From assembly GCA_030550515.1 (NCBI GenBank), contig JAUQPE010000028.1, positions 1 to 64,000 on the forward strand: a DNA stretch of 64,000 nucleotides, read 5' to 3'. Shown piece by piece: positions 1-64,000 of this stretch. Each line of letters opens with the position of its first letter. Position 1 is the stretch's first letter. The stretch is from Thermotogota bacterium (GTDB lineage Bacteria; Thermotogota; Thermotogae; Thermotogales; Thermotogaceae). The translations under genes were made by a program, and so were the position numbers. Below the pieces are notes generated by a model. The model made no database searches. It was given only the letters and a program-made list of their open reading frames with translations, and had not been told where the DNA came from.

Positions 1-467
1 AGGAGACGTCTGAAGAGGATTTCGAAAGAACGATCGCCGTGAACGTGAAGGGGCCTTTCCTGTTGTCGAAGTACGCCGTGGAACAGATGAAAAAACAAGG
101 TGGGGGAGTGATAGTGAACGTGGCGTCCGAGGCAGGACTTGTCGGAATTCCAAGGCGTTGCGTGTACAGCGTTTCGAAGGCTGCCCTGATCGGTCTCACC
201 AGGTCTTTGGCGGTCGATTACGTGGATCACGGTATAAGGGTGAACGCGGTTTGCCCAGGTACGACGTATTCTGAAGGATTAATCGCACGGGTGAAGGCCT
301 CGCCAGATCCAGAGGAGACGATGCGAAGGATGGTCTCCAGGATTCCCATGAAGAGGTTGGGCAAGGAGGAAGAGATAGCGTTCGCCATACTCTTCGCTGC
401 GTGCGACGAAGCGGCGTTCATGACGGGTAGTATCATAAGTATAGACGGGGGTTCGACGGCTGTGTAG
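1..467 (+). CDS. Short-chain dehydrogenase/reductase, C-terminal part (5' end outside window)
   Basis: NAD(P)-dependent oxidoreductase of the SDR family; the substrate cannot be told. The frame is open from base 3 with no start needed, so the N-terminal Rossmann GxxxGxG part lies outside the window. Visible are the NVKGPF helix, the SxEAG serine region, the catalytic YSVSK (Tyr-xxx-Lys), the VCPGTTYS segment after the active site, and the typical tail ITGSxxxxDGG (here FMTGSIISIDGGSTAV). It is followed 11 bases later by an RpiR-type regulator and then a 2-hydroxyacid dehydrogenase. That grouping suggests a sugar- or sugar-acid-oxidising catabolic cluster (inference). Confidence 0.9.
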   Translation, partial: ETSEEDFERTIAVNVKGPFLLSKYAVEQMKKQGGGVIVNVASEAGLVGIPRRCVYSVSKAALIGLTRSLAVDYVDHGIRVNAVCPGTTYSEGLIARVKASPDPEETMRRMVSRIPMKRLGKEEEIAFAILFAACDEAAFMTGSIISIDGGSTAV

Positions 468-478
468 GGGGAAAAAGC

Positions 479-1321
479 ATGGATGTTCTCAACTTGATAA
501 GGGAAAAATACGACGAGTTCACAAAAGCCGAACGAAAGATAGCGGATCTCATCCTCCAGGATCCAAGGAAGGTTTTGGAGTGTTCCATAAGTGACCTAAG
601 CAAGAACGCAGGTGTCAAGAGCGAAGCTTCCGTGGTGAAATTCTACAAAAAGCTGAACCTCAAGAGCTTTCAACAGTTCAAGGTGCTCCTTGCGCAGAGT
701 ATCTCCAAGGCGCCGCTTGAAATCGTCTACGAAGACGTCTCGGACGAAGACGACACCAGAACGATCACGGAGAAGATCTTCAAAGCCACGGTCAGGGCGA
801 TCTTGGACACCTTGGATACGATAGACACGGAGAGCGTGGAAAAAGCCGTGAACCTTTTCAAAAACGCCACGAGGATCGTATTCATAGGTTTCGCCGCGTC
901 TGCCGCCGTGGCCTTCGATGCCTTCCATAAGTTCACAAGGCTTGGGAAAAATTGTCTGTTCGCCAACGACGATCATATAATCGCGACGATCCTGGCCGTG
1001 GCCAGTCCTTCCGATCTCCTCGTTACCGTATCTCACACGGGCGAGACAAAGTCCATCGTCAACTTCGCCAAGAAAGCCCACGAGATTGGAATGCAGGTGG
1101 TGGCGATCACGGGAAACAAGAAGTCTTCGCTCGCGAAAGTGGCTGATGTGGTGCTCGTGACGAACACCAAAGAAACGCGAATCAGGACAGATGCGATGAC
1201 TTCCAGGATCGTCCAGCTCGTGATACTGGACACCATCTACACGCTTCTTGTGGCGAGAGATCCAAAGTTGATAGAGTACCTCAACAAGAGCAGGCTAGCT
1301 GTGTCAGAACTGAAGTACTGA
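479..1321 (+). CDS. RpiR/MurR family transcriptional regulator (HTH + SIS)
   Basis: DNA-binding regulator of 280 aa, the usual family length. Residues 1-77 form the HTH_6 domain (EASVVKFYKKLNLKSFQQFK is the recognition region). Residues about 125-255 form a SIS phosphosugar-binding domain, with VFIGFAASAA and LLVTVSHTGETKSI as the sugar-phosphate loops. Family members respond to sugar phosphates and usually control neighbouring sugar-catabolic genes. Here it lies between an SDR and a 2-hydroxyacid dehydrogenase on the same strand with gaps of 11 and 15 bases, so it probably belongs to that operon and regulates it (inference). The start is ATG at 479 behind GGGGGAAAAA. Confidence 0.9.
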   Translation: MDVLNLIREKYDEFTKAERKIADLILQDPRKVLECSISDLSKNAGVKSEASVVKFYKKLNLKSFQQFKVLLAQSISKAPLEIVYEDVSDEDDTRTITEKIFKATVRAILDTLDTIDTESVEKAVNLFKNATRIVFIGFAASAAVAFDAFHKFTRLGKNCLFANDDHIIATILAVASPSDLLVTVSHTGETKSIVNFAKKAHEIGMQVVAITGNKKSSLAKVADVVLVTNTKETRIRTDAMTSRIVQLVILDTIYTLLVARDPKLIEYLNKSRLAVSELKY

Positions 1322-1336
1322 ACTGGGGGGAAAAAC

Positions 1337-2314
1337 GTGGGCGCCAAAGTTCTGATAGTCACGAGAACGTTCGGCAGGTACTCACAGGAACCACTGAACT
1401 TCCTATCGAGAAATGGGTTTGAGATACTGCGCTCTGAAAACTTAGAACCTTCTTTCCTCAAAGAAGTGGATGCCCTCATCGTGGGGACGAATCCTGTGAC
1501 CGCCGAGATGATAGAGAGCTCCAACTTGAAGATCATAGCGAAACACGGTGTCGGCGTGGACAACATAGATCTGGAAGCCGCCACGAAGAAAGGTATTCCC
1601 GTCACCATCACGCTGGGCGCGAACTCGCAGGCGGTCGCCGAGCTCACCATTGCCTTCATCTTTGCGTTGGCGAGGAAACTGATGATAGCTCACGAGAAGC
1701 TCTTCAAAAACAGGAAATGGGAGGGTGTTGTTGGATACGAAGTGGGCGGAAAGACGCTTGGCGTGATCGGGTTCGGCGCGATAGGTAGGGAAGTGGCGAA
1801 GAGGGCGGTGTGCCTTGGGATGAGGGTTTTAGTCTACGATCCTTACGCTTCTAAAGAGACGATCGAAGCTCACTCGGCACAATCTGTCGACTTGGAAACT
1901 CTCCTGAAAGAGAGCGATTTTGTTTCCATCCACGCTCCCCTGACCGAAGAGACGAGGAACATGATCGGTGAAAGAGAGATCTCCCTCATGAAGAAGAGCG
2001 CGTTCTTGATAAACACGTCCCGAGGGGGCCTCCTGGACGAGGATGCGCTCGTGAAGGCGTTGAAGGAAGGTAGAATAGCTGGTGCCGCCCTCGACGTCTT
2101 CCAGGAAGAGCCTCTACCGGAAGATTCTCCTTTCTTCGATTGTCCCAACCTCATCACGACGGCCCACATCGGCGCACACACGGTGGAGGCCATATACAGG
2201 ATGAACATGATGGCTGCCCAAGCCATCGTCGACTACTTCAACAAGAAGATACCAAAGCACGTCGTGAACAGGGAAGTTGTGGAGATGCTGAAGAAGATGG
2301 GTTTCGAAGAATAG
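1337..2314 (+). CDS. D-2-hydroxyacid dehydrogenase (phosphoglycerate dehydrogenase-like)
   Basis: NAD-dependent D-2-hydroxyacid dehydrogenase of 325 aa. The nucleotide-binding motif is GVIGFGAIGREVAKR near residue 145. Catalytic residues are Arg in NTSRGGLLDEDAL, Glu in FQEEPLP, and His in the TAHIGAHTVEA segment. It lacks the C-terminal ACT domain of regulated serine-pathway SerA, so it is the short form. Because it follows an SDR and an RpiR regulator, it may act in a catabolic pathway rather than in serine synthesis; the sequence does not decide this. The start is GTG at 1337 behind GGGGGGAAAAAC. An intrinsic terminator follows the stop. Confidence 0.88.
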   Translation: MGAKVLIVTRTFGRYSQEPLNFLSRNGFEILRSENLEPSFLKEVDALIVGTNPVTAEMIESSNLKIIAKHGVGVDNIDLEAATKKGIPVTITLGANSQAVAELTIAFIFALARKLMIAHEKLFKNRKWEGVVGYEVGGKTLGVIGFGAIGREVAKRAVCLGMRVLVYDPYASKETIEAHSAQSVDLETLLKESDFVSIHAPLTEETRNMIGEREISLMKKSAFLINTSRGGLLDEDALVKALKEGRIAGAALDVFQEEPLPEDSPFFDCPNLITTAHIGAHTVEAIYRMNMMAAQAIVDYFNKKIPKHVVNREVVEMLKKMGFEE

Positions 2315-2344
2315 ATTGAAACTTAGTGAGAGGGTCTCGTTGAG

Positions 2345-2376
2345 GGGGAAGAGGTGAGTTCTCTTCCCCTTTTTTG
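2345..2376 (+). terminator. Intrinsic terminator after the hydroxyacid dehydrogenase
   Basis: GGGGAAGAG (2345-2353) pairs with CTCTTCCCC (2361-2369) around the 7-nt loop GTGAGTT and is followed by TTTTTT. It ends the SDR-RpiR-dehydrogenase transcript. Confidence 0.85.
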
Positions 2377-2402
2377 TTTTCTTCCATCGGAAGTGGTAGA
2401 AT
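2374..2402 (+). promoter_or_regulatory. Probable promoter for the DUF996 gene
   Basis: TTGTTT (2374-2379), 17-bp spacer, TAGAAT (2397-2402). It starts within the T-run of the preceding terminator and lies 29 bases before the TTG start at 2432. Confidence 0.5.
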
Positions 2403-2431
2403 AGTCCCATCAACGGGGGAGGTGATCGAAA

Positions 2432-2950
2432 TTGAAGCAAGCGGGAATCCTGGCTGGCGTGGGGTTGATCTTCGCTTACCTGCTCGGTTTGTTACCAGCG
2501 GTGGGGTGGATCTTTTCTTTTTTAGGTGTCATCCTCTTCCTCGTGGGTGTCTACAGGATCTCCAGGATCGCGAACGACGAGAGGATCTTCAGGTATTTCC
2601 TGCTACCTATGATCTTGAGCTTTGTGGCTTTGGTGGTCGCGTTCTTTGGGCTGATGGGCGCTGCCCTGAGCGCGCTGACGTTGGACGTCTTCGCGTTAGG
2701 TGCTTCTTTTGTCGTTCTTTTGATTGTGGTTCTGATCCTCTTGATAGTCAGTCTGGTTTCGTACGTGAAGGCGTACAGGTTGCTGGCCGAGGTCACGGGA
2801 GTGAGTATCTTCAACACCGTGGCCACGCTTTACAAGTGGGGCGCCATACTCTTGGTAGTCTTTGGAATCGGCGCGATTTTGATGATCGTTGGTTCGATCA
2901 TCGCCGTAGTGGGTTTCTTCTCCATAGAGGAGAAGACCTCCTCGGCCTGA
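2432..2950 (+). CDS. DUF996 family membrane protein
   Basis: Protein of 172 aa that is almost entirely hydrophobic, with about four to five membrane segments (residues 5-40, 57-80, 88-115, 132-162). A charged cytoplasmic-looking loop RISRIANDERIFR lies between the first and second blocks. The overall pattern (N-terminal KQAGILAGVGLIF, then GVYRISRI) fits the DUF996 family, whose function is unknown. The start is TTG at 2432 behind GGGGGAGGTGATCG. It appears monocistronic: a terminator precedes it and a separate promoter for tRNA-Thr follows. Confidence 0.7.
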   Translation: MKQAGILAGVGLIFAYLLGLLPAVGWIFSFLGVILFLVGVYRISRIANDERIFRYFLLPMILSFVALVVAFFGLMGAALSALTLDVFALGASFVVLLIVVLILLIVSLVSYVKAYRLLAEVTGVSIFNTVATLYKWGAILLVVFGIGAILMIVGSIIAVVGFFSIEEKTSSA

Positions 2951-2978
2951 AGTCTCGGGAAGGTTTTGAAAGGAGTCG

Positions 2979-3007
2979 TTGAAAGGTCCTCCCCGTTGTG
3001 TTAAAAT
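2979..3007 (+). promoter_or_regulatory. Promoter of tRNA-Thr
   Basis: TTGAAA (2979-2984), exactly 17 bases, TAAAAT (3002-3007), ending 13 bases before the mature tRNA 5' end. Near-consensus sigma-A type promoter. Confidence 0.85.
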
Positions 3008-3020
3008 AGGAGGTGTGCGA

Positions 3021-3097
3021 GCAGGCGTAGCTTCAAAGGGTGGAGCGCCGCCTTGGTAAGGCGGAGGGTGTGGGTTCAAGTCCCACCGCCTGCTCCA
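3021..3097 (+). tRNA. tRNA-Thr (anticodon GGT)
   Basis: 77 nt with encoded CCA. The acceptor stem is GCAGGCG/CGCCTGC with discriminator T. The anticodon stem CCGCC/GGCGG encloses loop TTGGTAA, giving anticodon GGT. The T arm is GTGGG-TTCAAGT-CCCAC. The last 22 bases overlap, on the opposite strand, the final codons and stop of the amidohydrolase gene (stop at 3076-3078). A T-rich run (CTTTTTGTTTTTAC) follows the CCA. Confidence 0.95.
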
Positions 3098-4392
3098 CTT
3101 TTTGTTTTTACTAGCTCCCCTCCCACGAAGACCGCCACGGGGTCGTCCTCGAACAACAGTGGGTCTCTCTCGTACAGGCAAAAATCGGCCAGGAAACCCG
3201 GCGCTATCTTTCCCGTGGGTACACCCACTTGTCTCGCTCCAGCTTCCGTCAAAAGGTAAAAGGTTTCCTCCCTGGAAAATCCCATCTTCAAAGCATGTTC
3301 CGCCACGTACTTCGGATCGCAGGGTGACACGGGAGAGTCCGACGAGAACGCCACCGGAAGACCTCTCTTGAACATCTCGTAGAACGGGTACATCAGCGCT
3401 TTCACCCTCAAATTCTTGAGCAATTTTTGGTCTTCGAAGAAGAAGTGTGGTTGAACAGAGAAGAAAACGTTTTTCGAACGCTCCAGATCTTCTTCCTTCA
3501 TGAGTTGGGCGTGGATCACCCGGTGACCTGGGTACTTGGTCAACACGTCCAAAACCACACTCAGAGCCTTGTCACCTATCGCGTGCACGTTCAACAACAA
3601 GCCGTTTTTGGAACAAAACTTCGCGTACTCTTCCAGCTCCTCTTTTGACACCAACAGGAGACCATTTGTGCCATCTTCGTACTCGCCCGAAATGTAAGCG
3701 GTCTTCGCCCCCAAGGACCCGTCCGCGAAGACCTTGACTCCCTTCACGTACACCCTGTCCCCTATCGTTCCGAAGCACTCCGAACTGAGCTCGTGAATCT
3801 TCAGGTTCAGTTTTTCGAACACGCGTATCTTTGAACATTTGAGCGTTTCCTTGAGGGTTTTCAGATCCACACCGTGCAAGTCGTCACTTTGAACGAAGGT
3901 CACACCGTGCTTGAGAAACTCGTCCTCTCCGATGTCGAAGAACTTCTGTATTTCCCCCTTCAGGATCAGTTTGTGGACTTCCTCCAGGTCTTCCTTGAGG
4001 AACCTCTCCTTCGTGCCTAAGAGCTCCATAGCCCTCCTATTGAGGAGGACCACATGTCCACACTTCCTGAACAGAAAAGCAGGTCTATCGAGTTCGTCGA
4101 GCTTTGTCAAAATCTCTTTCGAAGGGAAGTCCTCCCAACCCCTTCCCAGCACCATGCCCCCTTCGACCTTCAGGGAGAAGAACTCTTCCCATTTCGAAAA
4201 GTTCACTATCGCGCGCGAAAAACCCGTTCCCACCAGATGGGCGTGGGAGTCGACAAAGCCAGGTACCAAGAAGAACCCTCCGACGTCCAGCGTGGGTCCA
4301 CCCGAAGAGAGGGAGAACTTCCCACCTTCCACGAAGAGATCAGATTTCCTGTAAGTCTTTCCGTCCCAAAAGAGTGCGTTCTTCAGTATCAT
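3076..4392 (-). CDS. Amidohydrolase family protein (YtcJ-like, Amidohydrolase_3)
   Basis: Metal-dependent hydrolase of 438 aa; the substrate is unknown. The N-terminal beta-sandwich leads into the metal-binding motif DSHAHL (about residue 48). Diagnostic Amidohydrolase_3 features follow: KVFADGSLGAKTA, LNVHAIGD, and SSDSPVSPCDPKYV. The C-terminal GKIAPGFLADF is the usual return to the beta-sandwich. The ATG overlaps the pyrE stop by 4 nt, so it is probably the last gene of the pyr operon; that does not prove a role in pyrimidine metabolism. Its stop codon lies inside the T arm of tRNA-Thr on the other strand, so the last few residues (SGAGGGT) are encoded by tRNA complement. Confidence 0.85.
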   Translation of the reverse strand: MILKNALFWDGKTYRKSDLFVEGGKFSLSSGGPTLDVGGFFLVPGFVDSHAHLVGTGFSRAIVNFSKWEEFFSLKVEGGMVLGRGWEDFPSKEILTKLDELDRPAFLFRKCGHVVLLNRRAMELLGTKERFLKEDLEEVHKLILKGEIQKFFDIGEDEFLKHGVTFVQSDDLHGVDLKTLKETLKCSKIRVFEKLNLKIHELSSECFGTIGDRVYVKGVKVFADGSLGAKTAYISGEYEDGTNGLLLVSKEELEEYAKFCSKNGLLLNVHAIGDKALSVVLDVLTKYPGHRVIHAQLMKEEDLERSKNVFFSVQPHFFFEDQKLLKNLRVKALMYPFYEMFKRGLPVAFSSDSPVSPCDPKYVAEHALKMGFSREETFYLLTEAGARQVGVPTGKIAPGFLADFCLYERDPLLFEDDPVAVFVGGELVKTKSGAGGGT

Positions 4393-4952
4393 CTCAGACC
4401 CCTACTCCCCGGTTTCTCCGCTGGGATACCTTCCCTGCAGAGGGGACAGTCGCTCGGATCGTAGGTCGGAAGTTCCAAAGTGAGGAGCTTTTCAAAAGGC
4501 ACGCCGAAGTCGACCCTGCCCCCAGATCTATCAACGATCGCGCCAACGCAGACCACAACGCTTCCCATCTCTTCAAGCAGTTTCTTTACCTCCTGCGCTG
4601 AACCACCCGTGGTCACAACGTCTTCGACGACGGCCACCCTTTCGCCGGGTTTCACGGCAAAGCCCCTCCTGAGTCTCATGACACCCTCTTCCCTCTCCGC
4701 AAAAAGCGCTCGTGCGTTGAGGTACCGCGCCACGACGTAAGCGAGTATCACCCCGCCCATCGCGGGTCCGACCACCGTCTCGACATCGTACTTCTTCAAG
4801 ATTGTTGCGAGCTCTCTACCCACGATCTCGCCGTACTCTGGGTACTCGAAGAGTCTGGCGCACTGGATGTACTTTGGGGAGTGTTTTCCGGAAGAGAGGA
4901 TGAAGTGCCCTTCCAAGAGTGCCCCAGTTTTCCTGAGGATTTCCTCTACCAC
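4389..4952 (-). CDS. pyrE: Orotate phosphoribosyltransferase
   Basis: Converts orotate and PRPP to orotidine 5'-phosphate, the fifth step of UMP synthesis. 187 aa, normal length. The PRPP-binding motif is VAVVEDVVTTGGSAQE (about residues 106-121). SSGKHSPKYIQ near residue 19 and the GPAMGGV loop are typical of the family. The chosen start is GTG at 4952 (GTG-GTA-GAG-GAA), which overlaps the end of pyrF by 7 nt and has GGGAG upstream. The frame stays open far upstream, but that part is an out-of-frame shadow of pyrF. The C-terminal extension with CPLC is unusual and its role is unclear. Confidence 0.93.
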   Translation of the reverse strand: MVEEILRKTGALLEGHFILSSGKHSPKYIQCARLFEYPEYGEIVGRELATILKKYDVETVVGPAMGGVILAYVVARYLNARALFAEREEGVMRLRRGFAVKPGERVAVVEDVVTTGGSAQEVKKLLEEMGSVVVCVGAIVDRSGGRVDFGVPFEKLLTLELPTYDPSDCPLCREGIPAEKPGSRGLR

Positions 4953-5554
4953 GCTATCATCTCCCTTATCTTTTCCATCTTTTCTCTGGGGTTCTCCGAG
5001 AGGTAAACCTCTCGACCGAAGACACCAAAATCCGCCACATCCTTTATCTCCTCCAGGGTCACCACGTCTCTCTGGTCGTCCGCGGACACCTCCATCCTTA
5101 TCCCGGGTACCAGGATCTTCCCCTTTATCCTTCCCCTCAACTCTCTTGCCCAGTTCCCCGGCAGCACGAAGTCGCATCCCATCTCGTTGAGCTTCAAGAT
5201 CTTCTCCAGGTATTCTTCCAAGTCTCCCGCTATCGAGGTCAACTTGACGACGACGAAGACGTGTTTGTTGGTAGCCTTCATTGCCCTCTCGACGCTCTCG
5301 TATCCGGCGCAGGAGTGCACGGTGAAGCCGATGATCGAGGGATGGTCCCAACTCTTCACCGCCCTCTCAACCGTCGAAGGGATGTCGCAGAACTTCAAGT
5401 CCAATATGACTTTGAGGCCTCTTTTGTGGAGCTCGTCGAGCACAGCCTTTCCTTTCACCGCCAAGTTGTGTCCCACCTTCACCACTTCGAAGCTACCGTG
5501 CTCGTCTATGAACCTTAGGGGATCTTCCATGTCCAAGCTCAACACCGGTATCAC
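4946..5554 (-). CDS. pyrF: Orotidine 5'-phosphate decarboxylase
   Basis: Decarboxylates OMP to UMP, the last step of de novo pyrimidine synthesis. 202 aa, a short form typical of Thermotoga. The active-site motif is DLKFCDIPSTV (the conserved D-x-K-x-x-D-I-P). Phosphate-binding elements are VPGIR and the late DFGVFGREVY segment. GTG start at 5554, overlapping the pyrD stop by 4 nt; it overlaps pyrE downstream by 7 nt. The gene is therefore translationally coupled on both sides. Confidence 0.95.
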   Translation of the reverse strand: MIPVLSLDMEDPLRFIDEHGSFEVVKVGHNLAVKGKAVLDELHKRGLKVILDLKFCDIPSTVERAVKSWDHPSIIGFTVHSCAGYESVERAMKATNKHVFVVVKLTSIAGDLEEYLEKILKLNEMGCDFVLPGNWARELRGRIKGKILVPGIRMEVSADDQRDVVTLEEIKDVADFGVFGREVYLSENPREKMEKIREMIAW

Positions 5555-6363
5555 CTTCTCACCTCCAACAGGTACCTCCCGATCTCCTCGACGATACCTG
5601 GGTCTTTGAAGAGGGCGCTCCCTATCCCGATCGCGTCCGCCCCGACCATCAGGTAATCTTTTGCGTCCTCCACCGAATAAACGCCCCCACTTCCGATCAC
5701 GTACAGGTTCGGAAACCTCCTCTTGACCTCGTAGACGGCCCTGAGGGCGATGGGTTTCAGGATGGGACCGGAAAGACCTCCCAACAAGATCTTTCCTTTA
5801 TCGACGATCAATCCCCTCACGGTGTTCACGAGAGTCATCCCATTCCAACCCGCCTGGTAGGCCATCTCCGCCGCGTCTTCGACGAACAACCCTTCTATTC
5901 CAACCTTTGCTATCAGGAAAGAATCGTCCAAGATCTCCCTCAGTTCCACGAGGAGCCTTCTCCATTTCTCCTTGTCTCGGACGATGGTGAGTCCCCCTTC
6001 CTTCACGTTCGGACAGGAAAAGTTGAACTCCACGGCGACGAACTCTTTGGCTTTGTCTTTCACGAGCTTTGCGATCTCCAAGTACTCCTCGTACGTTTCC
6101 CCGCCGAAACTTGCGATGGTGGGAACGGCAAGTTTTGGAAGGTCTTCCAGGAAGGAAAGAACACCCGGGTTCTCCAAACCTATGCTGTTCAAGAGGAAGA
6201 AGGGTCCCTCGGCCATCCTGGGAGGAGGGTTTCCACCTCTTGGTTTGAACGTTACCGTCTTCAAGACGACTGCGCCAACGAAACGGTGGTCGATGAGCTT
6301 CAAGTACTCTCCAAAGCCCGCAGGTCCTGAGAGCAGCACGAGAGGAGGTTTCAACTCCAACAC
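5551..6363 (-). CDS. pyrD: Dihydroorotate dehydrogenase, catalytic subunit
   Basis: Oxidises dihydroorotate to orotate. 270 aa. It is a class 1B enzyme: the catalytic base is Cys in NFSCPNVKEGG (about residues 114-124), and the immediately upstream gene encodes the PyrK electron-transfer subunit. FMN-binding elements are LIAKVGIEG, GMTLVNTVRG, and VIGSGGVYSVEDA plus GADAIGIGSALF. GTG start at 6363; the 5' end overlaps pyrK by 13 nt and the 3' end overlaps pyrF by 4 nt. In class 1B enzymes electrons pass from FMN through PyrK FAD and a 2Fe-2S cluster to NAD+. Confidence 0.95.
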   Translation of the reverse strand: MLELKPPLVLLSGPAGFGEYLKLIDHRFVGAVVLKTVTFKPRGGNPPPRMAEGPFFLLNSIGLENPGVLSFLEDLPKLAVPTIASFGGETYEEYLEIAKLVKDKAKEFVAVEFNFSCPNVKEGGLTIVRDKEKWRRLLVELREILDDSFLIAKVGIEGLFVEDAAEMAYQAGWNGMTLVNTVRGLIVDKGKILLGGLSGPILKPIALRAVYEVKRRFPNLYVIGSGGVYSVEDAKDYLMVGADAIGIGSALFKDPGIVEEIGRYLLEVRR

Positions 6364-7013
6364 AGGTCCTCACCTCTGAACACCGGTCCGTCCGTGCACA
6401 CGTGTTTGATGCCAAAGTTCGTCAAGGTGGCACACGACTTGCAGGCACCTATCCCGCACGCCATGTATTCTTCGAGCGAGAAATACACTTCCCTTTTCCC
6501 CTTCAACTCTTCCCAGCACACCTTCTCCATACTCCTCGATCCAGCAACCAGGTACCAATCGTAGTCTTTCCTGGAGACCTCCCTCAGTTTTTCGAGGAAG
6601 GCCTCGTCTCCCACCACCGTCTCGAAACCAAGGTCGAGGAGGACGGGTGTTCGACTGCCCACGATCACGTCCACATCCATGAATTTTTTGAAAGCCCACG
6701 CCATCGTGACACACGTTGGAGAGATCAACAGTGCACCTTTTCCAGGCTTGACGAAACCGTTCCCGAGTGGACCGTGCGCCTTCAGCCTTTTGGACTCGTG
6801 GACGATCCAGCTCGTCCCCACCCCCTTGATCTGAACGGAGATCGCAAGATGCCCGCCCCAGTATCCCAAAGCGAAGGGCTTTCTCACGAGCTTTGGCGTT
6901 TCCACCATCAGGAACTGTCCTGGGAGGAAATCGATCGTCTCTTCGAAGGACACTATCCAGGTGTCCTCGTTAACCCTGAAGACGTCTCTCTTGGTGAGGC
7001 AAAACCTCTCCAT
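6351..7013 (-). CDS. pyrK: Dihydroorotate dehydrogenase electron-transfer subunit
   Basis: FAD/2Fe-2S subunit of the class 1B dihydroorotate dehydrogenase; 220 aa. The FAD domain is at the N-terminus (LPGQFLMVETPKLVRKPFALGYW, followed by the flavin-binding APLGNGF-like segment AHGPLGNGF). The C-terminus carries the iron-sulfur motif with Cys in CGIGACKSC and a fourth Cys in KHVCTDGPVF. ATG start at 7013 (MERFCLTKRD), which places its first 44 nt inside the 3' end of pyrC in another frame. The overlap is long for this genome, but the protein starts where the family normally does. Confidence 0.92.
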   Translation of the reverse strand: MERFCLTKRDVFRVNEDTWIVSFEETIDFLPGQFLMVETPKLVRKPFALGYWGGHLAISVQIKGVGTSWIVHESKRLKAHGPLGNGFVKPGKGALLISPTCVTMAWAFKKFMDVDVIVGSRTPVLLDLGFETVVGDEAFLEKLREVSRKDYDWYLVAGSRSMEKVCWEELKGKREVYFSLEEYMACGIGACKSCATLTNFGIKHVCTDGPVFRGEDLCWS

Positions 7014-8067
7014 CCAGCATCACCCATTCCCCGTGGAGTTTCAAGGCGACCACTCGCCCTTTCAGCTTGACACCGTCAAACATGCTGTTTCTACCTTTGC
7101 TCTTGAACTTCTTCACGTCCACGACGTACTCCGCCTTCGGGTCCACGAACACGAGGTTATCCGGTGAGAGAGCACCACCCCTTCCGAGGACCTCGAGAGG
7201 CGCCTTCGTCATCTTCTCGAAGACCAACTCCAAGTCACCGAGAACGGTGTAGTAGACGGAAAAAGCGATCTCTATGGAGGAGGACCCATAGGGCGCTTTC
7301 TCAAAGTCCTGGGGTTTCTCCGGGTGCGGGGCGTGATCGGAGGCGAGAACGTCGATCAAACCTCTCCTCACGGCTTCCACCAAGGCCCTTTTGTCTTCGG
7401 AAGATCCAAGGGGTGGGTTGACCTTGAAGTTCGAGTTCTTTATGTCCTCGTAGCAAAAGAACAGGTGGTGAGGTGTCACTTCGCAGGAGACTCGAGCGAT
7501 TCCTTTGAGAAAGCTTATGACATCCAACGAAAAGGTGGTGGTGACGTGTTGTACGTGGAACCTCGAAAAACCATACTCAAGTCCCGTGAAAACCGTCCTG
7601 AGCACAGCGATCGCCTCGTTCGATCTGGGTCTCTTTGGAAAGGGTAGAGGGGTACCCTCGTAGAATATCCCGTCCAACTCGTAGCACTGGCTGTGGTCGA
7701 ACCACAGGACATCTTTTTTCTTTTTTTTCTTCATCGTCTCCACAAGCCTTGGGTAGTCGTACTCTATCCCGTCCGTGGAAAAACCCACCACCCTTTCTCC
7801 TTCCCCTTCCAGCTCTCCGAAGGGAGACACGGCGTAGAGGAACTCCACACGCCTTCCCCTGCTCAGTGACAGGTGGTGTTCAAGGACTTCGTGGGTCTCT
7901 ATGGGGGGCTTGGTGTTGGGCTGCAGGACCAGCGTGGAAAAACCCCCGACGAGCGCGGCCTGCTCTAAGGAATCGTAGTCTTCGCCTCCGTTCAACCTCA
8001 CGTGGACGTGGAGGTCTACGAAGGGATGCGTGGCGACCAGACCGTCCGATGGGAATGGTGTTTCCAA
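6970..8067 (-). CDS. pyrC: Dihydroorotase (start uncertain)
   Basis: Cyclises carbamoyl aspartate to dihydroorotate. 365 aa from TTG 8067. Metal-binding motifs are VDLHVHVR (His-x-His) and DVLASDHAPH (late Asp); EVTPHH and VQHVTT supply other His ligands. TTG 8067 has only AGAGG two bases away, a poor spacing. The same frame continues upstream without a stop to TGA at 8119-8121 and encodes LLIFDPFKGKWFEEDL, which resembles the usual dihydroorotase N-terminus (I-x-DP-x-x-G). A CTG at 8112 sits 9 nt after GGGAG. There is no ATG, GTG or TTG between, so a non-canonical start at 8112 is possible. A run of A8-G-A6 encodes KKKKKK. Confidence 0.9.
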   Translation of the reverse strand: METPFPSDGLVATHPFVDLHVHVRLNGGEDYDSLEQAALVGGFSTLVLQPNTKPPIETHEVLEHHLSLSRGRRVEFLYAVSPFGELEGEGERVVGFSTDGIEYDYPRLVETMKKKKKKDVLWFDHSQCYELDGIFYEGTPLPFPKRPRSNEAIAVLRTVFTGLEYGFSRFHVQHVTTTFSLDVISFLKGIARVSCEVTPHHLFFCYEDIKNSNFKVNPPLGSSEDKRALVEAVRRGLIDVLASDHAPHPEKPQDFEKAPYGSSSIEIAFSVYYTVLGDLELVFEKMTKAPLEVLGRGGALSPDNLVFVDPKAEYVVDVKKFKSKGRNSMFDGVKLKGRVVALKLHGEWVMLDGEVLPHQERRLQG

Positions 8068-8134
8068 GTCCTCTTCGAACCACTTCCCCTTGAACGGATC
8101 GAAGATCAGCAGTTTCGATCACTCCCCATCACAG

Positions 8135-8177
8135 AAAAAGGGGCAGAAGCCCCGCGTTGTTTCTTTCAATTTTATCA
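8135..8177 (-). promoter_or_regulatory. pyr operon leader: extended -10 promoter and terminator-like hairpin
   Basis: On the minus strand, TG-A-TAAAAT (8177-8169) is an extended -10 element. About 15 nt after it come GGGGC (8153-8149), loop TTCT, GCCCC (8144-8140) and TTTTT (8139-8135), an intrinsic-terminator shape. The hairpin lies between the only likely promoter and pyrC, so operon transcripts should pass it. AAGGGG at 8220-8215 can pair with the hairpin's CCCCTT. GGGG of the pyrC ribosome site can pair with its CCCC. This suggests attenuation or translational control. The hairpin could instead just terminate ygiQ transcripts. Confidence 0.5.
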
Positions 8178-8304
8178 CTTCTCTCAGGTTCCAGAAAGAC
8201 TTCCAGCGATCAGACCCCTTATGAAGAACCTCTTCAGTCCAAGAGCGGAAAAAACGACCTCTTTCAAATTGATGCGACCAACACGCTCTTGGGGTTTGCG
8301 ACCC

Positions 8305-10011
8305 TCACCCGTCCCAACTCTTCTCTTCGATCTTCCCGACCACGTTTTCCTTCATCTTGTTTCTCACCTTCAGCGATCTTTCCACGAACACTTTCTCTTC
8401 TGTGATGGGGTCGATTCCGCTGTGGTACATGGCCGTGCTGAGCGTGCCGGGGGTGGGTGTGAAGATCTGGACCTGCTGTGGGATGTAACCCAAGTGCTTG
8501 CGGATGAACTCTTTCAAGTGATGGTTTTCCCGCCATCCCTCACCGGGATGTCCGACCACAAAATAGCCGATCACGTACTTTTCTTCTCCAAACTCTCTAG
8601 CGAATTTCTCGAACCTCTTCTTGAACTCCAAAAAGAGCTCTGCGGGAGGCTTCCTCATGAGGGATAGCACCTTGGGGTGGGAGTGTTCGGGGGCGAGCTT
8701 CAGTTGACCGGGTGTGTACTTTACGAGCTCTTTGATGAAGACGTCCGGATCTCCCTCCGCGAAGACGAGGTCGTGCCTTATCCCCGAGGAGACGAAAACG
8801 TGTTTCACCTTAGGCAGTCTCTTCACACTCTCGAGGAGATCCAGAAAGGCTTCGTGGTTGGGTTTCACACCAGAGCAGACCTTCGGGTGCATGCAGAACC
8901 TCTGGCACTGTCCCTTTTCCTCCCTCGTGACGCAGGAAGAACCGTACAGGTTGGCGGTGGGTCCTCCAACGTCCGTGATGACACCTTTGAAGTCCTTCCT
9001 TTTCGTCAGTATCCTTACCTCTTCCAAGATCGATTCTTTACTCCTTGAAACCACATGGGTGGTCTGATGCTGAGTGAGCGCGCAGAAAGAACAACCACCG
9101 AAACATCCGCGAACGGCCGTGATGGAAAACCTCACGGTCTCTATCGCCTTCACCTTTCCCATACTCGAGTAATACGGGTGGACGTCCCTCTCGTAGGGCA
9201 GAAGGTACAACTCGTCCAACTCTTCCTGGGTGAGTGGAGGTTGCGGGGGATTTTGGACGACGTACCTGGTGTCCTGCCTCTGGAAGAGGATCAGATCCCT
9301 GTGCGGGTCTGTGAGGAAAGTCTGCATCTTCACGGCCTTCGCGTACAGGACGGGTTCGTTGACGATCTCCTCGTAGGAAGGTAGCTCGATCCCCTTGTCG
9401 GGCTTTTTGGAAGTCCACCAGACTATACCCCTCACACTCCTGCAGTCTTCGACCTTTCCGGTGGTGGAAAGGATCTTCGCGATCTCGAGGACTGCCTTTT
9501 CACCCATGCCGTACACCAAGAGATCGGCCTTCGCGTCGACGAGGACGGATTTTCTCACCCTGTCCTCCCACCAATCGTAGTGCGCAAACCTCCTGAGACT
9601 CGCCTCCAAACCGCCGAGGACGACGGGAACGTCCGGGAAATTCCTCTTGATGAGGTTCGTGTAGACTATGGTCGCCCTGTCCGGTCTTCTGCCTCCAACG
9701 CCACCGGGTGTGTAGTCGTCCGTCTTCCGCTTCTTTTTGGAGGCCGTGTAGTTCGCCACCATGGAGTCGACGTTTCCCGCGGTGACGCCGAAAAACAAGC
9801 GGGGCCTTCCAAGTCTTGTGATGTCTTTGTCGCTTTTCCAATCGGGTTGTGCGATGATTCCGACCTTGAAGCCGTGCGCGAGCAGGTAGTGCCCTATCAG
9901 GGCGACGCCAAAGGAGGGATGGTCCACGTAGGCATCCCCCGTCACCAGTATCACGTCCAACTCTTTCCATCCTAACTTTCCCATCTCTTCCCTCGTGGTC
10001 GGGAGGAACAT
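8305..10011 (-). CDS. YgiQ family radical SAM protein
   Basis: Radical SAM enzyme of 568 aa; the molecular substrate is unknown for the family. It opens with the family signature FLPTTREEM...VILVTGDAYVDHPSFGVALIG. The radical SAM cluster motif CFGGCSFC (Cys-x3-Cys-x2-Cys) is near residue 310. A second Cys group (CVTREEKGQCQRFCMHPKVCSG) follows about 75 residues later. The LKLAPEHSHPKVL and HPGEGWREN segments are typical. I chose ATG 10011 because AGGTG lies 6 nt upstream and family members start at MFLPTT; GTG at 10020 is the alternative. About 190 bases separate its stop from the pyr leader. Confidence 0.9.
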   Translation of the reverse strand: MFLPTTREEMGKLGWKELDVILVTGDAYVDHPSFGVALIGHYLLAHGFKVGIIAQPDWKSDKDITRLGRPRLFFGVTAGNVDSMVANYTASKKKRKTDDYTPGGVGGRRPDRATIVYTNLIKRNFPDVPVVLGGLEASLRRFAHYDWWEDRVRKSVLVDAKADLLVYGMGEKAVLEIAKILSTTGKVEDCRSVRGIVWWTSKKPDKGIELPSYEEIVNEPVLYAKAVKMQTFLTDPHRDLILFQRQDTRYVVQNPPQPPLTQEELDELYLLPYERDVHPYYSSMGKVKAIETVRFSITAVRGCFGGCSFCALTQHQTTHVVSRSKESILEEVRILTKRKDFKGVITDVGGPTANLYGSSCVTREEKGQCQRFCMHPKVCSGVKPNHEAFLDLLESVKRLPKVKHVFVSSGIRHDLVFAEGDPDVFIKELVKYTPGQLKLAPEHSHPKVLSLMRKPPAELFLEFKKRFEKFAREFGEEKYVIGYFVVGHPGEGWRENHHLKEFIRKHLGYIPQQVQIFTPTPGTLSTAMYHSGIDPITEEKVFVERSLKVRNKMKENVVGKIEEKSWDG

Positions 10012-10076
10012 ACTCGTCACCTCGCTATTCTAACACGGTGGATCCCGAACGCGCCGATCCAATATTTTTGCATATG

Positions 10077-10106
10077 TTGACAAAAAATTTGGATATGATA
10101 TAAAAT
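10077..10106 (+). promoter_or_regulatory. Strong promoter for the DUF2089/SHOCT gene pair
   Basis: Perfect TTGACA (10077-10082) followed after 16 bases by TATAAA (10099-10104), or after 18 by TAAAAT (10101-10106), in an AT-rich stretch. This is one of the best promoter matches in the window and reads into the gene starting at 10128. Confidence 0.85.
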
Positions 10107-10127
10107 ATTTTGCAGGAGGTGGCAAAA

Positions 10128-10514
10128 ATGTTGCCGAGGTGCCCCGTGTGTGGGAGAGAGATGACGGTGACGGAGCTTCGCTGCGAGAGAGACGACGTGA
10201 CGGTCCGGGGACGTTTCAAGGCGAGTCCCTTCGATTTCTTGGACAAGGAGGAAATGGAATTCGTTGTGCTCTTCTTCAGAGCGCGCGGGAACCTCAAAGA
10301 GATAGAGCGATACACGGGACAAGGATACTTCGCCCTCAGGGGAAAGCTTGAGAGGATCCTCGAGAAGATGAAACTCCAGCCTCTGGGAGAGGAGAAGGAA
10401 GAACTCTCCGAGGAAAGTTTGTTCGAGCAGGTGAAGGAGGGAAAGCTCAGTGTCGATGAGGCACTGGAGATTTTGAAGAGAAAGAAGAAGGGAGGAGAGA
10501 GCGATGTCGGATGA
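10128..10514 (+). CDS. DUF2089 family protein
   Basis: 128 aa, function unknown. The N-terminus carries a CPVCG knuckle followed by a second Cys in ELRCERD, suggesting a small metal-binding (zinc-ribbon-like) element. It continues with FKASPFDFLDKEEMEFVVLFFRARGNLKEIERYTGQGYFALRGKLERIL, a helix-turn-helix-like stretch characteristic of DUF2089. The C-terminus (VKEGKLSVDEALEILKRKK) resembles a SHOCT-like helical hairpin and recurs at the N-terminus of the next protein. Start ATG 10128 behind AGGAGGT; it overlaps the next gene by 11 nt. The HTH-like core makes a regulatory role plausible (inference). Confidence 0.75.
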   Translation: MLPRCPVCGREMTVTELRCERDDVTVRGRFKASPFDFLDKEEMEFVVLFFRARGNLKEIERYTGQGYFALRGKLERILEKMKLQPLGEEKEELSEESLFEQVKEGKLSVDEALEILKRKKKGGESDVG

Positions 10515-11016
10515 CGTCAGGAAGATCTTGGAGGCGGTTGCGAGGGGCGAGATCAGTCCTGAGGAAGGGGAGAGGTTGTTAAAAGCGCTTCAAGCACAAA
10601 AAGGTGAAGGGGAAGAAAAAACACGAAAACGTCTTCAGGAACTCGACGAGAGGGAGTACGTTTTGCGAAAAGGAGAGACGGTCGAAGGAAAGTTGGTCCT
10701 CTCAGGGAAGAAGACCCTCATAGAAGGAAGAGTGATCGGTGATCTGGTGCTCTTGAGTTGCGATTCTTTCTTTTCCGGAGAGGTCGAAGGGAACATGGTC
10801 GTCATCGGAGGAAAGATAGTGTTCGCAGGTGGAACGGTGAAAAAAGACCTCGTGCTCGTTGGAGCGGAAGAGGAAGGAGAGAAACCGAAAGTGGGTGGAT
10901 CTGTGACGCACATTTCGAATTTCCTCGTCGAGACCATCTTGAAGATGGTTTCCCCTCTCGTCGGCAACATAGTGGTTACCCCGGGTAAGAAGGAAAAAGA
11001 AGACGAGGTGTCGTGA
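10504..11016 (+). CDS. SHOCT-like plus polymer-forming (bactofilin-like) domain protein
   Basis: 170 aa. Residues 1-30 (VRKILEAVARGEISPEEGERLLKAL) form a SHOCT-like helical pair, as in YvlB-type proteins. Residues 55-125 are short beta repeats (GETVEGKLVLSGKKTLIEGRVIGDLVL, GEVEGNMVVIGGKIVFAGGTVKKDLVLVG) of the polymer-forming/bactofilin-like type. No signal peptide or membrane segment is evident, although residues 135-160 are mildly hydrophobic. It is coupled to the DUF2089 gene by an 11-nt overlap and driven by the same strong promoter. A structural or membrane-stress role would fit such domains, but nothing here proves it. Confidence 0.65.
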   Translation: MSDDVRKILEAVARGEISPEEGERLLKALQAQKGEGEEKTRKRLQELDEREYVLRKGETVEGKLVLSGKKTLIEGRVIGDLVLLSCDSFFSGEVEGNMVVIGGKIVFAGGTVKKDLVLVGAEEEGEKPKVGGSVTHISNFLVETILKMVSPLVGNIVVTPGKKEKEDEVS

Positions 11017-11097
11017 AGTCTCTCCGCTCCGGGTGACATTGGTCCCGATCCGGAAGTGCAACGCCCATGTTCTGTCCGTGAAGGGGGGGAAAAGGGG

Positions 11098-12336
11098 ATG
11101 TCGTGGAAGAGGAACTTCATCCTTCTCGCGTTGGGGCGCTTCGTCTCGATACTGGGAAGTTCCATCCAGATGGTCGCCGTCCCCCTCTTCGTGCTGGACT
11201 TGACGCGTTCCGGAACTGCGGTCGCTACGATGTCCGCCGCTTACATGATCCCCAGGATCTTTCTCATGCCGATAGCGGGGGTCATAGGAGACAGGGCGGA
11301 CAGGAAGTTCCTCATGGTGTCGATGGACTTCTTGAGGGGGCTCTTGATCTGCCTTCTGGCCCTTCTGGCCTTCAATGAAAAGATCACGTTCCAAGTTCTC
11401 TGCCTTTCTCAGGTCGTCATGGCGGCCATGGACAACCTCTTCGAGGTACCAACCGGCGCGATGTTTCCAGACATGGTTCCGTCGGAGTTTCTCATGAAGG
11501 CCAACTCCATCATGGGGATGGTGAGGCTCTTTCCTCAACTCGTTGGGCCCGCCATCGGAGGGATGTTGTACGGTTTTTACGGTATCGCGGTGGTTTTCCT
11601 CCTGAACGGGATTTCCTTCATCGCTTCGGCCGTCAGCGAGCTGTTCATAGTCTACAGGCAGGAAGTCAAAAAGGATCCTCCCACTTTTCGCGAGATCGTG
11701 GAAGACCTCAAGGAGGGGTTCAAGTTCGTGTGGGGACACTCTTCGCTTCTCCGGATGGTGTTAACCTTCGCCCTGTTGTTGAACTTCTTCGTATCACCCC
11801 TCTTCAACGTCGTCTATCCCTACACCTTGAGGGTGATCATGAAGTTCTCGGCCCAGGAGTTTGGAATTTTGGAGTCTTCCTTCGTGCTCGGCGCATTCTT
11901 TGCGAACCTTCTGATAGTCTCCCACCTCTTCAAGGGAGACATGTGGAAGGTCATGAAGGTGTCCCTGTTGCTCTTTGGTATCCCCATCGTAGTGTTCGGG
12001 GTGGTGGCCACACCCACCGTGCTACCAACGCTCGAAAAGGCGACCCTTTTTGGGCTGCTCTTCGTTAACTTCTCGACTTTGGGCCTTCTGAACCCTCTGA
12101 TCAACGTTCCGTTCGACACAGCCTTCCAAAAGATGACGCCCTCGCACGTGAGGGCGAGGGCCTTCTCTTCGCTCATGCTCGTGAGCAACGGCATGGCACC
12201 TCTCGGGGCTGTGATGTACGGTTGGCTCACCGACAGGGTGCCGGTCCACTTTCTTTACTACGGTGCGGGCGCGGTCTCTCTGTTGATCGCAGTGACGTTC
12301 CTGCTCGCTCTCGGAGAGAGGAGGCTGCCGGTGTGA
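11098..12336 (+). CDS. MFS transporter (EntS/MFS_3-like exporter)
   Basis: 412 aa with about 12 membrane segments. The cytoplasmic loop between TM2 and TM3 has the MFS signature GVIGDRADRKFLMVSMD. NSIMGMVRLFPQLVGPAIGGMLY is typical of the MFS_3 (enterobactin exporter EntS, macrolide efflux) branch. The substrate is unknown. Start ATG 11098 (MSWKRNF) behind AAGGGGGGGAAAAGGGG. It follows the SHOCT/polymer-forming gene by 81 bases without a clear terminator, so readthrough from the 10077 promoter is possible. It converges with the M16 peptidase genes; the two stops are only 14 bases apart. Confidence 0.88.
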   Translation: MSWKRNFILLALGRFVSILGSSIQMVAVPLFVLDLTRSGTAVATMSAAYMIPRIFLMPIAGVIGDRADRKFLMVSMDFLRGLLICLLALLAFNEKITFQVLCLSQVVMAAMDNLFEVPTGAMFPDMVPSEFLMKANSIMGMVRLFPQLVGPAIGGMLYGFYGIAVVFLLNGISFIASAVSELFIVYRQEVKKDPPTFREIVEDLKEGFKFVWGHSSLLRMVLTFALLLNFFVSPLFNVVYPYTLRVIMKFSAQEFGILESSFVLGAFFANLLIVSHLFKGDMWKVMKVSLLLFGIPIVVFGVVATPTVLPTLEKATLFGLLFVNFSTLGLLNPLINVPFDTAFQKMTPSHVRARAFSSLMLVSNGMAPLGAVMYGWLTDRVPVHFLYYGAGAVSLLIAVTFLLALGERRLPV

Positions 12337-12350
12337 ACAGTTCGGTGAGT

Positions 12351-13823
12351 TCACCGCCCCGAGGAGACAACTCTGTAGTTCTTGTAACCGTTTCTTTCTA
12401 GATCTTCCACGATCTTGTCCTTGAGTCCGACGATGACGGCGAAAAGTCTATCCGGATGAGCGTGCTCCGAGAATACCTGGTTTACCACGTCGGCGGTGAG
12501 CGAGTTGTAGGCTTGGATGAACTCGTTTACGTAGTTTGGGCTCCTTCCCCTTATCTCGGCGTTGAAGGCGACGCTGTCAAGGATCGATATGGTGTCCCTG
12601 TAGGCATTCGGGAATTGGGCGTTGTACAGGTTCACGACCTCGAAGAGTTCCTCTTCGGTGATGGGTCTCTCTCCGTCCTTTATCGCTCTCATCTCCTCCA
12701 CCACAGTCTTGATCGTGTCAGCAATGGCGTCGTAGCGAACGGATGTGGTGATGAAGTATTCACCGGCGACCTCGTGGTTCTGCATCCCCGCGCTAACTCC
12801 GTAGACGTATCCCTTCTGGGTCCTCAAGACCTTCATCAGCCTGCAGTTGAACATCCCGCTGCCGTACACCCTGTTCGCCATGAGGAACGCTATCCTTCCT
12901 TCGAACCTGTGATCGAAGAGATCGTGACCCATCATGAGGTAAGCCTGCGTGGAAGTAGGCCTGTCTACCACGAGGATCTCGCCGTACGGCGGCCTGTTCG
13001 TCACCCTGGGGGGTGTGATGTCGGCTGGAGCGGTCGGTTCCCAGTCGCCGAAATAGCGCTCCACAACGTTTCTTACCGTTTCCCTTTCGAAATCTCCCAC
13101 GATCACCAGTACGATCCTGTTGGGTGTGATGGTCTGTTTGTGGAAGTCCTCAACCTGTTCGGGCGTGAGCGCGCTGACCGTCTTCAAGAGCAGGTCGTAG
13201 TTGTAGAGGAAGGAGTACGGGTGGTCCTCACCGTAGAGCGCCCTGTAGAAGTACATCCTCGCCAAGTTCTGCTCTTGGGTCTTCGCGTGGGCGAAGCTCT
13301 GAAGGTGCTCTTGCTTTTTCCTTGCGAAGTTGTCGCCTCGAAATTGTGGGTTTCTCAGCTCGTCCGCGAGGATGTCCAAGAGGGCCTCCAAATCTTCCGA
13401 TAGGGCTGAGGCGCCGATCTCGTAGTAATCGGGTTTCACGCCAAAAACGATGGAGACTCCGTGCAACTCCTTTTCTTCAGCCAGCGCGATCTCGTCCCTG
13501 TTCTTGGTGGCGGAGTTCATCAGATCCAGCATGAAGTTGGATATCCCCGCGATCTCCGATCTTTCGTTCAGTAAACCGTACTTGACGTAACCTTTCACCT
13601 CGACGATCGGCAGCCTCTTGTCCTCGGCGACGTACACGACCATTCCGTTGGGCAGGACGTACCTCTCGTAATCTGGGATCGGTATGTTCGGCACCTTGTT
13701 CTTCGCACCGGCGAGTTGTTCGAACAACTCCGGCGTGAACTGGACGGCGGAAACGACCGTTGACAAAACGACCAGAACGACGAGCAACGCGTTCGCAAAT
13801 CTATCCCTGAACATTCCTCTCAC
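12351..13823 (-). CDS. M16 family peptidase-like protein lacking the zinc site
   Basis: 490 aa with an N-terminal signal-type hydrophobic segment (ALLVVLVVLSTVVSAV). The fold follows M16: YVLPNGMVVYVAEDKRLPIVEVKGYVKYG at the start and the mid-protein NRIVLVIVGDF with VERYFGDW. The inverted zinc motif HxxEH is replaced by NFMLD in EIAGISNFMLDLMNSAT, so it should be catalytically dead. It lies directly downstream (8 bases) of an M16 gene with an intact HLLEH. Known M16B systems pair an active and an inactive subunit, which is the likely arrangement here. Probably exported or periplasmic. Confidence 0.87.
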   Translation of the reverse strand: MRGMFRDRFANALLVVLVVLSTVVSAVQFTPELFEQLAGAKNKVPNIPIPDYERYVLPNGMVVYVAEDKRLPIVEVKGYVKYGLLNERSEIAGISNFMLDLMNSATKNRDEIALAEEKELHGVSIVFGVKPDYYEIGASALSEDLEALLDILADELRNPQFRGDNFARKKQEHLQSFAHAKTQEQNLARMYFYRALYGEDHPYSFLYNYDLLLKTVSALTPEQVEDFHKQTITPNRIVLVIVGDFERETVRNVVERYFGDWEPTAPADITPPRVTNRPPYGEILVVDRPTSTQAYLMMGHDLFDHRFEGRIAFLMANRVYGSGMFNCRLMKVLRTQKGYVYGVSAGMQNHEVAGEYFITTSVRYDAIADTIKTVVEEMRAIKDGERPITEEELFEVVNLYNAQFPNAYRDTISILDSVAFNAEIRGRSPNYVNEFIQAYNSLTADVVNQVFSEHAHPDRLFAVIVGLKDKIVEDLERNGYKNYRVVSSGR

Positions 13824-13831
13824 CCCCTATC

Positions 13832-15142
13832 TCAGTCCTTCGGGACCACGTAGCCCACGTACCTGTTCTTCGTGAGGAAGTACTGTCTGGCCACCCTTTG
13901 GATGTCTTCCTCGGTGAGTTTCGAAACGTTCTCGATGTACTTCTTGTAGAACAGTGGATCGCCGTACCTTAGGGCACCGAGCACGACCTCGTCCGCCAGT
14001 TCCCTGATGTCCTTGAGCGCGAAGACCAACTGCTTGAGCTTGGACTTCTTCACCTTTTCGAGTTCCTCGGGAGAGACGCCTTCTTTTGCGATCTTTTCGA
14101 GCTCCTCGTCCATCGCCTCTTTGATCTGATCGAGGTCTTCCTCACCGTAAGCGAACGCGTAAACGAGGACGTACCCGGGGATCCTCAAGGTTGTGGTGAA
14201 CCCACCGCAGGCGAGTATCAATCCTCTGTTGTAGTAGAGTTCCCTGTTCACCCTGGAGCTTTCGCTGTTGAGCCAGATGTCGAGGAGCGCCTCGATGGCG
14301 GCGATGTCCTCGTGGTTTCCCTCGGGAACTTGGTAGAGCTGAAGCATCAAGGCAACCCCCGTGAGCCTTGGAAGCCTGAGGATGGTTTCTCCCTCGATCT
14401 TCGCCTGCGTGTACTCGGGCCTTTCGATCCTTGCGGGTTCGTACTCTCCGAAGTATTTCTCCACCAACTCCAGTGCCTCTTGCGGGTCCACGTCACCCGC
14501 GATCGAGACGATGGCGTTGTTGGGTGCGTAGAACATCTCGTAGAAGCTTTTGATGTAATCGTGCGTCATGCTCTCCAGATCTTCCATCCAACCGATGATG
14601 TGGTGCCCCAGGGGAGTCCCACGGAAGGCCTTTCCTTGCAACTCTTCCCAACCGGACATTATGAAGTTGTTCTCGACACTCTGTCTCCTTTCCTGTTTCA
14701 CGACTTCGAGTTCCCTGTAGAAGTCTTCCGGATCGATCTTGAGGTTTCTCATCCTGTCGGCCTCTATAGCCAGCGCGAGTTCGAGCTTTGCGGAAGGGAC
14801 GATCTCGTAGTAGACCGTGTAGTCGTAGTACGTGCCCGCGTTGCACTCCCCACCAACAGAGGTGATCAACTCGTCAATCTTGCCCTTCTCGAGGGCATGT
14901 GTGCCGTTGAACATGGTGTGCTCGAGCAGATGCGCTGCCCCTGTTTTGCCTTCGGTTTCGTCGATGGATCCCACTTTGTACCAGACCTGCACCTTCACCA
15001 AAGGAACGGTGCGATCTTCGAAGATGAAGACTTGAAGGCCGTTGGGCAACACCCGATGAACGTACTCTGGTGTTGGCAGGTTGATCGAGAACGCCAAAAC
15101 GAGTGAGAAAAACAGCACAGTCAAAAGCGACCACTTCCTCAA
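13832..15142 (-). CDS. M16 family zinc peptidase (active subunit)
   Basis: 436 aa with a signal peptide (WSLLTVLFFSLVLAFS). The start of the mature part is VHRVLPNGLQVFIFEDRTVPLVKVQVWYKVGSIDE. The inverted zinc motif HLLEH is in GAAHLLEHTMFNGT (about residue 71), and the distal Glu ligand is in YRELEVVKQERRQ. The second half (ITGDVDP-like SIAGDVDPQEALELVEKYFGEYEP) is the usual M16 repeat. It is the first gene of a two-gene operon with an inactive partner 8 bases downstream. Substrate unknown; peptides outside the cytoplasmic membrane are likely. A TAGAAT lies upstream on the minus strand without a clear -35. Confidence 0.9.
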   Translation of the reverse strand: MRKWSLLTVLFFSLVLAFSINLPTPEYVHRVLPNGLQVFIFEDRTVPLVKVQVWYKVGSIDETEGKTGAAHLLEHTMFNGTHALEKGKIDELITSVGGECNAGTYYDYTVYYEIVPSAKLELALAIEADRMRNLKIDPEDFYRELEVVKQERRQSVENNFIMSGWEELQGKAFRGTPLGHHIIGWMEDLESMTHDYIKSFYEMFYAPNNAIVSIAGDVDPQEALELVEKYFGEYEPARIERPEYTQAKIEGETILRLPRLTGVALMLQLYQVPEGNHEDIAAIEALLDIWLNSESSRVNRELYYNRGLILACGGFTTTLRIPGYVLVYAFAYGEEDLDQIKEAMDEELEKIAKEGVSPEELEKVKKSKLKQLVFALKDIRELADEVVLGALRYGDPLFYKKYIENVSKLTEEDIQRVARQYFLTKNRYVGYVVPKD

Positions 15143-15195
15143 AGCGATCCCTCCTCCCGTGAAGGTTTGTGATGTAAAAATTCTAACAGTAAACC

Positions 15196-15224
15196 TTGAA
15201 CCTTGCGAAACGTTTTGGTAGAAT
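15196..15224 (+). promoter_or_regulatory. Promoter of the aro operon
   Basis: TTGAAC (15196-15201), exactly 17 bases, TAGAAT (15219-15224). Expected transcription start is near 15231, giving a leader of about 210 nt before aroF that contains the leader peptide and attenuator. Confidence 0.85.
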
Positions 15225-15249
15225 ATGTGACAAACAGGGGTGGAAGTGG

Positions 15250-15327
15250 ATGCGTCGATTGGAATGGAAGTTCGAGGTTAACAAGGGTTATTACTATTAT
15301 TGGTTTAACAGGGGCACCTGTCCGTGA
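15250..15327 (+). CDS. Aromatic leader peptide of the aro operon
   Basis: A 25-codon frame, ATG at 15250 to TGA at 15325-15327, begins 19 nt after the expected transcription start, with purine-rich GGGGTGGAAG upstream as ribosome site. Codons 13-19 read Gly-Tyr-Tyr-Tyr-Tyr-Trp-Phe (GGT TAT TAC TAT TAT TGG TTT), and codons 6 and 8 are Trp and Phe. Eight of 25 residues are aromatic. The frame ends inside the first strand of the alternative-hairpin region. The operon makes the common precursor of Tyr, Phe and Trp, so this matches a leader peptide on which ribosomes stall when charged aromatic tRNAs are scarce. The peptide itself is expected to have no other function. Confidence 0.85.
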   Translation: MRRLEWKFEVNKGYYYYWFNRGTCP

Positions 15328-15420
15328 GCGGAACACGCTCCGGGCAGGTGCCTTTTCGGTATCTGCCCGGAGCGGAAGGGATAGAGAAAAGGGGCTCCGG
15401 GCAGCGGAGCCCCTTTTTTT
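15313..15420 (+). promoter_or_regulatory. Transcription attenuator of the aro operon (five pairing segments)
   Basis: Segment 1, GGCACCTG (15313-15320) with GAGCG (15326-15330), pairs with CAGGTGCC (15345-15352) and CGCTC (15336-15340). Segment 2, CGCTCCGGGCAG (15336-15347), is perfectly complementary to segment 3, CTGCCCGGAGCG (15363-15374). Segment 3 can also pair over 11 bases with segment 4, GCTCCGGGCAG (15394-15404). Segment 4 in turn is part of a terminator, GGGGCTCCG (15391-15399) / CGGAGCCCC (15405-15413) plus T7. A ribosome stalled at the Tyr codons leaves 1:2 free to form, so 3:4 forms and the terminator is lost. A ribosome at the stop codon covers segment 1, so 2:3 and then the terminator form. 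Confidence 0.88.
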
Positions 15421-15440
15421 ATAACGGGAGGTGGTGTCGC

Positions 15441-16457
15441 ATGATAGTCGTTCTGAAACCTGGGTCCACGGAGGAAGACGTAGAAAAAGTTGTGAAACTC
15501 GCGGAAAGCTTCAACTTGAGGTGTCACATCTCTAAAGGAGAGGAGAGGACCGTGATCGGGATCATAGGGGACGACAGGTACGTGGTCGCCGACAAGTTCG
15601 AATCGCTCGATTGCGTGGAACGCGTGATGAGGGTGTTGAAGCCCTACAAGTTGGTCTCCAGGGAGTTCCAGCCACACGACACCGTGATCGAGCTGGGAGA
15701 CGTGAAAATCGGAAACGGCTACTTCACCGTGATGGCGGGACCGTGCGCCGTGGAAGGGAGGGAGATGTTGTTCGAGATCGCCCACTTTTTGAGGGAACTC
15801 GGCGTTCGGGTGCTCAGAGGGGGCGCGTACAAACCCCGTACGTCTCCTTACTCGTTCCAGGGCCTTGGAGAGAAGGCGTTAGAATACTTGAGGGAAGCCG
15901 CGAACGAGTACGGGATGTACGTGGTCACGGAGGCCCTCGGGGAAGAGGAACTTCCGAAAGTGGCGGAGTACGCCGACATCATACAGATAGGTGCCCGGAA
16001 CGCCCAGAACTTCAGGTTGCTCTCGAAGGCGGGAAACTTCGGGAAACCCGTCCTCCTGAAGAGAGGCTTCATGAACACGATAGAGGAGTTTCTGCTCTCC
16101 GCCGAGTACGTAGCGGTCTCCGGAAACAAACAGATCATCCTCTGCGAACGCGGTATCAGAACGTTCGAAAACGCCACCAGAAACACTCTTGACATCTCCG
16201 CCGTGCCCATAATAAGGAAAGAGTCGCACCTTCCCATCGTCGTGGACCCCAGTCACTCTGGAGGGAGGAAGGATTTGGTCATTCCCTTGTCGAGGGCTGC
16301 GTTGGCCGTCGGGGCACACGGCGTCATCGTGGAGGTACACCCAGAGCCAGAAAAGGCGTTGTCCGATGGGAAACAGAGTCTCGACTTCAAGTTGTTCGAG
16401 GAGCTCATGAGAGAGTTGAAAGTCCTGGCTGACGCCCTGGGGGTGAGGTTGAATTGA
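15441..16457 (+). CDS. aroF: 3-deoxy-7-phosphoheptulonate (DAHP) synthase
   Basis: Condenses phosphoenolpyruvate and erythrose 4-phosphate, the first step of the shikimate pathway. 338 aa, the length remembered for the Thermotoga maritima enzyme. Residues 1-65 form the ferredoxin-like regulatory domain that binds Tyr/Phe for feedback inhibition. The barrel follows, with VMAGPCAVE, GAYKPRTSPYSFQG, QIGARNAQNF, LLKRG, and VVDPSHSGGRKD as substrate- and metal-binding segments. ATG 15441 behind GGGAGGTGG, 20 bases after the attenuator T-run. It is the first structural gene of the operon, as expected for a feedback- and attenuation-controlled entry enzyme. Confidence 0.97.
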   Translation: MIVVLKPGSTEEDVEKVVKLAESFNLRCHISKGEERTVIGIIGDDRYVVADKFESLDCVERVMRVLKPYKLVSREFQPHDTVIELGDVKIGNGYFTVMAGPCAVEGREMLFEIAHFLRELGVRVLRGGAYKPRTSPYSFQGLGEKALEYLREAANEYGMYVVTEALGEEELPKVAEYADIIQIGARNAQNFRLLSKAGNFGKPVLLKRGFMNTIEEFLLSAEYVAVSGNKQIILCERGIRTFENATRNTLDISAVPIIRKESHLPIVVDPSHSGGRKDLVIPLSRAALAVGAHGVIVEVHPEPEKALSDGKQSLDFKLFEELMRELKVLADALGVRLN

Positions 16458-17215
16458 GGGTCTCCGTGTTGGGAGCGGGATGCATAGGTGGTTCTCTGGC
16501 TTTGAAGTTGAGAAGAGACTTCGAGGTGAGGGTCTTCGACGTGGACGAGGATGTGAGGTCTTCTCTCAAAAGTGAAGGAATCGTAGTTGTAGACCGCCCG
16601 GAAGATCTCTACGACTCGGACCTGCTCGTCCTTGCGGTACCCATGAGCGAAGAAGAGCGATTTCTCAAGGAGACGAGCTTTTCCGGTTTGATGATGGACG
16701 TGGCGAGCGTCAAAACGCCCTTCGTGAGGATCGCGCGGGAGAGAGGTCTCAAACTCGTCGGTGGCCATCCGATGGCGGGCAACGAGAAGAAGGGAAAGGC
16801 CGGTTGGGATCCGAACATGTTCGAAGGGAGACCCTTCTTCCTGTGCGGTCTGGATGGAAGGAGAGTGGAGATCGCTGAGGAAGTCGTGAGGAAGACCGGC
16901 GCCGTTCCCGTTTGGTTGGATCCGGAAGAGCACGACGAGATCGTGGCCGCCGTCAGTCACGTTCAGTACCTGTTATCGCTTGCTGGCAAGTTTGTGGGAA
17001 AGGCGTACGAAGACTTCGCTGGGCCAGGTTACAAATCCACGACGAGGCTCGCCCACCAGAACGTTCAAATGGCCCTCGACATGATGCGGTACAATAGAGA
17101 CAACGTCCTAAAAAACTTGAAAGTGGTGCTCTCTTTCCTGAAAGAAGTGGAATGCACGATAGATGGTGGGGATATGGAACGCCTGGAAAAGCTGATAAGG
17201 GAAGTGATAACGTGA
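16454..17215 (+). CDS. tyrA: Prephenate dehydrogenase
   Basis: NAD(P)-dependent oxidative decarboxylation of prephenate to 4-hydroxyphenylpyruvate, on the tyrosine branch. 253 aa. The Rossmann motif [13 protein letters not shown] is at residue 7. [19 protein letters not shown], and [17 protein letters not shown] carry the conserved Ser, His and Arg/His positions of the family. It has no fused chorismate mutase or ACT domain. Start TTG 16454 inside the aroF stop (TTGA, 4-nt overlap), and it is similarly coupled to aroA downstream. Confidence 0.93.
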
Positions 17216-18474
17216 AGCTGGTTCCGGTGAGAAAGGTGAGGGGAGAGATCTCCGTTCCAACGGACAAGTCCATCACCCACAGGGCCTTGATCTTCGCGGC
17301 GCTCGCCGAAGGGGAGAGTACCCTGTACAACCTCCTCAGGTGCTTGGACACGGAGAGGACGAAGGACGTACTGGAAAAACTCGGAACCAAGTTTGAAGGC
17401 GATTGGACGAAGATGAAGGTGACCCCCGGTGTTTTTCGAACGCCCACCGAACCTCTCTTCTGCGGCAACTCCGGCACCACCACGAGGCTCATGGCGGGCG
17501 TGATCGCGTCGCACGAGATCTTCGCCGTTCTCTACGGCGACGATTCGCTCTCCAGAAGACCCATGGCGAGGGTCATGGAACCGTTAGGGATGATGGGGGC
17601 GAAGTTCCTCGCGCGCGAGAACAACTTTCTGCCCATGGCGATCCAAGGTGGAAGGCTGAAGGGCATAGAGTACGAGTCCAAGGTTGCCAGCGCCCAAGTC
17701 AAGAGCGCGGTGATCATCGCGGGGCTGAGGGCCGAGGGGAAGACGACGGTGGAAGAACCCGTCAAGAGCAGAGACCACACCGAGAGGATGTTGAAGAAAC
17801 TGGGTGCTTCCATTCAGGAAGAGGGGAACAGGGTCACCGTCTGGCCTTCCTCGATCAAGGGGTTCACCATGGAAATCCCAGGTGACGTGTCTTCCGCTTC
17901 CTTCTTCGTGGCTCTTGGGGTCATCCATCCGAACGCCAGGATCGTCGTCAGGGGAGTGGGTTTGAACGAAACGAGGATAGGATTTCTCAAGACGCTCAAG
18001 CTCATGGGAGCGAACGTGGAGTGGCGGGTGGAGAACGAAGATGTGGAACCTATCGGCACCATCGTCGCTGAGAGTTCGCCGAACTTGCGTGGAATAGAAG
18101 TTCCCGTCGAGATGATACCCTCCATGATAGACGAAGTTCCCCTTCTGGCACTCGTTGGGGTGTTTGCGGAAGGTGAAACCGTCGTCAAAGGCGCCGAGGA
18201 GCTGAGGAAGAAGGAATCCGACAGGATACGGGTGGTGGTGGAAAACTTCAGGCGCTTGGGCGTCACGATCGAGGAGTTCCCTGACGGTTTCAGGGTGGTC
18301 GGGAGGCAGAGGATAAGGGGAGGCGTCGTGGATCCAGAGGGCGACCACAGGATGGCCATGATGTTCTCGCTGGCGGGGCTTTTGAGTGAGGAGGGGGTGG
18401 AAGTGAAGGACCACGAGTGCGTTTCCGTGTCTTTCCCGGAATTTTATGGGATACTCGAGAAGGTGATAGCGTGA
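17212..18474 (+). CDS. aroA: 3-phosphoshikimate 1-carboxyvinyltransferase (EPSP synthase)
   Basis: Transfers the enolpyruvyl group of PEP to shikimate 3-phosphate. 420 aa, normal length. Visible motifs are [19 protein letters not shown] (phosphate and shikimate binding), [27 protein letters not shown], and the C-terminal KESDRI and DHRMAMM. GTG at 17212 overlaps the tyrA stop (GTGA). The sequence motif NSGTTTR with Thr rather than Ala after NSG is of the class II type. Confidence 0.96.
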
Positions 18475-19232
18475 AGTTCTGCATCGTGGGTTACCCTGTC
18501 AGGCACAGCATCTCTCCTAGGCTCTACAACGAGTACTTCAGGTTGTTGAACATGCCTCACTTCTACGACTTTGCCGAGATAGCCCCAGATGTCTTCGACG
18601 AGGAAATAAAGAGGGTTCTGAGCGAATGTGATGGTTTCAACGTCACCATACCACACAAAGAGAGGATCATTCCCTACGTGGAACCCACCAAGGAGGCAAC
18701 CAAGATCCAAGCTGTGAACTGTGTGCACGGGAGAAAAGGTTACAACACGGACTGGATCGGCGTGCTGATGTCTCTGGAGGGAACGAGTGTGGAAGAACCT
18801 GTACTCGTCATCGGAGCTGGAGGAACAGCCCGTGCGTTGCTGTACGCGCTACTGGAGATGGGAATCAGGGACATCACCGTCACCAACAGGACACTCGATC
18901 GCGCCAAAAGCCTTGGCTTCCCGGTGAAGGTGGTTCCCTTTGAACGCTTGAAGGAGTCGGTGAGAAACTCCAAGAGCTTGTTCAACACCACCTCCGTCGG
19001 GATGAAGGGAGAGAGGTTCGACCTTTCCGAGGAAGATCTGGCCAACCTCTCCTTGGTCTACGACGTGATCTACTTCGAAACGCCACTTTTGGACCTCGCG
19101 CGACGTGCGGGTGTGAGGCACGTTGTGAGGGGTAACCTCATGTTCTACTACCAGGCCATGGAGAACCTGAAGATATGGGGTCTCTACGACGACGAGACTT
19201 TCAAAAAAGTCTTCGGGGAGGTCCTCTCATGA
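18471..19232 (+). CDS. aroE: Shikimate 5-dehydrogenase
   Basis: NADPH-dependent reduction of 3-dehydroshikimate. 253 aa. Shikimate-binding SISP is in [14 protein letters not shown]. The catalytic Lys is in [10 protein letters not shown] and the paired Asp is in YNTDWIGV. The nucleotide loop is [15 protein letters not shown], followed by VTNRT. GTG 18471 overlaps the aroA stop by 4 nt. The frame is open further upstream but only as a shadow of aroA. Confidence 0.96.
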
Positions 19233-20359
19233 GGCTGACGATCTCCGGGGATTCGCACGGAAAGTACATCGTGGTGGTCTTGGAAGGGTTCCCGGCTGGC
19301 TTCAGGGTGAACGAGCAGAAGGTGGCGAGAGACCTCGAAAGGAGGAGGAACTGCTTTGGAAGAGGCCAGCGCATGAAGCTGGAGGCGGACGAGTTCGAGG
19401 TGGTCTCCGGGGTGTGGAAAGGTGTGACCACGGGGGCGCCGATCACCATCCTCGTCCAAAACAAGGCGGGCAACCCGGTGAAGGAAGTGAGGAGCGTTCC
19501 AAGGCCAGGGCACGTGGACTACGCCGCGTGGATGAGGTATAGACTCCCCGACTTGAACGTGTACGTGGAGCGGGCGAGCGCCAGGTGGACCGTGGGATTG
19601 GTGGCCGTTGGGTCCCTCTTGAAAGACTTCTTGGAGCAGTTCGGGATCAGGATAGTTGGTTTCGTCACCGCGCTTGGCCGTGTGGAGTTGAGGGAGGTTC
19701 CCACCGACTTCGACGAGCTGGTGAGGAGGAGGGACGAGTCTCCCGTCCTCTGCCCGGACCCAAAGGCCACTGAAGAGATGGTGAGGGAGGTAGAAGAGGC
19801 GAGGAATCGAGGTGACACCCTCGGTGGGAAGGTGAGGGTGATCGCAAGAAACGTCCCAGCAGGGCTCGGCGGCTATTCCAACTTCTTCGAAAAACTCGAT
19901 TCCAAGATAGGGGCGATGTTCTTGGCCATCCCCGCGGTGAAAGGCATCCTCATCGGCGAGGAAGAATTGTCCTACGGTCTCTCCTATCTCGACGAGTTCT
20001 GCGTGGAGGATGGAAGGGCGAGGAGGAAGACCAACAGGCTTGGAGGGATAGAGGGAGGGATCAGCAACGGTGAGGACATCGTCGTGAACGTCTTTGTGAA
20101 ACCGATACCCACGACGGGTACCCCACTTCAGTCTGTGGACCTCAGAACTTTGGAGCCAGCAGAATCGCCTTACGTGAGATCGGATGTCACGGCCGTCCCT
20201 CCCGCCTCGGTGGTGTGCGAAGCGGCACTGGCTGTCGTGCTCGCCGATGCCTTGCTCGAACGCTACGGGAACGACAACTTCGAAGATCTGAAGAGGAGGT
20301 TCCAAGATGAAGGTGTTCCTCGTTGGGATGATGGGTTCTGGGAAGAGCACGGTGGGTAG
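19229..20359 (+). CDS. aroC: Chorismate synthase
   Basis: FMN-dependent 1,4-elimination of EPSP to chorismate. 376 aa. Motifs include GDSHG at the start ([14 protein letters not shown]), RRRNCFGRGQRMKLEADEFEVVSGV, GNPVKEVRSVPRPGHVDYAAWM and the C-terminal RSDVTAVPPASVV. The histidine in the opening GDSHG and His in RPGHVD are the conserved catalytic ones. ATG 19229 overlaps the aroE stop (ATGA). The 3' end runs 53 nt into aroK in a different frame, the longest overlap in the operon; the last 17 residues are therefore shared coding space. Confidence 0.96.
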   Translation: MRLTISGDSHGKYIVVVLEGFPAGFRVNEQKVARDLERRRNCFGRGQRMKLEADEFEVVSGVWKGVTTGAPITILVQNKAGNPVKEVRSVPRPGHVDYAAWMRYRLPDLNVYVERASARWTVGLVAVGSLLKDFLEQFGIRIVGFVTALGRVELREVPTDFDELVRRRDESPVLCPDPKATEEMVREVEEARNRGDTLGGKVRVIARNVPAGLGGYSNFFEKLDSKIGAMFLAIPAVKGILIGEEELSYGLSYLDEFCVEDGRARRKTNRLGGIEGGISNGEDIVVNVFVKPIPTTGTPLQSVDLRTLEPAESPYVRSDVTAVPPASVVCEAALAVVLADALLERYGNDNFEDLKRRFQDEGVPRWDDGFWEEHGG

Positions 20360-21788
20360 GAGGTTGGCAGGGATCCTTGGGATGGAGTTCGTCGACATGG
20401 ACGAGGAGATAGAGAAGAGGAAGGGAAAACGCGTGAGGGAGATCTTCGAGGAAGAGGGCGAGCGGACCTTCAGGGAACTCGAGAAGAGACTCTTGAGGGA
20501 GCTGTTGGCGAAAGACAACGTCGTCGTGGCGACGGGTGGAGGCGTGGTTCTAGACCGCGAGAACAGAGAGCTCCTCAAGAAGGAAAAGACGATTTTCCTG
20601 TACGCACCTCCTTCCGTGCTCTTGGAGAGGGTGGATGTGAGGAACAGACCCCTCCTCAAGGATGGAAAGGAGAGGATCTACGAGATCTGGGAAAAGAGAA
20701 AAGCCTTCTACGAGGAGTTCGAGAGGGTGGACACCACGAACCTGAACGAGTGGGAGACCTGCGCAGTGGTCGTCTTGAAAGTCCTCGAAGAAAGGGAGGT
20801 CCTGAACCTGAAAGAACCTCATCCCCTCAGCGTCGTCGTCGGTGGGTTCAAACGGGTGAAGAAAGAAGACTTGGTCTTCACGACGTGGAGGGTGGAGAAG
20901 ATCTTCGAAGGGTTCCTCCCAGAGAGGAGGATCGCGTTTCCCGACGGGGAAGAAGTGAAAACGTTGGAATGGGTCGCCAAGGCGTATTCTGCGCTCGTCG
21001 AGATGGACTTTCCGCGGGGAAAGACGATCGCCGGTGTCGGGGGAGGTGCTCTGACCGATTTTACGGGTTTTGTCGCGAGCACCTTCAAGCGCGGTACTGG
21101 CCTTTCCTTTTATCCCACCACACTTCTCGCCCAAGTCGACGCCTCGGTGGGAGGGAAGAACGCCATAGATTTCGCCGGCGTGAAGAACGTGGTTGGTACT
21201 TTCAGGATGCCGGACGACGTGTTGATAGATCCAGCCGTCACCGTCTCCATGGACCAGGGGCGCTTCGAAGAGGGTGTGGTCGAAGCGCTCAAGATGGTCG
21301 TGATCTCCGGTAGGGGTGTGGAACTCTTCGATGACGTGAGAAAGATCACGCAGGAGAGGAACTTGGAGGTTTTGACCGAACTTGTGAGACTTTCCGTGGA
21401 GGAGAAGGCCCGTGTGGTGCGGGAAGACCCGCACGACAAAGGGTTCAGACACGTGTTGAACCTGGGGCACACGCTGGGACACGTCTTTGAGATGTTGACC
21501 GGGGTGTCGCACGGTCTGGCTGTGGCTTGGGGTTTGGAGAGGGAGGCCTTCTTCTCTTGGAAGAGAGGCCTCACGTCCAAAGAGGTCTACGATTGGATTC
21601 TCGAGAAGGTCCTCCAGATAGCACCCGGTTTGGTGGGAGAGAGGATCGACCGAGAACAGGCCAAAAAACTCATCTTGAACGACAAAAAGATCGCAACTTC
21701 CAAGGTGAGGTTCCCATATCCGAGGAGGATGGGTGAGGTAGACTTTTTGGAGGTGGATCCCCTCGAACTTCTGGAGGTGGTCGCGTGA
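20307..21788 (+). CDS. aroKB: Bifunctional shikimate kinase / 3-dehydroquinate synthase
   Basis: A fusion of 493 aa. Residues 1-150 are shikimate kinase: Walker A GMMGSGKSTVGRRLA, the shikimate-binding DMDEEI, ERTFRELE, and GGGVV. From about residue 165 the protein is dehydroquinate synthase: GVGGGALTDFTGFVASTFKRGT (NAD-binding), PTTLLAQVDASVGGKNAID, NLGHTLGHVFE and LNDKKI, with conserved metal His residues. The same fusion occurs in the Thermotoga maritima aro operon. Start ATG 20307 behind GAGGAGG inside aroC. It couples to aroQ by a 4-nt overlap. Confidence 0.95.
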   Translation: MKVFLVGMMGSGKSTVGRRLAGILGMEFVDMDEEIEKRKGKRVREIFEEEGERTFRELEKRLLRELLAKDNVVVATGGGVVLDRENRELLKKEKTIFLYAPPSVLLERVDVRNRPLLKDGKERIYEIWEKRKAFYEEFERVDTTNLNEWETCAVVVLKVLEEREVLNLKEPHPLSVVVGGFKRVKKEDLVFTTWRVEKIFEGFLPERRIAFPDGEEVKTLEWVAKAYSALVEMDFPRGKTIAGVGGGALTDFTGFVASTFKRGTGLSFYPTTLLAQVDASVGGKNAIDFAGVKNVVGTFRMPDDVLIDPAVTVSMDQGRFEEGVVEALKMVVISGRGVELFDDVRKITQERNLEVLTELVRLSVEEKARVVREDPHDKGFRHVLNLGHTLGHVFEMLTGVSHGLAVAWGLEREAFFSWKRGLTSKEVYDWILEKVLQIAPGLVGERIDREQAKKLILNDKKIATSKVRFPYPRRMGEVDFLEVDPLELLEVVA

Positions 21789-22219
21789 AGATTCTGGTGA
21801 TAAACGGTCCGAACTTGAACATGCTGGGGAAGAGGGACAGGAGCGTTTACGGCGCGCAGAGCTATCAAGACCTCGTTGGAAAGTTGAACGAGTGGGCGGA
21901 GGAAAACGGGGTGGATTTGGAGGTGTTCCAGTCGAACTCTGAAGGAGAAATCGTGGACAGGATACACAGGATGGACTACGACGGCTTGGTGATAAACCCG
22001 GGTGCCTTCACGCACTACAGTTACGCCATCAGGGACGCGCTCGAGATCGTGAAGGTTCCGAAGGTGGAGGTGCACATCTCGAACATCCACGCGAGGGAGG
22101 AGTTCAGAAGGAGGAGCGTCACGGCGGAAGTCTGCGACGGCCAGATCAGCGGGCTTGGGGTGTTCGGTTACCTGTTGGCGCTGGAATACGTGAGGAGAAA
22201 GGTGAGGAGGGAGATCTGA
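21785..22219 (+). CDS. aroQ: 3-dehydroquinate dehydratase, type II
   Basis: Dehydrates 3-dehydroquinate to 3-dehydroshikimate. 144 aa, a type II dodecameric enzyme. NGPNLNMLGKRDRSVYG carries the catalytic Arg and Tyr loop. QSNSEGEIVDRIH, INPGAFTHYSYAIRDAL (with the usual Pro-Gly-Ala and His) and EVHISNIHAREEFRRRS complete the active site. GTG 21785 overlaps aroB's stop. It is the last enzyme needed to make the pathway complete within this operon. Confidence 0.96.
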   Translation: MKILVINGPNLNMLGKRDRSVYGAQSYQDLVGKLNEWAEENGVDLEVFQSNSEGEIVDRIHRMDYDGLVINPGAFTHYSYAIRDALEIVKVPKVEVHISNIHAREEFRRRSVTAEVCDGQISGLGVFGYLLALEYVRRKVRREI

Positions 22220-22222
22220 GGG

Positions 22223-22807
22223 ATGGAGAGTTTCAAAACGGTTAAGGATCGCGTCGAAACGAAACTCAACGTGGAGAGGTCGCTGTTCATAACCAACCTT
22301 GCGCCGGTGGAGGACGAACGACGAGCGAAGGAGTTCGTGGCCGAGGTGTCGAAAAAGTACAGGGACGCCACCCACAACTGCTACGCCTACCGCGTTCTCT
22401 CGAAATCCAATCTGGTCGAGTTCTGCTCGGACGCGGGGGAGCCGGCCGGTACGGCGGGTCTTCCCATCCTGAACACCCTCAGAAGGTACCAACTTGTCAA
22501 CGTAGCCGTCGTCGTGAGCAGGTACTTTGGCGGGGTGAAGTTGGGTGTGAGGGGTCTCATCGAAGCGTACACGAAGAGTGCGGAAGAAGCCGTAGTGAAG
22601 GCTTCAATTGTGGAGAAGCACAAGGCTTACAAGTACAGGTTGAGGTTGGATTTCGCCGAGTACGGCAAGAGGATGAATCAACTCCAGAGGTTGGGGGCGA
22701 TCGTGACGAGCATCACTTACCTGGAAGACCACGTTCTCCTCGAGATCCTGAGTTTTTCCGATCTGAACCTTCCAAACGCGGAAGAAACGGAAGTAGTTTA
22801 CATATGA
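22223..22807 (+). CDS. YigZ/IMPACT family protein
   Basis: 194 aa. The N-terminal UPF0029 domain shows the family signature: KKYRDATHNCYAYR, FCSDAGEPAGTAGLPIL and VVSRYFGGVKLGVRGLIEAYTKSAEEA. The C-terminal half (YKYRLRLDFAEYGKRMNQLQRLGAIV) is the DUF1949-type RNA-binding-like domain. The molecular function is unknown; a link to translation or stress has been proposed for the family. ATG 22223 starts 3 bases after the aroQ stop, so it is probably the last gene of the aro transcript. The -10 of the following fluoride-responsive unit overlaps its stop codon. Confidence 0.9.
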   Translation: MESFKTVKDRVETKLNVERSLFITNLAPVEDERRAKEFVAEVSKKYRDATHNCYAYRVLSKSNLVEFCSDAGEPAGTAGLPILNTLRRYQLVNVAVVVSRYFGGVKLGVRGLIEAYTKSAEEAVVKASIVEKHKAYKYRLRLDFAEYGKRMNQLQRLGAIVTSITYLEDHVLLEILSFSDLNLPNAEETEVVYI

Positions 22808-22813
22808 TATAAT
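22805..22813 (+). promoter_or_regulatory. Extended -10 promoter of the fluoride-riboswitch unit
   Basis: TG-A-TATAAT: a perfect TATAAT at 22808-22813 preceded by the TGn extension. No good -35 is seen 17 bases upstream. Expected start is near 22820, about 20 nt before the aptamer. Confidence 0.7.
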
Positions 22814-22840
22814 TGGGACGAGGTCAAGTGAATGAGAGAA

Positions 22841-22916
22841 GGGCGATGAGGCTCGCCCAAACCGCCCGGAGAGGGCTGATAGCCTCTACTGGTCGAAAGA
22901 TCAGAGAGGCTTTTTT
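22841..22916 (+). ncRNA. Fluoride riboswitch (crcB motif) with terminator expression platform
   Basis: The aptamer 22841-22891 is nearly the Thermotoga petrophila fluoride aptamer. Hairpin GGGCG (22841-22845)/CGCCC (22854-22858), then AAACC, hairpin GCCC (22864-22867)/GGGC (22873-22876), CTGAT, and CTCTACTG. The pseudoknot pairs GAGGCT (22848-22853) with AGCCTC (22881-22886). Compared with the T. petrophila sequence as I recall it, both strands of this helix have changed compatibly. AGCCTCT (22881-22887) also pairs with AGAGGCT (22905-22911) in a long terminator hairpin (inner CTGGTC-GAAA-GATCAG) followed by TTTTTT. Fluoride binding should lock the pseudoknot, block the terminator and turn the downstream MutS-like genes on. 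Confidence 0.95.
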
Positions 22917-22940
22917 ATTTTTCTTGAGGAGGGAGTGGCG

Positions 22941-24461
22941 TTGTTCCCAAGCGTTCTGTTCAAGGATGCGAAAGCCCTCGAAAGTGTGAAAGTATCGGAA
23001 GAGGCCTTCGAAGACCTCTTCCTGGGACGGTTGATAGACCTGACGGTTAAGGGTAGGGAGAGGTACGATCTGAAACCGTTCTTCACGATGCCCGTCCGAG
23101 ACGAGGAAACCATAGTCTACAGACAGGAGGTGGCAAGGGACCTGGAAGATCCCGAGGTTCGAAAGGTCGTGTTGGAGTTCTCGAAAGGCATGGTGGCGGT
23201 CCACCAATACCTTCAGATGCTGGAGAGGTTGGACTACGAGTACAACAAGAAGGGATGGTTTTTGGAAGCCGTCCTCGAGTACTGCAGGACGGTCAAGGTG
23301 TTCTCCGAGTCCCTCGAGAGGGTGGGCTTGCGTTCGGAGGGATTGAAGAGGATCAGAGAGTACCTGATAGGTTATGCGAGATCTCCGGAGTTTTCATCCC
23401 TCTTCGAGGAGGCCCTTCGGGTGAAGGAAGGACTTTCTCGGGTGAGGTACTGTCTCATCGTGGAACCTGGGAAGTTCAGTGTGAAGCCCTACAAGGGCGA
23501 GAAAGACTACGCCGTTGAAATTGAAGCGTTCTTCTCAAAGTTCAAGGAAGAGGATCGAATCGGTGAGTATTCCTTCGACCTGGTCAAGGGAATTGGCATG
23601 AGCCACGTCGAAGCGAAGATCCTGGACTTTGTGAGAAGGTTGTATCCGGAACCGTTTGAGGAGTTGGACACGTTCTGCGAAAACCATCGCGGTTTCCTGG
23701 ACGAGGTGATCTTGAACTTCGAGAGAGAGGTACAGTTCTTCTTGGCCTACCTGGACTTCATCGAACCTTTGAGGGAGAGAGGTCTTCCTTTCTGCTATCC
23801 AGAAGTTCGCACCTCCGTAAGGGACGAGTTCGTGGAGGACGGGTTCGACCTGATGTTGGTCCACAGCTTGACGGGGAAGATCGTCACCAACAGTTACCGT
23901 TTGGATGGGATAGAGAGGGTGATAGTGGTCACAGGCCCAAATCAAGGCGGCAAGACGTCCTTCGCCAGGATGGTAGGGCAGATCCATTACCTGGCCTGCC
24001 TTGGCCTTCCCGTACCCGCTCGCAGGGCCAAACTTTTCCTCGTTGACGCTGTACACACCCATTTCGAGAGGGAAGAGCACGTTCAGAACGTGAGAAGCAA
24101 GTTGGAAGACGACCTCTTGAGGATGAAGAGCATCATCGACTCCCTGACTCCCAACAGCCTCGTAATCTTGAACGAAGCGTTCTCTTCCGCCACTCTCCGC
24201 GATTCTTTGGACATAAGTTTGAGAGTGCTCGAAAAGTTATTGAAGATCGATTGTTTCGTCGTGTGGGTGACGTTCCTGGACGAACTCTCCCGAGTGAGCG
24301 AGAAGGTGGTGAGCATGGTTGCCCTCGTCTCTCCACAAGATCCAACCGTGCGGACGTTCAAGGTGGTGAGAAAGAGGGCGGACGGTCGCGCTTACGCCCT
24401 GTCGCTTGCAAGAAAGTACGGGCTCACCTACGAAGAGGTCAGGAGGAGGATACGGAGATGA
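22941..24461 (+). CDS. MutS domain V-like ATPase, first of a tandem pair
   Basis: 506 aa. The C-terminal third is a MutS-type ABC ATPase: Walker A VTGPNQGGKTSFARMVGQIHYLA (about residue 335), an ABC-like signature region KLEDDLLRMKSII, Walker B SLVILNEAFSS, and a switch region VVWVTFLDEL. The N-terminal part is helical and similar to the MutS lever/core. The mismatch-recognition domain (Phe-x-Glu) is absent, so it is not a repair MutS. TTG 22941 is chosen because AGGAGGG ends 7 bases before it; GTG 22935 is too close. It is the first gene after the fluoride riboswitch and overlaps the next by 4 nt. Confidence 0.85.
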   Translation: MFPSVLFKDAKALESVKVSEEAFEDLFLGRLIDLTVKGRERYDLKPFFTMPVRDEETIVYRQEVARDLEDPEVRKVVLEFSKGMVAVHQYLQMLERLDYEYNKKGWFLEAVLEYCRTVKVFSESLERVGLRSEGLKRIREYLIGYARSPEFSSLFEEALRVKEGLSRVRYCLIVEPGKFSVKPYKGEKDYAVEIEAFFSKFKEEDRIGEYSFDLVKGIGMSHVEAKILDFVRRLYPEPFEELDTFCENHRGFLDEVILNFEREVQFFLAYLDFIEPLRERGLPFCYPEVRTSVRDEFVEDGFDLMLVHSLTGKIVTNSYRLDGIERVIVVTGPNQGGKTSFARMVGQIHYLACLGLPVPARRAKLFLVDAVHTHFEREEHVQNVRSKLEDDLLRMKSIIDSLTPNSLVILNEAFSSATLRDSLDISLRVLEKLLKIDCFVVWVTFLDELSRVSEKVVSMVALVSPQDPTVRTFKVVRKRADGRAYALSLARKYGLTYEEVRRRIRR

Positions 24462-25960
24462 AGGTGTACCTGATGTACCCCGACAGAGACTTCAACCTAA
24501 AAAAGGAGTTACCACCTCACGCGATGGATTTGGTGAAGGATCTGGGATTCGACGTCATCGTGCAACACATGAGTCGGGGGGACGAGTTCCTCCGGAACGT
24601 GGCGATGAACGTTTTGTTCTATCCGGAAAAAGATACGAGCGTTATTCGATACAGACAGGAGATCGTGAAGGATTGTCTAGAGCATCCGGATGTTGTGAGA
24701 CGGCTTTACCAGATACCCATCAGCATAAAGGAGAGCAAGAGGAAGAGATGGTGGGGTGTGTTCGGTTGGAAAACGCCCAACAACGTGTTGAACGGTGCGC
24801 GGAACGCCTTGGAAGCCATGCTTGGGGGGTTGAAGGAACTGAGAAGGATCGCCGACGAGAACCTCGAGAAGTTTCGCTCGAGGGGTTTCAAGAGGTTTTT
24901 CGAGATGCTACAGGAAGAGCTCGACGACGAGTACCTCTCGAAGATGGGGGAACACTTGGAAAATCTGAAGTTTCAAAAGGGTGTACTGCTCAGCGTGAGG
25001 TTGGGGAAGGGGAACGAGGGAGAAGACCACACTCTGTCAAAACCCAGAGGGAAGAACTGGTTTCAGAGGATCTTCGAGAGGGAAAAGGTCTTCTCCTACA
25101 AGCTACACCCCCGCGACGAGATAGGATCGAAGGTCTTGGAATCCATCGTCAACCTAGGCTTGAAGGACATCGCCACCAACGTGGCAATCGCGGCGGACCA
25201 CGTGGAGAGCTTCTTCAACACGCTCCAGTTGGAGCTGGCCTTCTACGTTGCGTGTTTGAACCTCGTGGAAAGTCTGCGGGCGATTGGAATATCCTTCTCT
25301 TTCCCTGAGGTGTTTCCCACGAACGAAGAGAGGATAGTTTTCAGAAATCTCAAGGACATCGCTTTGGCGCTCTCTCAAGGAACGAACGTGGTGGGGAACG
25401 AGCTTGAGGCAGAAAGGAAACGGTTGTTCGTTATCATGGGAGCGAACCGTGGTGGTAAGACGACGTTTTTGAGGAGTGTGGGGCAAGCTCAGATCATGGC
25501 GCAGGCGGGCATGTTCGTTGCGGCGGAATCTTCTTCTCTCAGCATCTGTGAAGGTGTGTTCACGCACTTTAGACGCAGAGAAGACGCGAACTTGAAGAAA
25601 GGGAAGTTCGAGGAGGAGCTCGAAAGGGTCAGCAAGATGCTCGACCACGTCTCCGCGGGTTCCCTAATCTTGTTCAACGAGTCGTTCTCGTCAACGAACG
25701 AACACGAAGGCTCGGAGGTTGCCCACCAAATCGTGAAGGCCCTGATCGATAGCGGTGTGAGGGTCTTTTACGTCACCCACATGTTCGATTTAGCCAGGCG
25801 GTTCTTGGACGATGAAAAGGTCGTGTTCCTCGTGGCGGAGAGAAAAGAAAACGGTGAGAGGACGTTTAAGGTGAAGGAAGGGAAACCGACCGAGACGAGC
25901 TTTGGATTGGACCTATACCGCGAGATCTTCGAAGAGAAGGAAGAGGTTTTCCCTTCTTGA
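24458..25960 (+). CDS. MutS domain V-like ATPase, second of a tandem pair
   Basis: 500 aa, paralogous to the preceding protein. N-terminal helical region (VIRYRQEIVKDCLEHPDVVRRLY matches the partner's VYRQEVARDLEDPEVRKVV). Then the ATPase: Walker A IMGANRGGKTTFLRSVGQAQIMAQAG (about residue 330), signature-like KKGKFEEELERVSKML, Walker B SLILFNESFSSTNEHEGSEV and the switch FYVTHMFDL. ATG 24458 overlaps the first gene's stop (ATGA), so the two are co-translated. Together they could form a heterodimer (inference). Expression should follow the fluoride riboswitch. Confidence 0.85.
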   Translation: MKVYLMYPDRDFNLKKELPPHAMDLVKDLGFDVIVQHMSRGDEFLRNVAMNVLFYPEKDTSVIRYRQEIVKDCLEHPDVVRRLYQIPISIKESKRKRWWGVFGWKTPNNVLNGARNALEAMLGGLKELRRIADENLEKFRSRGFKRFFEMLQEELDDEYLSKMGEHLENLKFQKGVLLSVRLGKGNEGEDHTLSKPRGKNWFQRIFEREKVFSYKLHPRDEIGSKVLESIVNLGLKDIATNVAIAADHVESFFNTLQLELAFYVACLNLVESLRAIGISFSFPEVFPTNEERIVFRNLKDIALALSQGTNVVGNELEAERKRLFVIMGANRGGKTTFLRSVGQAQIMAQAGMFVAAESSSLSICEGVFTHFRRREDANLKKGKFEEELERVSKMLDHVSAGSLILFNESFSSTNEHEGSEVAHQIVKALIDSGVRVFYVTHMFDLARRFLDDEKVVFLVAERKENGERTFKVKEGKPTETSFGLDLYREIFEEKEEVFPS

Positions 25961-25970
25961 GAAGCCTTCG

Positions 25971-25979
25971 TGTTATACT
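25971..25979 (+). promoter_or_regulatory. Extended -10 promoter of the HD-GYP gene
   Basis: TG-T-TATACT at 25971-25979, just after the second MutS-like stop. No convincing -35 is present. The expected leader is about 75 nt. Confidence 0.45.
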
Positions 25980-26062
25980 CTTGTGTGAAACCGCGTCGAA
26001 GAAGTGTCCACGGATGGACTTTCTGGTTTTGCTCCCCACAAGGCGACTTTGGGGGGAAGACG

Positions 26063-27775
26063 ATGAAGACTTTGCCTTTCCGGAAGGCCATCGGCAAGTT
26101 TTTGTTCAGGAGTTATCTCTTCGTGACCATAGGGGCAATCCTCATCTCGGCTTTGACGTTCGTTTTCGTGTTCAACGTTTTTCTTCACTTCGAAAAGGAC
26201 AACTTCGAAGAGGCCTTTCAGAACTGGACAAACGCGGTGAGAAGTTACGGCAGCTTTTTGATGTTTCTTTCGAATTATCCGGATTTCTTCAAATCGGAAG
26301 AAGAAATAGAAAAAGTTTTGAGGGTCTCCCACGATCTTTTCCAACACACGACCATGTTCTTCGTTTTCGGAAGGAAAGACGGCAAAACGTTTTCCTATCC
26401 CCCCTACGAGTACCCGCCAGATTACGATCCAAGGGAAAGGCCTTGGTACAAATTGGCCCTCGAGGATCCAACGAACTTCGCCGTGTCACCGCCACTCGTT
26501 CACAGGTTTACAGGAGACCTCACGGTCGGTTTCTCGAAGGCCATCTTCGACGAGAACGGGGACCTCTTAGGGGTAATCGCTTCCGACATCGATCCAGGAT
26601 ACATTGAAAGGGAAGTGCTTTTGAAGGGGATGTACATCCTCCACAAAACGGGTGGTGTTGTCTTCAGGAGTGGAAAAGTGAAAAATCTGATAGATCTGAA
26701 CGTTCACAAGCCCGATAAGTTGAACTTCCTTCCTCGCGAATTCACGTTGGTGCTCTTCAGGGAGCTCCCGCACAATTTCTACCTGGTGCACGAGATTCCG
26801 TTGGTTAGATTGATCTTGCCCTCCGTTCTGGGTTCTCTCCTCCTGGTGGCCTTCGTGATGGTCCTCTACCATTTCTTGGTTAAAAGGGTGCGTCTCTTCA
26901 TCGAAAGAGACCTGGAAAGACCCATCGAGGAACTCGTCGGTGCGTTCAAAAATTACGCAACGAGCAGGTACTTTAACCTCTCCGAGGCAAACACCACGAT
27001 AGAAGAAATCCAAATACTGATGCAGAAAATCACCGAGATGGTCAACACCGTAGAAACGCAAAGGGAAGAGCTCGAAGCCTCTTATCAGGAGCTCGAGGCG
27101 TCTTATCAAGAGCTGGAAAAACTCCACCAGGAGTTGGAGGATACCCAGAGGGAGCTCTTGGAGAAAAGTAAACTCCTGGAAGAAGCCTACGAGAGCTTCG
27201 CCATAAGGCTTGCGGAGATTGTGGAAGGTTTCGACGAGGCCACCGGAGAGCATGTGAAACGCGTGAGGAGGTTGTCCAGGTTCATCGCTGAAAAGCTCGG
27301 GCTTGACGAGAAGATGGTCTACCAGATTGCGCTCTTTTCACCGCTGCACGATTTGGGAAAACTCTTCGTGCCGCGTGACGTTCTGAACAAGAAAGGTCTG
27401 CTGACGTCGGAGGAATGGGAAGTGGTGAGAAAACATCCTCTCTGGGGGGCGAGGATCCTCAGCGGGGAAAGCGACAGGTTCGCGGTGGCCAGGAACATAG
27501 CGCTGTACCACCACGAAAGGTACGACGGCAGCGGCTATCCCTTTGGCTTGAAAGACGACGAGATACCCATAGAAGCCCAGATAGTGGGTATAGTCGACGT
27601 GTACGACGCCCTCAGGTCCGAAAGACCCTACAAGCCCGCCCTTCTCCACGAAAGGGCTGTGGAGATCATCCTCAAAGGAGACGAGAAGACCAAGCCGTCG
27701 CAGTTCAACCCAAAACTCCTCGAGATCTTCGAGAAGTATCAGGACGAGATAAAGAAGATATGGGAAGAGGGCTAA
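26063..27775 (+). CDS. Membrane sensor with Cache-like domain and HD-GYP output
   Basis: 570 aa signalling protein. One membrane segment at about 13-40, an outside sensor region of about 200 residues (FSYPPYEYPPDYDPRERPWYK and GVIASDIDPGYI are Cache-like), a second membrane segment at 248-272, then a HAMP-like linker. A coiled coil at 330-372 contains a tandem ELEASYQ repeat. The HD-GYP domain is at about 378-570, with SPLHDLGKLFVP (HD at 429-430) and HHERYDGSGYP (483-493). Such domains usually hydrolyse cyclic di-GMP. ATG 26063 behind GGGGGGAAG; the frame is open 93 bases further upstream, but that extension has no hydrophobic or domain character. It converges with the PqaA gene with a 4-nt overlap. 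Confidence 0.88.
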   Translation: MKTLPFRKAIGKFLFRSYLFVTIGAILISALTFVFVFNVFLHFEKDNFEEAFQNWTNAVRSYGSFLMFLSNYPDFFKSEEEIEKVLRVSHDLFQHTTMFFVFGRKDGKTFSYPPYEYPPDYDPRERPWYKLALEDPTNFAVSPPLVHRFTGDLTVGFSKAIFDENGDLLGVIASDIDPGYIEREVLLKGMYILHKTGGVVFRSGKVKNLIDLNVHKPDKLNFLPREFTLVLFRELPHNFYLVHEIPLVRLILPSVLGSLLLVAFVMVLYHFLVKRVRLFIERDLERPIEELVGAFKNYATSRYFNLSEANTTIEEIQILMQKITEMVNTVETQREELEASYQELEASYQELEKLHQELEDTQRELLEKSKLLEEAYESFAIRLAEIVEGFDEATGEHVKRVRRLSRFIAEKLGLDEKMVYQIALFSPLHDLGKLFVPRDVLNKKGLLTSEEWEVVRKHPLWGARILSGESDRFAVARNIALYHHERYDGSGYPFGLKDDEIPIEAQIVGIVDVYDALRSERPYKPALLHERAVEIILKGDEKTKPSQFNPKLLEIFEKYQDEIKKIWEEG

Positions 27776-29043
27776 TCGACGACCATCCTGCTACACAAGT
27801 AGAACCTTTCACCGTTCAGCTCGTAGAGCACCCTCATGAAGAACGCCTGATGCGTTCCCTCGGGTTTGGAAGGGGGTCTTCCAACGTACACGCCATCTTC
27901 CTCGTGAACACCCAACTTGAGCCACACCGAAGAACGGAAGTCGAGACTCCTTGATCTCGCGAACCAGACCTCCGCACCCACCATCCCTTCCCCTTTTCTC
28001 ACCCTTATCTCGTTCCCCGAGTACTCGAAAGAAGGTTTGGGGAAGTTCGGGTAGAGCTTGAAGAAGCTCGACACGGTTTGAACGATCTCGGCAACGTTCT
28101 TCAGCTCGTGCCTGTCGTTCGGTGAGTAGAACAGGTAGGTCTCGCCCGGCAGTTGGTCCAGGTACAGGTTGGCGGAGTCCACGGTCCAGTACTCGTCGTT
28201 CGTGGCGAGCACCAAGATCTTGGGAAGGGAGAGTCTGAGCCGCAAAGCGTACGGGTCCACCATCTCCAAGAGCTCGGTCGAAGCCTCATCGCTTGGATGT
28301 TCGAGGAGCCCCCTCTCGCTGTAGTCCTTGAGTTTTTCACTGAACCCGTTGTAATACCTTCTCTGTTGCTCGAGTTGAGCTTTGATGTTCAAGTTGTCGA
28401 ACACCATCGGTGCGATCGCGAAGACCCGCGAATCGAAGGCTGCGGTGAGGTACGCGGTCCATCCCCTCTTCGAAGCGCCCGACACCATGAAGTACTTCAC
28501 GTTCGCACCTTTCCTTGCGAGAAAGTCTTGTACCGCATCCATCGCTTTGATCACGCCGTAGGTCATCGGGACAAGGAGCGGTAGATCCTTTTCACGCTTC
28601 TCCAGAAAAAGCTTGAAAGTCTCCGAGATCAGCGCATCTTCTCTCAATCCCCAAATCGGTTGGTTGGGCACGTCCGCGACCACCACGAAGGGTGCCTCGA
28701 ACTTGCGCGCAATCTCGAGGTACTGCATCATCTCGTCCAGAAAGCTCTCGTAGTAGGACTGATCTTCCACTCGCCTGGACCCACCAGCGATCAGCAGAAA
28801 CGCCTTCTCGTGCGATCGCAGGTTGTTCAGGAGGATCACCCCCACCCTGTGGAACCACCCCAAACCCATCCAATCAAGCCCGAAGACCTTCATGACAAAA
28901 ATTTTGTCGCCTTCTTGAGAAACCCTCTCCAGAATCAATTCGTATCTTGACTCTCCTCTCGATCTCACCAAAACATCAAGCGGATGCTGGGCAAAGGTCA
29001 TCGAAACCGCCAAGATGAAAAGCAACGCAAGGGCCTTCCTCAT
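27772..29043 (-). CDS. PhoPQ-activated protein (PqaA) family, secreted alpha/beta hydrolase-like
   Basis: 423 aa with a cleavable signal peptide (KALALLFILAVSMTFAQ). The protein follows the PqaA/AprA family: LLIAGGSRR near the start, VVVADVPNQPIW, ETFKLFLEKREKDLPLLVPMTYGVIKAMDA and the nucleophile-elbow-like FMVSGASKRGWTAYLTAAFD. Later come LVLATNDEYWTVDSANLYLDQLPGETYLFYSPNDRHEL. The family is alpha/beta-hydrolase-like, of unknown substrate. GCTAA at the 3' end overlaps the HD-GYP stop by 4 nt on the other strand. It follows the beta-propeller lipoprotein gene by 6 bases and is probably co-transcribed with it. Confidence 0.85.
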   Translation of the reverse strand: MRKALALLFILAVSMTFAQHPLDVLVRSRGESRYELILERVSQEGDKIFVMKVFGLDWMGLGWFHRVGVILLNNLRSHEKAFLLIAGGSRRVEDQSYYESFLDEMMQYLEIARKFEAPFVVVADVPNQPIWGLREDALISETFKLFLEKREKDLPLLVPMTYGVIKAMDAVQDFLARKGANVKYFMVSGASKRGWTAYLTAAFDSRVFAIAPMVFDNLNIKAQLEQQRRYYNGFSEKLKDYSERGLLEHPSDEASTELLEMVDPYALRLRLSLPKILVLATNDEYWTVDSANLYLDQLPGETYLFYSPNDRHELKNVAEIVQTVSSFFKLYPNFPKPSFEYSGNEIRVRKGEGMVGAEVWFARSRSLDFRSSVWLKLGVHEEDGVYVGRPPSKPEGTHQAFFMRVLYELNGERFYLCSRMVVD

Positions 29044-29049
29044 GGTCCA

Positions 29050-30465
29050 TCACCTCGCGGCCGAGTGGTACCAATCCTTTTGGAACATGGGCCAAGACGA
29101 TTCTGGGTCTTGTATGGTCTCACTCAAGGCTTGCACGACGTAGAAATGGCCCGTTTCGTCTGCAAGGAAGATGAGGCCGGAAGTCAAAACAGGACTGCTC
29201 TCCACGAAACTCTTCAACTCCACGAAACTCACGAGTTCCCCGCTGTCCGGTTGTAGGGCGAGAAGGTGCGTCCCCCCGACAACGTAGACCAACCCGTTGT
29301 CGCCCAGCAGACAGCTGGAAAAGATCGGACTGAGATAAGTTCTGCTCCAGAGTGGTTTCCCGCCAGGTCCCACTGCGTAAACCGTTCCCGACACGTCACC
29401 CACGTACACCACGCCATCCTTGGAAATCACAGGACTTCCGAAGGCTTGACTTCTGAGACGATACGACCACAGAACTCTCCCGTCCAATGAACTGATACAC
29501 CACAAAGCGCTTCCAGCGACGTACAAGTTTTTCTTGGGGTCAACCGCGAACCCTCCGAAAAAACGTTCCCCAGGGAAATTCTTTCGCCAACGAACCGTAC
29601 CTGTTGGAAGCTCCACCGCGTACACGTTACCCTCAACGGTTGCAACGAGGAGTTTGTCGTCGACCACCGCCGGACTGGCCACGACTCCCTCACCCAAACT
29701 TGCGATCTTCTGAAACTTTGAGGGTGTTGATTTTTCCACCATGAATATTTGGCCATCCGAGTCGACGACGTAAACGTGATCTTTGAAGATCACCGGCGCC
29801 GCGTAGAAAGGGCGGTTGGAAATCCTGTAACTTGCCTTATCGGGGTAGACGAGCAACTGTCCCTCGTCGTCCACGAAGAAGGCTTTGTTGCTCGCACGAT
29901 CCACGATGGGGGAGGACTGCACGAACGTCTTGGTCTTCACGAATTCCGTCTTGGTCGGCGACAAGACCAAGTAACCTCCGTTGAAACCCATGTACACCTT
30001 TTCATCGGGTCCCACGGCGGGTGAGGAAAAGATGGGACCCGCGGTGGTATCCGATTCCAACGGAAATTCGTAGAGCACCGAAAGCCCCAACGTTCTGAAG
30101 CCCCACAAATCCCCCTCCGTGACGTCTCCCTTGTCGTCTTTTGCCACGACCTTCCAAAAGTACATCGTGTCGAACTGCAAGGTTGTGGGCGGTTGATAGG
30201 AAGTCGTCGGATGATCTTTTTCGACCAGCAGGAGCTTGTCAGGATTGTTTCCAAAGTATATGTCGTACACCAAAGGATCGCCGTCTGGATCGGAACAACT
30301 CCAAGAGAGCGTAGGTGTTATGGACACACCCGTTGCCCCATCGGAGGGATTAGGGTTCGAAGGCTTGGTGGGAGGGCGATTCGAAGAGCAGGAATTCAAG
30401 TACCCGAGGAAGAGAAAGAAGGCTACAACAAAGAACAAGAACGCACGCAAGCCGCGATTCTTCAC
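29050..30465 (-). CDS. Lipoprotein with fibronectin-III-like domain and PQQ-type beta-propeller
   Basis: 471 aa. N-terminal hydrophobic segment ends in a lipobox-like LNSC (about residue 26), so it is probably a lipoprotein. Residues 31-130 look like a fibronectin type III module (PSNPNPSDGATGVSITPTLSWSCSDPDGDPLVYDIYFG). Residues 135-455 are repeats of the PQQ/pyrrolo-quinoline-like propeller type (SSPAVGPDEKVYMGF, SSPIVDRASNKAFFV, ASPAVVDDKLLVATVEGNVYAV, GSPVISKDGVVYVGDVSGTVYAV, SSPVLTSGLIFLADETGHFYVV). No catalytic residues are evident; binding or scaffolding at the envelope is likely (inference). Confidence 0.82.
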   Translation of the reverse strand: MKNRGLRAFLFFVVAFFLFLGYLNSCSSNRPPTKPSNPNPSDGATGVSITPTLSWSCSDPDGDPLVYDIYFGNNPDKLLLVEKDHPTTSYQPPTTLQFDTMYFWKVVAKDDKGDVTEGDLWGFRTLGLSVLYEFPLESDTTAGPIFSSPAVGPDEKVYMGFNGGYLVLSPTKTEFVKTKTFVQSSPIVDRASNKAFFVDDEGQLLVYPDKASYRISNRPFYAAPVIFKDHVYVVDSDGQIFMVEKSTPSKFQKIASLGEGVVASPAVVDDKLLVATVEGNVYAVELPTGTVRWRKNFPGERFFGGFAVDPKKNLYVAGSALWCISSLDGRVLWSYRLRSQAFGSPVISKDGVVYVGDVSGTVYAVGPGGKPLWSRTYLSPIFSSCLLGDNGLVYVVGGTHLLALQPDSGELVSFVELKSFVESSPVLTSGLIFLADETGHFYVVQALSETIQDPESSWPMFQKDWYHSAAR

Positions 30466-30498
30466 GTTCTGTCACCCCCACGACACTTAATTTTACAC

Positions 30499-30526
30499 AA
30501 AAAGGCTCACCCCTTCAGGTGAGCCT
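30499..30526 (-). terminator. Terminator of tRNA-Glu
   Basis: On the minus strand AGGCTCACC (30526-30518) and GGTGAGCCT (30511-30503) form a perfect 9-bp stem with loop TGAAGG, followed by T5 (30503-30499). It lies 15 bases after the tRNA 3' end. Confidence 0.88.
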
Positions 30527-30541
30527 CATGAGGTGACCCTG

Positions 30542-30617
30542 TGGCGCCCCCACGGGGATTCGAACCCCGGCCTCTGGCTTGAAAGGCCAGTGTCCTAGGC
30601 CGCTAGACGATGGGGGC
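30542..30617 (-). tRNA. tRNA-Glu (anticodon TTC)
   Basis: 76 nt with encoded CCA. On the minus strand the acceptor is GCCCCCA/TGGGGGC, the anticodon stem CTGGC/GCCAG encloses CTTTCAA (anticodon TTC), and the T arm is CCGGGG-TTCGAAT-CCCCG. A promoter and terminator are both present. Confidence 0.96.
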
Positions 30618-30641
30618 TTTCAACGCTGACACCGTTAGAAA

Positions 30642-30670
30642 AATATACTATAAAAAACTGATGGGTTCAA
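30642..30670 (-). promoter_or_regulatory. Promoter of tRNA-Glu
   Basis: On the minus strand TTGAAC (30670-30665), 17 bases, TATATT (30647-30642), 24 bases before the tRNA 5' end. Confidence 0.85.
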
Positions 30671-30678
30671 GAGAATCT

Positions 30679-30702
30679 TATTGTAAACATATTGTTACAA
30701 TA
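30679..30702 (+). promoter_or_regulatory. Perfect 8-bp inverted repeat between divergent promoters (candidate operator)
   Basis: TATTGTAA (30679-30686), 8-bp spacer ACATATTG, TTACAATA (30695-30702). It lies 8 bases upstream of the tRNA-Glu -35 and 23 bases upstream of the FmdB-gene -35. The dyad has the size of a dimeric repressor site; no regulator can be named. Confidence 0.45.
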
Positions 30703-30725
30703 GCCTTCCCGAGGAAAGGCGTGGG

Positions 30726-30754
30726 TTGATGGAAGACGGTTGAAACCTTATAAT
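30726..30754 (+). promoter_or_regulatory. Promoter of the FmdB-type gene
   Basis: TTGATG (30726-30731), 17 bases, perfect TATAAT (30749-30754). The leader contains a 10-bp hairpin GCGAAGAAAC (30771-30780)/GTTTTTTCGC (30785-30794) before the ATG at 30812. Confidence 0.8.
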
Positions 30755-30811
30755 ATCTTTGACTAGCGAAGCGAAGAAACCCCAGTTTTTTCGCAAGAGG
30801 GGGCTTGCTGT

Positions 30812-31003
30812 ATGCCTTACATCTACAGGTGCAAACAGTGCGGTGTCGAGTACTATTCCGCAGCTTCGATAGAATACCAGCTGAACACGAAGTGCGAAAA
30901 GTGTGGCGGAGATTTGGAACAGGTGGGGGAACTCGGTGAGGTTATGAAAGAAAAAGAGGAAGGGAAAAAGAAAAAAAGGAGGAACAAAAGGAAGGGGGCT
31001 TGA
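30812..31003 (+). CDS. FmdB family zinc-ribbon protein
   Basis: 63 aa. It matches the FmdB regulatory-type zinc ribbon: PYIYRCKQCGVEYY (first CxxC) and TKCEKCGGDLEQVGE (second CxxC), followed by a short acidic stretch and a very basic Lys/Arg tail (KKKKRRNKRKG). The function of the family is unknown; the basic tail would favour nucleic-acid contact. ATG 30812; upstream AGAGGGGG gives the ribosome site. Single-gene unit with its own promoter and a terminator that overlaps the last codons. Confidence 0.85.
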   Translation: MPYIYRCKQCGVEYYSAASIEYQLNTKCEKCGGDLEQVGELGEVMKEKEEGKKKKRRNKRKGA

Positions 31004-31015
31004 ATGAGCCCCCTT

Positions 31016-31016
<1 letters not shown>
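30992..31016. terminator. Bidirectional terminator between FmdB gene and argD
   Basis: AAGGGGGCT (30992-31000), loop TGAATG, AGCCCCCTT (31007-31015), flanked by A-rich and T-rich sides. It overlaps the FmdB stop and abuts the argD stop, so it can serve both convergent transcripts. Confidence 0.8.
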
Positions 31017-34234
<3,218 letters not shown>

Positions 34235-34238
<4 letters not shown>

Positions 34239-35254
34239 GGATATATGGGTTTGTGCTCCAATCCGACCGTCTCATCGATACCAAACATGATGTTCATGTT
34301 CTGCACAGCTTGACCTGACGCTCCCTTCACCAAGTTGTCGATGGCACACGTCAAAACGAGGGTGCTCGTCCTCTCGTCTTTTTGCATGCCTATGAACGCG
34401 TGGTTCGAGCCGTAACACCACTTCGCGGAGGGATACACTCCCAGCGGGAGCACGTGAACGAAAGGTTCCTTTTCGTAGAAGCCAACGTAGAGTTCGTGAA
34501 TCTTTTCAACGCTTTCGGATGTTTTCACGTAGATAGTGGAGAGGATCCCACGCGTCATCGGCACTAGATGGGGCGTGAACACGACTTTGACGTCCCTTCC
34601 CGATATCTTCGAGAGTTCCTGTTCCATCTCCGGAACGTGCCTGTGAAAAATCACGCTGTACGGCTTCAAATTCTCGTTCACCTCTGAGAACATGTACTCG
34701 AGGCTCTCCTTCCTACCCGCTCCGGACACACCAGATTTGGAGTCTACCACAAAGACGCGCTCCTCCACAAGACCTTCTCTCAAAAGGGGGGCGAGCGCCA
34801 GGATCACACTCGTGGGGTAACAACCTGGGTTTCCCACGATTCTTGCGTTTCTGATTTTTTCCCTGTGGATCTCTGGCAGACCGTAGACCCTGCCTTCAGG
34901 GTCATAACCCTCCAACTTTTTGCCGTACCACTTTTCGTAAACCTGAGGATCGTCGAACCTGAAGTCTGCTCCGAGGTCGACGATCTTCAGGTTCGGTAAT
35001 TCTCTGGCGATCTCGTACGAAAGGCCGGCGTGGAGGGCCATGAAAACCACGTCGCACTCTTTCTTCAACCTCTCGACATCGATGTCTTCCAGTGTCGTCT
35101 CTTCCAACGAGTGTGGGTAAACCTCCGTCATGCTCTTTCCAACAAAGCTCTTCGACGATAGGTAGGTGATCCTCACCGATGGATGGTTCTTCAGGATCCT
35201 CAACAGCTCCAACCCCGTGTAACCCGTCGCACCGAGTATGCCTACCCTGATCAA
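34235..35254 (-). CDS. argC: N-acetyl-gamma-glutamyl-phosphate reductase
   Basis: NADPH-dependent reduction of acetylglutamyl phosphate. 339 aa. Rossmann motif [17 protein letters not shown] at residue 6. The catalytic Cys is in [15 protein letters not shown], and His is in [21 protein letters not shown] and [16 protein letters not shown] are typical. TTG 35254 overlaps the argH stop by 4 nt. Confidence 0.96.
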
Positions 35255-36447
35255 CTCCCTTCCCCCCCGTACTTTTCTGCCACCATCCTGTACGCGTCTC
35301 TGAACGGTATTCCCTGTCTCACCAACTCGTAGACCCTATGCGTCGCCATCACGTCTTCGGTCAAACTGGCCTCGGCCCTCTCTTGGTCCACACTCATTCT
35401 TTCGAAGATCAGTTTCATCATTCTGATCATATCTTTCACGATATCGAACGATTCTATGACAGGTTTTTTGAGGAGCTGTAGGTCTCTGTGATAGCCGGAA
35501 ATGAGGTTTGAAGGGATGGACAGGACACGTACCGTGTGCGAAACGAGAACGTGGTGGTAGGCCCGCACGAGTTCCAAGGGATCTGGATTCAGCTTGTGAG
35601 GCATGATGGAGCTTCCGGTGCAGACCTCGCGCGGGAGCTTCAGATAGCCTATCTCCGGCATGGAAAAGAAGATGATGTCGCTCGCGCACCTGTTGAGATC
35701 GTAGGATATCTGCGTGAGAAGGTGCAAGATCAGGTATTCGAATTTTCCCCTGCTGTTCTGGGTATAGATGGGATTTCTTTGAACCCTCGAAAATCCCAGT
35801 TCCCTTGCCGTGAACTCCCTGTCTATCTCTACGGGTACACCGTACCCCGCCCCGGTTCCGAGAGGCGACTGGTCCACGATCTCGTAGACCACCTTTAGGA
35901 GCTTTAGATCGTCTTCCAAAGCATCGATCAAGGCTTCCGACCAAGTCTTGAAGTCCGTGGGCATGGCTTTTCGTGTGTGCGTGAAACCAGCGAACCTCAC
36001 CGTCCCATATTTTTCCGAGAACTCTTTGACGCTCCCCTGAAGGTCAAGCAGTAGGGACTCGACGTTCTTCAACTCGACCTTGTAGAAAAGCCTGAGCGCC
36101 GTCAGAACCTGATCGTTCCTGGAACGAGCGGTGTGGATCTTCTTCCCGACATCACCCAATTTCGCCACGAGGAAGTTCTCTATGGCCGTGTGGCTGTCTT
36201 CTTCTTCCGGTTTTATCCTGAACTCGCCCTTCTTGACAAGACCCAAAAGCTCTTTCAGGACTTTCTCTATACTTTCCTGTTCTTCTTCTGTCAATAACCC
36301 GACCTTCTTCAGCATCCTGGAATGGGCGATCGAGGCCACGATGTCGTACTCAATTATCCTCATGTCCACCTTGTAATCGTCACCGACTGTGAACCTCTCC
36401 ACTTCTTCGTCGACCTTGTAACCCTTATCCCAGAGCTTTTCACTCAT
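35251..36447 (-). CDS. argH: Argininosuccinate lyase
   Basis: Cleaves argininosuccinate to arginine and fumarate. 398 aa, short compared with the common 450-460. Motifs: [40 protein letters not shown] (in place of the usual GYTHLQ), [18 protein letters not shown] and the signature [15 protein letters not shown] 36447 overlaps the argG stop by 4 nt. HTRKAMP replaces HLQRAQP, a conspicuous but Thermotoga-like difference. Confidence 0.95.
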
Positions 36448-37673
36448 GCTTTCTCTCCCTTTCTGGAGAGACTGTACATCTTCAACCTCAAGGCGTGGAT
36501 GTTGATGAAACCACGCGAGTCCATAGCGTTGAATCCACCTTCAACGTCCATGCTCGAAAGTTCGAGGTTGTAGAGTGCATGCGGCGATGACCTGGAGACC
36601 GGCATCACGTTACCTTTGTATACGGAGACGATCACCTTTCCCGTCACGTTCTCCTGAGACTTCTTGAACGCAGCGAGCAAGAACTCCATCTCCGGAGAGA
36701 ACCAAAAACCGTTGTATATCAACTCCGCAAACTTCGGAGCAAGCATGTCCCTGAGATGCATCACTTCCTTGTCCATGGTGATCCCTTCCAGGTCCCTGTG
36801 GGCTATCCATAGGATGGTGGCACCCGGCGTCTCGTACACCCCACGGGATTTTATGCCTATGAACCTGTTCTCCACCATGTCCACCCTTCCGATTCCATTT
36901 TTGGCGCCGATTTCGTTCAAGTACTCGAAGAGTTCGAGAGGATCCGTCTTCTCCGTTCCATCCTTCAAGTTCACGACCTTCACCGGTATTCCCTTCTCAA
37001 AGTGTATCTCCAGGAGCGTTTCCTCGTCTGGAGCTTCTTTCGGGGAGACCGTCCAAGTGAAGACGTCTTCGTCCGGGATGTACGCAGGATCTTCGAGGTT
37101 ACCCGCTTCGTGAGAGATATGCATGAGGTTTTCGTCTTCGCTGTAGGGCCTCTTCTTCGATGCCTTGATCGGTATCCCTTTCTCCATGGCGTAGTTGATG
37201 AGGTCGGTTCTTCCTTTGAACCTCGCCAGAAACTCCGGATCCTTCCAAGGAGATATCACCTTCAGACGCGGGTTGAGCGCAGCGTAGGTGAGCTCGAACC
37301 TCACCTGGTCGTTCCCCTTGCCCGTTGCGCCGTGCGCGACGTACTGCGCCCCTTCCTTCTCGGCTATTTCGACCTGTTTTTTCGCAATCAGGGGCCTGGC
37401 GATGGCCGTACCGAGGAGGTACCTACCCTCGTACAGGGCGTTACCCATGAGGGCTGTGAATATGTAATCGGTGACGAATTCCTTTCTCAAGTCTTCGATG
37501 TAAACCTTCGATGCGCCGGTTTTCAGCGCTTTTTCCCTTATCGCTTCGAAGTCATCTTTTTGCCCGATGTTCGCGACGTAGGCGATGACTTCGTAGCCTT
37601 TCTCGCACAACCATTTGAGTATCACGGAGGTGTCGAGACCTCCACTGTAAGCTAACACCACTTTTTCTCCCAT
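36444..37673 (-). CDS. argG: Argininosuccinate synthase
   Basis: ATP-dependent condensation of citrulline and aspartate. 409 aa, usual length. Visible: [16 protein letters not shown] (PP-loop), [26 protein letters not shown], and [23 protein letters not shown]. The C-terminal [13 protein letters not shown] is conserved. ATG 37673 behind GGAGGAGG. It is the promoter-proximal gene of the minus-strand operon argG-H-C-J-B-D, in which every junction overlaps by 1-4 nt. argF and carbamoyl phosphate synthase are not in the window. Confidence 0.97.
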
Positions 37674-37709
37674 CGAACCACAACCTCCTCCGTTCCTTTT
37701 GATAACATA

Positions 37710-37715
37710 ATTATA
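37710..37715 (-). promoter_or_regulatory. Probable -10 of the arg operon, in an AT-rich ArgR-box-like region
   Basis: On the minus strand TATAAT (37715-37710) lies 37 bases before argG. The -35 is poor. Around it, GGAATTATTT and ATAATTAT resemble cores of arginine-repressor boxes (consensus TGAATAATTATTCA), but the flanks match weakly. Confidence 0.4.
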
Positions 37716-37835
37716 CGATCATCAGAAATAATTCCTATGAAGATGGTTTTCAAGTGTTATTTCTTTTTTGTAAACGTGGGTGACCAGGACGGATGGTGCG
37801 AGGAATAAACATGGCGACGCTGGATGTGGTAACTC

Positions 37836-37864
37836 TTGACAAGGCGGGACTTTTTTGAGAGAAT
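37836..37864 (+). promoter_or_regulatory. Promoter of tRNA-Asp
   Basis: Perfect TTGACA (37836-37841), 17 bases, GAGAAT (37859-37864), 14 bases before the tRNA 5' end. Confidence 0.7.
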
Positions 37865-37877
37865 ATTACACGGTCCT

Positions 37878-37955
37878 GGGGACGTGGTGCAGCCTGGTTA
37901 GCATGCCGGTCTGTCACACCGGTGGTCGCGGGTTCAAATCCCGTCGTCCCCGCCA
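37878..37955 (+). tRNA. tRNA-Asp (anticodon GTC)
   Basis: 78 nt with encoded CCA. Acceptor GGGGACG/CGTCCCC, anticodon stem CCGGT/ACCGG with loop CTGTCAC (anticodon GTC), T arm GCGGG-TTCAAAT-CCCGT. Confidence 0.96.
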
Positions 37956-37961
37956 AGTAAG

Positions 37962-37985
37962 GGGGAGCTTCAGCTCCCCTTTTTC
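37962..37985 (+). terminator. Terminator after tRNA-Asp, overlapping the uvrB 3' end
   Basis: GGGGAGCT (37962-37969), loop TC, AGCTCCCC (37972-37979), then TTTTTC. The right arm contains the uvrB stop and last codon on the other strand; the palindrome probably serves both convergent units. Confidence 0.85.
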
Positions 37986-39976
37986 TTTTCCTTGACCTTT
38001 CCAAGTTCCTCTCTCACGCGGAACAGCTCGTCCCTGATGGCCGCAGCGTCTTCGTAGCGTAGCTCACTTGCTGCACGGTACATCTCCTCTTCGAGAAGGG
38101 CTGCGTACTCCTCAAGACTCAAGCTATCTTTAAGGGAAAAGATGTTGCGAAGGTGCGATTCGTAGAGCTCTTCCTCTTCTTTCACCATGAAACGCTCGAA
38201 TATTTCCATGTTGAGTGGCTTCACTATGGAAGTGGGTTTTATACCGTGTTTCTCGTTGTATTCAAGTTGTATGCGTCTTCGCCTGTTGGTCTCTTCGATA
38301 GCTCTTTTCATCGAGTCCGTTATCCTGTCGGCGTACATGATGACTTTTCCGTTCACGTTCCTAGCGGTCCTCCCTATGATTTGGATGAGCGTGGTTTCCG
38401 ATCTCAAAAAGCCTTCAACGTCCGCGTCCATGATCGCCACGAGGGAAACTTCGGGAAGATCGAGCCCCTCTCTGAGCAAGTTCACCCCCACCACCACGTC
38501 GACGTCTCCTCTCCTCAGTTTTTTCAGGACCTCCACGCGTTCTATGGCGTCGAGCTCCGAGTGGAGGTAGAGGGCCTTTATGCCGAGTTCCGTGAGGTGT
38601 TCGCTCAGGAGTTCCGCCGTCTTCTTGGTGAGGACCGTCACCAACGCCCTTTCCCCTCTCTGCTTCACCTTGATTATTTCGTTTATCAAATCGTCGACTT
38701 GGTTCTTCGTGGGGCGGACTTCGACCTCTGGGTCCACGAGCCCCGTAGGTCTTATTATTTGTTCGACCACCTGTTCGGACACCGACAGTTCAAAGTCTCC
38801 CGGCGTGGCGGAGACGAAGATGATCTGGTTCACCTTCTTCAGGAATTCCTCGAAGGTCAGGGGTCTGTTGTCGTAAGCGGAAGGCAGGCGAAAACCGTAA
38901 TCCACAAGGTTCTTCTTCCTCGACCTGTCACCGTTGTACATCGCACGGAGCTGAGGAACCGTGATGTGCGACTCGTCTATGAACACGATCAGATCTTCGT
39001 CGAAGTAATCGAGCAAGGTGTACGGGGGTTCTCCCGGTTTCCTCCCGTCGAAGTGCCTGGAATAATTCTCTATCCCTGGACAGTAACCCATCGCTTGCAG
39101 CAGTTCTAGATCGTTCAGGGTCCGCTGCTTTAACCTTTCGTATTCCAACATCTTCCCCTGTCTTTTGAAGAACTCGAGCCTCTCCTCCAACTCTTGTCTT
39201 ATGGATTCGACTGCCCGTTTTATCTTCTCCTCCGTGGTTATGAACTCGATCGCTGGGTATACGATCACCTTGTCGAGACGCTCCACCACGTTCCTGTTGA
39301 GTCGATCCATGACGGTGATGGATTCCACCGTGTCTCCGAAGAACTCGATCCTTATCCCCTCGTCTTGGTAAGTGGGGTACACCTCCAACACGTCGCCCCT
39401 CATCCTGAAGCACCCAGAAAGACTCACGTCTTCCGTTCTCTGGTAACCTATCCTCGCCAGCTTCTCGGCAAGCTCTATTGGGTCGATTCTGCTTCCCACC
39501 GAGAGGTTCACGTTCATCCTGTCGAAGTCCGCTGGATCTCCCGTCGCGTAAATGCAGGAAACGCTCGCCACGACGATCACGTCTTTTCTTGTTCTCACGG
39601 ATTTCAGGGTGGACATCCTCATCCTCACAATGATGTCGTTTATGTCGGCGTTCTTTTCTATGTACAGGTCTTTGGTGGGGATGTATGCTTCGGGTTGATA
39701 GTAGTCGTAATAACTTATGAAGAACTCGACCCTGTTGTATGGGAAAAACGTCTTGAACTCCTGGTAAAGCTGGGCGGCGAGGGTCTTGTTCGGTGATATC
39801 ACGAGGGCGGGTCTGTTGACGCGCGCGATGACGTTCGCCATAGTGAACGTCTTGCCGCTCCCGGTGACGCCCAAGAGCGTCTGGAAACGCATGCCCTTCT
39901 TGAGACCTTCGACGAGCTTCTCTATGGCCTGAGGTTGATCGCCTGCCGGCTCGAACTCGCTGACCAGCCTGAACAT
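37970..39976 (-). CDS. uvrB: Excinuclease ABC subunit B
   Basis: Damage-recognition helicase of nucleotide excision repair. 668 aa. N-terminal [14 protein letters not shown], Walker [17 protein letters not shown], the beta-hairpin [12 protein letters not shown], Walker B-like [23 protein letters not shown], then helicase motifs [23 protein letters not shown] and [12 protein letters not shown]. The C-terminal UvrC-binding UVR helix pair ([24 protein letters not shown]) is complete. ATG 39976 (MFRLVSEF) is chosen because GGAGG lies 11 bases upstream; the open frame upstream to 40009 has no family similarity. Confidence 0.97.
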
Positions 39977-40075
39977 CCTATTTTTTCCTCCTTGAAAAAT
40001 ATTTGACAAAGCGTTGATGATAAAATTTTCAGAGATCCAAAGAGATTATATTTCACAACCAGGAGGTGTGAACTG

Positions 40076-41983
40076 ATGGAGAGATTCCCGTACCAGAAAC
40101 TCCCGCAGGAAGAGGTGAAGACGCTGAAGGAACTCGGTAGGCTCTGCAGGGGAGACATACTGAAGATGACTTACATCGCGAACTCAGGTCATCCAGGTGG
40201 TTCCATGTCCTCCATCGACATATTTCTCACCGTCTTCAAGTACGCAAAACTCAGACCCGTTGACGATCCATCCAGGGACAGGATCGTGATCAGCCACGGA
40301 CACACCTCCCCTGGAGTTTACGCCGCCATGGCGAGACTTGGATTCGTCGATCTCGAAGAGGTACTCGTTGGGTTCAGGCATCCCTCTTCCGTGTTTGAGG
40401 GTCACGTCACCAGGGGGGTTGGAATAGTCGATTGGACCACCGGAAACCTTGGCCAGGGACTCTCCGCAGGCTTGGGATTCGCGTTGGCCGCAAGGTACAC
40501 GGGGAGGGACTACCACGTCTTCGTGATCATGAGCGACGCGGAGCAAGCCAAAGGACAGGTCGCAGAGGCCAGGAGGGTGGCGAGAAAGTACAACGTCACG
40601 AACCTGACGGTGATAATAGACTACAACGACGCTCAGATCAGCGGAAGGGCTAGGGACGTTATGCCCGTGAACATAAAGGAGAACTACTTGGCCGACGGTT
40701 GGAGGGTGATAGAGACGGACGGTCACGACTACGAGCAGTTGTATCTCGCTTTGAAGGAAGCCGTCGAAGACGAACTCAACCCCGTTGCCATCATAGCGAG
40801 GACCGTCATGGGAAAGGGTGTTTCCTTCATGGAGAACGAGGTGAAGTACCACGGGAAACCTCTCAGCAAGGAGGAATTAGACAAGGCACTGGCGGAACTT
40901 GGGATCGAGAACGACGTGGATGTTTACGTGGAGAAGAGGAAGAAACTGCCCGTCGAAAAGCACAAGAAGGTGTACAAGGTCTACCCCGTGAAGGTTGACA
41001 CTGGGACCCCCATCGTCTACAAAGAACCCCTCGACAACAGGACCGCTTTCGGGAAGGCATTGCTTGATCTGGTGAAGAGGAACGTAAACGATCCAAGTGC
41101 GACACCGATAGTCGCCGTGGACTGTGACCTCAAGAGTTCGGTCATGCTGAATTATCTCGACAAAGAGTTTCCAGACAGGGTGATCGAGGTTGGTGTTCAA
41201 GAACACAACGCGGCGGCGATGGCAGGAGCCCTCTCGGCTGAGGGTGTGGTCACCTTTTTCGCGGATTTCGGTGTGTTCGGGATATCGGAGACCTACAACC
41301 AACACCGTTTGAACGCGATAAACGGGACGAACTTGAAGATCGTGGTAACACACTGTGGTTTGAACGTCGGTGAAGATGGAAAAACCCACCACGGTTTGGA
41401 TTACGTGTCTGGTCCGCTGAACTGGTACGACTTCAAGGTGATCGTCCCGGCCGATCCAAACCAGACTGACAAAGTCGTCAGGTACGTCGCCAAGGAATAT
41501 GGGAACTTTGTCATAGCGATGGGTAGGGCGAAACTTCCCATCATCTTGAACGAAAAGGGCGAGCCCTACTTTGGAGAAGGGTACACGTTCGAGTACGGAA
41601 AGATAGATCTGTTGAGAAATGGAGAGGACATCGTGCTCATCTCCTACGGTTCCACTGTTCACATGGTTCTAGAAGCCGCCGAACTCCTCAGAAAAGAAGG
41701 GATCAATGCGGCCGTGTTGAACGTCTCTTGTCCAAAAGACCTGGATCTGGACACGCTGAAGTTGGTCGCAAACAAACCTGTGATAGTTGTGGAAGACCAC
41801 AACGTCTTCACAGGGCTTGGAAGTTACCTCGGAACGGTCCTCTTGGAGAGCGGGATGGTTCCGAAGAAGTACGTGAGGCTAGGTGTACCAGAGCACGCCG
41901 TATCCGGTGACTACAAACTCTTGTACAAACTCTACGGTTTGGACACCGAAAGCATAGTGAAGAAGGCCAAGGAAGTGCTCTGA
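40076..41983 (+). CDS. tkt: Transketolase
   Basis: Thiamine-diphosphate enzyme of the non-oxidative pentose phosphate pathway. 635 aa as a single chain. IANSGHPGGSMSS at residue 36, ISHGHTSPGVYAAMA, and the TPP motif region VIMSDAEQAKGQVAEA ... IDYNDAQISG (the common GDGE is SDAE here). The pyrimidine domain shows DLKSS, VGVQEHNAAAMAGALS, FFADFGVFGISETYNQHRLNAI and HCGLNVGEDGKTHHGLDYV. ATG 40076 behind CAGGAGGTG. TTGACA lies at 40003-40008 and a TATATT at 40047-40052, but their spacing does not fit one promoter. It supplies erythrose 4-phosphate for aroF. Confidence 0.93.
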   Translation: MERFPYQKLPQEEVKTLKELGRLCRGDILKMTYIANSGHPGGSMSSIDIFLTVFKYAKLRPVDDPSRDRIVISHGHTSPGVYAAMARLGFVDLEEVLVGFRHPSSVFEGHVTRGVGIVDWTTGNLGQGLSAGLGFALAARYTGRDYHVFVIMSDAEQAKGQVAEARRVARKYNVTNLTVIIDYNDAQISGRARDVMPVNIKENYLADGWRVIETDGHDYEQLYLALKEAVEDELNPVAIIARTVMGKGVSFMENEVKYHGKPLSKEELDKALAELGIENDVDVYVEKRKKLPVEKHKKVYKVYPVKVDTGTPIVYKEPLDNRTAFGKALLDLVKRNVNDPSATPIVAVDCDLKSSVMLNYLDKEFPDRVIEVGVQEHNAAAMAGALSAEGVVTFFADFGVFGISETYNQHRLNAINGTNLKIVVTHCGLNVGEDGKTHHGLDYVSGPLNWYDFKVIVPADPNQTDKVVRYVAKEYGNFVIAMGRAKLPIILNEKGEPYFGEGYTFEYGKIDLLRNGEDIVLISYGSTVHMVLEAAELLRKEGINAAVLNVSCPKDLDLDTLKLVANKPVIVVEDHNVFTGLGSYLGTVLLESGMVPKKYVRLGVPEHAVSGDYKLLYKLYGLDTESIVKKAKEVL

Positions 41984-41993
41984 AAATTTGCTA

Positions 41994-42002
41994 TGCTAGA
42001 AT
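41994..42002 (+). promoter_or_regulatory. Extended -10 promoter upstream of efp
   Basis: TG-C-TAGAAT (41994-42002), no clear -35. The predicted start, near 42009, falls inside the hairpin at 42004-42027. Confidence 0.45.
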
Positions 42003-42003
42003 C

Positions 42004-42033
42004 TATGAGGGGGTCCTCCCCCTCATAACTTTT
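42004..42033 (+). terminator. Hairpin with short T-run after transketolase
   Basis: TATGAGGGGG (42004-42013), loop TCCT, CCCCCTCATA (42018-42027), followed by ACTTTTG. A stable 10-bp stem with a weak T-run; it can end tkt transcripts or act as a 5' structure of efp mRNA. Confidence 0.65.
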
Positions 42034-42056
42034 GTTGTAAGGGGGTGTTATCTGGG

Positions 42057-42611
42057 ATGATCGAAGTGGGTGATCTCAAGAAGGGCATGTTCATAGTTTA
42101 CGAAGGGGAGATATACAGAGTCCTCGAAGCGAGCAAGCATTTCATGGGAAGAGGCAGCGGGTTGATCAGAACCAAGTTGAAGAACGTGAAAACGGGACTC
42201 GTTCGCGAAGTGAATTTCCCGAGTGGTGACAAAGTCCCCGAGGCGGAACTCAGCTTCAGAAAGGCTCAGTACCTCTACAACGACGGCGAGCACTACTACT
42301 TCATGACGTTGGATGACTACGAACAACACGTGCTCTCTGAGGACGAGGTGGGTGACGCAAAGTACTATCTCACCGAGAACCTCGAGCTCGACCTCGTGTT
42401 CCACGAAGGTACACCCATTGCTGTTGAGCTTCCAACTACAGTTGAGCTCACGGTTGTAGAGACCGAACCGAGTTTCAAGGGTGACACCGTCTCCGGTGGA
42501 AAACCTGCGATTCTCGAAACTGGCTTGAGAGTTACTGTCCCGTTTTTTGTTGAGAAAGGTGATAGAATAAAGGTTGACACGAGGACAGGTGAATACGTCG
42601 AGCGCGTGTGA
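42057..42611 (+). CDS. efp: Translation elongation factor P
   Basis: Relieves ribosome stalling at polyproline. 184 aa. The KOW-like domain I opens [43 protein letters not shown]. The loop tip that carries the modified Lys in many bacteria is Arg here (MGRGSG). Domains II and III follow, with the signature [22 protein letters not shown] and a C-terminal [27 protein letters not shown] 42057 is in the family position; upstream GGGGGTG is the ribosome site. It opens a long run of housekeeping genes on the plus strand. Confidence 0.97.
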
Positions 42612-42626
42612 GAGGGGGGGAGTTTC

Positions 42627-42971
42627 ATGCAAGAAGAATACGGTAGTATCGACATATCTGACAGCGTCATCAAAGAGATCGCGATAAGGAGTGCTTTAGA
42701 GTACTACGGAAAATCTTCAAAGATCGTGAAGAAGATAAAGAAGAGCATCGAGGTCGAGAGGACCCCAGACGATAAAATCGTCATCTCCTTTCGAACGGAC
42801 GCCCCATACGGGGTACCTATTCTTTCCTTCGTCTCTGGCTTGATAGAGAGGATAAAGAAAGATGTGGAGATGATGACTTCTTACGCCGTGGATTCCGTGA
42901 ACATCACTATTGAAGACGTATACGAGAAAGAGGAGAAGGAAAGGGCAGAAGAGGGTGAATACTTGGAATGA
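42627..42971 (+). CDS. Asp23/Gls24 family protein (first copy)
   Basis: 114 aa. Typical Asp23/Gls24 pattern: [22 protein letters not shown] at the start and [29 protein letters not shown] (alkaline-shock VxVxGV-like region) near the end. In Firmicutes such proteins associate with the membrane and envelope stress; the role here is unknown. It lies between efp and nusB, with its stop overlapping a possible upstream nusB start. A second member occurs at 49162. Confidence 0.85.
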
Positions 42972-42991
42972 ACCCCGAGAGGAGAACAGAA

Positions 42992-43420
42992 ATGAAAACA
43001 CCGAGGCGAAGGATGAGGTTGGCAGTCTTTCAAACGTTGTTTCAGCACGAATTCAGGAGAGATGAAGAACCCCTCAAGATACTGGAAGAAATTCTGGACG
43101 ATAGCTACGACGAGAAGGCGCGTGAAGACGCCATTCGGTACGTACAAAACATCTTTCGAAACATTGACACGATTGATTCGATCATCTCTCAATCCCTCGA
43201 AAACTGGACTTTAGACCGTCTCTCCGCTGTGGACCGCAACATACTGAGGTTGGGTACTTACGAGCTGATCTTTGAGGACGACGTACCGATAGAGGTCACT
43301 CTGGACGAAACGATAGAGATAGCCAAAAGGTATGGAACGGAGAAAAGCGGAAAGTTTGTGAACGGCGTGTTGGACAGGATAGCGAAGAAACACGCTCCAA
43401 AGGAAAAATTCAACATATGA
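42992..43420 (+). CDS. nusB: Transcription antitermination factor NusB
   Basis: RNA-binding factor acting with NusE (S10) on boxA in rRNA antitermination. 142 aa from ATG 42992, matching the remembered length of the T. maritima protein ([21 protein letters not shown]). Also conserved: the helical [24 protein letters not shown] and the late VNGVLDRIA. An in-frame ATG at 42968 overlaps the previous stop and is possible but has no better ribosome site; GAGAGGAG lies ahead of 42992. Confidence 0.95.
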
Positions 43421-43429
43421 GGTGAAAGT

Positions 43430-45058
43430 ATGAAACCGATAAACGAAATCGCTGAAAAACTTGGAATCCCCGCCTCTTCTCTGAAATTTTTCGGACATCA
43501 CATCGCCAAGGTCTCTCACAAGCTCTTGGAACAAATGAATACAAAGGAAGATGGGAAACTCGTCCTGGTGACGGCGGTAAACCCAACTCCCGCAGGTGAA
43601 GGTAAGACCACCACGAGCATAGGACTTTCGATGGCCTTGAACAGACTCGGTTATCCTTCCATCGTGACCTTGAGGGAACCTTCGCTCGGACCTATCATGG
43701 GCGTGAAGGGAGGCGCCACGGGAGGGGGTAGGTCACGCGTCCTCCCTTCCGAAGATATAAACCTGCACTTCACCGGAGACCTGCACGCTGTGAGTGCGGC
43801 CCACAATCTGCTTTCCGCGCTCCTGGACGCCCACTTGAAGCATGGTAACGAGTTGAAAATAGACGTCACCAGAATCTTCTGGAGAAGGGTTATAGACATG
43901 AACGATAGGGCTCTGAGAAAGATAGTGGTGGGGCTCGGTGGGAACACGAACGGTGTGCCAAGGGAAGACGGCTTCATAATAACCGCTGCGTCTGAAGTGA
44001 TGGCGATTCTTTGTCTGTCGAGAAACCTCCAAGAACTCAAAGAAAGGCTCGGAAACATTGTGATCGGGTTGAGCACGGACGAGAAGTTGGTGAGGGCAAG
44101 GGATCTTGGAGCGCAGGGTGCCATGACGGCCCTCCTGAGAGATGCCATGGATCCGAATCTGGTTCAGACTTCGGAGCAGACACCTGCCTTCGTACACGGA
44201 GGTCCTTTCGCAAACATCGCCCACGGTACAAATTCGATCGTCTCCACCAAACTTGCGTTAAAGCTGTCGAATTTCACGGTCACCGAAACGGGTTTTGGGG
44301 CGGATCTCGGTGCCGAAAAGTTCCTGAACTTCGTTTCCAAAGTTGGAGGCTTTTCCCCATCGGTCGCCGTTGTTGTGGCCACGGTGAGGGCGTTGAAGTA
44401 CCACGGTGGTTGTTCACAGAGGGAACTGGAGGAAGAAAACCTGGAGAAGTTGAGGGCAGGGTTCGAGAACCTGAGGATCCACGTGGAAAATCTTCGAAAA
44501 TTCAACTTACCGGTCGTGGTCGCGTTGAACAGGTTCCAAGGTGACACCGAGAGGGAGTTGGACTTCGTTCTGAACGAGTGCGAGAAGATGGGGGTTCGAG
44601 CTGCCTTGAGCGAGGTCTACGAAAAAGGCGGGGAAGGGGGAGAAGCGCTCGCGAAGGCTGTGGTCGAAGCCTCCCAACCGGCAAGTGAGCCGACCCCGTT
44701 GTATGACTGGTCCGATCCCATCGAAAAGAAGGTGGAGATCCTCGCGCGGGAGGTGTACCGGGCCGGTAGCGTCGAGTACACGGACGAGGCAAGAAAGAGC
44801 CTGAAGTTTCTGAAGAAAAACGGCTTTGACGGTTATCCTATCATCGTCGCCAAGACACCGAATTCCTTGTCACATGATCCGAGACTGAGAGGTGCCCCGA
44901 GGGGATACACCTTTGTGGTTCGGGATTTCGAAATCGCTGCTGGTGCAGGTTTTGTTGTCGTACTTGCCGGAGACATCAACTTGATGCCCGGCCTTCCTAA
45001 AGAACCGAACGCCTTGAAAATAGACGTGGACGAAGAGGGTAGGATCGTGGGGCTCTGA
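43430..45058 (+). CDS. fhs: Formate-tetrahydrofolate ligase
   Basis: ATP-dependent activation of formate to 10-formyl-tetrahydrofolate. 542 aa. The P-loop [17 protein letters not shown] is at about residue 47. [48 protein letters not shown], and [16 protein letters not shown] are signatures. ATG 43430. The adjacent folD completes interconversion of C1 folate pools, supplying purine, Met and formyl-Met synthesis. Confidence 0.96.
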
Positions 45059-45073
45059 AGGAGGAATCTTCCC

Positions 45074-45892
45074 GTGTGGATAGACTGCAAGACGATCGCC
45101 AAGAAGATAGAGGAAGGCGTGAGAAACAAAGTGGAAAGACTGGGGACATCCCCAAAGCTCGTGAGCGTGGTGGGGGTGAACGACCCATCTGTTCTGTCTT
45201 ACTTGAAGTCCCAAATGAAAAAAGCGAGAGAGCTTGGCATTTCATACGAGGTTGTCGAGGTTGATGGGAGAAGCGTTTTGAGGGTGATTGAAGAGCTCTC
45301 GCGAAGACAAGACGTTCACGGAATCTTCATCGCAAGACCCCTTCCAGAGGGAATCGACGAGAAGGAAGTGGCAGCGGTCCTATCCCCCGAAAAGGACGTA
45401 GAGGGGATTCACCCGCGGAACCTGGGATTACTCGCGTACGAAGAGGAACGCTTCCCACCCTGCACCGCCGAAGCTGTCGTCAAGATTCTGGAGAGCTGCT
45501 GCGAGCTCTCCGGAAAGAGGGTGACCGTGATTGGGCGGAGCGTGACGGTAGGGAAGCCTCTTTCCTTGATGCTCCTCAAGAAGGGAAGGGACGCCACCGT
45601 CACCGTATGTCACTCGAGGACGTTGGACTTGGTCAACGCGACTCGAAGTAGCGACGTGGTGGTTGTGGCCGTCGGCAGAGCCCATTTTTTGAAGAGAGAC
45701 ATGGTCAAGGAGAACGCGATCGTGATCGACGTGGGAATAAACGTTGTGGATGGAAAAGTCTGTGGGGATGTGGACCCGTCGGTGGCTGAAGTGGCTGCCG
45801 TGACGCCGGTTCCTGGAGGGGTGGGGCAAGTGACCACCGCCCTCCTCTTCGAACACGTCGTGAAGGCGTTGGAGATGTCACTCCATGGATGA
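45074..45892 (+). CDS. folD: Bifunctional methylenetetrahydrofolate dehydrogenase / cyclohydrolase
   Basis: Oxidises 5,10-methylene-THF and hydrolyses methenyl-THF to 10-formyl-THF. 272 aa. Usual FolD architecture: SYLKSQMKKARELGI (with Tyr and Lys of the active site), GIFIARPLPEGID, PCTAEAVVKIL, GRSVTVGKPLSLMLL, and VTPVPGGVGQVTTALL. GTG 45074 behind AGGAGG. It overlaps xseA by 8 nt. Confidence 0.96.
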   Translation: MWIDCKTIAKKIEEGVRNKVERLGTSPKLVSVVGVNDPSVLSYLKSQMKKARELGISYEVVEVDGRSVLRVIEELSRRQDVHGIFIARPLPEGIDEKEVAAVLSPEKDVEGIHPRNLGLLAYEEERFPPCTAEAVVKILESCCELSGKRVTVIGRSVTVGKPLSLMLLKKGRDATVTVCHSRTLDLVNATRSSDVVVVAVGRAHFLKRDMVKENAIVIDVGINVVDGKVCGDVDPSVAEVAAVTPVPGGVGQVTTALLFEHVVKALEMSLHG

Positions 45893-47138
45893 GTATTACG
45901 TCTATTCCGTTTCCGAGATGACGGAGTACTTGAGCAAGATCATCGAAAACGACCCGTACCTCACAAACGTTTGGGTGTACGGGGAGATATCGAACGTCAG
46001 GCCAAGGAAAGGTCACATATTCTTCTCGTTGGTGGACGAGGGAGCAAAGATCGAATGCGTGTTTTTCGGTGGGGACTACATGGGGCTCAGGCTCGTGGAG
46101 GGAAGGATGGCGCTCGCCGAGGGGAGCGTCAAGGTATACCCACCCCATGGGACTTACCGCTTCATATGTTCGAACATCAGGTACCTGGATCGCACAGGCC
46201 TCTACCAACTCAGATACGAAACCACCCTTCGGAAGCTCTTGGAAGAGGGGTTGTTGAGTAAGCCAAAGAAGGTCATTCCGCGTTTCCCAAAGAGGATAGG
46301 GGTGATCACCTCCCGAGATTCTGCGGCCTTTCAGGATGTTTTGAGGACGGCCAGAGAGAGGTTCTTCACGGGAGAGATCTACCTGTTTCACGCGTCCGTT
46401 CAAGGTGAGGACGCGAAAGAGGAGTTGATCAGGGCCATAAGGCTTGCGAATGAGTTCGATTTGGATGTTGTTTTGATTGTGAGAGGAGGGGGATCTAAAG
46501 AGGACCTTTGGGTCTTCAACGAGGAGGAGGTGGTGAGGGAAATCTTGAAGCTACGCCATCCTGTGATCACCGGGATAGGCCACGAGGTAGATCGCGTCCT
46601 TGCAGATTTGGTTGCGGATCTCTCCGCGCACACACCCACAGCAGCCGCCGAGTACGCTTTCCCCGATGCGATGGAACTGGTCGAAGGGTTGGAGAAACTC
46701 TTCGAGAGACTGAAGGAGAACGTGTTAGAGAGGATCGAGCTGTCCGGGATGACTTTAGAGGAGTTGAGAGAGGAATTGATCGCCGTTTTTGAGGAGAGGC
46801 GAAATTCACTGATGGGAAGACTTTCAGATTTGAAGACGAAACTTTTTTATCTCTGCAAGTACCATTTCAGTGTAAACTCCATCCTGGAAAAGAAAGTCAA
46901 AGAAGCGAAGGAGAGGTTGGAACGGTCAGTGTTGGTTTTGGGTGAGAGAAGAAGGGAGAGTTTGGATGGTTTGTTCCGCGTCCTCGAGAATTTGAACCCA
47001 AAGAGACCTTTGGAGAAGGGATTTGCGGTTGTGATGAGGGACGGAAAAGTCGTGACCGATGCCTCGTCCGTCGTTGTTGGTGAGGAGTTGAGGGTGATCT
47101 TTCGAGACGGGGAGAGGAAGGTGAGGGTGATAGGGTGA
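45885..47138 (+). CDS. xseA: Exodeoxyribonuclease VII large subunit
   Basis: 417 aa. N-terminal OB fold (VYGEISNVRPRKGHIFFSLVDEGAKIECVFFGG), then the catalytic domain with RIGVITSRDSAAFQDVL, VQGEDAKEELI, VLIVRGGGSKEDLWVFNEEEVVREIL, ITGIGHEVDRVLADLVAD and SAHTPTAAAEYAFP, all typical. The C-terminal part is a long coiled coil and the short NPKRPLEKGFAVV. Followed by xseB, whose GTG overlaps its stop by 4 nt. Confidence 0.96.
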   Translation: MDEYYVYSVSEMTEYLSKIIENDPYLTNVWVYGEISNVRPRKGHIFFSLVDEGAKIECVFFGGDYMGLRLVEGRMALAEGSVKVYPPHGTYRFICSNIRYLDRTGLYQLRYETTLRKLLEEGLLSKPKKVIPRFPKRIGVITSRDSAAFQDVLRTARERFFTGEIYLFHASVQGEDAKEELIRAIRLANEFDLDVVLIVRGGGSKEDLWVFNEEEVVREILKLRHPVITGIGHEVDRVLADLVADLSAHTPTAAAEYAFPDAMELVEGLEKLFERLKENVLERIELSGMTLEELREELIAVFEERRNSLMGRLSDLKTKLFYLCKYHFSVNSILEKKVKEAKERLERSVLVLGERRRESLDGLFRVLENLNPKRPLEKGFAVVMRDGKVVTDASSVVVGEELRVIFRDGERKVRVIG

Positions 47139-47362
47139 GTTTCGAGGAGATGCTGAAAGAGCTGGAATCGATCGTCAGCAGGCTCGAGAGTGGGAATGTC
47201 TCCTTGGAGGAATCTTTGAAGTTGTTCGAGCGAGGGGTGGAGCTCTACAAAGAGTGCAAGAGGATCCTTCGAGAACACCAAATGAAGATCGTGGACGTGA
47301 TGAAGGAATTGGAAGGGGAAGAGGAAGATGCTGCTGGACAGGCTGAAGGATATGAGTTATGA
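47135..47362 (+). CDS. xseB: Exodeoxyribonuclease VII small subunit
   Basis: 75 aa. SFEEMLKELESIVSRLESGNVSLEESLKLFERGVELYKECKRIL is the canonical XseB sequence. GTG 47135 overlaps the xseA stop; the 3' end overlaps dxs by 35 nt in another frame. Confidence 0.95.
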   Translation: MSFEEMLKELESIVSRLESGNVSLEESLKLFERGVELYKECKRILREHQMKIVDVMKELEGEEEDAAGQAEGYEL

Positions 47363-49193
47363 GGAGTTGGAGGTATTGGCAAGGGATATCAGGGAAAAAA
47401 TCGTGAGAGTTGTCTTGGAAAACGGGGGACACCTCGCATCGAACTTGGGGACGGTCGAACTAACGATAGCTCTTTACCGTGTGTTCGATCCCAGGAGGGA
47501 TGTCATCGTTTGGGATACGGGGCACCAGTGCTACACCCACAAGATCCTGACAGGAAGGGACAAGGACTTCCACAATTTGAGAAAGTTTGGGGGGATCAGT
47601 GGTTTTCCTACGCCTAAAGAATCTCCCCTCGATTGGTTCGGGACGGGCCACTCGGGTACATCCATAGCCGCCGCGCTGGGGTTTGAGAAGGCCTTTGCCC
47701 TCTTGGGGGAGGCACGATCCGTGGTCGTCGTCATTGGTGATGGCGCCTTGACGAGCGGAGAAGCGCTGGAAGCCCTCAATCAGGTCAAAAACTTGAATTC
47801 GAAGATAAAAATCGTTCTCAACGACAACGAGATGTCGATATCGAAGAACGTTGGAGGCATCGCCTACCATCTATCGATGCTCAGAACCAACAGTGTGTAC
47901 TTGAAAGGTAAAGAACTCTTGAAGAAGATCCTTGAGAAGACAGACGTCGGTATGGAGATAGAAGAAGAGATGAGATCGTGGAGGAACGGCTTGAAGGGAA
48001 TCGTTCAAGGGGTGAACGTCTTCGAGAGCCTTGGTATCAAGTACTTCGGTCCTTTCGATGGGCACAACATAAAACTCTTGGAGAACGTCTTCAAAAGGAT
48101 AAAGGACTACGACTATCCCGTCCTCGTTCACGTCGTCACCAAGAAAGGGAAAGGATTTCCCCCCGCCGAAGAAGACCCTGTCAGTTATCACAGCGTTACC
48201 GTTGGTAACGCGGGTAGACACACCTACAGTGAGCTCTTCGGAAGGGTTTTGGTGAGAATGGCTGAAGAGGACGAAAGGATAGTCGCTGTGACGGCAGCGA
48301 TGGAAGATGGGACTGGCCTCAAACCTTTCAAGGAAAGATTTCCGAAGCGTTTCTTCGATCTTGGGATCACCGAGCAAACCTGTGTGACCTTCGGTGCGGC
48401 CCTAGGGCTGGCAGGGTTCAAACCGGTTGTTGCCGTGTACTCGTCCTTCTTGCAGAGGGCTTACGACCAGATCGTTCACGACGTAGCCCTTCAGCGCGCT
48501 CCCGTTTTGCTCGCGGTGGACAGGGCTGGGGTAGTTGGAGAGGACGGGCCCACCCACCACGGTCTCTTCGATTTGAACTTTCTTCTCTCGATACCGAACA
48601 TCCGCATCCTCTCTCCTTCCTCTCCGCAAGAGTTTGCGGATACGATCTACACGGTGTTGAGAAACCTTGAAGGACCAACAGTTGTCAGGTATCCCAGGGA
48701 GTACTTCGAAGACGACATCGAGACTGTCCTTCAAAACATGAAAGAAATTTCCCTGCGCTGGAACATCGTTCGGAGAGGTAAGGGAGTGGCGTTGGTGTCG
48801 GTCGGTACTCTGTTGCGCGAGGTGTTGAGCGTTGTGGAGATTTTGGGGGAGGATATCTCGGTGGTGAGCGCGTTGCAAGTCAAACCAGTTGATCGAGAGG
48901 AGTTGAGGTGGCTAGCCGAAGAACACAACTTGGTTTTCACCGTCGAGGAGTCAACTAAAATTGGAGGGTTCGGCAGTTACCTCGGTCAACTCCTCAGCGA
49001 GATGGGCTGGAAGGGAAGGATCGTGAACGTGGGAGTGGAGGATCATTTTGTGCCTCAAGGTAACAGGGAGGAACTCTTGAAGGTGCTGGGGTTGGACGCA
49101 AAGGGGTTATTTGAAGTCGTGTCCGCATATTTTCCAAGAGAGAAAACGAGGAGGGGAAAACATGAAGATCAACCTCGAGGGTGGCGTTCTTGA
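47328..49193 (+). CDS. dxs: 1-deoxy-D-xylulose-5-phosphate synthase
   Basis: First enzyme of the MEP isoprenoid pathway, ThDP dependent. 621 aa. GGHLASNLGTVELTIAL, WDTGHQCYTHKILTGR, TGHSGTSIAAALG, the TPP motif VIGDGALTSGEALEALN...VLNDNEMSIS, and DLGITEQTCVTFGAALGLAG with VYSSFLQRAYDQIVHDVALQ. ATG 47328 lies in xseB, behind GGGGAAGAGG. The last 32 nt run into the next gene in a different frame, giving a polar tail REKTRRGKHEDQPRG not expected of the enzyme core. Confidence 0.95.
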   Translation: MLLDRLKDMSYEELEVLARDIREKIVRVVLENGGHLASNLGTVELTIALYRVFDPRRDVIVWDTGHQCYTHKILTGRDKDFHNLRKFGGISGFPTPKESPLDWFGTGHSGTSIAAALGFEKAFALLGEARSVVVVIGDGALTSGEALEALNQVKNLNSKIKIVLNDNEMSISKNVGGIAYHLSMLRTNSVYLKGKELLKKILEKTDVGMEIEEEMRSWRNGLKGIVQGVNVFESLGIKYFGPFDGHNIKLLENVFKRIKDYDYPVLVHVVTKKGKGFPPAEEDPVSYHSVTVGNAGRHTYSELFGRVLVRMAEEDERIVAVTAAMEDGTGLKPFKERFPKRFFDLGITEQTCVTFGAALGLAGFKPVVAVYSSFLQRAYDQIVHDVALQRAPVLLAVDRAGVVGEDGPTHHGLFDLNFLLSIPNIRILSPSSPQEFADTIYTVLRNLEGPTVVRYPREYFEDDIETVLQNMKEISLRWNIVRRGKGVALVSVGTLLREVLSVVEILGEDISVVSALQVKPVDREELRWLAEEHNLVFTVEESTKIGGFGSYLGQLLSEMGWKGRIVNVGVEDHFVPQGNREELLKVLGLDAKGLFEVVSAYFPREKTRRGKHEDQPRGWRS

Positions 49194-49488
49194 GATCACG
49201 CCGAACGCTTTGAAGAAGATCGTCTACCTCGCAACACTGGAGAGTTACGGTGCCGTGGGGATAGGTACGCAGACTTTCTTCGAGAAGATCTTCGGGGGAG
49301 AGAAGGGAATAAAAGTGGAGGAAGACGAGGATTCGACGATCAACGTGGACCTGTACATAGAGGTTGAGTACGGCGTCAACATAAGGGAAGTGGCGAGAAA
49401 CATCATCGACAACGTCACGCACAAGTTGAGGACCCTTGCAAACTGCGAAAAAGTCAAAGTTAACGTCCATGTGGTCGGAATGCGTTGA
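49162..49488 (+). CDS. Asp23/Gls24 family protein (second copy)
   Basis: 108 aa. INLEGGVLEITPNALKKIVYLATLESYGAVGIGT at the start, then EEDEDSTINVDLYIEVEYGVNIREVARNIIDNVTHKL, a good Asp23 (YloU-like) pattern. ATG 49162 behind GAGGAGGGG. It is followed 19 bases on by the DAK2-domain kinase gene, as yloU-yloV in Bacillus, suggesting a conserved functional link in that pair. Confidence 0.88.
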   Translation: MKINLEGGVLEITPNALKKIVYLATLESYGAVGIGTQTFFEKIFGGEKGIKVEEDEDSTINVDLYIEVEYGVNIREVARNIIDNVTHKLRTLANCEKVKVNVHVVGMR

Positions 49489-49507
49489 GGACTAGGAGGT
49501 TGAAAAC

Positions 49508-51094
49508 TTGAAAAAGATCACCGGAAGGTTCCTGAAGATCCTCATCAAAAAGGGTACGGAGAGTCTCTTGCGACACAGGGACGAGATAAACGCCTTGAAC
49601 GTCTTCCCCGTACCGGATGGTGACACAGGTTCCAACATGTGCTCCACTCTACTCGAAGCTTGCAAATACGTGGACAGTCTGAATACGGACAGTCTTCCAG
49701 AGGTGTGGAAGGCCATAAAAGAAGGAGCGTTGATGGGGGCGAGGGGAAACTCCGGTGTCATCCTGTCTCAGATCCTGAGGGGTTTCGCAGAGGTTTCTCC
49801 GAAAGAGTTCATCACCCCCAACGACTTCACGAAGATGATCTCGAACGCCAGAAAGGTCGCCTACAGCGCGGTAATCAGACCCGTGGAAGGAACCATGTTG
49901 ACGGTGATACGGGTGCTGGACGAGGAGAGAAAAGGAAAGAAATTCGAGACGTTCGAAGAACTTTTCGATTTCATCGTGGAAAAGACAAGAGAAGTTGTTT
50001 TGAAGACCCCAACTATGCTCTCGAAGCTGAGGGAAGCGGGTGTGGTCGACGCCGGAGCCAAGGGGTTGTACTACTTCTTCCAAGGCATGAGGGATGCCGT
50101 GAAAGGAGACATAAAAGTAGACCTCGAACACATAGAGCAGGCAACCGCTGACGAACTCCAGAGGATAGTCTACGAGGAGATCACGTTCCAGTACTGCACC
50201 GAAGTGGCTGTGAAGAGAACGAGGGATTTCAACAGGGAAGAACTGGAATCCTTTCTCCAGAACATAGGAGATTCCGTGGTGATCGTGGAACAAGACGACG
50301 TGTTCAGATTACACATCCATACGAACCATCCAGGGGAAGTGCTCGAGAAGGTGTTGAACTTCGGTGAAATAATGAAGGTAAAGATAGACAACATGAGACT
50401 TCAACACGAGCACGTGATAGCGACTCAAGCGTTGAAGGAAATAGGGGTCGTAGCCGTGGCACCCGGAAAAGGTATAGCCGACATCTTGAAAAGCATGGGG
50501 GTAGATGTTGTCGTCGCCGGCGGTCAGACGATGAATCCGAGCTTTTCGGATCTGAAAAGTGCGGTGGATCGCGTGCCGGCCAAGTTGATCTTTCTGTTCC
50601 CCAACAACCACAACGTCCTGTTGACAGCCAAACAAGTTGCTGAATCGGTGAACGGAAAGAGAGTCCTCATAGTTCCCACAGCATACGTCCAGGAGTGCGT
50701 GGCGGCTATGGTGGAATACGATCCGGAACTTCCACCGGAGGAACTTCTGAAACGTTTCGAAGAGAGCGTGAAGAAGAGCGTGCCGCTTTCCATTACCCGT
50801 GCCGTGAGAGACGCCGTTTACGGTAAGAAGAAGATAAAGAAGGGTGATTACGTGGTCATCGCTCGGAAAGAGCTGGTCTCCAGCGCTTCAAACATCGTGA
50901 AAGCTTTGAAAGAAGCCTTTGAAAAGATCAAGGCTGGCGAGAAAGAAATCCTCACCGTGTTTCTCGGGGATAACTACCAGAAGAGGGAACTCGAGGAGAT
51001 CGAGAAATTCGTTCGGGAGAATTATCCCAGTTTGGATCTCGAAGTCCTCGAAGGTGGGCAACCACACTACCCGTACTTGATGCTCCTTCAGTGA
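49508..51094 (+). CDS. DAK2 domain kinase (fatty acid kinase FakA / YloV-like)
   Basis: 528 aa. DAK2 nucleotide-binding domain at 1-200: NVFPVPDGDTGSNMCSTL (metal-binding Asp residues), GALMGARGNSGVILSQILRGF, and VVDAGAKGLYYFFQGM. The C-terminal part (EVAVKRTRDFNREELESFLQNIGDSVVIVEQDDVFRLHIHTNHPGEVLE, then GGQTMNPSFSDL and FPNNHNVLLTA) is the YloV fold. In Firmicutes FakA phosphorylates fatty acids bound to FakB; FakB is not in this window, so the substrate is inferred. TTG 49508 behind AGGAGGTTG. Confidence 0.87.
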   Translation: MKKITGRFLKILIKKGTESLLRHRDEINALNVFPVPDGDTGSNMCSTLLEACKYVDSLNTDSLPEVWKAIKEGALMGARGNSGVILSQILRGFAEVSPKEFITPNDFTKMISNARKVAYSAVIRPVEGTMLTVIRVLDEERKGKKFETFEELFDFIVEKTREVVLKTPTMLSKLREAGVVDAGAKGLYYFFQGMRDAVKGDIKVDLEHIEQATADELQRIVYEEITFQYCTEVAVKRTRDFNREELESFLQNIGDSVVIVEQDDVFRLHIHTNHPGEVLEKVLNFGEIMKVKIDNMRLQHEHVIATQALKEIGVVAVAPGKGIADILKSMGVDVVVAGGQTMNPSFSDLKSAVDRVPAKLIFLFPNNHNVLLTAKQVAESVNGKRVLIVPTAYVQECVAAMVEYDPELPPEELLKRFEESVKKSVPLSITRAVRDAVYGKKKIKKGDYVVIARKELVSSASNIVKALKEAFEKIKAGEKEILTVFLGDNYQKRELEEIEKFVRENYPSLDLEVLEGGQPHYPYLMLLQ

Positions 51095-51100
51095 GGGGGT

Positions 51101-52723
51101 ATGAGTGCCATAAAGGCCATCGTATATCTTCCCCTCGACCCTGAGAAAGCCAAGGAGAACAACCTCCCAGTGAAGTTGCCTGTCCTCGTTGAGGACCTTC
51201 CGAGGATACTGGACGAAAATAGAATACCCCTTGACGTCGTTTTGAGGGGGTTGGAGAGTCAATACGAGGTCTCGAAAGACGAATACTACGGGTCTTACTA
51301 CGTCTTCTTTCTCTACGAGAAGTTCAAGTTACTACTGAGGGAAGGGGATTTTGAAGAAGCCGAAAAAGTCTTGCAGAAAGCGAAATCCGTCCTTTACGAC
51401 TACAGGTATCACTTTTACAAGGGGCTTCTTCACAAGCACAAACGCGAACTGGGGGAAGCCGAGGTGGAGATGAGGCTCGCCGTATCGATGAGAGAAGACT
51501 TCGCGCCGGCTTACTTCGAGTTGGCCAACGTTTTGAGGGAAAAAGGTGAGATCGAGGACAGTTTGAAGTTCTACGAGATTGCCAACGAAATCGATAAGGA
51601 TTTCCTGCTCCCACTCTTCGCGAAAGGCGACACGCTCCTTCAAGAGGGAAGGCTCATCGAAGCGATGGCGGAGTACCAACGCGTGGTGGAAAGGGATCCA
51701 AACTTCGCTGAGGCTTACGCGAGGCTCGGGGTGATACACAACCAGCTTCAGAGGTTCAAAGAGGCGGAAAGATACTTGAGGAAAGCCTTAGAGCTGGGCG
51801 AAAAGGACGACGTGAAGTTGAACCTCGCTTATACCTTGACGAAGCTTGGAAAGCTTTTTGAAGCTTTCAGGATTTTGAAAGAACTCTACGAGAAGAACCC
51901 CGACGATCCTCTTGTTGCGAACGAATACGGTTTGATGTTGAAGACCTTGGGTCTCTACGAGGAAGCACTGGAAGTGTTCGAAAGAGCCGCGAGCACCCAC
52001 AGAGAGGAAGAGATCTTGAAGTTCAACTATGGAGTCCTGCTACTCCATTTCGACAAGGGAAGGGCCGTTGAGGTTCTGAGTGAGGTCACCGGAGACTTGG
52101 AGGAACGCGCCCAGCACCTCATTGAGCTCGCTCAGGTGAGGTTTGTCCCCGTTCCCTTCCCAGAGCACGAGTGGGTCACCGATTACTTGGCTAACGGCCG
52201 CCTCGACATGGTGGCTTTGGCGCGGGATTTGAACTCGTCGATTGAAGAAGTCCAAAAGAGGATCGAAAGGATAAGGGAGGGAGGATTTCCTTTCTACGAG
52301 ACGGACGTCGATTCTTCGGAATTTGCGGAGATCGTGGTCGCACTGGCGTTCAGCTCGCCGGATCTCTTCAAAGTGGAAGAGAACGTGGTGAAGTTCCTAT
52401 CCGCGGTGTACGGGAACTCGGCCATGATAGCGGCGGGGATAGCGTTCGTCAGGCTTGTGCAGGAGCTTCTTCTTGCCGAAGAGCTAGACTTTGGAAGCTT
52501 TTTGAAGAGGGTGGTACCGGAGGTTCAAGACGTGAATTGGAGCTTCGCACTCAAGGTTGCCCGTTTCAGAGACCTCAAGAAGTTGGACGTTGGACGTTTC
52601 ACCGATCTCGTTATCGCTTTGCTACAATCTTTGGAGGTTGGGGCGCCTGTCTTGGAAGACAGAGAACTCGCCGCGATCTTCGATGAGTTGAAAAAGTTGA
52701 GAGGGAGGTGTGACGATGTTTGA
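51101..52723 (+). CDS. TPR repeat protein
   Basis: 540 aa, soluble. Residues 70-345 hold about eight tetratricopeptide repeats, for example AEVEMRLAVSMREDFAPAYFELANVLREKGEIEDSLKFYEIANEI, IEAMAEYQRVVERDPNFAEAYARLGVIHNQLQRFKEAERYLRKALEL and LYEEALEVFERAASTHREEEILKFNYGVLLL. The last 190 residues carry no known domain. No signal peptide. Start ATG 51101. The 3' end overlaps the phosphoglycerate mutase gene by 8 nt. Partner-binding scaffold is the only safe inference. Confidence 0.78.
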   Translation: MSAIKAIVYLPLDPEKAKENNLPVKLPVLVEDLPRILDENRIPLDVVLRGLESQYEVSKDEYYGSYYVFFLYEKFKLLLREGDFEEAEKVLQKAKSVLYDYRYHFYKGLLHKHKRELGEAEVEMRLAVSMREDFAPAYFELANVLREKGEIEDSLKFYEIANEIDKDFLLPLFAKGDTLLQEGRLIEAMAEYQRVVERDPNFAEAYARLGVIHNQLQRFKEAERYLRKALELGEKDDVKLNLAYTLTKLGKLFEAFRILKELYEKNPDDPLVANEYGLMLKTLGLYEEALEVFERAASTHREEEILKFNYGVLLLHFDKGRAVEVLSEVTGDLEERAQHLIELAQVRFVPVPFPEHEWVTDYLANGRLDMVALARDLNSSIEEVQKRIERIREGGFPFYETDVDSSEFAEIVVALAFSSPDLFKVEENVVKFLSAVYGNSAMIAAGIAFVRLVQELLLAEELDFGSFLKRVVPEVQDVNWSFALKVARFRDLKKLDVGRFTDLVIALLQSLEVGAPVLEDRELAAIFDELKKLRGRCDDV

Positions 52724-53921
52724 CAAGCAAGAGTTCGTTTCAAAACTTGTCGTCAAGAACGAGAGTAAGGTCGTTCTGCTCGTGATGGACGGTGTGGGTG
52801 ACATACCACTTAACGGAAAGACACCACTTCAAGCTGCGAAAAAACCGAACCTCGATGCGCTGGCCAAAGAGAGTGACCTTGGGCAGACTATACCCGTGCT
52901 TCCCGGTATCACCCCTGGGAGTGGGCCTGGGCACCTTTCGCTGTTCGGTTACGATCCGATAAAGCACCAGATAGGTAGGGGAATACTGGAGGCCCTCGGA
53001 AGCGGTGTGGAGGTTGGTGAAAGAGACGTCGTCGCCCGCGCGAACTTCGCCACGTGGAACGGGGAAGTCGTCTTGGACAGGAGGGCGGGACGTCCCTCAA
53101 CGGAGGAATCGGCAGAAGTAGTCAGACTCCTCTCCGAGAAGATAAAGAAGATCGAAGACGTCGAGATAAACTTCTATCCCGGTAAGGAACACAGGTTTGT
53201 GGTGAAGTTCACCGGTGAAGGACTCGGGGACAACGTCACGGACGCCGACCCTCAGAAAGAAGGAAAACCCATGGTGTGGGCGGAGGGGTTGGACGAACCT
53301 TCGAAGAAGACCGCGAAGATCGTGAACGAACTCATAAGGAAGATAGCGGAAGTCCTAAAAGATCAACCGAAGATGAACTTCGCTTTGATGAGGGGATTCT
53401 CCAAGTATCCGAAACTTCCCAACTTCTGTGAAGTTTACAAGATGAGGGCTGGTGCGATCGCAACGTATCCGATGTATCGTGGCATCGCAAAGCTCGTCGG
53501 GATGGAAGTCTTGGATACGGGACAGACGGTGGAGGAGGAAATCCAGACGCTGAAGCAAAGATGGAACGACTACGACTTCTTCTACATCCACGTGAAGAAG
53601 ACGGACTCTTACGGTGAGGACGGAAAGTTCGAAGAGAAGGTAAAAGTGATAGAGGAAGTGGACAAAGTCATACCGGAGATAATCTCTCTGAAACCAGACG
53701 TGCTGATAGTGACCGGGGATCACTCCACTCCCGTTCCACTCAAGGCCCACAGCTGGCACCCTGTTCCCCTCTTGATCTGGTCCAAGTACGCAAGGAAAGG
53801 AGCTTCCAACGCTTTCGACGAGTTTGAATGTGCGAAGGGAACCCTTGGGACTGTCCACGCCAGCGATGTGATGACTTTGGCCCTCGCCTACGCCGGTAGG
53901 TTGGAAAAGTTCGGCGCATGA
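52716..53921 (+). CDS. apgM: Cofactor-independent phosphoglycerate mutase (archaeal-type)
   Basis: Interconverts 3- and 2-phosphoglycerate. 401 aa. LLVMDGVGD (metal site) near residue 21, and the nucleophile Ser region PGITPGSGPGHLSLFGYDP. FYPGKEHRFVVKF, NFALMRGFSKYP, YIHVKKTDSYGEDG, VTGDHSTPVPLKAHSWHPVPLLI with the second metal group of Asp and His. It is the ApgM/AlkP-superfamily type found in archaea and Thermotoga. ATG 52716 behind GGGAGG; the GTG six bases upstream is less likely. Confidence 0.94.
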   Translation: MFDKQEFVSKLVVKNESKVVLLVMDGVGDIPLNGKTPLQAAKKPNLDALAKESDLGQTIPVLPGITPGSGPGHLSLFGYDPIKHQIGRGILEALGSGVEVGERDVVARANFATWNGEVVLDRRAGRPSTEESAEVVRLLSEKIKKIEDVEINFYPGKEHRFVVKFTGEGLGDNVTDADPQKEGKPMVWAEGLDEPSKKTAKIVNELIRKIAEVLKDQPKMNFALMRGFSKYPKLPNFCEVYKMRAGAIATYPMYRGIAKLVGMEVLDTGQTVEEEIQTLKQRWNDYDFFYIHVKKTDSYGEDGKFEEKVKVIEEVDKVIPEIISLKPDVLIVTGDHSTPVPLKAHSWHPVPLLIWSKYARKGASNAFDEFECAKGTLGTVHASDVMTLALAYAGRLEKFGA

Positions 53922-55144
53922 GTTGGTCCATCGTCTTCTTCTCCGTATCTTTGGGAGCGCTCTTGGGCGCTCCCTTTCGCTTTCCTCTTCCTATCCTCCT
54001 GGCGATACCTTTCCTGATCCTTTTTCTCCGAAAGAAACCTCTCTTGGCGCTGTCCGTCTCTTTGATCCTCTTTTTTGGAGTCTACACAAGCATCTTGAGA
54101 GTTCCAGCCGGGGAATACGAATTCGTCGCTTTGGTGGAGCGCTCTTACATGTCGTACTCCAAACTGGTGAGCGTGAAGGTGTTGGATGGGGAAAGGTGGC
54201 GCAGGGCGTCTCCGATGAAAGTGAAAAGGGCTCTCACGCCCGGCAGTCACGTGTACCTCATCGGTTACTACGACGGCAACGTGGTGAGGCCCCGGTATCT
54301 TCGGGAAGTGAAGGTTGGCTCTCTGCTCTCCAACTCGATAGCGTTCAGGGAGAAGTTTTTGAAAGACGTAGACAACGAAACGCTTGGCGCGCTACTCTTC
54401 GGCGTGGGAAAGAGCGAGAAGGTTACGAAGAGCGGTTTGGCACATCTTTTCGCTGTTTCTGGTTTTCACATCGGAGTCATCTTCTTTCTCCACTCCACCC
54501 TCTTTTCCATCTTCAACTGGAGGAGGTTTTTGAACGACGTACTTTCATTCTGCGCGATGCTACCGTACGTGTTAGGGGTTGGGGCTCCTTCTGCGTACAG
54601 GGCCTTCCTCACGCTTGTGGTGTGGCGGATTTTTAAGATGTTCGGTGTCCGGGCATCTCCTCGGGAGGTCACAAGCATGGTGGGGTCCGTGATGTTGGCG
54701 TTGGATCCCACCATGGTGACTTCACCTTCTTTCTTGCTCTCTTTCTTCGTGACACTCGCCATCCTTGACTCCAAGAATTTTTGGAGTATGAATTTGAAAG
54801 CTTACTGTGCTTCGCTACCCTTTCTCGCGTTGTTCTTTGGAACCACCAATCCGTTCTCCATGTTGTTCGTCTTCCCAGCGTCAGTACTCGTCGGCGTGGC
54901 GGTTTTCTTTTCTTACTCGTCGTACGTCCTCTACTCGATTGGTTTTCGTGCAACCGCGCTCGCGGCATCGAGAGTTTGTAAGGTATTGCTCGTTCCACTC
55001 GAATACCTCGTAGACCTTGCGAGCAGTTTTCCTTCTTTTACTCTTCCACTTGCGACGTATCCACTCTTTTCCGTCATCCTCCTGATAACCTTCTTTTACA
55101 GTCCGGGCAGAGACCGTAGAACTTCAAATCGTGGTTTTCTATGA
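53918..55144 (+). CDS. ComEC/Rec2-type competence membrane protein, core domain only
   Basis: 408 aa with at least nine membrane segments. The competence core (PF03772-like) shows LGALLFGVGKSEKVTKSGLAHLFAVSGFHIGVIFF and LPYVLGVGAPSAYRAFLTLVVW. Full ComEC proteins are 600-800 aa; this one has no C-terminal metallo-beta-lactamase nuclease domain. In competent bacteria it forms the inner-membrane DNA channel. ATG 53918 overlaps apgM by 4 nt. The last 71 nt overlap the fur gene on the opposite strand. Confidence 0.8.
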   Translation: MSWSIVFFSVSLGALLGAPFRFPLPILLAIPFLILFLRKKPLLALSVSLILFFGVYTSILRVPAGEYEFVALVERSYMSYSKLVSVKVLDGERWRRASPMKVKRALTPGSHVYLIGYYDGNVVRPRYLREVKVGSLLSNSIAFREKFLKDVDNETLGALLFGVGKSEKVTKSGLAHLFAVSGFHIGVIFFLHSTLFSIFNWRRFLNDVLSFCAMLPYVLGVGAPSAYRAFLTLVVWRIFKMFGVRASPREVTSMVGSVMLALDPTMVTSPSFLLSFFVTLAILDSKNFWSMNLKAYCASLPFLALFFGTTNPFSMLFVFPASVLVGVAVFFSYSSYVLYSIGFRATALAASRVCKVLLVPLEYLVDLASSFPSFTLPLATYPLFSVILLITFFYSPGRDRRTSNRGFL

Positions 55145-55517
55145 TGTAACCAGTCTTCTCCGAGATCTCGGAGACGATCTTTTTTACCATCTCCGAATTG
55201 ATCTCCTTTATCTTCCCACACACCCTGCATATTACGTGCTGGTGCGATTCCACTTCGCTTCTGTCGACTATCTCGTAACGATAAATTCCGTCTCCGAAAT
55301 TGAGCCTTCTCAAGAATCCAAGATCCACGAGCAACTCCACAGCCCTGTAAACGGTCGCCTTGCTGATGCGGATGTTCCTGTCCAGAAGTTCCCTACAGAC
55401 TTCCTCCACTCCAAGGTGTCTTCCCTTGGATTCGAGGAATATCTTGAGTATCATCTCTCTCTGAGCGGTAATTCGACGCTTTCTCTTCTTCAGTTCGCTG
55501 CGAAGTTCTTCGTACAT
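55074..55517 (-). CDS. Fur family transcriptional regulator
   Basis: 147 aa. N-terminal winged helix (ITAQREMILKIFLESKGRHLGVEEVCRELLDRNIRISKATVYRAVELLVDLGFLRRL) and the C-terminal dimer/metal domain (SHQHVICRVCGKIKEI, LKFYGLCPDCKRRL), with both CxxC zinc motifs and the HxH cluster HQHVIC. Which metal or peroxide signal it senses is not clear (Fur, Zur or PerR). ATG 55517 behind GAGGAGGTG. It follows nusA by 17 bases and may be transcribed with it. Confidence 0.9.
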   Translation of the reverse strand: MYEELRSELKKRKRRITAQREMILKIFLESKGRHLGVEEVCRELLDRNIRISKATVYRAVELLVDLGFLRRLNFGDGIYRYEIVDRSEVESHQHVICRVCGKIKEINSEMVKKIVSEISEKTGYIIENHDLKFYGLCPDCKRRLSGG

Positions 55518-55534
55518 CGGGGCACCTCCTCGGT

Positions 55535-56569
55535 TCACAAATTCATGATGGGTTTAATGTCTATCTTCCAACCTGTCAGTTTGGCTGCGAGTCTGGCGTT
55601 CTGGCCACCCTTCCCGATGGCGAGTGAAAGCTGGGTGGGTGGAACCAACACACGCGCCGCCTTGTTTTCCGCATCCAAGATTTCCACCTCTATCACGGAC
55701 GCGGGCGCCAAGGCGTTGGTTATCAACTGTCTTGGGTCATCGGACCACTTGAGCACGTCGAGTTTTTCACCTTTGAGTTCTCTCAGGATCGCTGCGATCC
55801 TGGAGCCACCTTCCCCTATGCACGCACCGATAGGATCGACGTTGGGGTTGTGGGACAAAACGGCTACTTTCGTCCTCACACCGGGTTCCCTCGCGATAGC
55901 CTTGATCTCGACCACGTTGTTCTCTATCTCTGGTATTTCCAACCTCATCAGACCTATCACAAATTCAGGAACTTTCCTGCTCACCAAGATTTTAGGACCC
56001 TTTGTAGTTTTCACCACGTCCATTATGTAAACTTTTATGAGTTCACCTTGCTTTATCTCCTCTCCAGGTATCCAATCTTTCTTTGGCAGTCGTGTTTCTA
56101 GCTTACCGATCCTGATGTCGGCCCACTCGGGCGTGATCCTGAGGACCTCCGCCGTCGTCACGGTACCTTTGAGGTCCGAGTACTTCTCGAACTGTTTTTC
56201 CTTTTCGAGCTCCCTGATCCTCTGGATGAGGACCTGTTTGGCCGTCTGGGCAGCGATCCTTCCGAAGTTTTTCACGCTCAGCTCTCTTTTCACGACCTTC
56301 CCGATTTCAGCCGTTGGATCCACTTTCTTCGCTTCGTCCAGGGAGATCTGGGTAGCCGGATCCGTGACGTCTTCGACAACTTCGAGCAGTTGGTATATCT
56401 TTATGTTTCCGGTGTTCCTATCTATGACGATCTCCACGTTTTTCGAGCTTCCGAAATTTTTCTTGTAAGCGCTCACCAGCGCTTTCTCCAGTATCGGTAT
56501 CACTTCCTCTTTCGATATGCCCTTTTCTTCTTCGAGCTGGTCTAACGCTTCCAACAACCCGATGTTCAT
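55535..56569 (-). CDS. nusA: Transcription termination/antitermination protein NusA
   Basis: 344 aa, the remembered T. maritima length. N-terminal RNA polymerase-binding domain to about residue 130 (LLEALDQLEEEKGISKEEVIPILEKALVSAYKKNFG ... RIAAQTAKQVLIQRI), S1 domain (LKGTVTTAEVLRITPEWADIRIGKLETRLPKKDWIPGE), KH domains with AVLSHNPNVDPIGACIGEGGSRI and LSLAIGKGGQNARLAAKL (GxxG). ATG 56569. Downstream of rimP by 12 bases, as in most bacteria. Confidence 0.97.
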   Translation of the reverse strand: MNIGLLEALDQLEEEKGISKEEVIPILEKALVSAYKKNFGSSKNVEIVIDRNTGNIKIYQLLEVVEDVTDPATQISLDEAKKVDPTAEIGKVVKRELSVKNFGRIAAQTAKQVLIQRIRELEKEKQFEKYSDLKGTVTTAEVLRITPEWADIRIGKLETRLPKKDWIPGEEIKQGELIKVYIMDVVKTTKGPKILVSRKVPEFVIGLMRLEIPEIENNVVEIKAIAREPGVRTKVAVLSHNPNVDPIGACIGEGGSRIAAILRELKGEKLDVLKWSDDPRQLITNALAPASVIEVEILDAENKAARVLVPPTQLSLAIGKGGQNARLAAKLTGWKIDIKPIMNL

Positions 56570-56581
56570 GTGATCACCTCC

Positions 56582-57034
56582 TCAAAATTCGACTTCGAGG
56601 TTCGCTTTCCTTATCTCCGAAAGTGGGAGTTCGTGAGTTCCCGCTTCGTCCTCGATGGTCACCACTTCGTCCTTGTACGCAACCAACCTTCCCACGTACA
56701 CCTTGCCATCGTTGGTGACGATCTTGGCGAGTCTTCCCACGAACCTGGCGTAGTCTTTGGGGCCACGCAGGGGTCGATCGAGCCCAGGGGAAGAGACTTC
56801 GAGGGTGTAAGAATGCTCTATCAAGTCCTCTCTGTCCAGGTATTTCTCCAACTCTCTTGAGAACAGTTCGCAATCCCTGACGCTCACGTAACCGTTCGGG
56901 TTGTCTATTATAACCCTCAACACCCAACCCCTTCTCTCCCTTCGGTACTGGATGTCGAATATCTCCAACCCTTTCTTCCCCGCGATCCTCTCGGCTTCCT
57001 TTCTCACCTTTTCGAGTATCAACTCTTCGAACAT
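56582..57034 (-). CDS. rimP: Ribosome maturation factor RimP
   Basis: 150 aa. Usual RimP pattern: FDIQYRRERRGWVLRVIIDNPNGYVSVRDCELFSRELEKYLD and EVSSPGLDRPLRGPKDYARFVGR, followed by the C-terminal SH3-like VGRLVAYKDEVVTIEDEAG. ATG 57034 behind GAGGTGAT. A long open frame continues upstream through tRNA-Ser and beyond, but it is not coding. Assists 30S assembly; adjacent to nusA. Confidence 0.95.
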   Translation of the reverse strand: MFEELILEKVRKEAERIAGKKGLEIFDIQYRRERRGWVLRVIIDNPNGYVSVRDCELFSRELEKYLDREDLIEHSYTLEVSSPGLDRPLRGPKDYARFVGRLAKIVTNDGKVYVGRLVAYKDEVVTIEDEAGTHELPLSEIRKANLEVEF

Positions 57035-57055
57035 GACGATCACCTCACATTCTAA

Positions 57056-57084
57056 TGAAAAACCGGGACTAGCGAGTCCCGGTT
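57056..57084 (-). terminator. Terminator of tRNA-Ser
   Basis: On the minus strand AACCGGGACT (57084-57075), loop CGCT, AGTCCCGGTT (57070-57061), followed by TTT. It lies 4 bases after the tRNA CCA and 22 bases before the rimP start, so rimP-nusA depends on readthrough or a promoter hidden here. Confidence 0.85.
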
Positions 57085-57088
57085 TCTC

Positions 57089-57179
57089 TGGCGGAGAGGG
57101 TGGGATTTGAACCCACGGGTGGCTTTTGACCACCACACGCTCTCCAGGCGTGCGCCTTAGACCCCTCGGCCACCTCTCC
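57089..57179 (-). tRNA. tRNA-Ser (anticodon GGA)
   Basis: 91 nt with encoded CCA and a long variable arm (TGGTGGTCAAAAGCCACC). Acceptor GGAGAGG/CCTCTCC, anticodon stem CACGC/GCGTG with loop CTGGAGA (anticodon GGA), T arm GTGGG-TTCAAAT-CCCAC. Confidence 0.95.
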
Positions 57180-57185
57180 GGTACG

Positions 57186-57214
57186 ATTATAATATCACGA
57201 AAGAAAAAAATCAA
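57186..57214 (-). promoter_or_regulatory. Promoter of tRNA-Ser
   Basis: On the minus strand TTGATT (57214-57209), exactly 17 bases, TATAAT (57191-57186). The -35 overlaps the stop of the upstream exporter gene. Confidence 0.85.
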
Positions 57215-59241
57215 CAACGGGAAGTCCGCTTCAAGATCAAAGGTTGAACGATCAACGTAAAAATCGCTCCCACGGCTATCCCAAGCATCATCAAGGTGGC
57301 GACGTTCTTGAAGAGCGAAAGTTTGGAAAACAGCAGAACGGAAAAGCCGGCGATCAAACCCAAGGCGTTGGCCATTATCGCTGGCCCCACGTTTTTGAGG
57401 GTGTCGAGGGGATCGTTTCTGGTGCCCTCGTGGGCGATGTGTATGGAGTAATCCACCACCAGTCCCATCAGGATACTCGAGGTGATCGAAGTGGAGATGT
57501 CGAGCTTTATCTTGAACAACCACATGAACATGAAGTTGAACAGCGTCGTGAACAGTAAAGGCGTCATCACGCTGACGGTGACAAGTAAATTTCTGAAGAC
57601 GATCAAAACCATCCCAAAGATCATTGCGGCAGCTAAAACGAGACTTTGGATTTGGGACCTGAGCACGCCTTTGTTCACGTCGTTCCACACTAAAACGGCT
57701 CCAGCGACGTAGTACTTCCAACCCGTTCTTCCCACCACCCTTCCTATCTCCTCGACGGTCCTCTCGATCTCGTCGTATCCTTGGGGGGTGAGGTTCACGA
57801 TGAACCTTATCTTGTTACGGTCACCGATGAAAGTCCTCAAAAATTCGTTGTTCCTTGCGAGGTTGTACAACAGGGGCACAGGGAAATTCACGGGAAACAC
57901 CACGCTGGACACGTACGGTAGCGTCTCGAGTTCTTCTTTGATCTCCTTCAAAGTTTTCGAATCCGTTCCCAAAAACGGTGTATCCTTTTCCAAGACCAAG
58001 TACACGGGTTCCCTCAAATTAAACTTTTTGGTGATGACCTCGTGCGCCCTCCGCACTTCCGAATCCCTCGAGAAGAACTCCACCATGTCGGAACCAATTT
58101 CTACGTTCTTCAGCGTGAGTGCGGAGAGCAGGCCGAACGCGAGGAAGATGAAGAGCGCGGCGAGAGACGCCTTTTTGCCGTAATATTTGATTCCAAAGCT
58201 TCTAGGGCCCCTTTTTGGTTGGTAACCCTCGAAGAGTTCAACACCTGAAGTGAAGATCGCAAGTACAACGAGCGCCAAACCGCACGAGACCAAAATGCCA
58301 AGCTCTCTAAAAGCCTTTATATCGATGAACACGAACGAGAGAAAGCCCGCCACCGTGGTCAACATGGAGAAGAGTATGGGTTTGAAGACCTGTCTTACAC
58401 CTTCTCTCTTGTCCTCGTACCTGCTGATGGCGTTGTAGAAGTGAAGTCCATAAGCGGACCCTATGATCAGAAGGAAGGAAGGGGTCATGGCCGTGAGCGA
58501 GTTGAGGGGAACTCCCGTCAGAAAGAGACCGGCGAACACAACGAGTGTTGAGAGAACTGGTACGAAGAGGGAGAAAACCGTGGCCCTGAGAGACCCCAAT
58601 TGGTAGTAGAAGAGCAGAAAAACCAGCACGAACATGATGAAGGGGTAAAAGTACGTCTGGTTGACGAGTTCCCTGAAGAGTTCGCTGTCTATCACGACCT
58701 CTCCGAAGAAATAGTTCTCCCGAAAGTGTGTGGATACCAACTTCTTCATCTCGTCTATCTTCTTCCTGGCTTCCACATCCGGTTTGAACGTTACGTTCAA
58801 CAGGGCATACCTTCCATCTTCCGTGACGAAACTCTTCCCGCTTTCGTCTTCCAGGATCTCGGGGGAGATCTTTTCGCCATCCAGGTAAGTCCCCAAGCGA
58901 ACGCCCACCACCTTCGGAAGGTTGACGGCGCTCAGAACCGAGGAAACGTAGGGGAGTTTCTCCAGCTTTTCGTGAAGAAGTTTGAGGTCTCCAGCGTTTT
59001 CGAAGAAGCTCGCTTCTTTTCTCACGACGATCACGATCGAGGAGCTTCCACCGAATTCTCTCGCCGTTCGAAGTAAGTTCTTCACGTTTTCGTTCGTCAC
59101 TTCTCCGGTCTTGTTGTCGTACCCCGGGAGGAACACCTGGGGTCCCGTTTCGATGTCCCCGAGTGTCAGAACCAGGATCACCGCGACAAAGGTGAGAATC
59201 GAATACAGGATCGTGAACTTGTACTTTTTCACGCTCTTCAT
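57211..59241 (-). CDS. RND/MMPL superfamily exporter (HAE3-like)
   Basis: 676 aa. Two repeats of one membrane segment, a large outside loop, and five segments (total about 12). Segments include FIMFVLVFLLFYYQLGSLRATVFSLFVPVLSTLVVFAG with LTAMTPSFLLIIGSAYGLHFYNAI (SSD-like), and in the second half STSITSSILMGLVVDYSIHIAHE, with the Asp-Tyr pair typical of proton-coupled RND proteins. Substrate unknown. ATG or alternate start at 59241 overlaps the MarR gene by 4 nt, so it is the likely target of that regulator. Confidence 0.88.
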   Translation of the reverse strand: MKSVKKYKFTILYSILTFVAVILVLTLGDIETGPQVFLPGYDNKTGEVTNENVKNLLRTAREFGGSSSIVIVVRKEASFFENAGDLKLLHEKLEKLPYVSSVLSAVNLPKVVGVRLGTYLDGEKISPEILEDESGKSFVTEDGRYALLNVTFKPDVEARKKIDEMKKLVSTHFRENYFFGEVVIDSELFRELVNQTYFYPFIMFVLVFLLFYYQLGSLRATVFSLFVPVLSTLVVFAGLFLTGVPLNSLTAMTPSFLLIIGSAYGLHFYNAISRYEDKREGVRQVFKPILFSMLTTVAGFLSFVFIDIKAFRELGILVSCGLALVVLAIFTSGVELFEGYQPKRGPRSFGIKYYGKKASLAALFIFLAFGLLSALTLKNVEIGSDMVEFFSRDSEVRRAHEVITKKFNLREPVYLVLEKDTPFLGTDSKTLKEIKEELETLPYVSSVVFPVNFPVPLLYNLARNNEFLRTFIGDRNKIRFIVNLTPQGYDEIERTVEEIGRVVGRTGWKYYVAGAVLVWNDVNKGVLRSQIQSLVLAAAMIFGMVLIVFRNLLVTVSVMTPLLFTTLFNFMFMWLFKIKLDISTSITSSILMGLVVDYSIHIAHEGTRNDPLDTLKNVGPAIMANALGLIAGFSVLLFSKLSLFKNVATLMMLGIAVGAIFTLIVQPLILKRTSRC

Positions 59242-59663
59242 CCCTCCCTCAGCAGTACCTCGACCATTCTCTTGAAACCCTCACCTATCACCGCCCTGTC
59301 TTCTGGCGAAAGTTTTTCCATGACGGAATCCATCAACCTTCCGAAGCTTTCCTTAACCTTCTCGAACAACTCCTTTCCCCTCTCCGTCAAGACGACTTGG
59401 TACGTCCTCCTGTCGGTCGTGTCGTGTTCCCTTCTCACCAGCCCTCTGGTTTCGAGCGCATCCACCACCACCGTGACGTTGCTCTTGGTGGTCGAGAGAA
59501 ATTCGGAGATATCTTTCATCTTCCTGGGACCGAAAAGGGCCACGTAAAGGAACGAGTAGATCTCGGAAGACCTCATATCGGAGAGCTCCTCGATCGGGGG
59601 GAGAAATTTCGAAAACTTCATCACGAGAAGAAAAATCGATTTCAAAACCTCCAAATGGTCCAT
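59238..59663 (-). CDS. MarR family transcriptional regulator
   Basis: 141 aa winged-helix repressor. RKMKDISEFLSTTKSNVTVVVDALETRGLVRREHDTTDRRTYQVVLTERGKELFE is the MarR signature (the wing is DRRTYQV). It is immediately upstream of, and overlaps, the RND exporter gene by 4 nt, so autoregulation and control of the exporter are probable. A direct repeat lies just upstream of the start. Confidence 0.92.
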   Translation of the reverse strand: MDHLEVLKSIFLLVMKFSKFLPPIEELSDMRSSEIYSFLYVALFGPRKMKDISEFLSTTKSNVTVVVDALETRGLVRREHDTTDRRTYQVVLTERGKELFEKVKESFGRLMDSVMEKLSPEDRAVIGEGFKRMVEVLLREG

Positions 59664-59694
59664 CCTACCTCTCCTTTCAATCTTTTGACTTTCT

Positions 59695-59721
59695 ATTTTT
59701 TGAATGGTTCATTTTTTGAAT
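59695..59721. repeat. 11-bp direct repeat upstream of marR (candidate operator)
   Basis: ATTTTTTGAAT occurs at 59695-59705 and again at 59711-59721, a 16-bp period; between them TGAATGGTTCA is an imperfect dyad (TGAA-TGG-TTCA). The site lies between the divergent marR and MATE genes, where either promoter must be. Confidence 0.5.
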
Positions 59722-59764
59722 AAAATAGTTTCGAAAGCGAACTTTGTGGCATAATATCGTGGGG

Positions 59765-61177
59765 GTGGTGTCTCTGGAGAATTCTTCAACGGAGAGAGCT
59801 TCGCTTGAAAGGGAAAAGGGATGGGTGAGGAAAGAGCTGCTCAGATTGGCCCTTCCCGCCATGGGTGAGAACACCCTACAGATGGTGTTCGGCATGGCGG
59901 ACACAGCCTTCCTGGGGCACCTCTCCTGGAAAGCCATGTCGGGTGTGGGGATGGCGAACCAGATCTTGTTCGTCATCCAAGTGGTCCTGGTCGCCTTGAG
60001 CACGGGTGTGACGGTCACCGTGGCGAACGCGATCGGAACGAAAGATAAAAAGATCGTCAGAACGATCGTGTGGAACAGCGTCATCACGAGCGTCATGGTA
60101 GGTCTTCTCCTCATGGCTCTTTCCCTGTTCTCCGATGTCTTTGTTAACGTGTTTCGAGGGGTCGATCCCGAGATGAGAACGCACGCCACGAACTATCTTA
60201 GGATCATGCTCCTAGGTTCCCTCGGTCTGTCACTCATGACCACGCTCTCGTCCGCGTTGAGGGGGGCTGGTGACACGAAGACCCCCATGCTCGTTGCGAC
60301 TTTCAGCAACCTCCTCAACATACTCCTGGATTACGCGATGATATTCGGCAAGCTCGGTTTCCCAAGGATGGAAACGAGAGGCGCCGCGCTGGCGACGGTG
60401 ATCTCCAGGTTCCTCGGTTCCTTCGTGTTGGGATTCGTGGTTTTCAGGAGAAGAGATGTAGGATTGTTGGAGAAGTTTGAGCCTTTGAGAGTGAAATCTT
60501 TGAAAGAGATCTTCAGAGTAGGTGTACCTTCGGCTTTGGAAAACTTGGCCTTTTCGGTCGGCATCCTGATCTTTGCCAACATACTGCTCATCGCAGGACC
60601 CCAGGTCTACGCGGGGCACCGTGTCGGCATAAACGTGGAGTCCCTCTCTTTCATGCCCGCCTTTGGGATAGCCGTTGCGATCACAACGCTGGTCGGGCAG
60701 AGGAACGGGGAAGGTAAAAGGGAAGAACTGCTCATGGTCGTCAGGGAAGGGTTCAAGTTGAGTCTGGCCTTCCAAGTGAGTGTTGGGCTTTTCGTGTTCT
60801 GCTTTCCCGAACTCCTCATAAAGATCTTCACTAACGATCCGGCCATCATAAAATTGGCGGTGCTTCCGGTAAGGTTGGTGGGGTTGTTTCAGGTGTTTCC
60901 AGCCGTCGAGACTGCGATGAATGGGGCTCTCAGAGGCACCGGTAACACGTCCTCGCTGATGATGTTCACCTTTTTGGCCATGTGGCTTGTGAGGCTTCCT
61001 GTGGCCTTCATCCTCGTGAAGTACTTCAACTTGGGACTCCTCGGCGCTTGGATTGGCATGATAGTGGACATGGCCGTCAGGAGCTCTCTAAAAACAGCGT
61101 ATTTCCTCTCTGGAAGGTGGGAAAGAGTGGCGCTTGAAACGAGGAAGAGGGTGAGAGAGATAGGTGAGCAAACTTGA
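59765..61177 (+). CDS. MATE family efflux transporter
   Basis: 470 aa, 12 predicted membrane segments. MATE signature: RLALPAMGENTLQMVFGMADTAFLGHLSWKAMSGVGMANQIL and in the second half IFRVGVPSALENLAFSVGILIFANILL. Exchanges H+ or Na+ for drugs or metabolites; substrate unknown. The frame has no ATG near its start; GTG 59765 or 59768 follow GGGGGTGG, and GTG at 59825 is a shorter option, so the start is uncertain. It is divergent from the MarR-exporter pair and may share the same regulator. Confidence 0.9.
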   Translation: MVSLENSSTERASLEREKGWVRKELLRLALPAMGENTLQMVFGMADTAFLGHLSWKAMSGVGMANQILFVIQVVLVALSTGVTVTVANAIGTKDKKIVRTIVWNSVITSVMVGLLLMALSLFSDVFVNVFRGVDPEMRTHATNYLRIMLLGSLGLSLMTTLSSALRGAGDTKTPMLVATFSNLLNILLDYAMIFGKLGFPRMETRGAALATVISRFLGSFVLGFVVFRRRDVGLLEKFEPLRVKSLKEIFRVGVPSALENLAFSVGILIFANILLIAGPQVYAGHRVGINVESLSFMPAFGIAVAITTLVGQRNGEGKREELLMVVREGFKLSLAFQVSVGLFVFCFPELLIKIFTNDPAIIKLAVLPVRLVGLFQVFPAVETAMNGALRGTGNTSSLMMFTFLAMWLVRLPVAFILVKYFNLGLLGAWIGMIVDMAVRSSLKTAYFLSGRWERVALETRKRVREIGEQT

Positions 61178-61202
61178 TTCTCACTCCCTACGGTGATAAA
61201 AT
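61174..61202 (+). promoter_or_regulatory. Promoter of tRNA-Pro
   Basis: TTGATT (61174-61179), 17 bases, TAAAAT (61197-61202), 10 bases before the tRNA. The -35 overlaps the MATE stop codon. Confidence 0.8.
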
Positions 61203-61212
61203 TCTAAAGTAG

Positions 61213-61289
61213 CGGGGCGTGGCGCAGGTGGCTAGCGCGCTTGCTTGGGGTGCAAGAGGTCGCTGGTTCAAGTCCAGTCGCCCCGACCA
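61213..61289 (+). tRNA. tRNA-Pro (anticodon GGG)
   Basis: 77 nt with encoded CCA. Acceptor CGGGGCG/CGCCCCG, anticodon stem CTTGC/GCAAG with loop TTGGGGT (anticodon GGG), T arm GCTGG-TTCAAGT-CCAGT. Confidence 0.95.
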
Positions 61290-61314
61290 ACCCCCCGGTA
61301 GATCGGGGGGTTTT
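61290..61314 (+). terminator. Terminator of tRNA-Pro
   Basis: ACCCCCCG (61290-61297), loop GTAGAT, CGGGGGGT (61304-61311), then TTTC. It abuts the stop of the convergent FlhB-like gene. Confidence 0.85.
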
Positions 61315-61568
61315 CATCTGTCGTGACGGCGAATGAAGGCCAGGATCTCCGCCACCACCACGTACAGATCCTCCGGTATCTCCGTGAAGAGATCCAACCT
61401 CAGGAGGTCATCCACCAGTTCCGGATTCTTTTCTACCGGGATTCCATGCTTTCTCGCCACCTCGACTATCTTCTTCGCTATCTCCCCAACACCTTTGGCG
61501 ACGACCGTGGGGGCACTCATGGTGCTCGGGTCGTACTTGAGGGCGACCGCCTTCTGCACCTCATCCAT
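61314..61568 (-). CDS. FlhB-like C-terminal domain protein (YlqH/FhlB type)
   Basis: 84 aa. Matches the cytoplasmic C-terminal domain of the flagellar export switch protein FlhB: KAVALKYDPSTMSAPTVVAKGVGEIAKKIVEVARKHGIPVEKNPELVDDLLRLDLFTEIPEDLYVVVAEILAFI. The membrane part and the autocleavage NPTH motif are absent. Bacillus YlqH is a similar stand-alone copy. It overlaps the upstream gene by 8 nt, whose product ends in a FliK-like domain. Role in motility is possible but not shown. Confidence 0.87.
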   Translation of the reverse strand: MDEVQKAVALKYDPSTMSAPTVVAKGVGEIAKKIVEVARKHGIPVEKNPELVDDLLRLDLFTEIPEDLYVVVAEILAFIRRHDR

Positions 61569-62880
61569 AAGCCGAAAATCCCTCCATCCTCATGGGATCT
61601 TTCTTCGAGAAAACTAGGGCTTTCACCAAAAAGCCCAAAGAAAGAAGGTCCTCTTCGAGCTCCCTCCTGTGCGCCATCAAGTCTTGAACGTTGTGCTCAA
61701 CGTAGAAGTTCAACGAGACGGAGTCGTTCTCGTACAGGAGGTCCACCACCACTTTTCCAAACCTTGCGGTGCTCACGGCAAAGACCATCCGCCTGCTTTT
61801 CTTGTTCCACCACATCTCCGGTACGCCGATGCTTGGAAAGCTGAAAAATCGTACTTCCGGTTGGAGCAGTTCGTTCATCAAGAACACCGGGTCCAAGACC
61901 GCTCCGTGTGGGAGCGATAACTTATCGACTCTCGGTAAAAATTCTGCGGTCTTGAAAGGTACTTCGAGATCGGCCACCGGCTTTTCGCGCCAGAAGATCT
62001 GCCACCTCTCCATCACCTTCTTCACGAAGGCGTTGTTTTCGGAGAGGGCGACCAGGAAGGGCAACGGGTTTTCACCAACTTTCACGTTCAAAAAGAAAGG
62101 AGGAAAGGAAAAGTCCTTGAAGATCCCAACCAACGTTTTCTCTTGAAACGGTATCAAAGCGTAACTCTTCCATAGGAGACCTCTGGAAACAAGTTGTCTT
62201 TCGAGCGAGAAAACCTCCAAGCGATCACTTCGGAAGATGGGGAGCTTGAGGGCTATGGATGCTTTCAGAAAACTTTCTCTCAAAACGAAATCCCGAGTCT
62301 GAACGAGGTCCTCTTCACCCGTGTCCGTGGAATACACCCTCCCTTCCCAGAAGAGATAACGCCTTCCCCTCGAAACTTCCGATAGATCGAGATCTCGCTC
62401 CCATGTGGTCACGTTCCGGGCTTTTTCTGTTCTGAGCGAATATTCCCTCGAAAGGAATCTCACGAAATCTTCGAAGGAGAAACTTCGCTCGAACAGTTTT
62501 ACAGGATTTGCAAAGAGTTTCGAGAAGTAGTCGATCAGTATTTTCTTTTTGTCTTTAGAGAAGGTCTGAAACTTCACAGGATCGACGTATCTCAAGACAG
62601 CCCTCAAGAAATGGATGTATTCTTTTTTGAAGCCATTCGAGACTTCGTACAAAAAGTCGGGCAAGCCGGGGGTGTTCAAAAGTTTTCTGGAAAGTTCTGC
62701 GTCCAGGGTGGTGACGAATTGTGCCTTCAGCTCTTTGCCGGAGAAAAATCTGTTCTCCCACACACGAACGCTGTCCCCCACCTTTGGGGTTTCCTCGTTC
62801 ATCCTCAAAACCATGACCTTACCGTTTCGCTCGACGAACACCACGTCTTCCCTCTTTCCGACGACTCTCCAAAGGTTCAT
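61561..62880 (-). CDS. Protein with FliK-like C-terminal domain
   Basis: 439 aa; most of the length is not recognised. The last 90 residues (FGKVVVDLLYENDSVSLNFYVEHNVQDLMAHRRELEEDLLSLGFLVKALVFSKKDP) look like the C-terminal domain of the hook-length protein FliK (LGxVxVxL...xFxxExxxxRELLxxxLxxLxxxL). No signal peptide. ATG 62880 behind GGAGGAGAG; TTG 62886 is the alternative. Coupled to the FlhB-like gene; FliK normally interacts with FlhB's C-terminal domain, so the pairing supports the assignment (inference). Confidence 0.6.
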   Translation of the reverse strand: MNLWRVVGKREDVVFVERNGKVMVLRMNEETPKVGDSVRVWENRFFSGKELKAQFVTTLDAELSRKLLNTPGLPDFLYEVSNGFKKEYIHFLRAVLRYVDPVKFQTFSKDKKKILIDYFSKLFANPVKLFERSFSFEDFVRFLSREYSLRTEKARNVTTWERDLDLSEVSRGRRYLFWEGRVYSTDTGEEDLVQTRDFVLRESFLKASIALKLPIFRSDRLEVFSLERQLVSRGLLWKSYALIPFQEKTLVGIFKDFSFPPFFLNVKVGENPLPFLVALSENNAFVKKVMERWQIFWREKPVADLEVPFKTAEFLPRVDKLSLPHGAVLDPVFLMNELLQPEVRFFSFPSIGVPEMWWNKKSRRMVFAVSTARFGKVVVDLLYENDSVSLNFYVEHNVQDLMAHRRELEEDLLSLGFLVKALVFSKKDPMRMEGFSAYG

Positions 62881-62939
62881 ATCCAAACTCTCTCCTCCAC
62901 AGGATTTATCGACCCAAAGGCGGTTTCTTTGAGTTGGTA

Positions 62940-62945
62940 TATAAT
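62940..62945 (+). promoter_or_regulatory. -10 element for the DUF218 gene
   Basis: Perfect TATAAT at 62940-62945, 39 bases before the TTG start; no convincing -35. Divergent from the FliK-like gene. Confidence 0.5.
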
Positions 62946-62983
62946 CTCCTCGGTGCCGGAAGAGAGCGAAGGAGGGGACAAGG

Positions 62984-63691
62984 TTGGTCTTCCAAAAAAT
63001 CTTCTCTTACCTTTTGGTACCACCAGGTATCCTTCTGCTTTTGGTACTTTTGGGACTCTTCGTAAGAAAGAAAAGGTCTTTTTCACTTTTTTTGGCTCTC
63101 GTGCTGTACGTCTTGAGCAGTTACCTTGGTGAATTGATCTTTCTCTATCCCTTGGAAAGAGGGGTGGTGCTCTCTCCTTCCCTTCCTTTGAACGCTTACG
63201 TCGTGATTCTGGGTGGGGGGATAGAGAGGAATACGAGGATGGGGGATCAACCTGGAATCGCGACATCGACGAGGATCTTGGCTGGGGCGAAATTGTACAG
63301 AACTTTACGAACCAAAGTAGTCGTAACGGGAGGAAGTCTCGTGAAGGGAGTACCTGAAGCCTGGGTGATGAGGGAAGAACTGATCGAACTTGGAGTACCA
63401 GAAGACGACATTTTGGTGGAGGACAAATCCAAGAACACTTACGAGAACGCAAAAAACACGAGAGAACTCGTTGGAGATAGCCCAATCATTCTTGTAACCG
63501 ATTCCCTACACATGCGTCGGGCGCTGACAACTTTCAGGAAGTTCTTCAGGGAGGTCCACCCTCACCCAGCCCTCTTCTTCTTTGGGGATCCAGAATTCGT
63601 GGACTTCCTTCCCAACGCCTACTCCCTCTACTTGAACAGCAGGGCCATCTACGAATGGATGGGGATGATCTGGTACAGGCTCAAGCGGTGA
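62984..63691 (+). CDS. DUF218 (YdcF/ElyC family) membrane protein
   Basis: 235 aa. Two N-terminal membrane segments (about 8-26 and 33-55), then an outside domain with the DUF218 signature: YVVILGGGIERN, TRILAGAKLYRTLRTKVVVTGG, EDDILVEDKSKNTYENAKNTREL and ILVTDSLHMRRALTTFRK. The ElyC members affect cell-wall lipid carrier use; here the role is unknown. TTG 62984 behind GGAGGGG. It is followed 18 bases on by a membrane sensor gene. Confidence 0.87.
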   Translation: MVFQKIFSYLLVPPGILLLLVLLGLFVRKKRSFSLFLALVLYVLSSYLGELIFLYPLERGVVLSPSLPLNAYVVILGGGIERNTRMGDQPGIATSTRILAGAKLYRTLRTKVVVTGGSLVKGVPEAWVMREELIELGVPEDDILVEDKSKNTYENAKNTRELVGDSPIILVTDSLHMRRALTTFRKFFREVHPHPALFFFGDPEFVDFLPNAYSLYLNSRAIYEWMGMIWYRLKR

Positions 63692-63708
63692 ACGAAGGAG
63701 GAGCGACG

Positions 63709-64000
63709 ATGAACCCTTACGTGAAGAGGTTCAGCCTGTTCTTCGTTTTGGCGGCAACCGTAGTTTTTGTGATCGTGGTCTTCATACAGTACTACGTACA
63801 GGGGCTCATCGTTCAAGACCAACTCAAGGCCTTCAAGTGTTTGATAGAGAGGTCCGCACACTTCGTCTCCACGGGATACTTTCAATGGACACTTATGAAA
63901 GAGGCGATAGAGAGGAACGACACCGATTTCATCGCCTCGCAGTTCGAGGAGATGATGTCTCTAGACCCGTTCATAGCCGATGTGACCGTGGAAGACGTTC
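63709..64000 (+). CDS. Start of a membrane sensor protein (runs past the window)
   Basis: Only the first 97 residues are seen. ATG 63709 behind AAGGAGGAG. One membrane segment (FSLFFVLAATVVFVIVVFIQYYVQ) follows a short cytoplasmic end, then a probable outside sensor region begins (ERSAHFVSTGYFQWTLMKEAIERNDTDFIASQFEEMMSLDPFIADVTVED). The output domain (kinase, GGDEF or HD-GYP) lies outside the window, so the type cannot be told. Confidence 0.7.
   Translation, partial: MNPYVKRFSLFFVLAATVVFVIVVFIQYYVQGLIVQDQLKAFKCLIERSAHFVSTGYFQWTLMKEAIERNDTDFIASQFEEMMSLDPFIADVTVEDV

Follow-up and report, generated by a model that had tools for sequence, protein, structure and literature searches.

We find that the region upstream of aroF in the window, a 64,000-nt stretch of DNA from a Thermotogota bacterium, very probably acts as a ribosome-mediated transcription attenuator. 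We base this assignment on the anatomy of the region, its conservation, covariation in one of its helices (1:2) and folding under ribosome masking, and from these we infer leader translation, ribosome stalling, termination and a physiological response. On a wider scale, we are inclined, with slightly better than even confidence, to think that in nearly the whole phylum Thermotogota the entry step of the shikimate pathway is governed by aromatic attenuators. These would comprise at least four architectures with one fixed geometry, in which the codon cluster lies one ribosome-front ahead of the antiterminator strand, and the form in the window would be inverted, such that the operon is shut down only by a ribosome that has arrived at the stop codon.

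The leader region and the operon behind it

The gap of about 300 nt between a divergent peptidase gene and aroF (15143-15440) holds the whole device on the plus strand (Table 1). The earlier note had described a near-consensus promoter followed by a 25-codon frame with a run of four Tyr codons, Trp and Phe, and the sequence confirms both; the frame begins with ATG at 15250, ends with TGA at 15325-15327 and contains two further aromatic codons, Trp6 and Phe8. Transcription would start near 15230, about 20 nt from the leader ORF. A counterpart of the promoter (TTGATT-17-TAGAAT) is present in Thermotoga-type relatives (L012-L018), and the relatives' Shine-Dalgarno at the matching place reads AGGGGTGA or AGAGGTGA.

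The terminator consists of a hairpin at 15390-15413 and a T7 tail at 15414-15420. A simple terminator scan of the window did not list 15390-15420, which we attribute to the scan's loop and tail rules, as hairpin and tail are plain in the sequence. Since the upstream gene is divergent, the plus-strand promoter and terminator have no other gene to serve; for the same reason, we rejected the terminator as a property of the upstream gene. As expected of a leader-peptide attenuator, a short ORF with its ribosome binding site lies between promoter and terminator, and the intrinsic terminator lies ahead of the first structural gene.

Table 1. Features of the aroF leader region and the genes around it (window coordinates)
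Feature	Position	Strand	Basis or remark
Divergent peptidase gene	13832-15142	minus	upstream neighbour of the leader region
Sigma-70-type promoter, TTGAAC-17-TAGAAT, TG before the -10	15196-15224	+	sequence; promoter scan; shared elements in relatives
Shine-Dalgarno of the leader ORF, AGGGGTGG	15236-15243	+	sequence
Leader peptide ORF, 25 codons, MRRLEWKFEVNKGYYYYWFNRGTCP and stop	15250-15327	+	sequence; leaders in 46/54 testable genomes of the phylum
Control codons Tyr14-Tyr15-Tyr16-Tyr17-Trp18-Phe19	15289-15306	+	every leader found retains the aromatic cluster
Segment 1, final four sense codons up to the stop codon	15313-15324	+	folding; 1:2 covariation
Segment 2, partner of segment 1 or 3	15336-15352	+	folding; 1:2 covariation
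Segment 3, partner of segment 2 or of 4 (antiterminator)	15363-15374	+	folding
Segment 4, terminator 5' arm and loop, or partner of segment 3	15391-15404	+	folding
Intrinsic terminator, hairpin AGGGGCTCC / GGAGCCCCT (segments 4:5) and T7	15390-15420	+	sequence; folding; terminator in 32/32 leaders examined
aroF, DAHP synthase with ferredoxin-like regulatory domain	15441-16457	+	TIGR01361; PF00793 and PF18152
tyrA, prephenate dehydrogenase	16454-17215	+	NCBIfam/Pfam
aroA, EPSP synthase	17212-18474 (start approximate)	+	NCBIfam/Pfam
aroE, shikimate dehydrogenase	18468-19232	+	NCBIfam/Pfam
aroC, chorismate synthase	19229-20359	+	NCBIfam/Pfam
aroKB, shikimate kinase / 3-dehydroquinate synthase fusion	20307-21788	+	NF010556
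aroQ, type II 3-dehydroquinate dehydratase	21785-22219	+	NCBIfam/Pfam

Domain analysis with NCBIfam and Pfam bears out the seven-gene operon that had been placed under the leader: the seven shikimate/tyrosine genes are consecutive, with ends that overlap or abut. AroF is 88% identical to Thermotoga-type orthologues and matches PDB entries 1rzm and 3pg9 over its full length. We take these structures to be the Thermotoga maritima DAHP synthase, feedback-inhibited by tyrosine, and tyrosine is the amino acid that dominates the leader codons. We also note a fluoride riboswitch (RF01734) at 22833-22895 of the window, before a gene with a MutS domain V (22935-24461).

Six consecutive aromatic codons in an ORF were seen in none of 3000 dinucleotide shuffles of the region, and five in a single one. 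Scanning the 64 kb in six frames on both strands revealed two other ORFs with at least five aromatic codons in a row; the one of these inspected, on the plus strand at 62933-63065, lies in a membrane-protein gene but in the wrong frame. Of 32 leaders, 29 have four or more aromatic codons within a stretch of six, against 3.5 expected from shuffles. A chance origin of the run was therefore rejected on the shuffles and the scan, and the ORF is enriched in end-product codons beyond chance, an enrichment that is conserved.

Aromatic leaders and their RNA architectures across the Thermotogota

Upstream regions of AroF were gathered first from the order and then from 103 genomes of the phylum. Testable genomes numbered 54, namely the 57 with TIGR01361 above cut-off plus G019 (partial, below cut-off), less four whose contig ends at the gene. 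A short ORF with aromatic codons (once with Trp only) and a terminator precede aroF, or a leading aroH, in 46 of these 54 genomes, from nine families. Examples are MRCGRIICLKSIEHNYYYFWFNRGTCP (L012), GYFWFYYTSTCP (L041), AYYYYYNNRSICL (L058), NEYYYYYWFRKTPTLVPLLCRTS (L032), NYYYYGRTRFVVCDL (L056) and NNFWWFYYAGVHPRPPAVLR (L033). In the two genomes where aroH comes first, the leader is placed ahead of aroH (GFWFYSYDGTCP in L035; EYYYYFRWGVYP in L036). Genome G097 encodes two copies of AroF, and in the leader of one of them (L053; VISWWNSKTSDRWL; MKYNINKKLNNVISWWNSKTSDRWL) Trp codons take the place of Tyr codons, which suggests Trp-specific control of an isoenzyme. An intrinsic terminator follows every leader examined (32/32). 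No leader is visible in eight of the 54 genomes with this DAHP synthase (G048, G082, G090 and five of one genus), and a search of viral contigs found no AroF relative. We further note that a Chloroflexota (Anaerolineaceae) MAG carries MLKSTQWFAFYFYYGFRNSVAAGGA and then a strong terminator before aroH-aroF (L008:1904-2036); the arrangement is therefore not limited to the Thermotogota.

Sequence comparison points to at least four RNA architectures of the aromatic leader in the phylum. Type A is the architecture with five segments seen in the window; it is shared by four families (f1, f7, f9 and f11), and its stop codon abuts segment 1 (0-3 nt). Across type A, 98.7% of cells in the 1:2 helix are paired, and five of 12 pairs show changes on both sides (G-C to A-U, C-G to U-A etc.). 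None of 500 shuffles equalled the helix in percentage paired or in covariation score, and the pairing is lost when the partner strand is slid. These compensatory changes alter the last residues of the leader from GTCP to RSIC or MSIC while the pairing persists; it is therefore the RNA that is kept. Pair counts for 2:3 and 3:4 were left out of the covariation evidence because the MAFFT alignment puts segment 3 of family f9 one base out of register. In type C (family f8), a strand within the ORF, CCCGRUUURUGGU, pairs with ACCAYAAAUCGGG at the foot of the terminator; this helix is 95.7% paired, and two of its pairs have changed in both strands. With nine sequences only, this signal is weaker than that of type A. 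In types B and D (both in f3 and f10), other sequences serve the same purpose, and L019 (f2) represents a further variant architecture.

All types tested share one spacing: counted from the first base of the nearest preceding aromatic codon, the first strand of the antiterminator begins 6-13 nt downstream, roughly where the front edge of a ribosome waiting on that codon would lie. The value of 33 obtained for L057 reflects a wrongly picked cluster, the Tyr run lying at codons 19-21. The earlier note had held that homologous leaders keeping the hairpins but losing the frame or the aromatic codons would speak against attenuation. The comparison reveals the opposite: among the leaders found, hairpins vary and codons persist.

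In type A, a CUCCGGGCAG core is well conserved across families, as a protein site might be, and a protein (a repressor-type RNA-binding protein, TRAP-like) rather than the ribosome could thus be thought to select the fold. We regard this as very improbable. The core occurs in segments 2 and 4 and its complement in segments 3 and 5, so that pairing alone locks it in place; moreover, the other architectures are built from unrelated RNA sequence, yet they retain the aromatic codon cluster at its usual distance from the antiterminator.

Short ORFs ending in Trp runs (NIINWWWHL, NNGWWYRARC, NNCWWHRERPSSL) and followed by terminators were also observed upstream of trpE, in L083, L086, L087 and L092 (f10), L081 (f8) and L082 (f5). 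Judging from these sequences, the trp operon of Thermotogota also seems to be subject to leader attenuation. No Trp leader was found before trpE in the window's genome or in one Thermotoga-type genome read (L074, L076). The Trp leader of L081, about 280 nt upstream of trpE, includes a T-box-like string, GGUGGUACCGCG...CGCGGUUUUUU, with no match to the T-box model.

T-boxes control aromatic operons in Firmicutes. Together with the GGUGGUACCGCG string of L081, this could argue that a tRNA-sensing T-box riboswitch or another aptamer controls the aroF terminator and that the ORF is incidental, a reading we consider extremely improbable. No Rfam family reaches threshold over the leader, and none, T-box (RF00230) included, is significant in 20 relatives at E<=1; T-box, riboswitch and known leader families were rejected on this ground. 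In addition, the roughly 20 nt between the inferred transcription start and the ORF leave no room for a T-box stem I, and the reading frame of the aromatic codons is preserved even as the RNA that separates the start codon from the cluster diverges.

Alternative helices and the position of the ribosome

The four helices listed in the earlier note were recovered, and its base-pair counts proved right or conservative. At 37 C, helix 1:2 has 17 bp with one bulge (-34.8 kcal/mol), helix 2:3 has 17 bp (12 perfect Watson-Crick and five more; -35.6 kcal/mol), helix 3:4 has 11 bp (-23.0 kcal/mol), and helix 4:5 has 9 bp plus flanking A-U pairs (-23.4 kcal/mol) before T7. The paired sums at this temperature are near equal, -59.0 kcal/mol for 2:3 and 4:5 versus -57.8 for 1:2 and 3:4, which is what a switch requires of two alternative folds.

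For folding under ribosome masking, a footprint from -13 to +15 of the P-site was masked and the transcript was folded to the end of segment 4, just before the terminator can close. With no ribosome, or with one stalled on Tyr14-Tyr17, 3:4 reached 0.84-0.90 and 2:3 about 0; with no ribosome and segment 4 out, 1:2 reached about 1.0 and 3:4 0.86-0.89. A stall on Trp18 resembled the Tyr stalls (3:4) for a front edge up to P+15, a stall on Phe19 with the front edge at P+15 gave mostly 2:3 (0.85-0.91), and a ribosome at the stop codon gave 2:3 at about 0.8-1.0. These outcomes held at all three temperatures used (37, 65 and 75 C). When the front edge was set between +10 and +18, the tipping codon shifted between Arg21/Asn20 and Trp18 and the picture stayed unchanged; for front edges no further than +12, Phe19 joins the stall codons. 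In the masked folds, a stalled or absent ribosome therefore means read-through and a completed leader means termination. Both the masked folding and the covariation indicate, in silico, a mutually exclusive antiterminator that depends on ribosome position.

Comparison and masked folding together support the central proposal of the earlier note, in which stalling gives 1:2 and 3:4 with read-through and completion gives 2:3 with termination. Its further claim, that the leader senses all three aromatic amino acids at once, holds for the Tyr and Trp18 stalls and is too strong for Phe19, which the model makes a borderline signal. Tyr is probably the main signal, with Trp second and Phe weakest. Stalls on Trp6 and Phe8 could act too in the model, because any upstream stall leaves segment 1 free.

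We propose that RNA polymerase would start near 15230 and that a ribosome would begin the 25-codon leader. When charged aromatic tRNAs are short, the ribosome would pause at the Tyr/Trp codons, its leading edge stopping just before segment 1; segment 1, being free, would pair with segment 2, segment 3 would be left with only segment 4, and the terminator 4:5 would be blocked. With 3:4 formed, the polymerase would read into aroF-tyrA-aroA-aroE-aroC-aroKB-aroQ. When aromatic tRNAs are charged, the ribosome would reach the stop codon, which abuts segment 1, and mask that segment, so that 2:3 would pair, 4:5 would form and transcription would end at T7. In the model, an untranslated leader should read through, a default-ON state opposite to that of E. 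coli trp.

Full-length equilibrium folding gives a different balance. For the window, the terminator is the favoured fold in every state at 37 C; at 65 C, its share drops only to about 0.62-0.8 with the ribosome absent or stalled on Tyr; the Thermotoga-type leaders L012 and L015 show a full switch at 65 C (0.02-0.09 vs 0.99). As the terminator is favoured at full-length equilibrium, switching has to depend on which helices fold first. In transcripts that do not yet include segment 4, helix 2:3 is often more stable than 1:2 although segment 1 is free, and kinetics must therefore favour 1:2. Whole-leader equilibrium folding was too blunt at 37 C; it was replaced by helix-level folding of transcripts of intermediate length, with a model that is static.

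The almost constant preference for the terminator at 37 C equilibrium would also fit a fixed partial terminator with constant read-through, or an upstream ORF that acts on aroF translation. We judge this very improbable, since a constant terminator leaves unexplained (I) the Tyr/Trp/Phe codons in 46 genomes, (II) the compensatory changes in 1:2, which lie outside the terminator, and (III) the placement of the stop codon right next to segment 1. Moreover, 113 nt separate the end of the leader from aroF, and translational coupling would not extend over such a distance.

Shut-off would have to take another course in types B and D (e.g., L024, L031, L033 and L038). There, the leader stop lies 18-35 nt past the antiterminator strand, and in the static model a ribosome at the stop consequently does not mask the antiterminator. 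These leaders would have to be shut off while the ribosome is still passing, or via a competitor.

Comparison with known leader-peptide systems

Leader attenuation, mostly described in Proteobacteria and Actinobacteria, would thus span most families of a deep-branching, largely thermophilic phylum, with control codons kept while the RNA was rewritten across it. If the default is ON as predicted, deletion of the start codon of the leader should increase expression of the operon rather than reduce it, and the roughly 46 leaders offer material for the study of attenuator evolution and of RNA switches at high temperature. The abstract of a 2004 survey by Vitreschak et al. (FEMS Microbiol Lett) reportedly names Thermotogales among the groups with candidate attenuators. 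A 2004 prediction for T. maritima, where a leader of type A is expected, may therefore exist, possibly for this very leader, and a first prediction would then not be new. Pending that survey, we regard the system as one of a known kind, with the predicted inverted default and the phylum-wide distribution as its new aspects.

Among the papers searched, we found no description of leader-peptide attenuation for Thermotogota, 'ribosome-mediated attenuation' with 'Thermotoga' returning only PMC8632094, and the main text of a T. maritima multi-omics paper mentions neither attenuation nor TM0343, the aroF locus (PMC3636130). The statement that such attenuation is known mainly from Proteobacteria was incomplete: it is also known from Actinobacteria, including the aromatic leader aroR (PMC11802643), and has been proposed in Acholeplasma before aroF (PMC8632094). 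A 2010 survey was aware of no leader-peptide system outside Proteobacteria and Actinobacteria before adding Firmicutes (PMC2965389), and PMC2965389 and PMC5794164 document leader peptides in these three phyla.

The Rfam leader families (e.g., Phe_leader, RF01859) are alike in general layout, with no match at gathering score in the window or its relatives; weak sub-threshold matches to Phe_leader occur in L019, L086 and L092. We also observed a sub-threshold match to HEARO RNA at L056:1193-1409 (minus strand; 46.5 bits versus a gathering score of 83). Similarly to the leaders described here, the Acholeplasma uORFC-13-1 motif places a short ORF with Phe codon(s) and an apparent terminator before aroF (PMC8632094), but it belongs to another phylum, is a different RNA with weaker codon enrichment and has its own second helix. 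The his attenuator of Salmonella and E. coli shares an extra hairpin and a longer chain of exclusive segments (PMC1183508), a likeness of layout, whereas its untranslated default is opposite to the one predicted here.

By function, the nearest analogue is the aroR leader (Phe-Tyr-Phe) before aroF in C. glutamicum (Neshat et al. 2014, as summarised in PMC11802643), followed by the pheA and trp attenuators of E. coli. According to that summary, aroR likewise places consecutive aromatic codons before an operon with a DAHP synthase gene, and stalling raises transcription; it differs in belonging to the Actinobacteria and in responding to Phe, not Tyr, whereas the leader in the window has a Tyr-rich run. 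With E. coli trp and pheA, our leader shares the richness in end-product codons, the alternative hairpins and the intrinsic terminator (PMC1183508). In E. coli trp, a stalled ribosome masks segment 1, and an untranslated leader forms I:II and III:IV and terminates (PMC1183508). Here, in contrast, a stall would leave segment 1 free, there is one more segment, and the untranslated leader, which terminates in the trp/his sub-type, reads through in silico.

Follow-up and report, generated by a model that had tools for sequence, protein, structure and literature searches.

A fluoride riboswitch precedes a tandem pair of MutS-fold ATPase genes in Thermotogota, with related pairs in plasmid fluoride islands

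The mismatch-repair proteins MutS, MSH2 and MSH3 have the core and ATPase fold and the Walker A motif in common with the two proteins described here, A and B, which differ from them by having no mismatch-recognition or connector domain and no MutS_IV match, by Asn in place of the Walker-B Asp and, in the A subunits of the fluoride side of the family defined below, by the loss of the H-loop His. MutS2 (RqcU) has a core fold without domain I and a core length similar to that of A and B, but these lack an Smr match, score below the curated cut-off and are two diverged paralogues. KamC, the reactivase ATPase of lysine 5,6-aminomutase (NF052383), resembles A and B in its length of about 500 aa and its MutS-like ATPase domain, but the match is mostly confined to that domain and stays below the cut-off of 300 bits. 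Among the neighbours listed for related loci no aminomutase was seen by eye. The GI3 fluoride island of Enterobacter cloacae FRM, with tolerance to 4,000 mg/L, has ppaC, uspA, eno, gpmA, crcB and an ATPase fragment ordered as in the plasmid island of locus L155 (PMC5533749). Table 1 of that paper lists an ATPase piece of 261 bp but nothing MutS-like, whereas the plasmids carry MutS-like genes just past the ATPase; the pair is therefore not needed for GI3 tolerance. That surveys list MutS genes with fluoride riboswitches, as the initial annotation stated, is in print, 'mutS' being named among the genes linked to this RNA in Weinberg 2010 (PMC2864571).

The window is a stretch of 64,000 nucleotides of a Thermotogota bacterium (contig JAUQPE010000028.1), and all features given here lie on its plus strand. 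A full-length fluoride riboswitch aptamer (RF01734) was placed at 22833-22895 by cmscan with 46.6 bits (gathering score 34), the sole match in the 1.61-Mb genome, and model R1 gave 73.3 bits. As read from the sequence, P1 is formed by GGGCG 22841-22845 and CGCCC 22854-22858, P3 by GCCC 22864-22867 and GGGC 22873-22876, and the pseudoknot by GAGGCT 22848-22853 and AGCCTC 22881-22886. Across 10 aptamers 95.3% of the cells concerned were paired compared to 89.2% in shuffles, and both-side changes were found in 7 of 15 pairs against a shuffle mean of 1.8. Pairing of the pseudoknot was 100%, with both-side change in three of its six pairs. A random fluoride riboswitch in a given 450-nt strand interval has a probability of about 1e-4 in this genome. 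The Thermotoga petrophila riboswitch is alike in aptamer, pseudoknot and overlap of pseudoknot and terminator, but at this locus the P3 loop is shorter and a U-A pair takes the place of C-G at the end of the pseudoknot, the change on both strands that had been proposed at the outset. This RNA lies in the T. petrophila genome at G006:C1:1794817-1794880, the coordinates given in PMC13273304, and it too sits upstream of an A-B pair. The initial annotation thus understated its case, its own yardstick preceding the same two genes.

An extended -10-like promoter element, TGATATAAT, was identified by eye at 22805-22813; it is absent from the output of the promoter scan, which demands a -35 hexamer. 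Fold and sequence place an intrinsic terminator at 22881-22919, with a stem of 22881-22894 and 22899-22911, a loop of 22895-22898 and then a T-run; the 42-nt stretch has a fold z of -3.2. The simple terminator scan missed it, perhaps because of the bulge in the stem. The pseudoknot 3' strand (22881-22886) doubles as a terminator arm as claimed earlier, but the 13-bp stem of that claim is 12 bp with one bulged A by RNAfold, a 13th pair, A-U, being possible. Fluoride binding is predicted to stabilise the pseudoknot, which would withhold the 5' arm of the terminator, and with this arm held RNA polymerase should read through into the A-B operon.

Gene A extends from 22935 (GTG) or 22941 (TTG) to 24461 and gene B from 24458 to 25960, the two overlapping in a common ATGA at 24458-24461, and both encode MutS-fold ATPase subunits according to open reading frame, profile and fold. 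The TTG start of the initial annotation is favoured by its spacing to GAGGAGGG. Control of the pair by the riboswitch is well supported. MutS domain V (PF00488) was matched with 75.1 bits in A and 82.6 bits in B at a cut-off of 30.2. It covers residues 330-498 of A, with Walker A at 334-341, Walker-B Asn413 and Phe447 replacing the H-loop His, and residues 325-486 of B, with Walker A at 328-335, Walker-B Asn407, H-loop His441 and a basic tip region at 165-225. Neither protein has a fluoride exporter domain (PF02537 for CrcB, PF00654 for CLC), in agreement with the first reading of the locus, and neither domain was matched anywhere in this genome. A role in anti-phage defence was dropped when neither A and B of the window nor their E. 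coli plasmid counterparts matched any PADLOC model.

The pair was found in 17 of 103 Thermotogota genomes, and the riboswitch stands directly upstream of A in 14 of the 17, T. petrophila included, so that the aptamer is not missing before the pair in relatives. RF01734 scored above cut-off in 42 of the 103 genomes; in genome G001 a match of 23.3 bits, below cut-off, sits in unrelated genes and was left out of the pair-preceding count. As a description of the present genome 'instead of a fluoride channel' is right, but it is no rule, since CrcB is encoded in 5/17 pair-bearing Thermotogota and in 24/50 pair-bearing genomes at large. Within the family (14 genomes) CrcB was present in 3/7 genomes with the pair and 7/7 without it (p 0.07), a trend that was gone phylum-wide (5/17 against 38/86 pair-less genomes, p 0.29), and replacement of CrcB by the pair was rejected as a rule.

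Related pairs recur beside fluoride-tolerance genes in numerous bacterial phyla and in some archaea, with A and B in tandem at 79 of 80 related loci. The tree of loci has two sides, a multi-phylum side, here the fluoride side, and a clostridial side, to which L101 was reassigned after the tree. On the fluoride side, 52 assessable loci had the riboswitch directly before A in 32 cases (31 by script and L083 by hand because the called ORF start there lay before the riboswitch; the direct model R1 matches in L071, L086 and L090 are absent from Rfam listings, that of L086 being weak at 19.2 bits, and L133 has 15.2 bits with model R1 and 27.1 bits, below cut-off, with Rfam), nearby in the fetched stretch in 9 and nowhere in that stretch in 11, the last being evidence against a role in tolerance. 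On the clostridial side it was found at 0 of 24 loci. Whole genomes bearing fluoride-side loci had RF01734 above cut-off in 41 of 50 cases. Enolase, family-I pyrophosphatase, phosphoglycerate mutase or CrcB occurred in the fetched flanks of 12/56 fluoride-side loci against 0/24 others. In a separate count of first genes several stretches are repeats of one contig (e.g. L074 = L153, L123 = L137), which inflates its cluster sizes, and these are not given here; family absences in VIA-align lists were not counted as evidence. Plasmid-borne versions occur in E. coli, Citrobacter and Enterobacter, in islands with crcB, eno (enolase), usp and phosphoglycerate mutase, and fluoride riboswitches were present in 6 of 6 plasmid stretches read. 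NZ_CP067312.1 is one record with a plasmid-borne A-B. In this respect too the initial annotation said too little, for the fluoride islands of which the pair is part are widespread and in some cases carried on plasmids.

Such mobility would also fit a passenger, a MutS-like pair that gained promoter and switch by recombination within the islands and has no part in fluoride tolerance, the riboswitch itself being real. The tree of the pair does not follow species relations, the 11 loci without a nearby switch and the presence of the pair on plasmids are in keeping with this, and GI3 works without the pair. In 14 Thermotogota genomes, however, the switch keeps one position, 1543-1606 nt from B, it also precedes A in archaea, Acidobacteriota, Chloroflexota, Campylobacterota and others, and the fluoride side has an A-subunit substitution and a B tip of its own. 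A mere passenger is judged quite improbable. From the recurrence of the pair beside fluoride-tolerance genes across phyla it follows that A-B pairs probably help cells survive fluoride.

The folds of both proteins are nearest to MutS-type proteins, with Z 33.3 (rmsd 3.5, 381 aligned) for A and Z 30.7 (rmsd 9.8, 431 aligned) for B to MSH2 8omo. The same fold and ATPase domain, together with a basic B tip of mean net charge +4.75 at residues 165-225 on the fluoride side, would be expected if A-B bound non-mismatch DNA structures like MutS-type clamps and protected or repaired DNA under fluoride stress, and DNA-damaging stress is suggested for 'mutS' in Weinberg 2010 (PMC2864571). But MutS_I, MutS_II (both at E 0.01) and MutS_IV, the clamp, had no match in 49 A or 49 B rows, which also upholds the earlier description of MutS domain V-like ATPases without the mismatch-recognition domain. 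The models have two tip strands in A and in B against four in the E. coli MutS clamp as described in PMC3848065, the A tip has a mean net charge of -1.2, and the named co-regulated genes are mostly metabolic or transport genes with no repair genes among them. The MutS1 curated models gave 76 and 78 bits (NF003810, cut-off 480) and 65 and 74 bits (TIGR01070, cut-off 642). A function in DNA maintenance is considered unlikely.

MutS2 cores are also among the nearest folds, 9a5o with Z 30.6 for A and 30.4 for B and the disome-bound 7qv3 with Z 28.2 for each, and with domain I missing and the B tip basic and conserved a MutS2/RqcU-like heterodimer might split or clear ribosomes stalled by fluoride-trapped GTPases or ATP starvation. 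Against this, the Smr domain was not matched in 49 A or 49 B rows, the MutS2 curated scores of 53 and 76 bits are far from the cut-off of 400, and the genome has separate MutS1-sized and MutS2-sized frames, which leaves translation rescue as a doubtful though conceivable role.

In E. coli MutS the D693N change affects Mg binding. The Walker-B Asp is replaced by Asn in every aligned subunit of the family, and the columns align with Asp in Msh3 alignments, so that we infer from sequence the same change as in the E. coli MutS D693N structure (3k0s), D693N being named in a table of PMC3848065. An adaptation to fluoride was ruled out for this Asn because it is invariant on the clostridial side as well. 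The H-loop His to Phe change, by contrast, is found in every A of the fluoride side, and among A subunits on that side only. Profile comparison matched A to B at E 4.9e-56. The two are distant paralogues and most likely pair up as an obligate asymmetric heterodimer. This would be a clamp ATPase of the MutS type, made up solely of the helical core/lever and the ATPase domain and unable to recognise mismatches.

On the sequence data we regard riboswitch, operon, family, islands and motif changes as established. To our knowledge the A-B pair has neither been described as fluoride-induced nor been linked to a fluoride phenotype. A functional study of the pair was not found in a literature search that covered few subscription journals, and judged on titles and abstract openings no fluoride role of MutS-like proteins was found; nothing useful was found on KamC and no papers on MutS subfamily names. 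The KamC model (NF052383, cut-off 300) gave 45 bits for A, 75 bits for B and 53-76 bits in six other family members. The overall best reading, which we consider likely, is a fluoride-induced heterodimeric remodelling ATPase not engaged in mismatch repair. The pair would be part of the fluoride-tolerance programme and moves between phyla, frequently in company with fluoride genes such as crcB, enolase and pyrophosphatase, and it may remodel a cellular target jammed by fluoride. As to the target, phosphoryl-transfer or Mg enzymes that are trapped by fluoride and freed by a reactivase-like activity are tentatively put first, by analogy with the family name (KamC), and a clamp on nucleic acids or ribosomes has about the same probability.

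The presence of 'mutS' on the list of fluoride-riboswitch genes dates back to 2010, and the family is now defined and made testable. The T. petrophila riboswitch of the crystal structure naturally stands upstream of A-B. Several of these proteins are labelled 'DNA mismatch repair protein MutS' in databases, a label that on the evidence is misleading for what is a distinct, mobile, fluoride-linked ATPase. With plasmid versions in E. coli, Citrobacter and Enterobacter, its function is open to simple laboratory experiment. It is possible, if still speculative, that A-B is the first example of a class of ATPases that remodel what fluoride has damaged. Such a heterodimer with the MutS fold would not act on mismatches but open complexes trapped by fluoride inside the cell, either enzymes locked by metal, fluoride and phosphate or ribosomes. 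If true, cells would have a second defence in addition to exporting fluoride and keeping extra copies of enolase and pyrophosphatase.

The fluoride riboswitch aptamer of the window lies on the forward strand at 22833-22895 (RF01734, 46.6 bits, cut-off 34) and was the sole match to this Rfam family in a search of the whole 1.61-Mb genome. The 3′ strand of its pseudoknot (22881-22886, +) also opens the terminator stem (22881-22894/22899-22911, +) followed by T's, and the switch is of the usual 'on' type. Gene A, with a GTG start at 22935 (508 codons) or a start at TTG 22941, overlaps by 4 bases with gene B, which starts at 24458 (500 codons), and MutS domain V (PF00488, cut-off 30.2) was found in both, with 75.1 bits in A and 82.6 bits in B. 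Neither CrcB (PF02537) nor CLC (PF00654) was matched anywhere in the genome, and the same searches found CrcB in 10 and CLC in 12 of 14 control genomes. The initial annotation held that MutS genes had already been listed among fluoride-riboswitch-associated genes, and this is borne out by an excerpt of a 2010 paper in which the crcB motif is printed with 'DNA repair (mutS)' (PMC2864571). By eye, the genes upstream of the riboswitch (17152-22807) resemble a shikimate-pathway (aromatic-amino-acid) cluster and a YigZ-like gene; the A-B unit has different surroundings in the family relatives examined.

In the family (14 genomes), each of the six riboswitches above the cut-off immediately precedes an A-B pair. 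One of the six is the match in Thermotoga petrophila (G006:C1:1794817-1794880), the source organism of the crystallised aptamer (excerpt of PMC11077080), and it equals the coordinates given for the T. petrophila riboswitch in an excerpt of PMC13273304; thus the model fluoride riboswitch naturally stands before the pair. No second riboswitch was matched in the T. petrophila genome, where the CrcB gene lies elsewhere, at 925666-926004. Across 103 Thermotogota genomes B was present in 17 (E <= 1e-60) and a riboswitch (E <= 0.001) in 48, comprising 16 of the 17 pair genomes versus 32 of the 86 others (p 2e-5, with species that are not independent). The riboswitch ended 1543-1606 nt upstream of B, i.e. 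directly before A, in 14 of the 17 pair genomes and 2891 nt upstream in genome G104; genome G077 had none on the pair's contig, and G001 was not assessable because its contig carries only part of A. CrcB occurred in 5 of 17 pair genomes versus 38 of 86 without the pair (p 0.29). In a family member without the full pair, short fragments similar to the end of B (G002:C322:22343-22814), one of them interrupted by stop codons, are probably a remnant of the pair.

Relatives beyond the phylum were taken from one scan of GTDB genomes, and the counts refer to the best 80 of 104 confirmed loci. A and B were a same-strand tandem in 79 of these 80; locus L130 was broken into pieces and L134 had one ORF. 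The tree of 75 B proteins (the window's and those of 74 of these loci) divides into two sides, both with 99% SH-aLRT, one of 23 Clostridia rows and the other of 52 rows from Thermotogota, Chloroflexota, Spirochaetota, Campylobacterota, Thermodesulfobacteriota, Acidobacteriota, Pseudomonadota, Actinomycetota, Bacillota, Mycoplasmatota and the archaeal Thermoplasmatota. Tree neighbours on the mixed side are often not taxonomic kin, and there has therefore been much transfer. Four of the 56 mixed-side loci were not assessable at contig ends, and among the remaining 52 a riboswitch stood directly before A in 32 (31 counted by script and L083 by hand), elsewhere in the stretch in nine (L060, L061, L064, L065, L072, L074, L075, L076 and L084) and nowhere in the stretch in 11. 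Rfam listings at E <= 0.001 also contained 29 of the 32 direct loci, including L083 as the sole riboswitch match of its genome, G040. None of the 24 clostridial loci had a riboswitch. The riboswitch label required 15 changes on the tree versus a shuffled mean of 22.8, and 0 of 500 shuffles were as low. The clostridial clade without fluoride riboswitches (L105-L122, L124, L126-L128) had no constant neighbours in the loci examined. Fluoride riboswitches often lay back-to-back on opposite strands within a few hundred bases (L078, L093, L095, L123, L136-L138, L144), and two genomes, G062 and G051, had 14 and 10 matches, respectively.

On plasmids, a relative of B was found in 48 records and DNA similar to the E. 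coli plasmid pair in 34 (Klebsiella 20, Citrobacter 6, Enterobacter 5, Salmonella 2, Escherichia 1). Conjugative-typed plasmids account for 20 of these 34, and just 1 of 5426 E. coli genomes has such a pair. Gene order was examined in six of the 48, all six with fluoride riboswitches. E. coli p027_SK3a and E. ludwigii pEL-ars1 show the order riboswitch, cation:proton antiporter, usp, A, B, and converging on this block are genes for a DHHA2 protein, usp, eno, phosphoglycerate mutase, crcB and a P-type ATPase, followed by a chloride-channel-family gene with its own riboswitch. In Rhodococcus A-B is adjoined by eno and crcB. The first block of these islands corresponds to an operon of E. cloacae FRM that was shown to confer fluoride tolerance. 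The FRM island is chromosomal and terminates in an ATPase fragment, and Table 1 of the paper lists no MutS-like gene for it; the tolerance observed in that strain thus does not require the pair (excerpt of PMC5533749).

At least one of enolase, family-I pyrophosphatase, phosphoglycerate mutase and CrcB neighboured 12 of 56 mixed-side versus 0 of 24 clostridial loci (best 80 of 104), counted with queries partly taken from the same loci. Other first genes after riboswitches in these loci encode a dynamin-like GTPase, enolase, NADHdh/HycD-like protein, Na/H exchanger, CrcB, MFS, P-type ATPase, pyrophosphatase and MetK. The dynamin-like GTPase, with a weak PADLOC LeoA/LeoBC match, takes this place in five different stretches (L074, 124-1911; L142; L147; L150; L151), and in L074 (PF00350, E 3e-28) one lies between a riboswitch and A-B. 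Three small proteins of ~140-160 aa look alike (L065:4741-5172, L065:8733-9194, L075:418-894); two of them stand immediately under fluoride riboswitches, and two immediately precede enolase; L075:418-894, the one scanned, had no Pfam match. Related proteins of ~480-540 aa under fluoride riboswitches are L065:2970-4421, for which the only match is a weak one to family-I pyrophosphatase in the N-terminal part, and L060:2359-3987. HEAT-repeat-like proteins occur near A at L060:3939-4478 (Pfam-confirmed), L096:3995-4933 and L064:30-761 (both by eye). A SAM-I/IV riboswitch (L086:5569-5687) precedes a gene that by eye is MetK-like, with a fluoride riboswitch present in the locus as well, and a weak fluoride riboswitch match (23.9 bits) precedes MetK at L085:2707-2771.

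Profile comparison (E 4.9e-56) identifies A and B as paralogues. Their AlphaFold2 models, built with 49 family rows, had pLDDT of 89.0 (A) and 87.0 (B) and pTM of 0.85 each. The A model matched MSH2 8omo (Z 33.3, rmsd 3.5, 381 aligned), MutS2 9a5o (Z 30.6) and Taq MutS, and the B model matched 8omo (Z 30.7, rmsd 9.8, 431 aligned) and 9a5o (Z 30.4, rmsd 4.5, 373 aligned); the alignment starts at the MutS core domain for most A and many B rows. Pfam found MutS_V in 49/49 rows of each protein, gave weak MutS_III matches in five B and three A rows, and found MutS_I, MutS_II and MutS_IV in none of the 49 rows of either. The Walker-B Asp is Asn, followed by Glu, in 75/75 A and 75/75 B rows. The H-loop His is kept in 75/75 B rows; in A, Phe replaces it in 53 rows, every one from the mixed side, and it is kept in 22, all clostridial. 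The tip of B (165-225) is basic on the mixed side (mean +4.75 vs +0.9), with a conserved pattern not seen in the clostridial clade, and the charge of the A tip is -1.2. On these features, A-B resembles an asymmetric clamp ATPase that lacks the DNA-mismatch parts.

No functional study of the pair was found in the literature search. To the extent covered by that search, what is new is the description of the pair as a family of two subunits with a fluoride side and a clostridial side, together with the connection of A-B to the T. petrophila riboswitch, the ATPase changes that are invariant, and the islands on plasmids. The switch anatomy, operon, co-inheritance, islands and motif changes are shown by the sequences. 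By inference, fluoride would induce A-B, and A and B would form a heterodimer that remodels something jammed by fluoride. Fluoride inhibits enolase, pyrophosphatase and kinases via metal complexes in the active site, according to an excerpt of a fluoride-tolerance review, which gives exporters, antiporters, pyrophosphatase, enolase and formate hydrogen lyase as genes under the riboswitch; neither the term 'ATPase' nor 'DNA repair' occurs in the review's text (PMC11139923). By analogy with KamC, another MutS-like ATPase, which NCBIfam names an enzyme reactivase, A-B may tentatively be read as a reactivase for fluoride-trapped enzymes, although a ribosome or nucleic-acid clamp is a serious rival to this role. 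A reactivase of this kind would be a complement to the spare enzyme copies that the islands carry.
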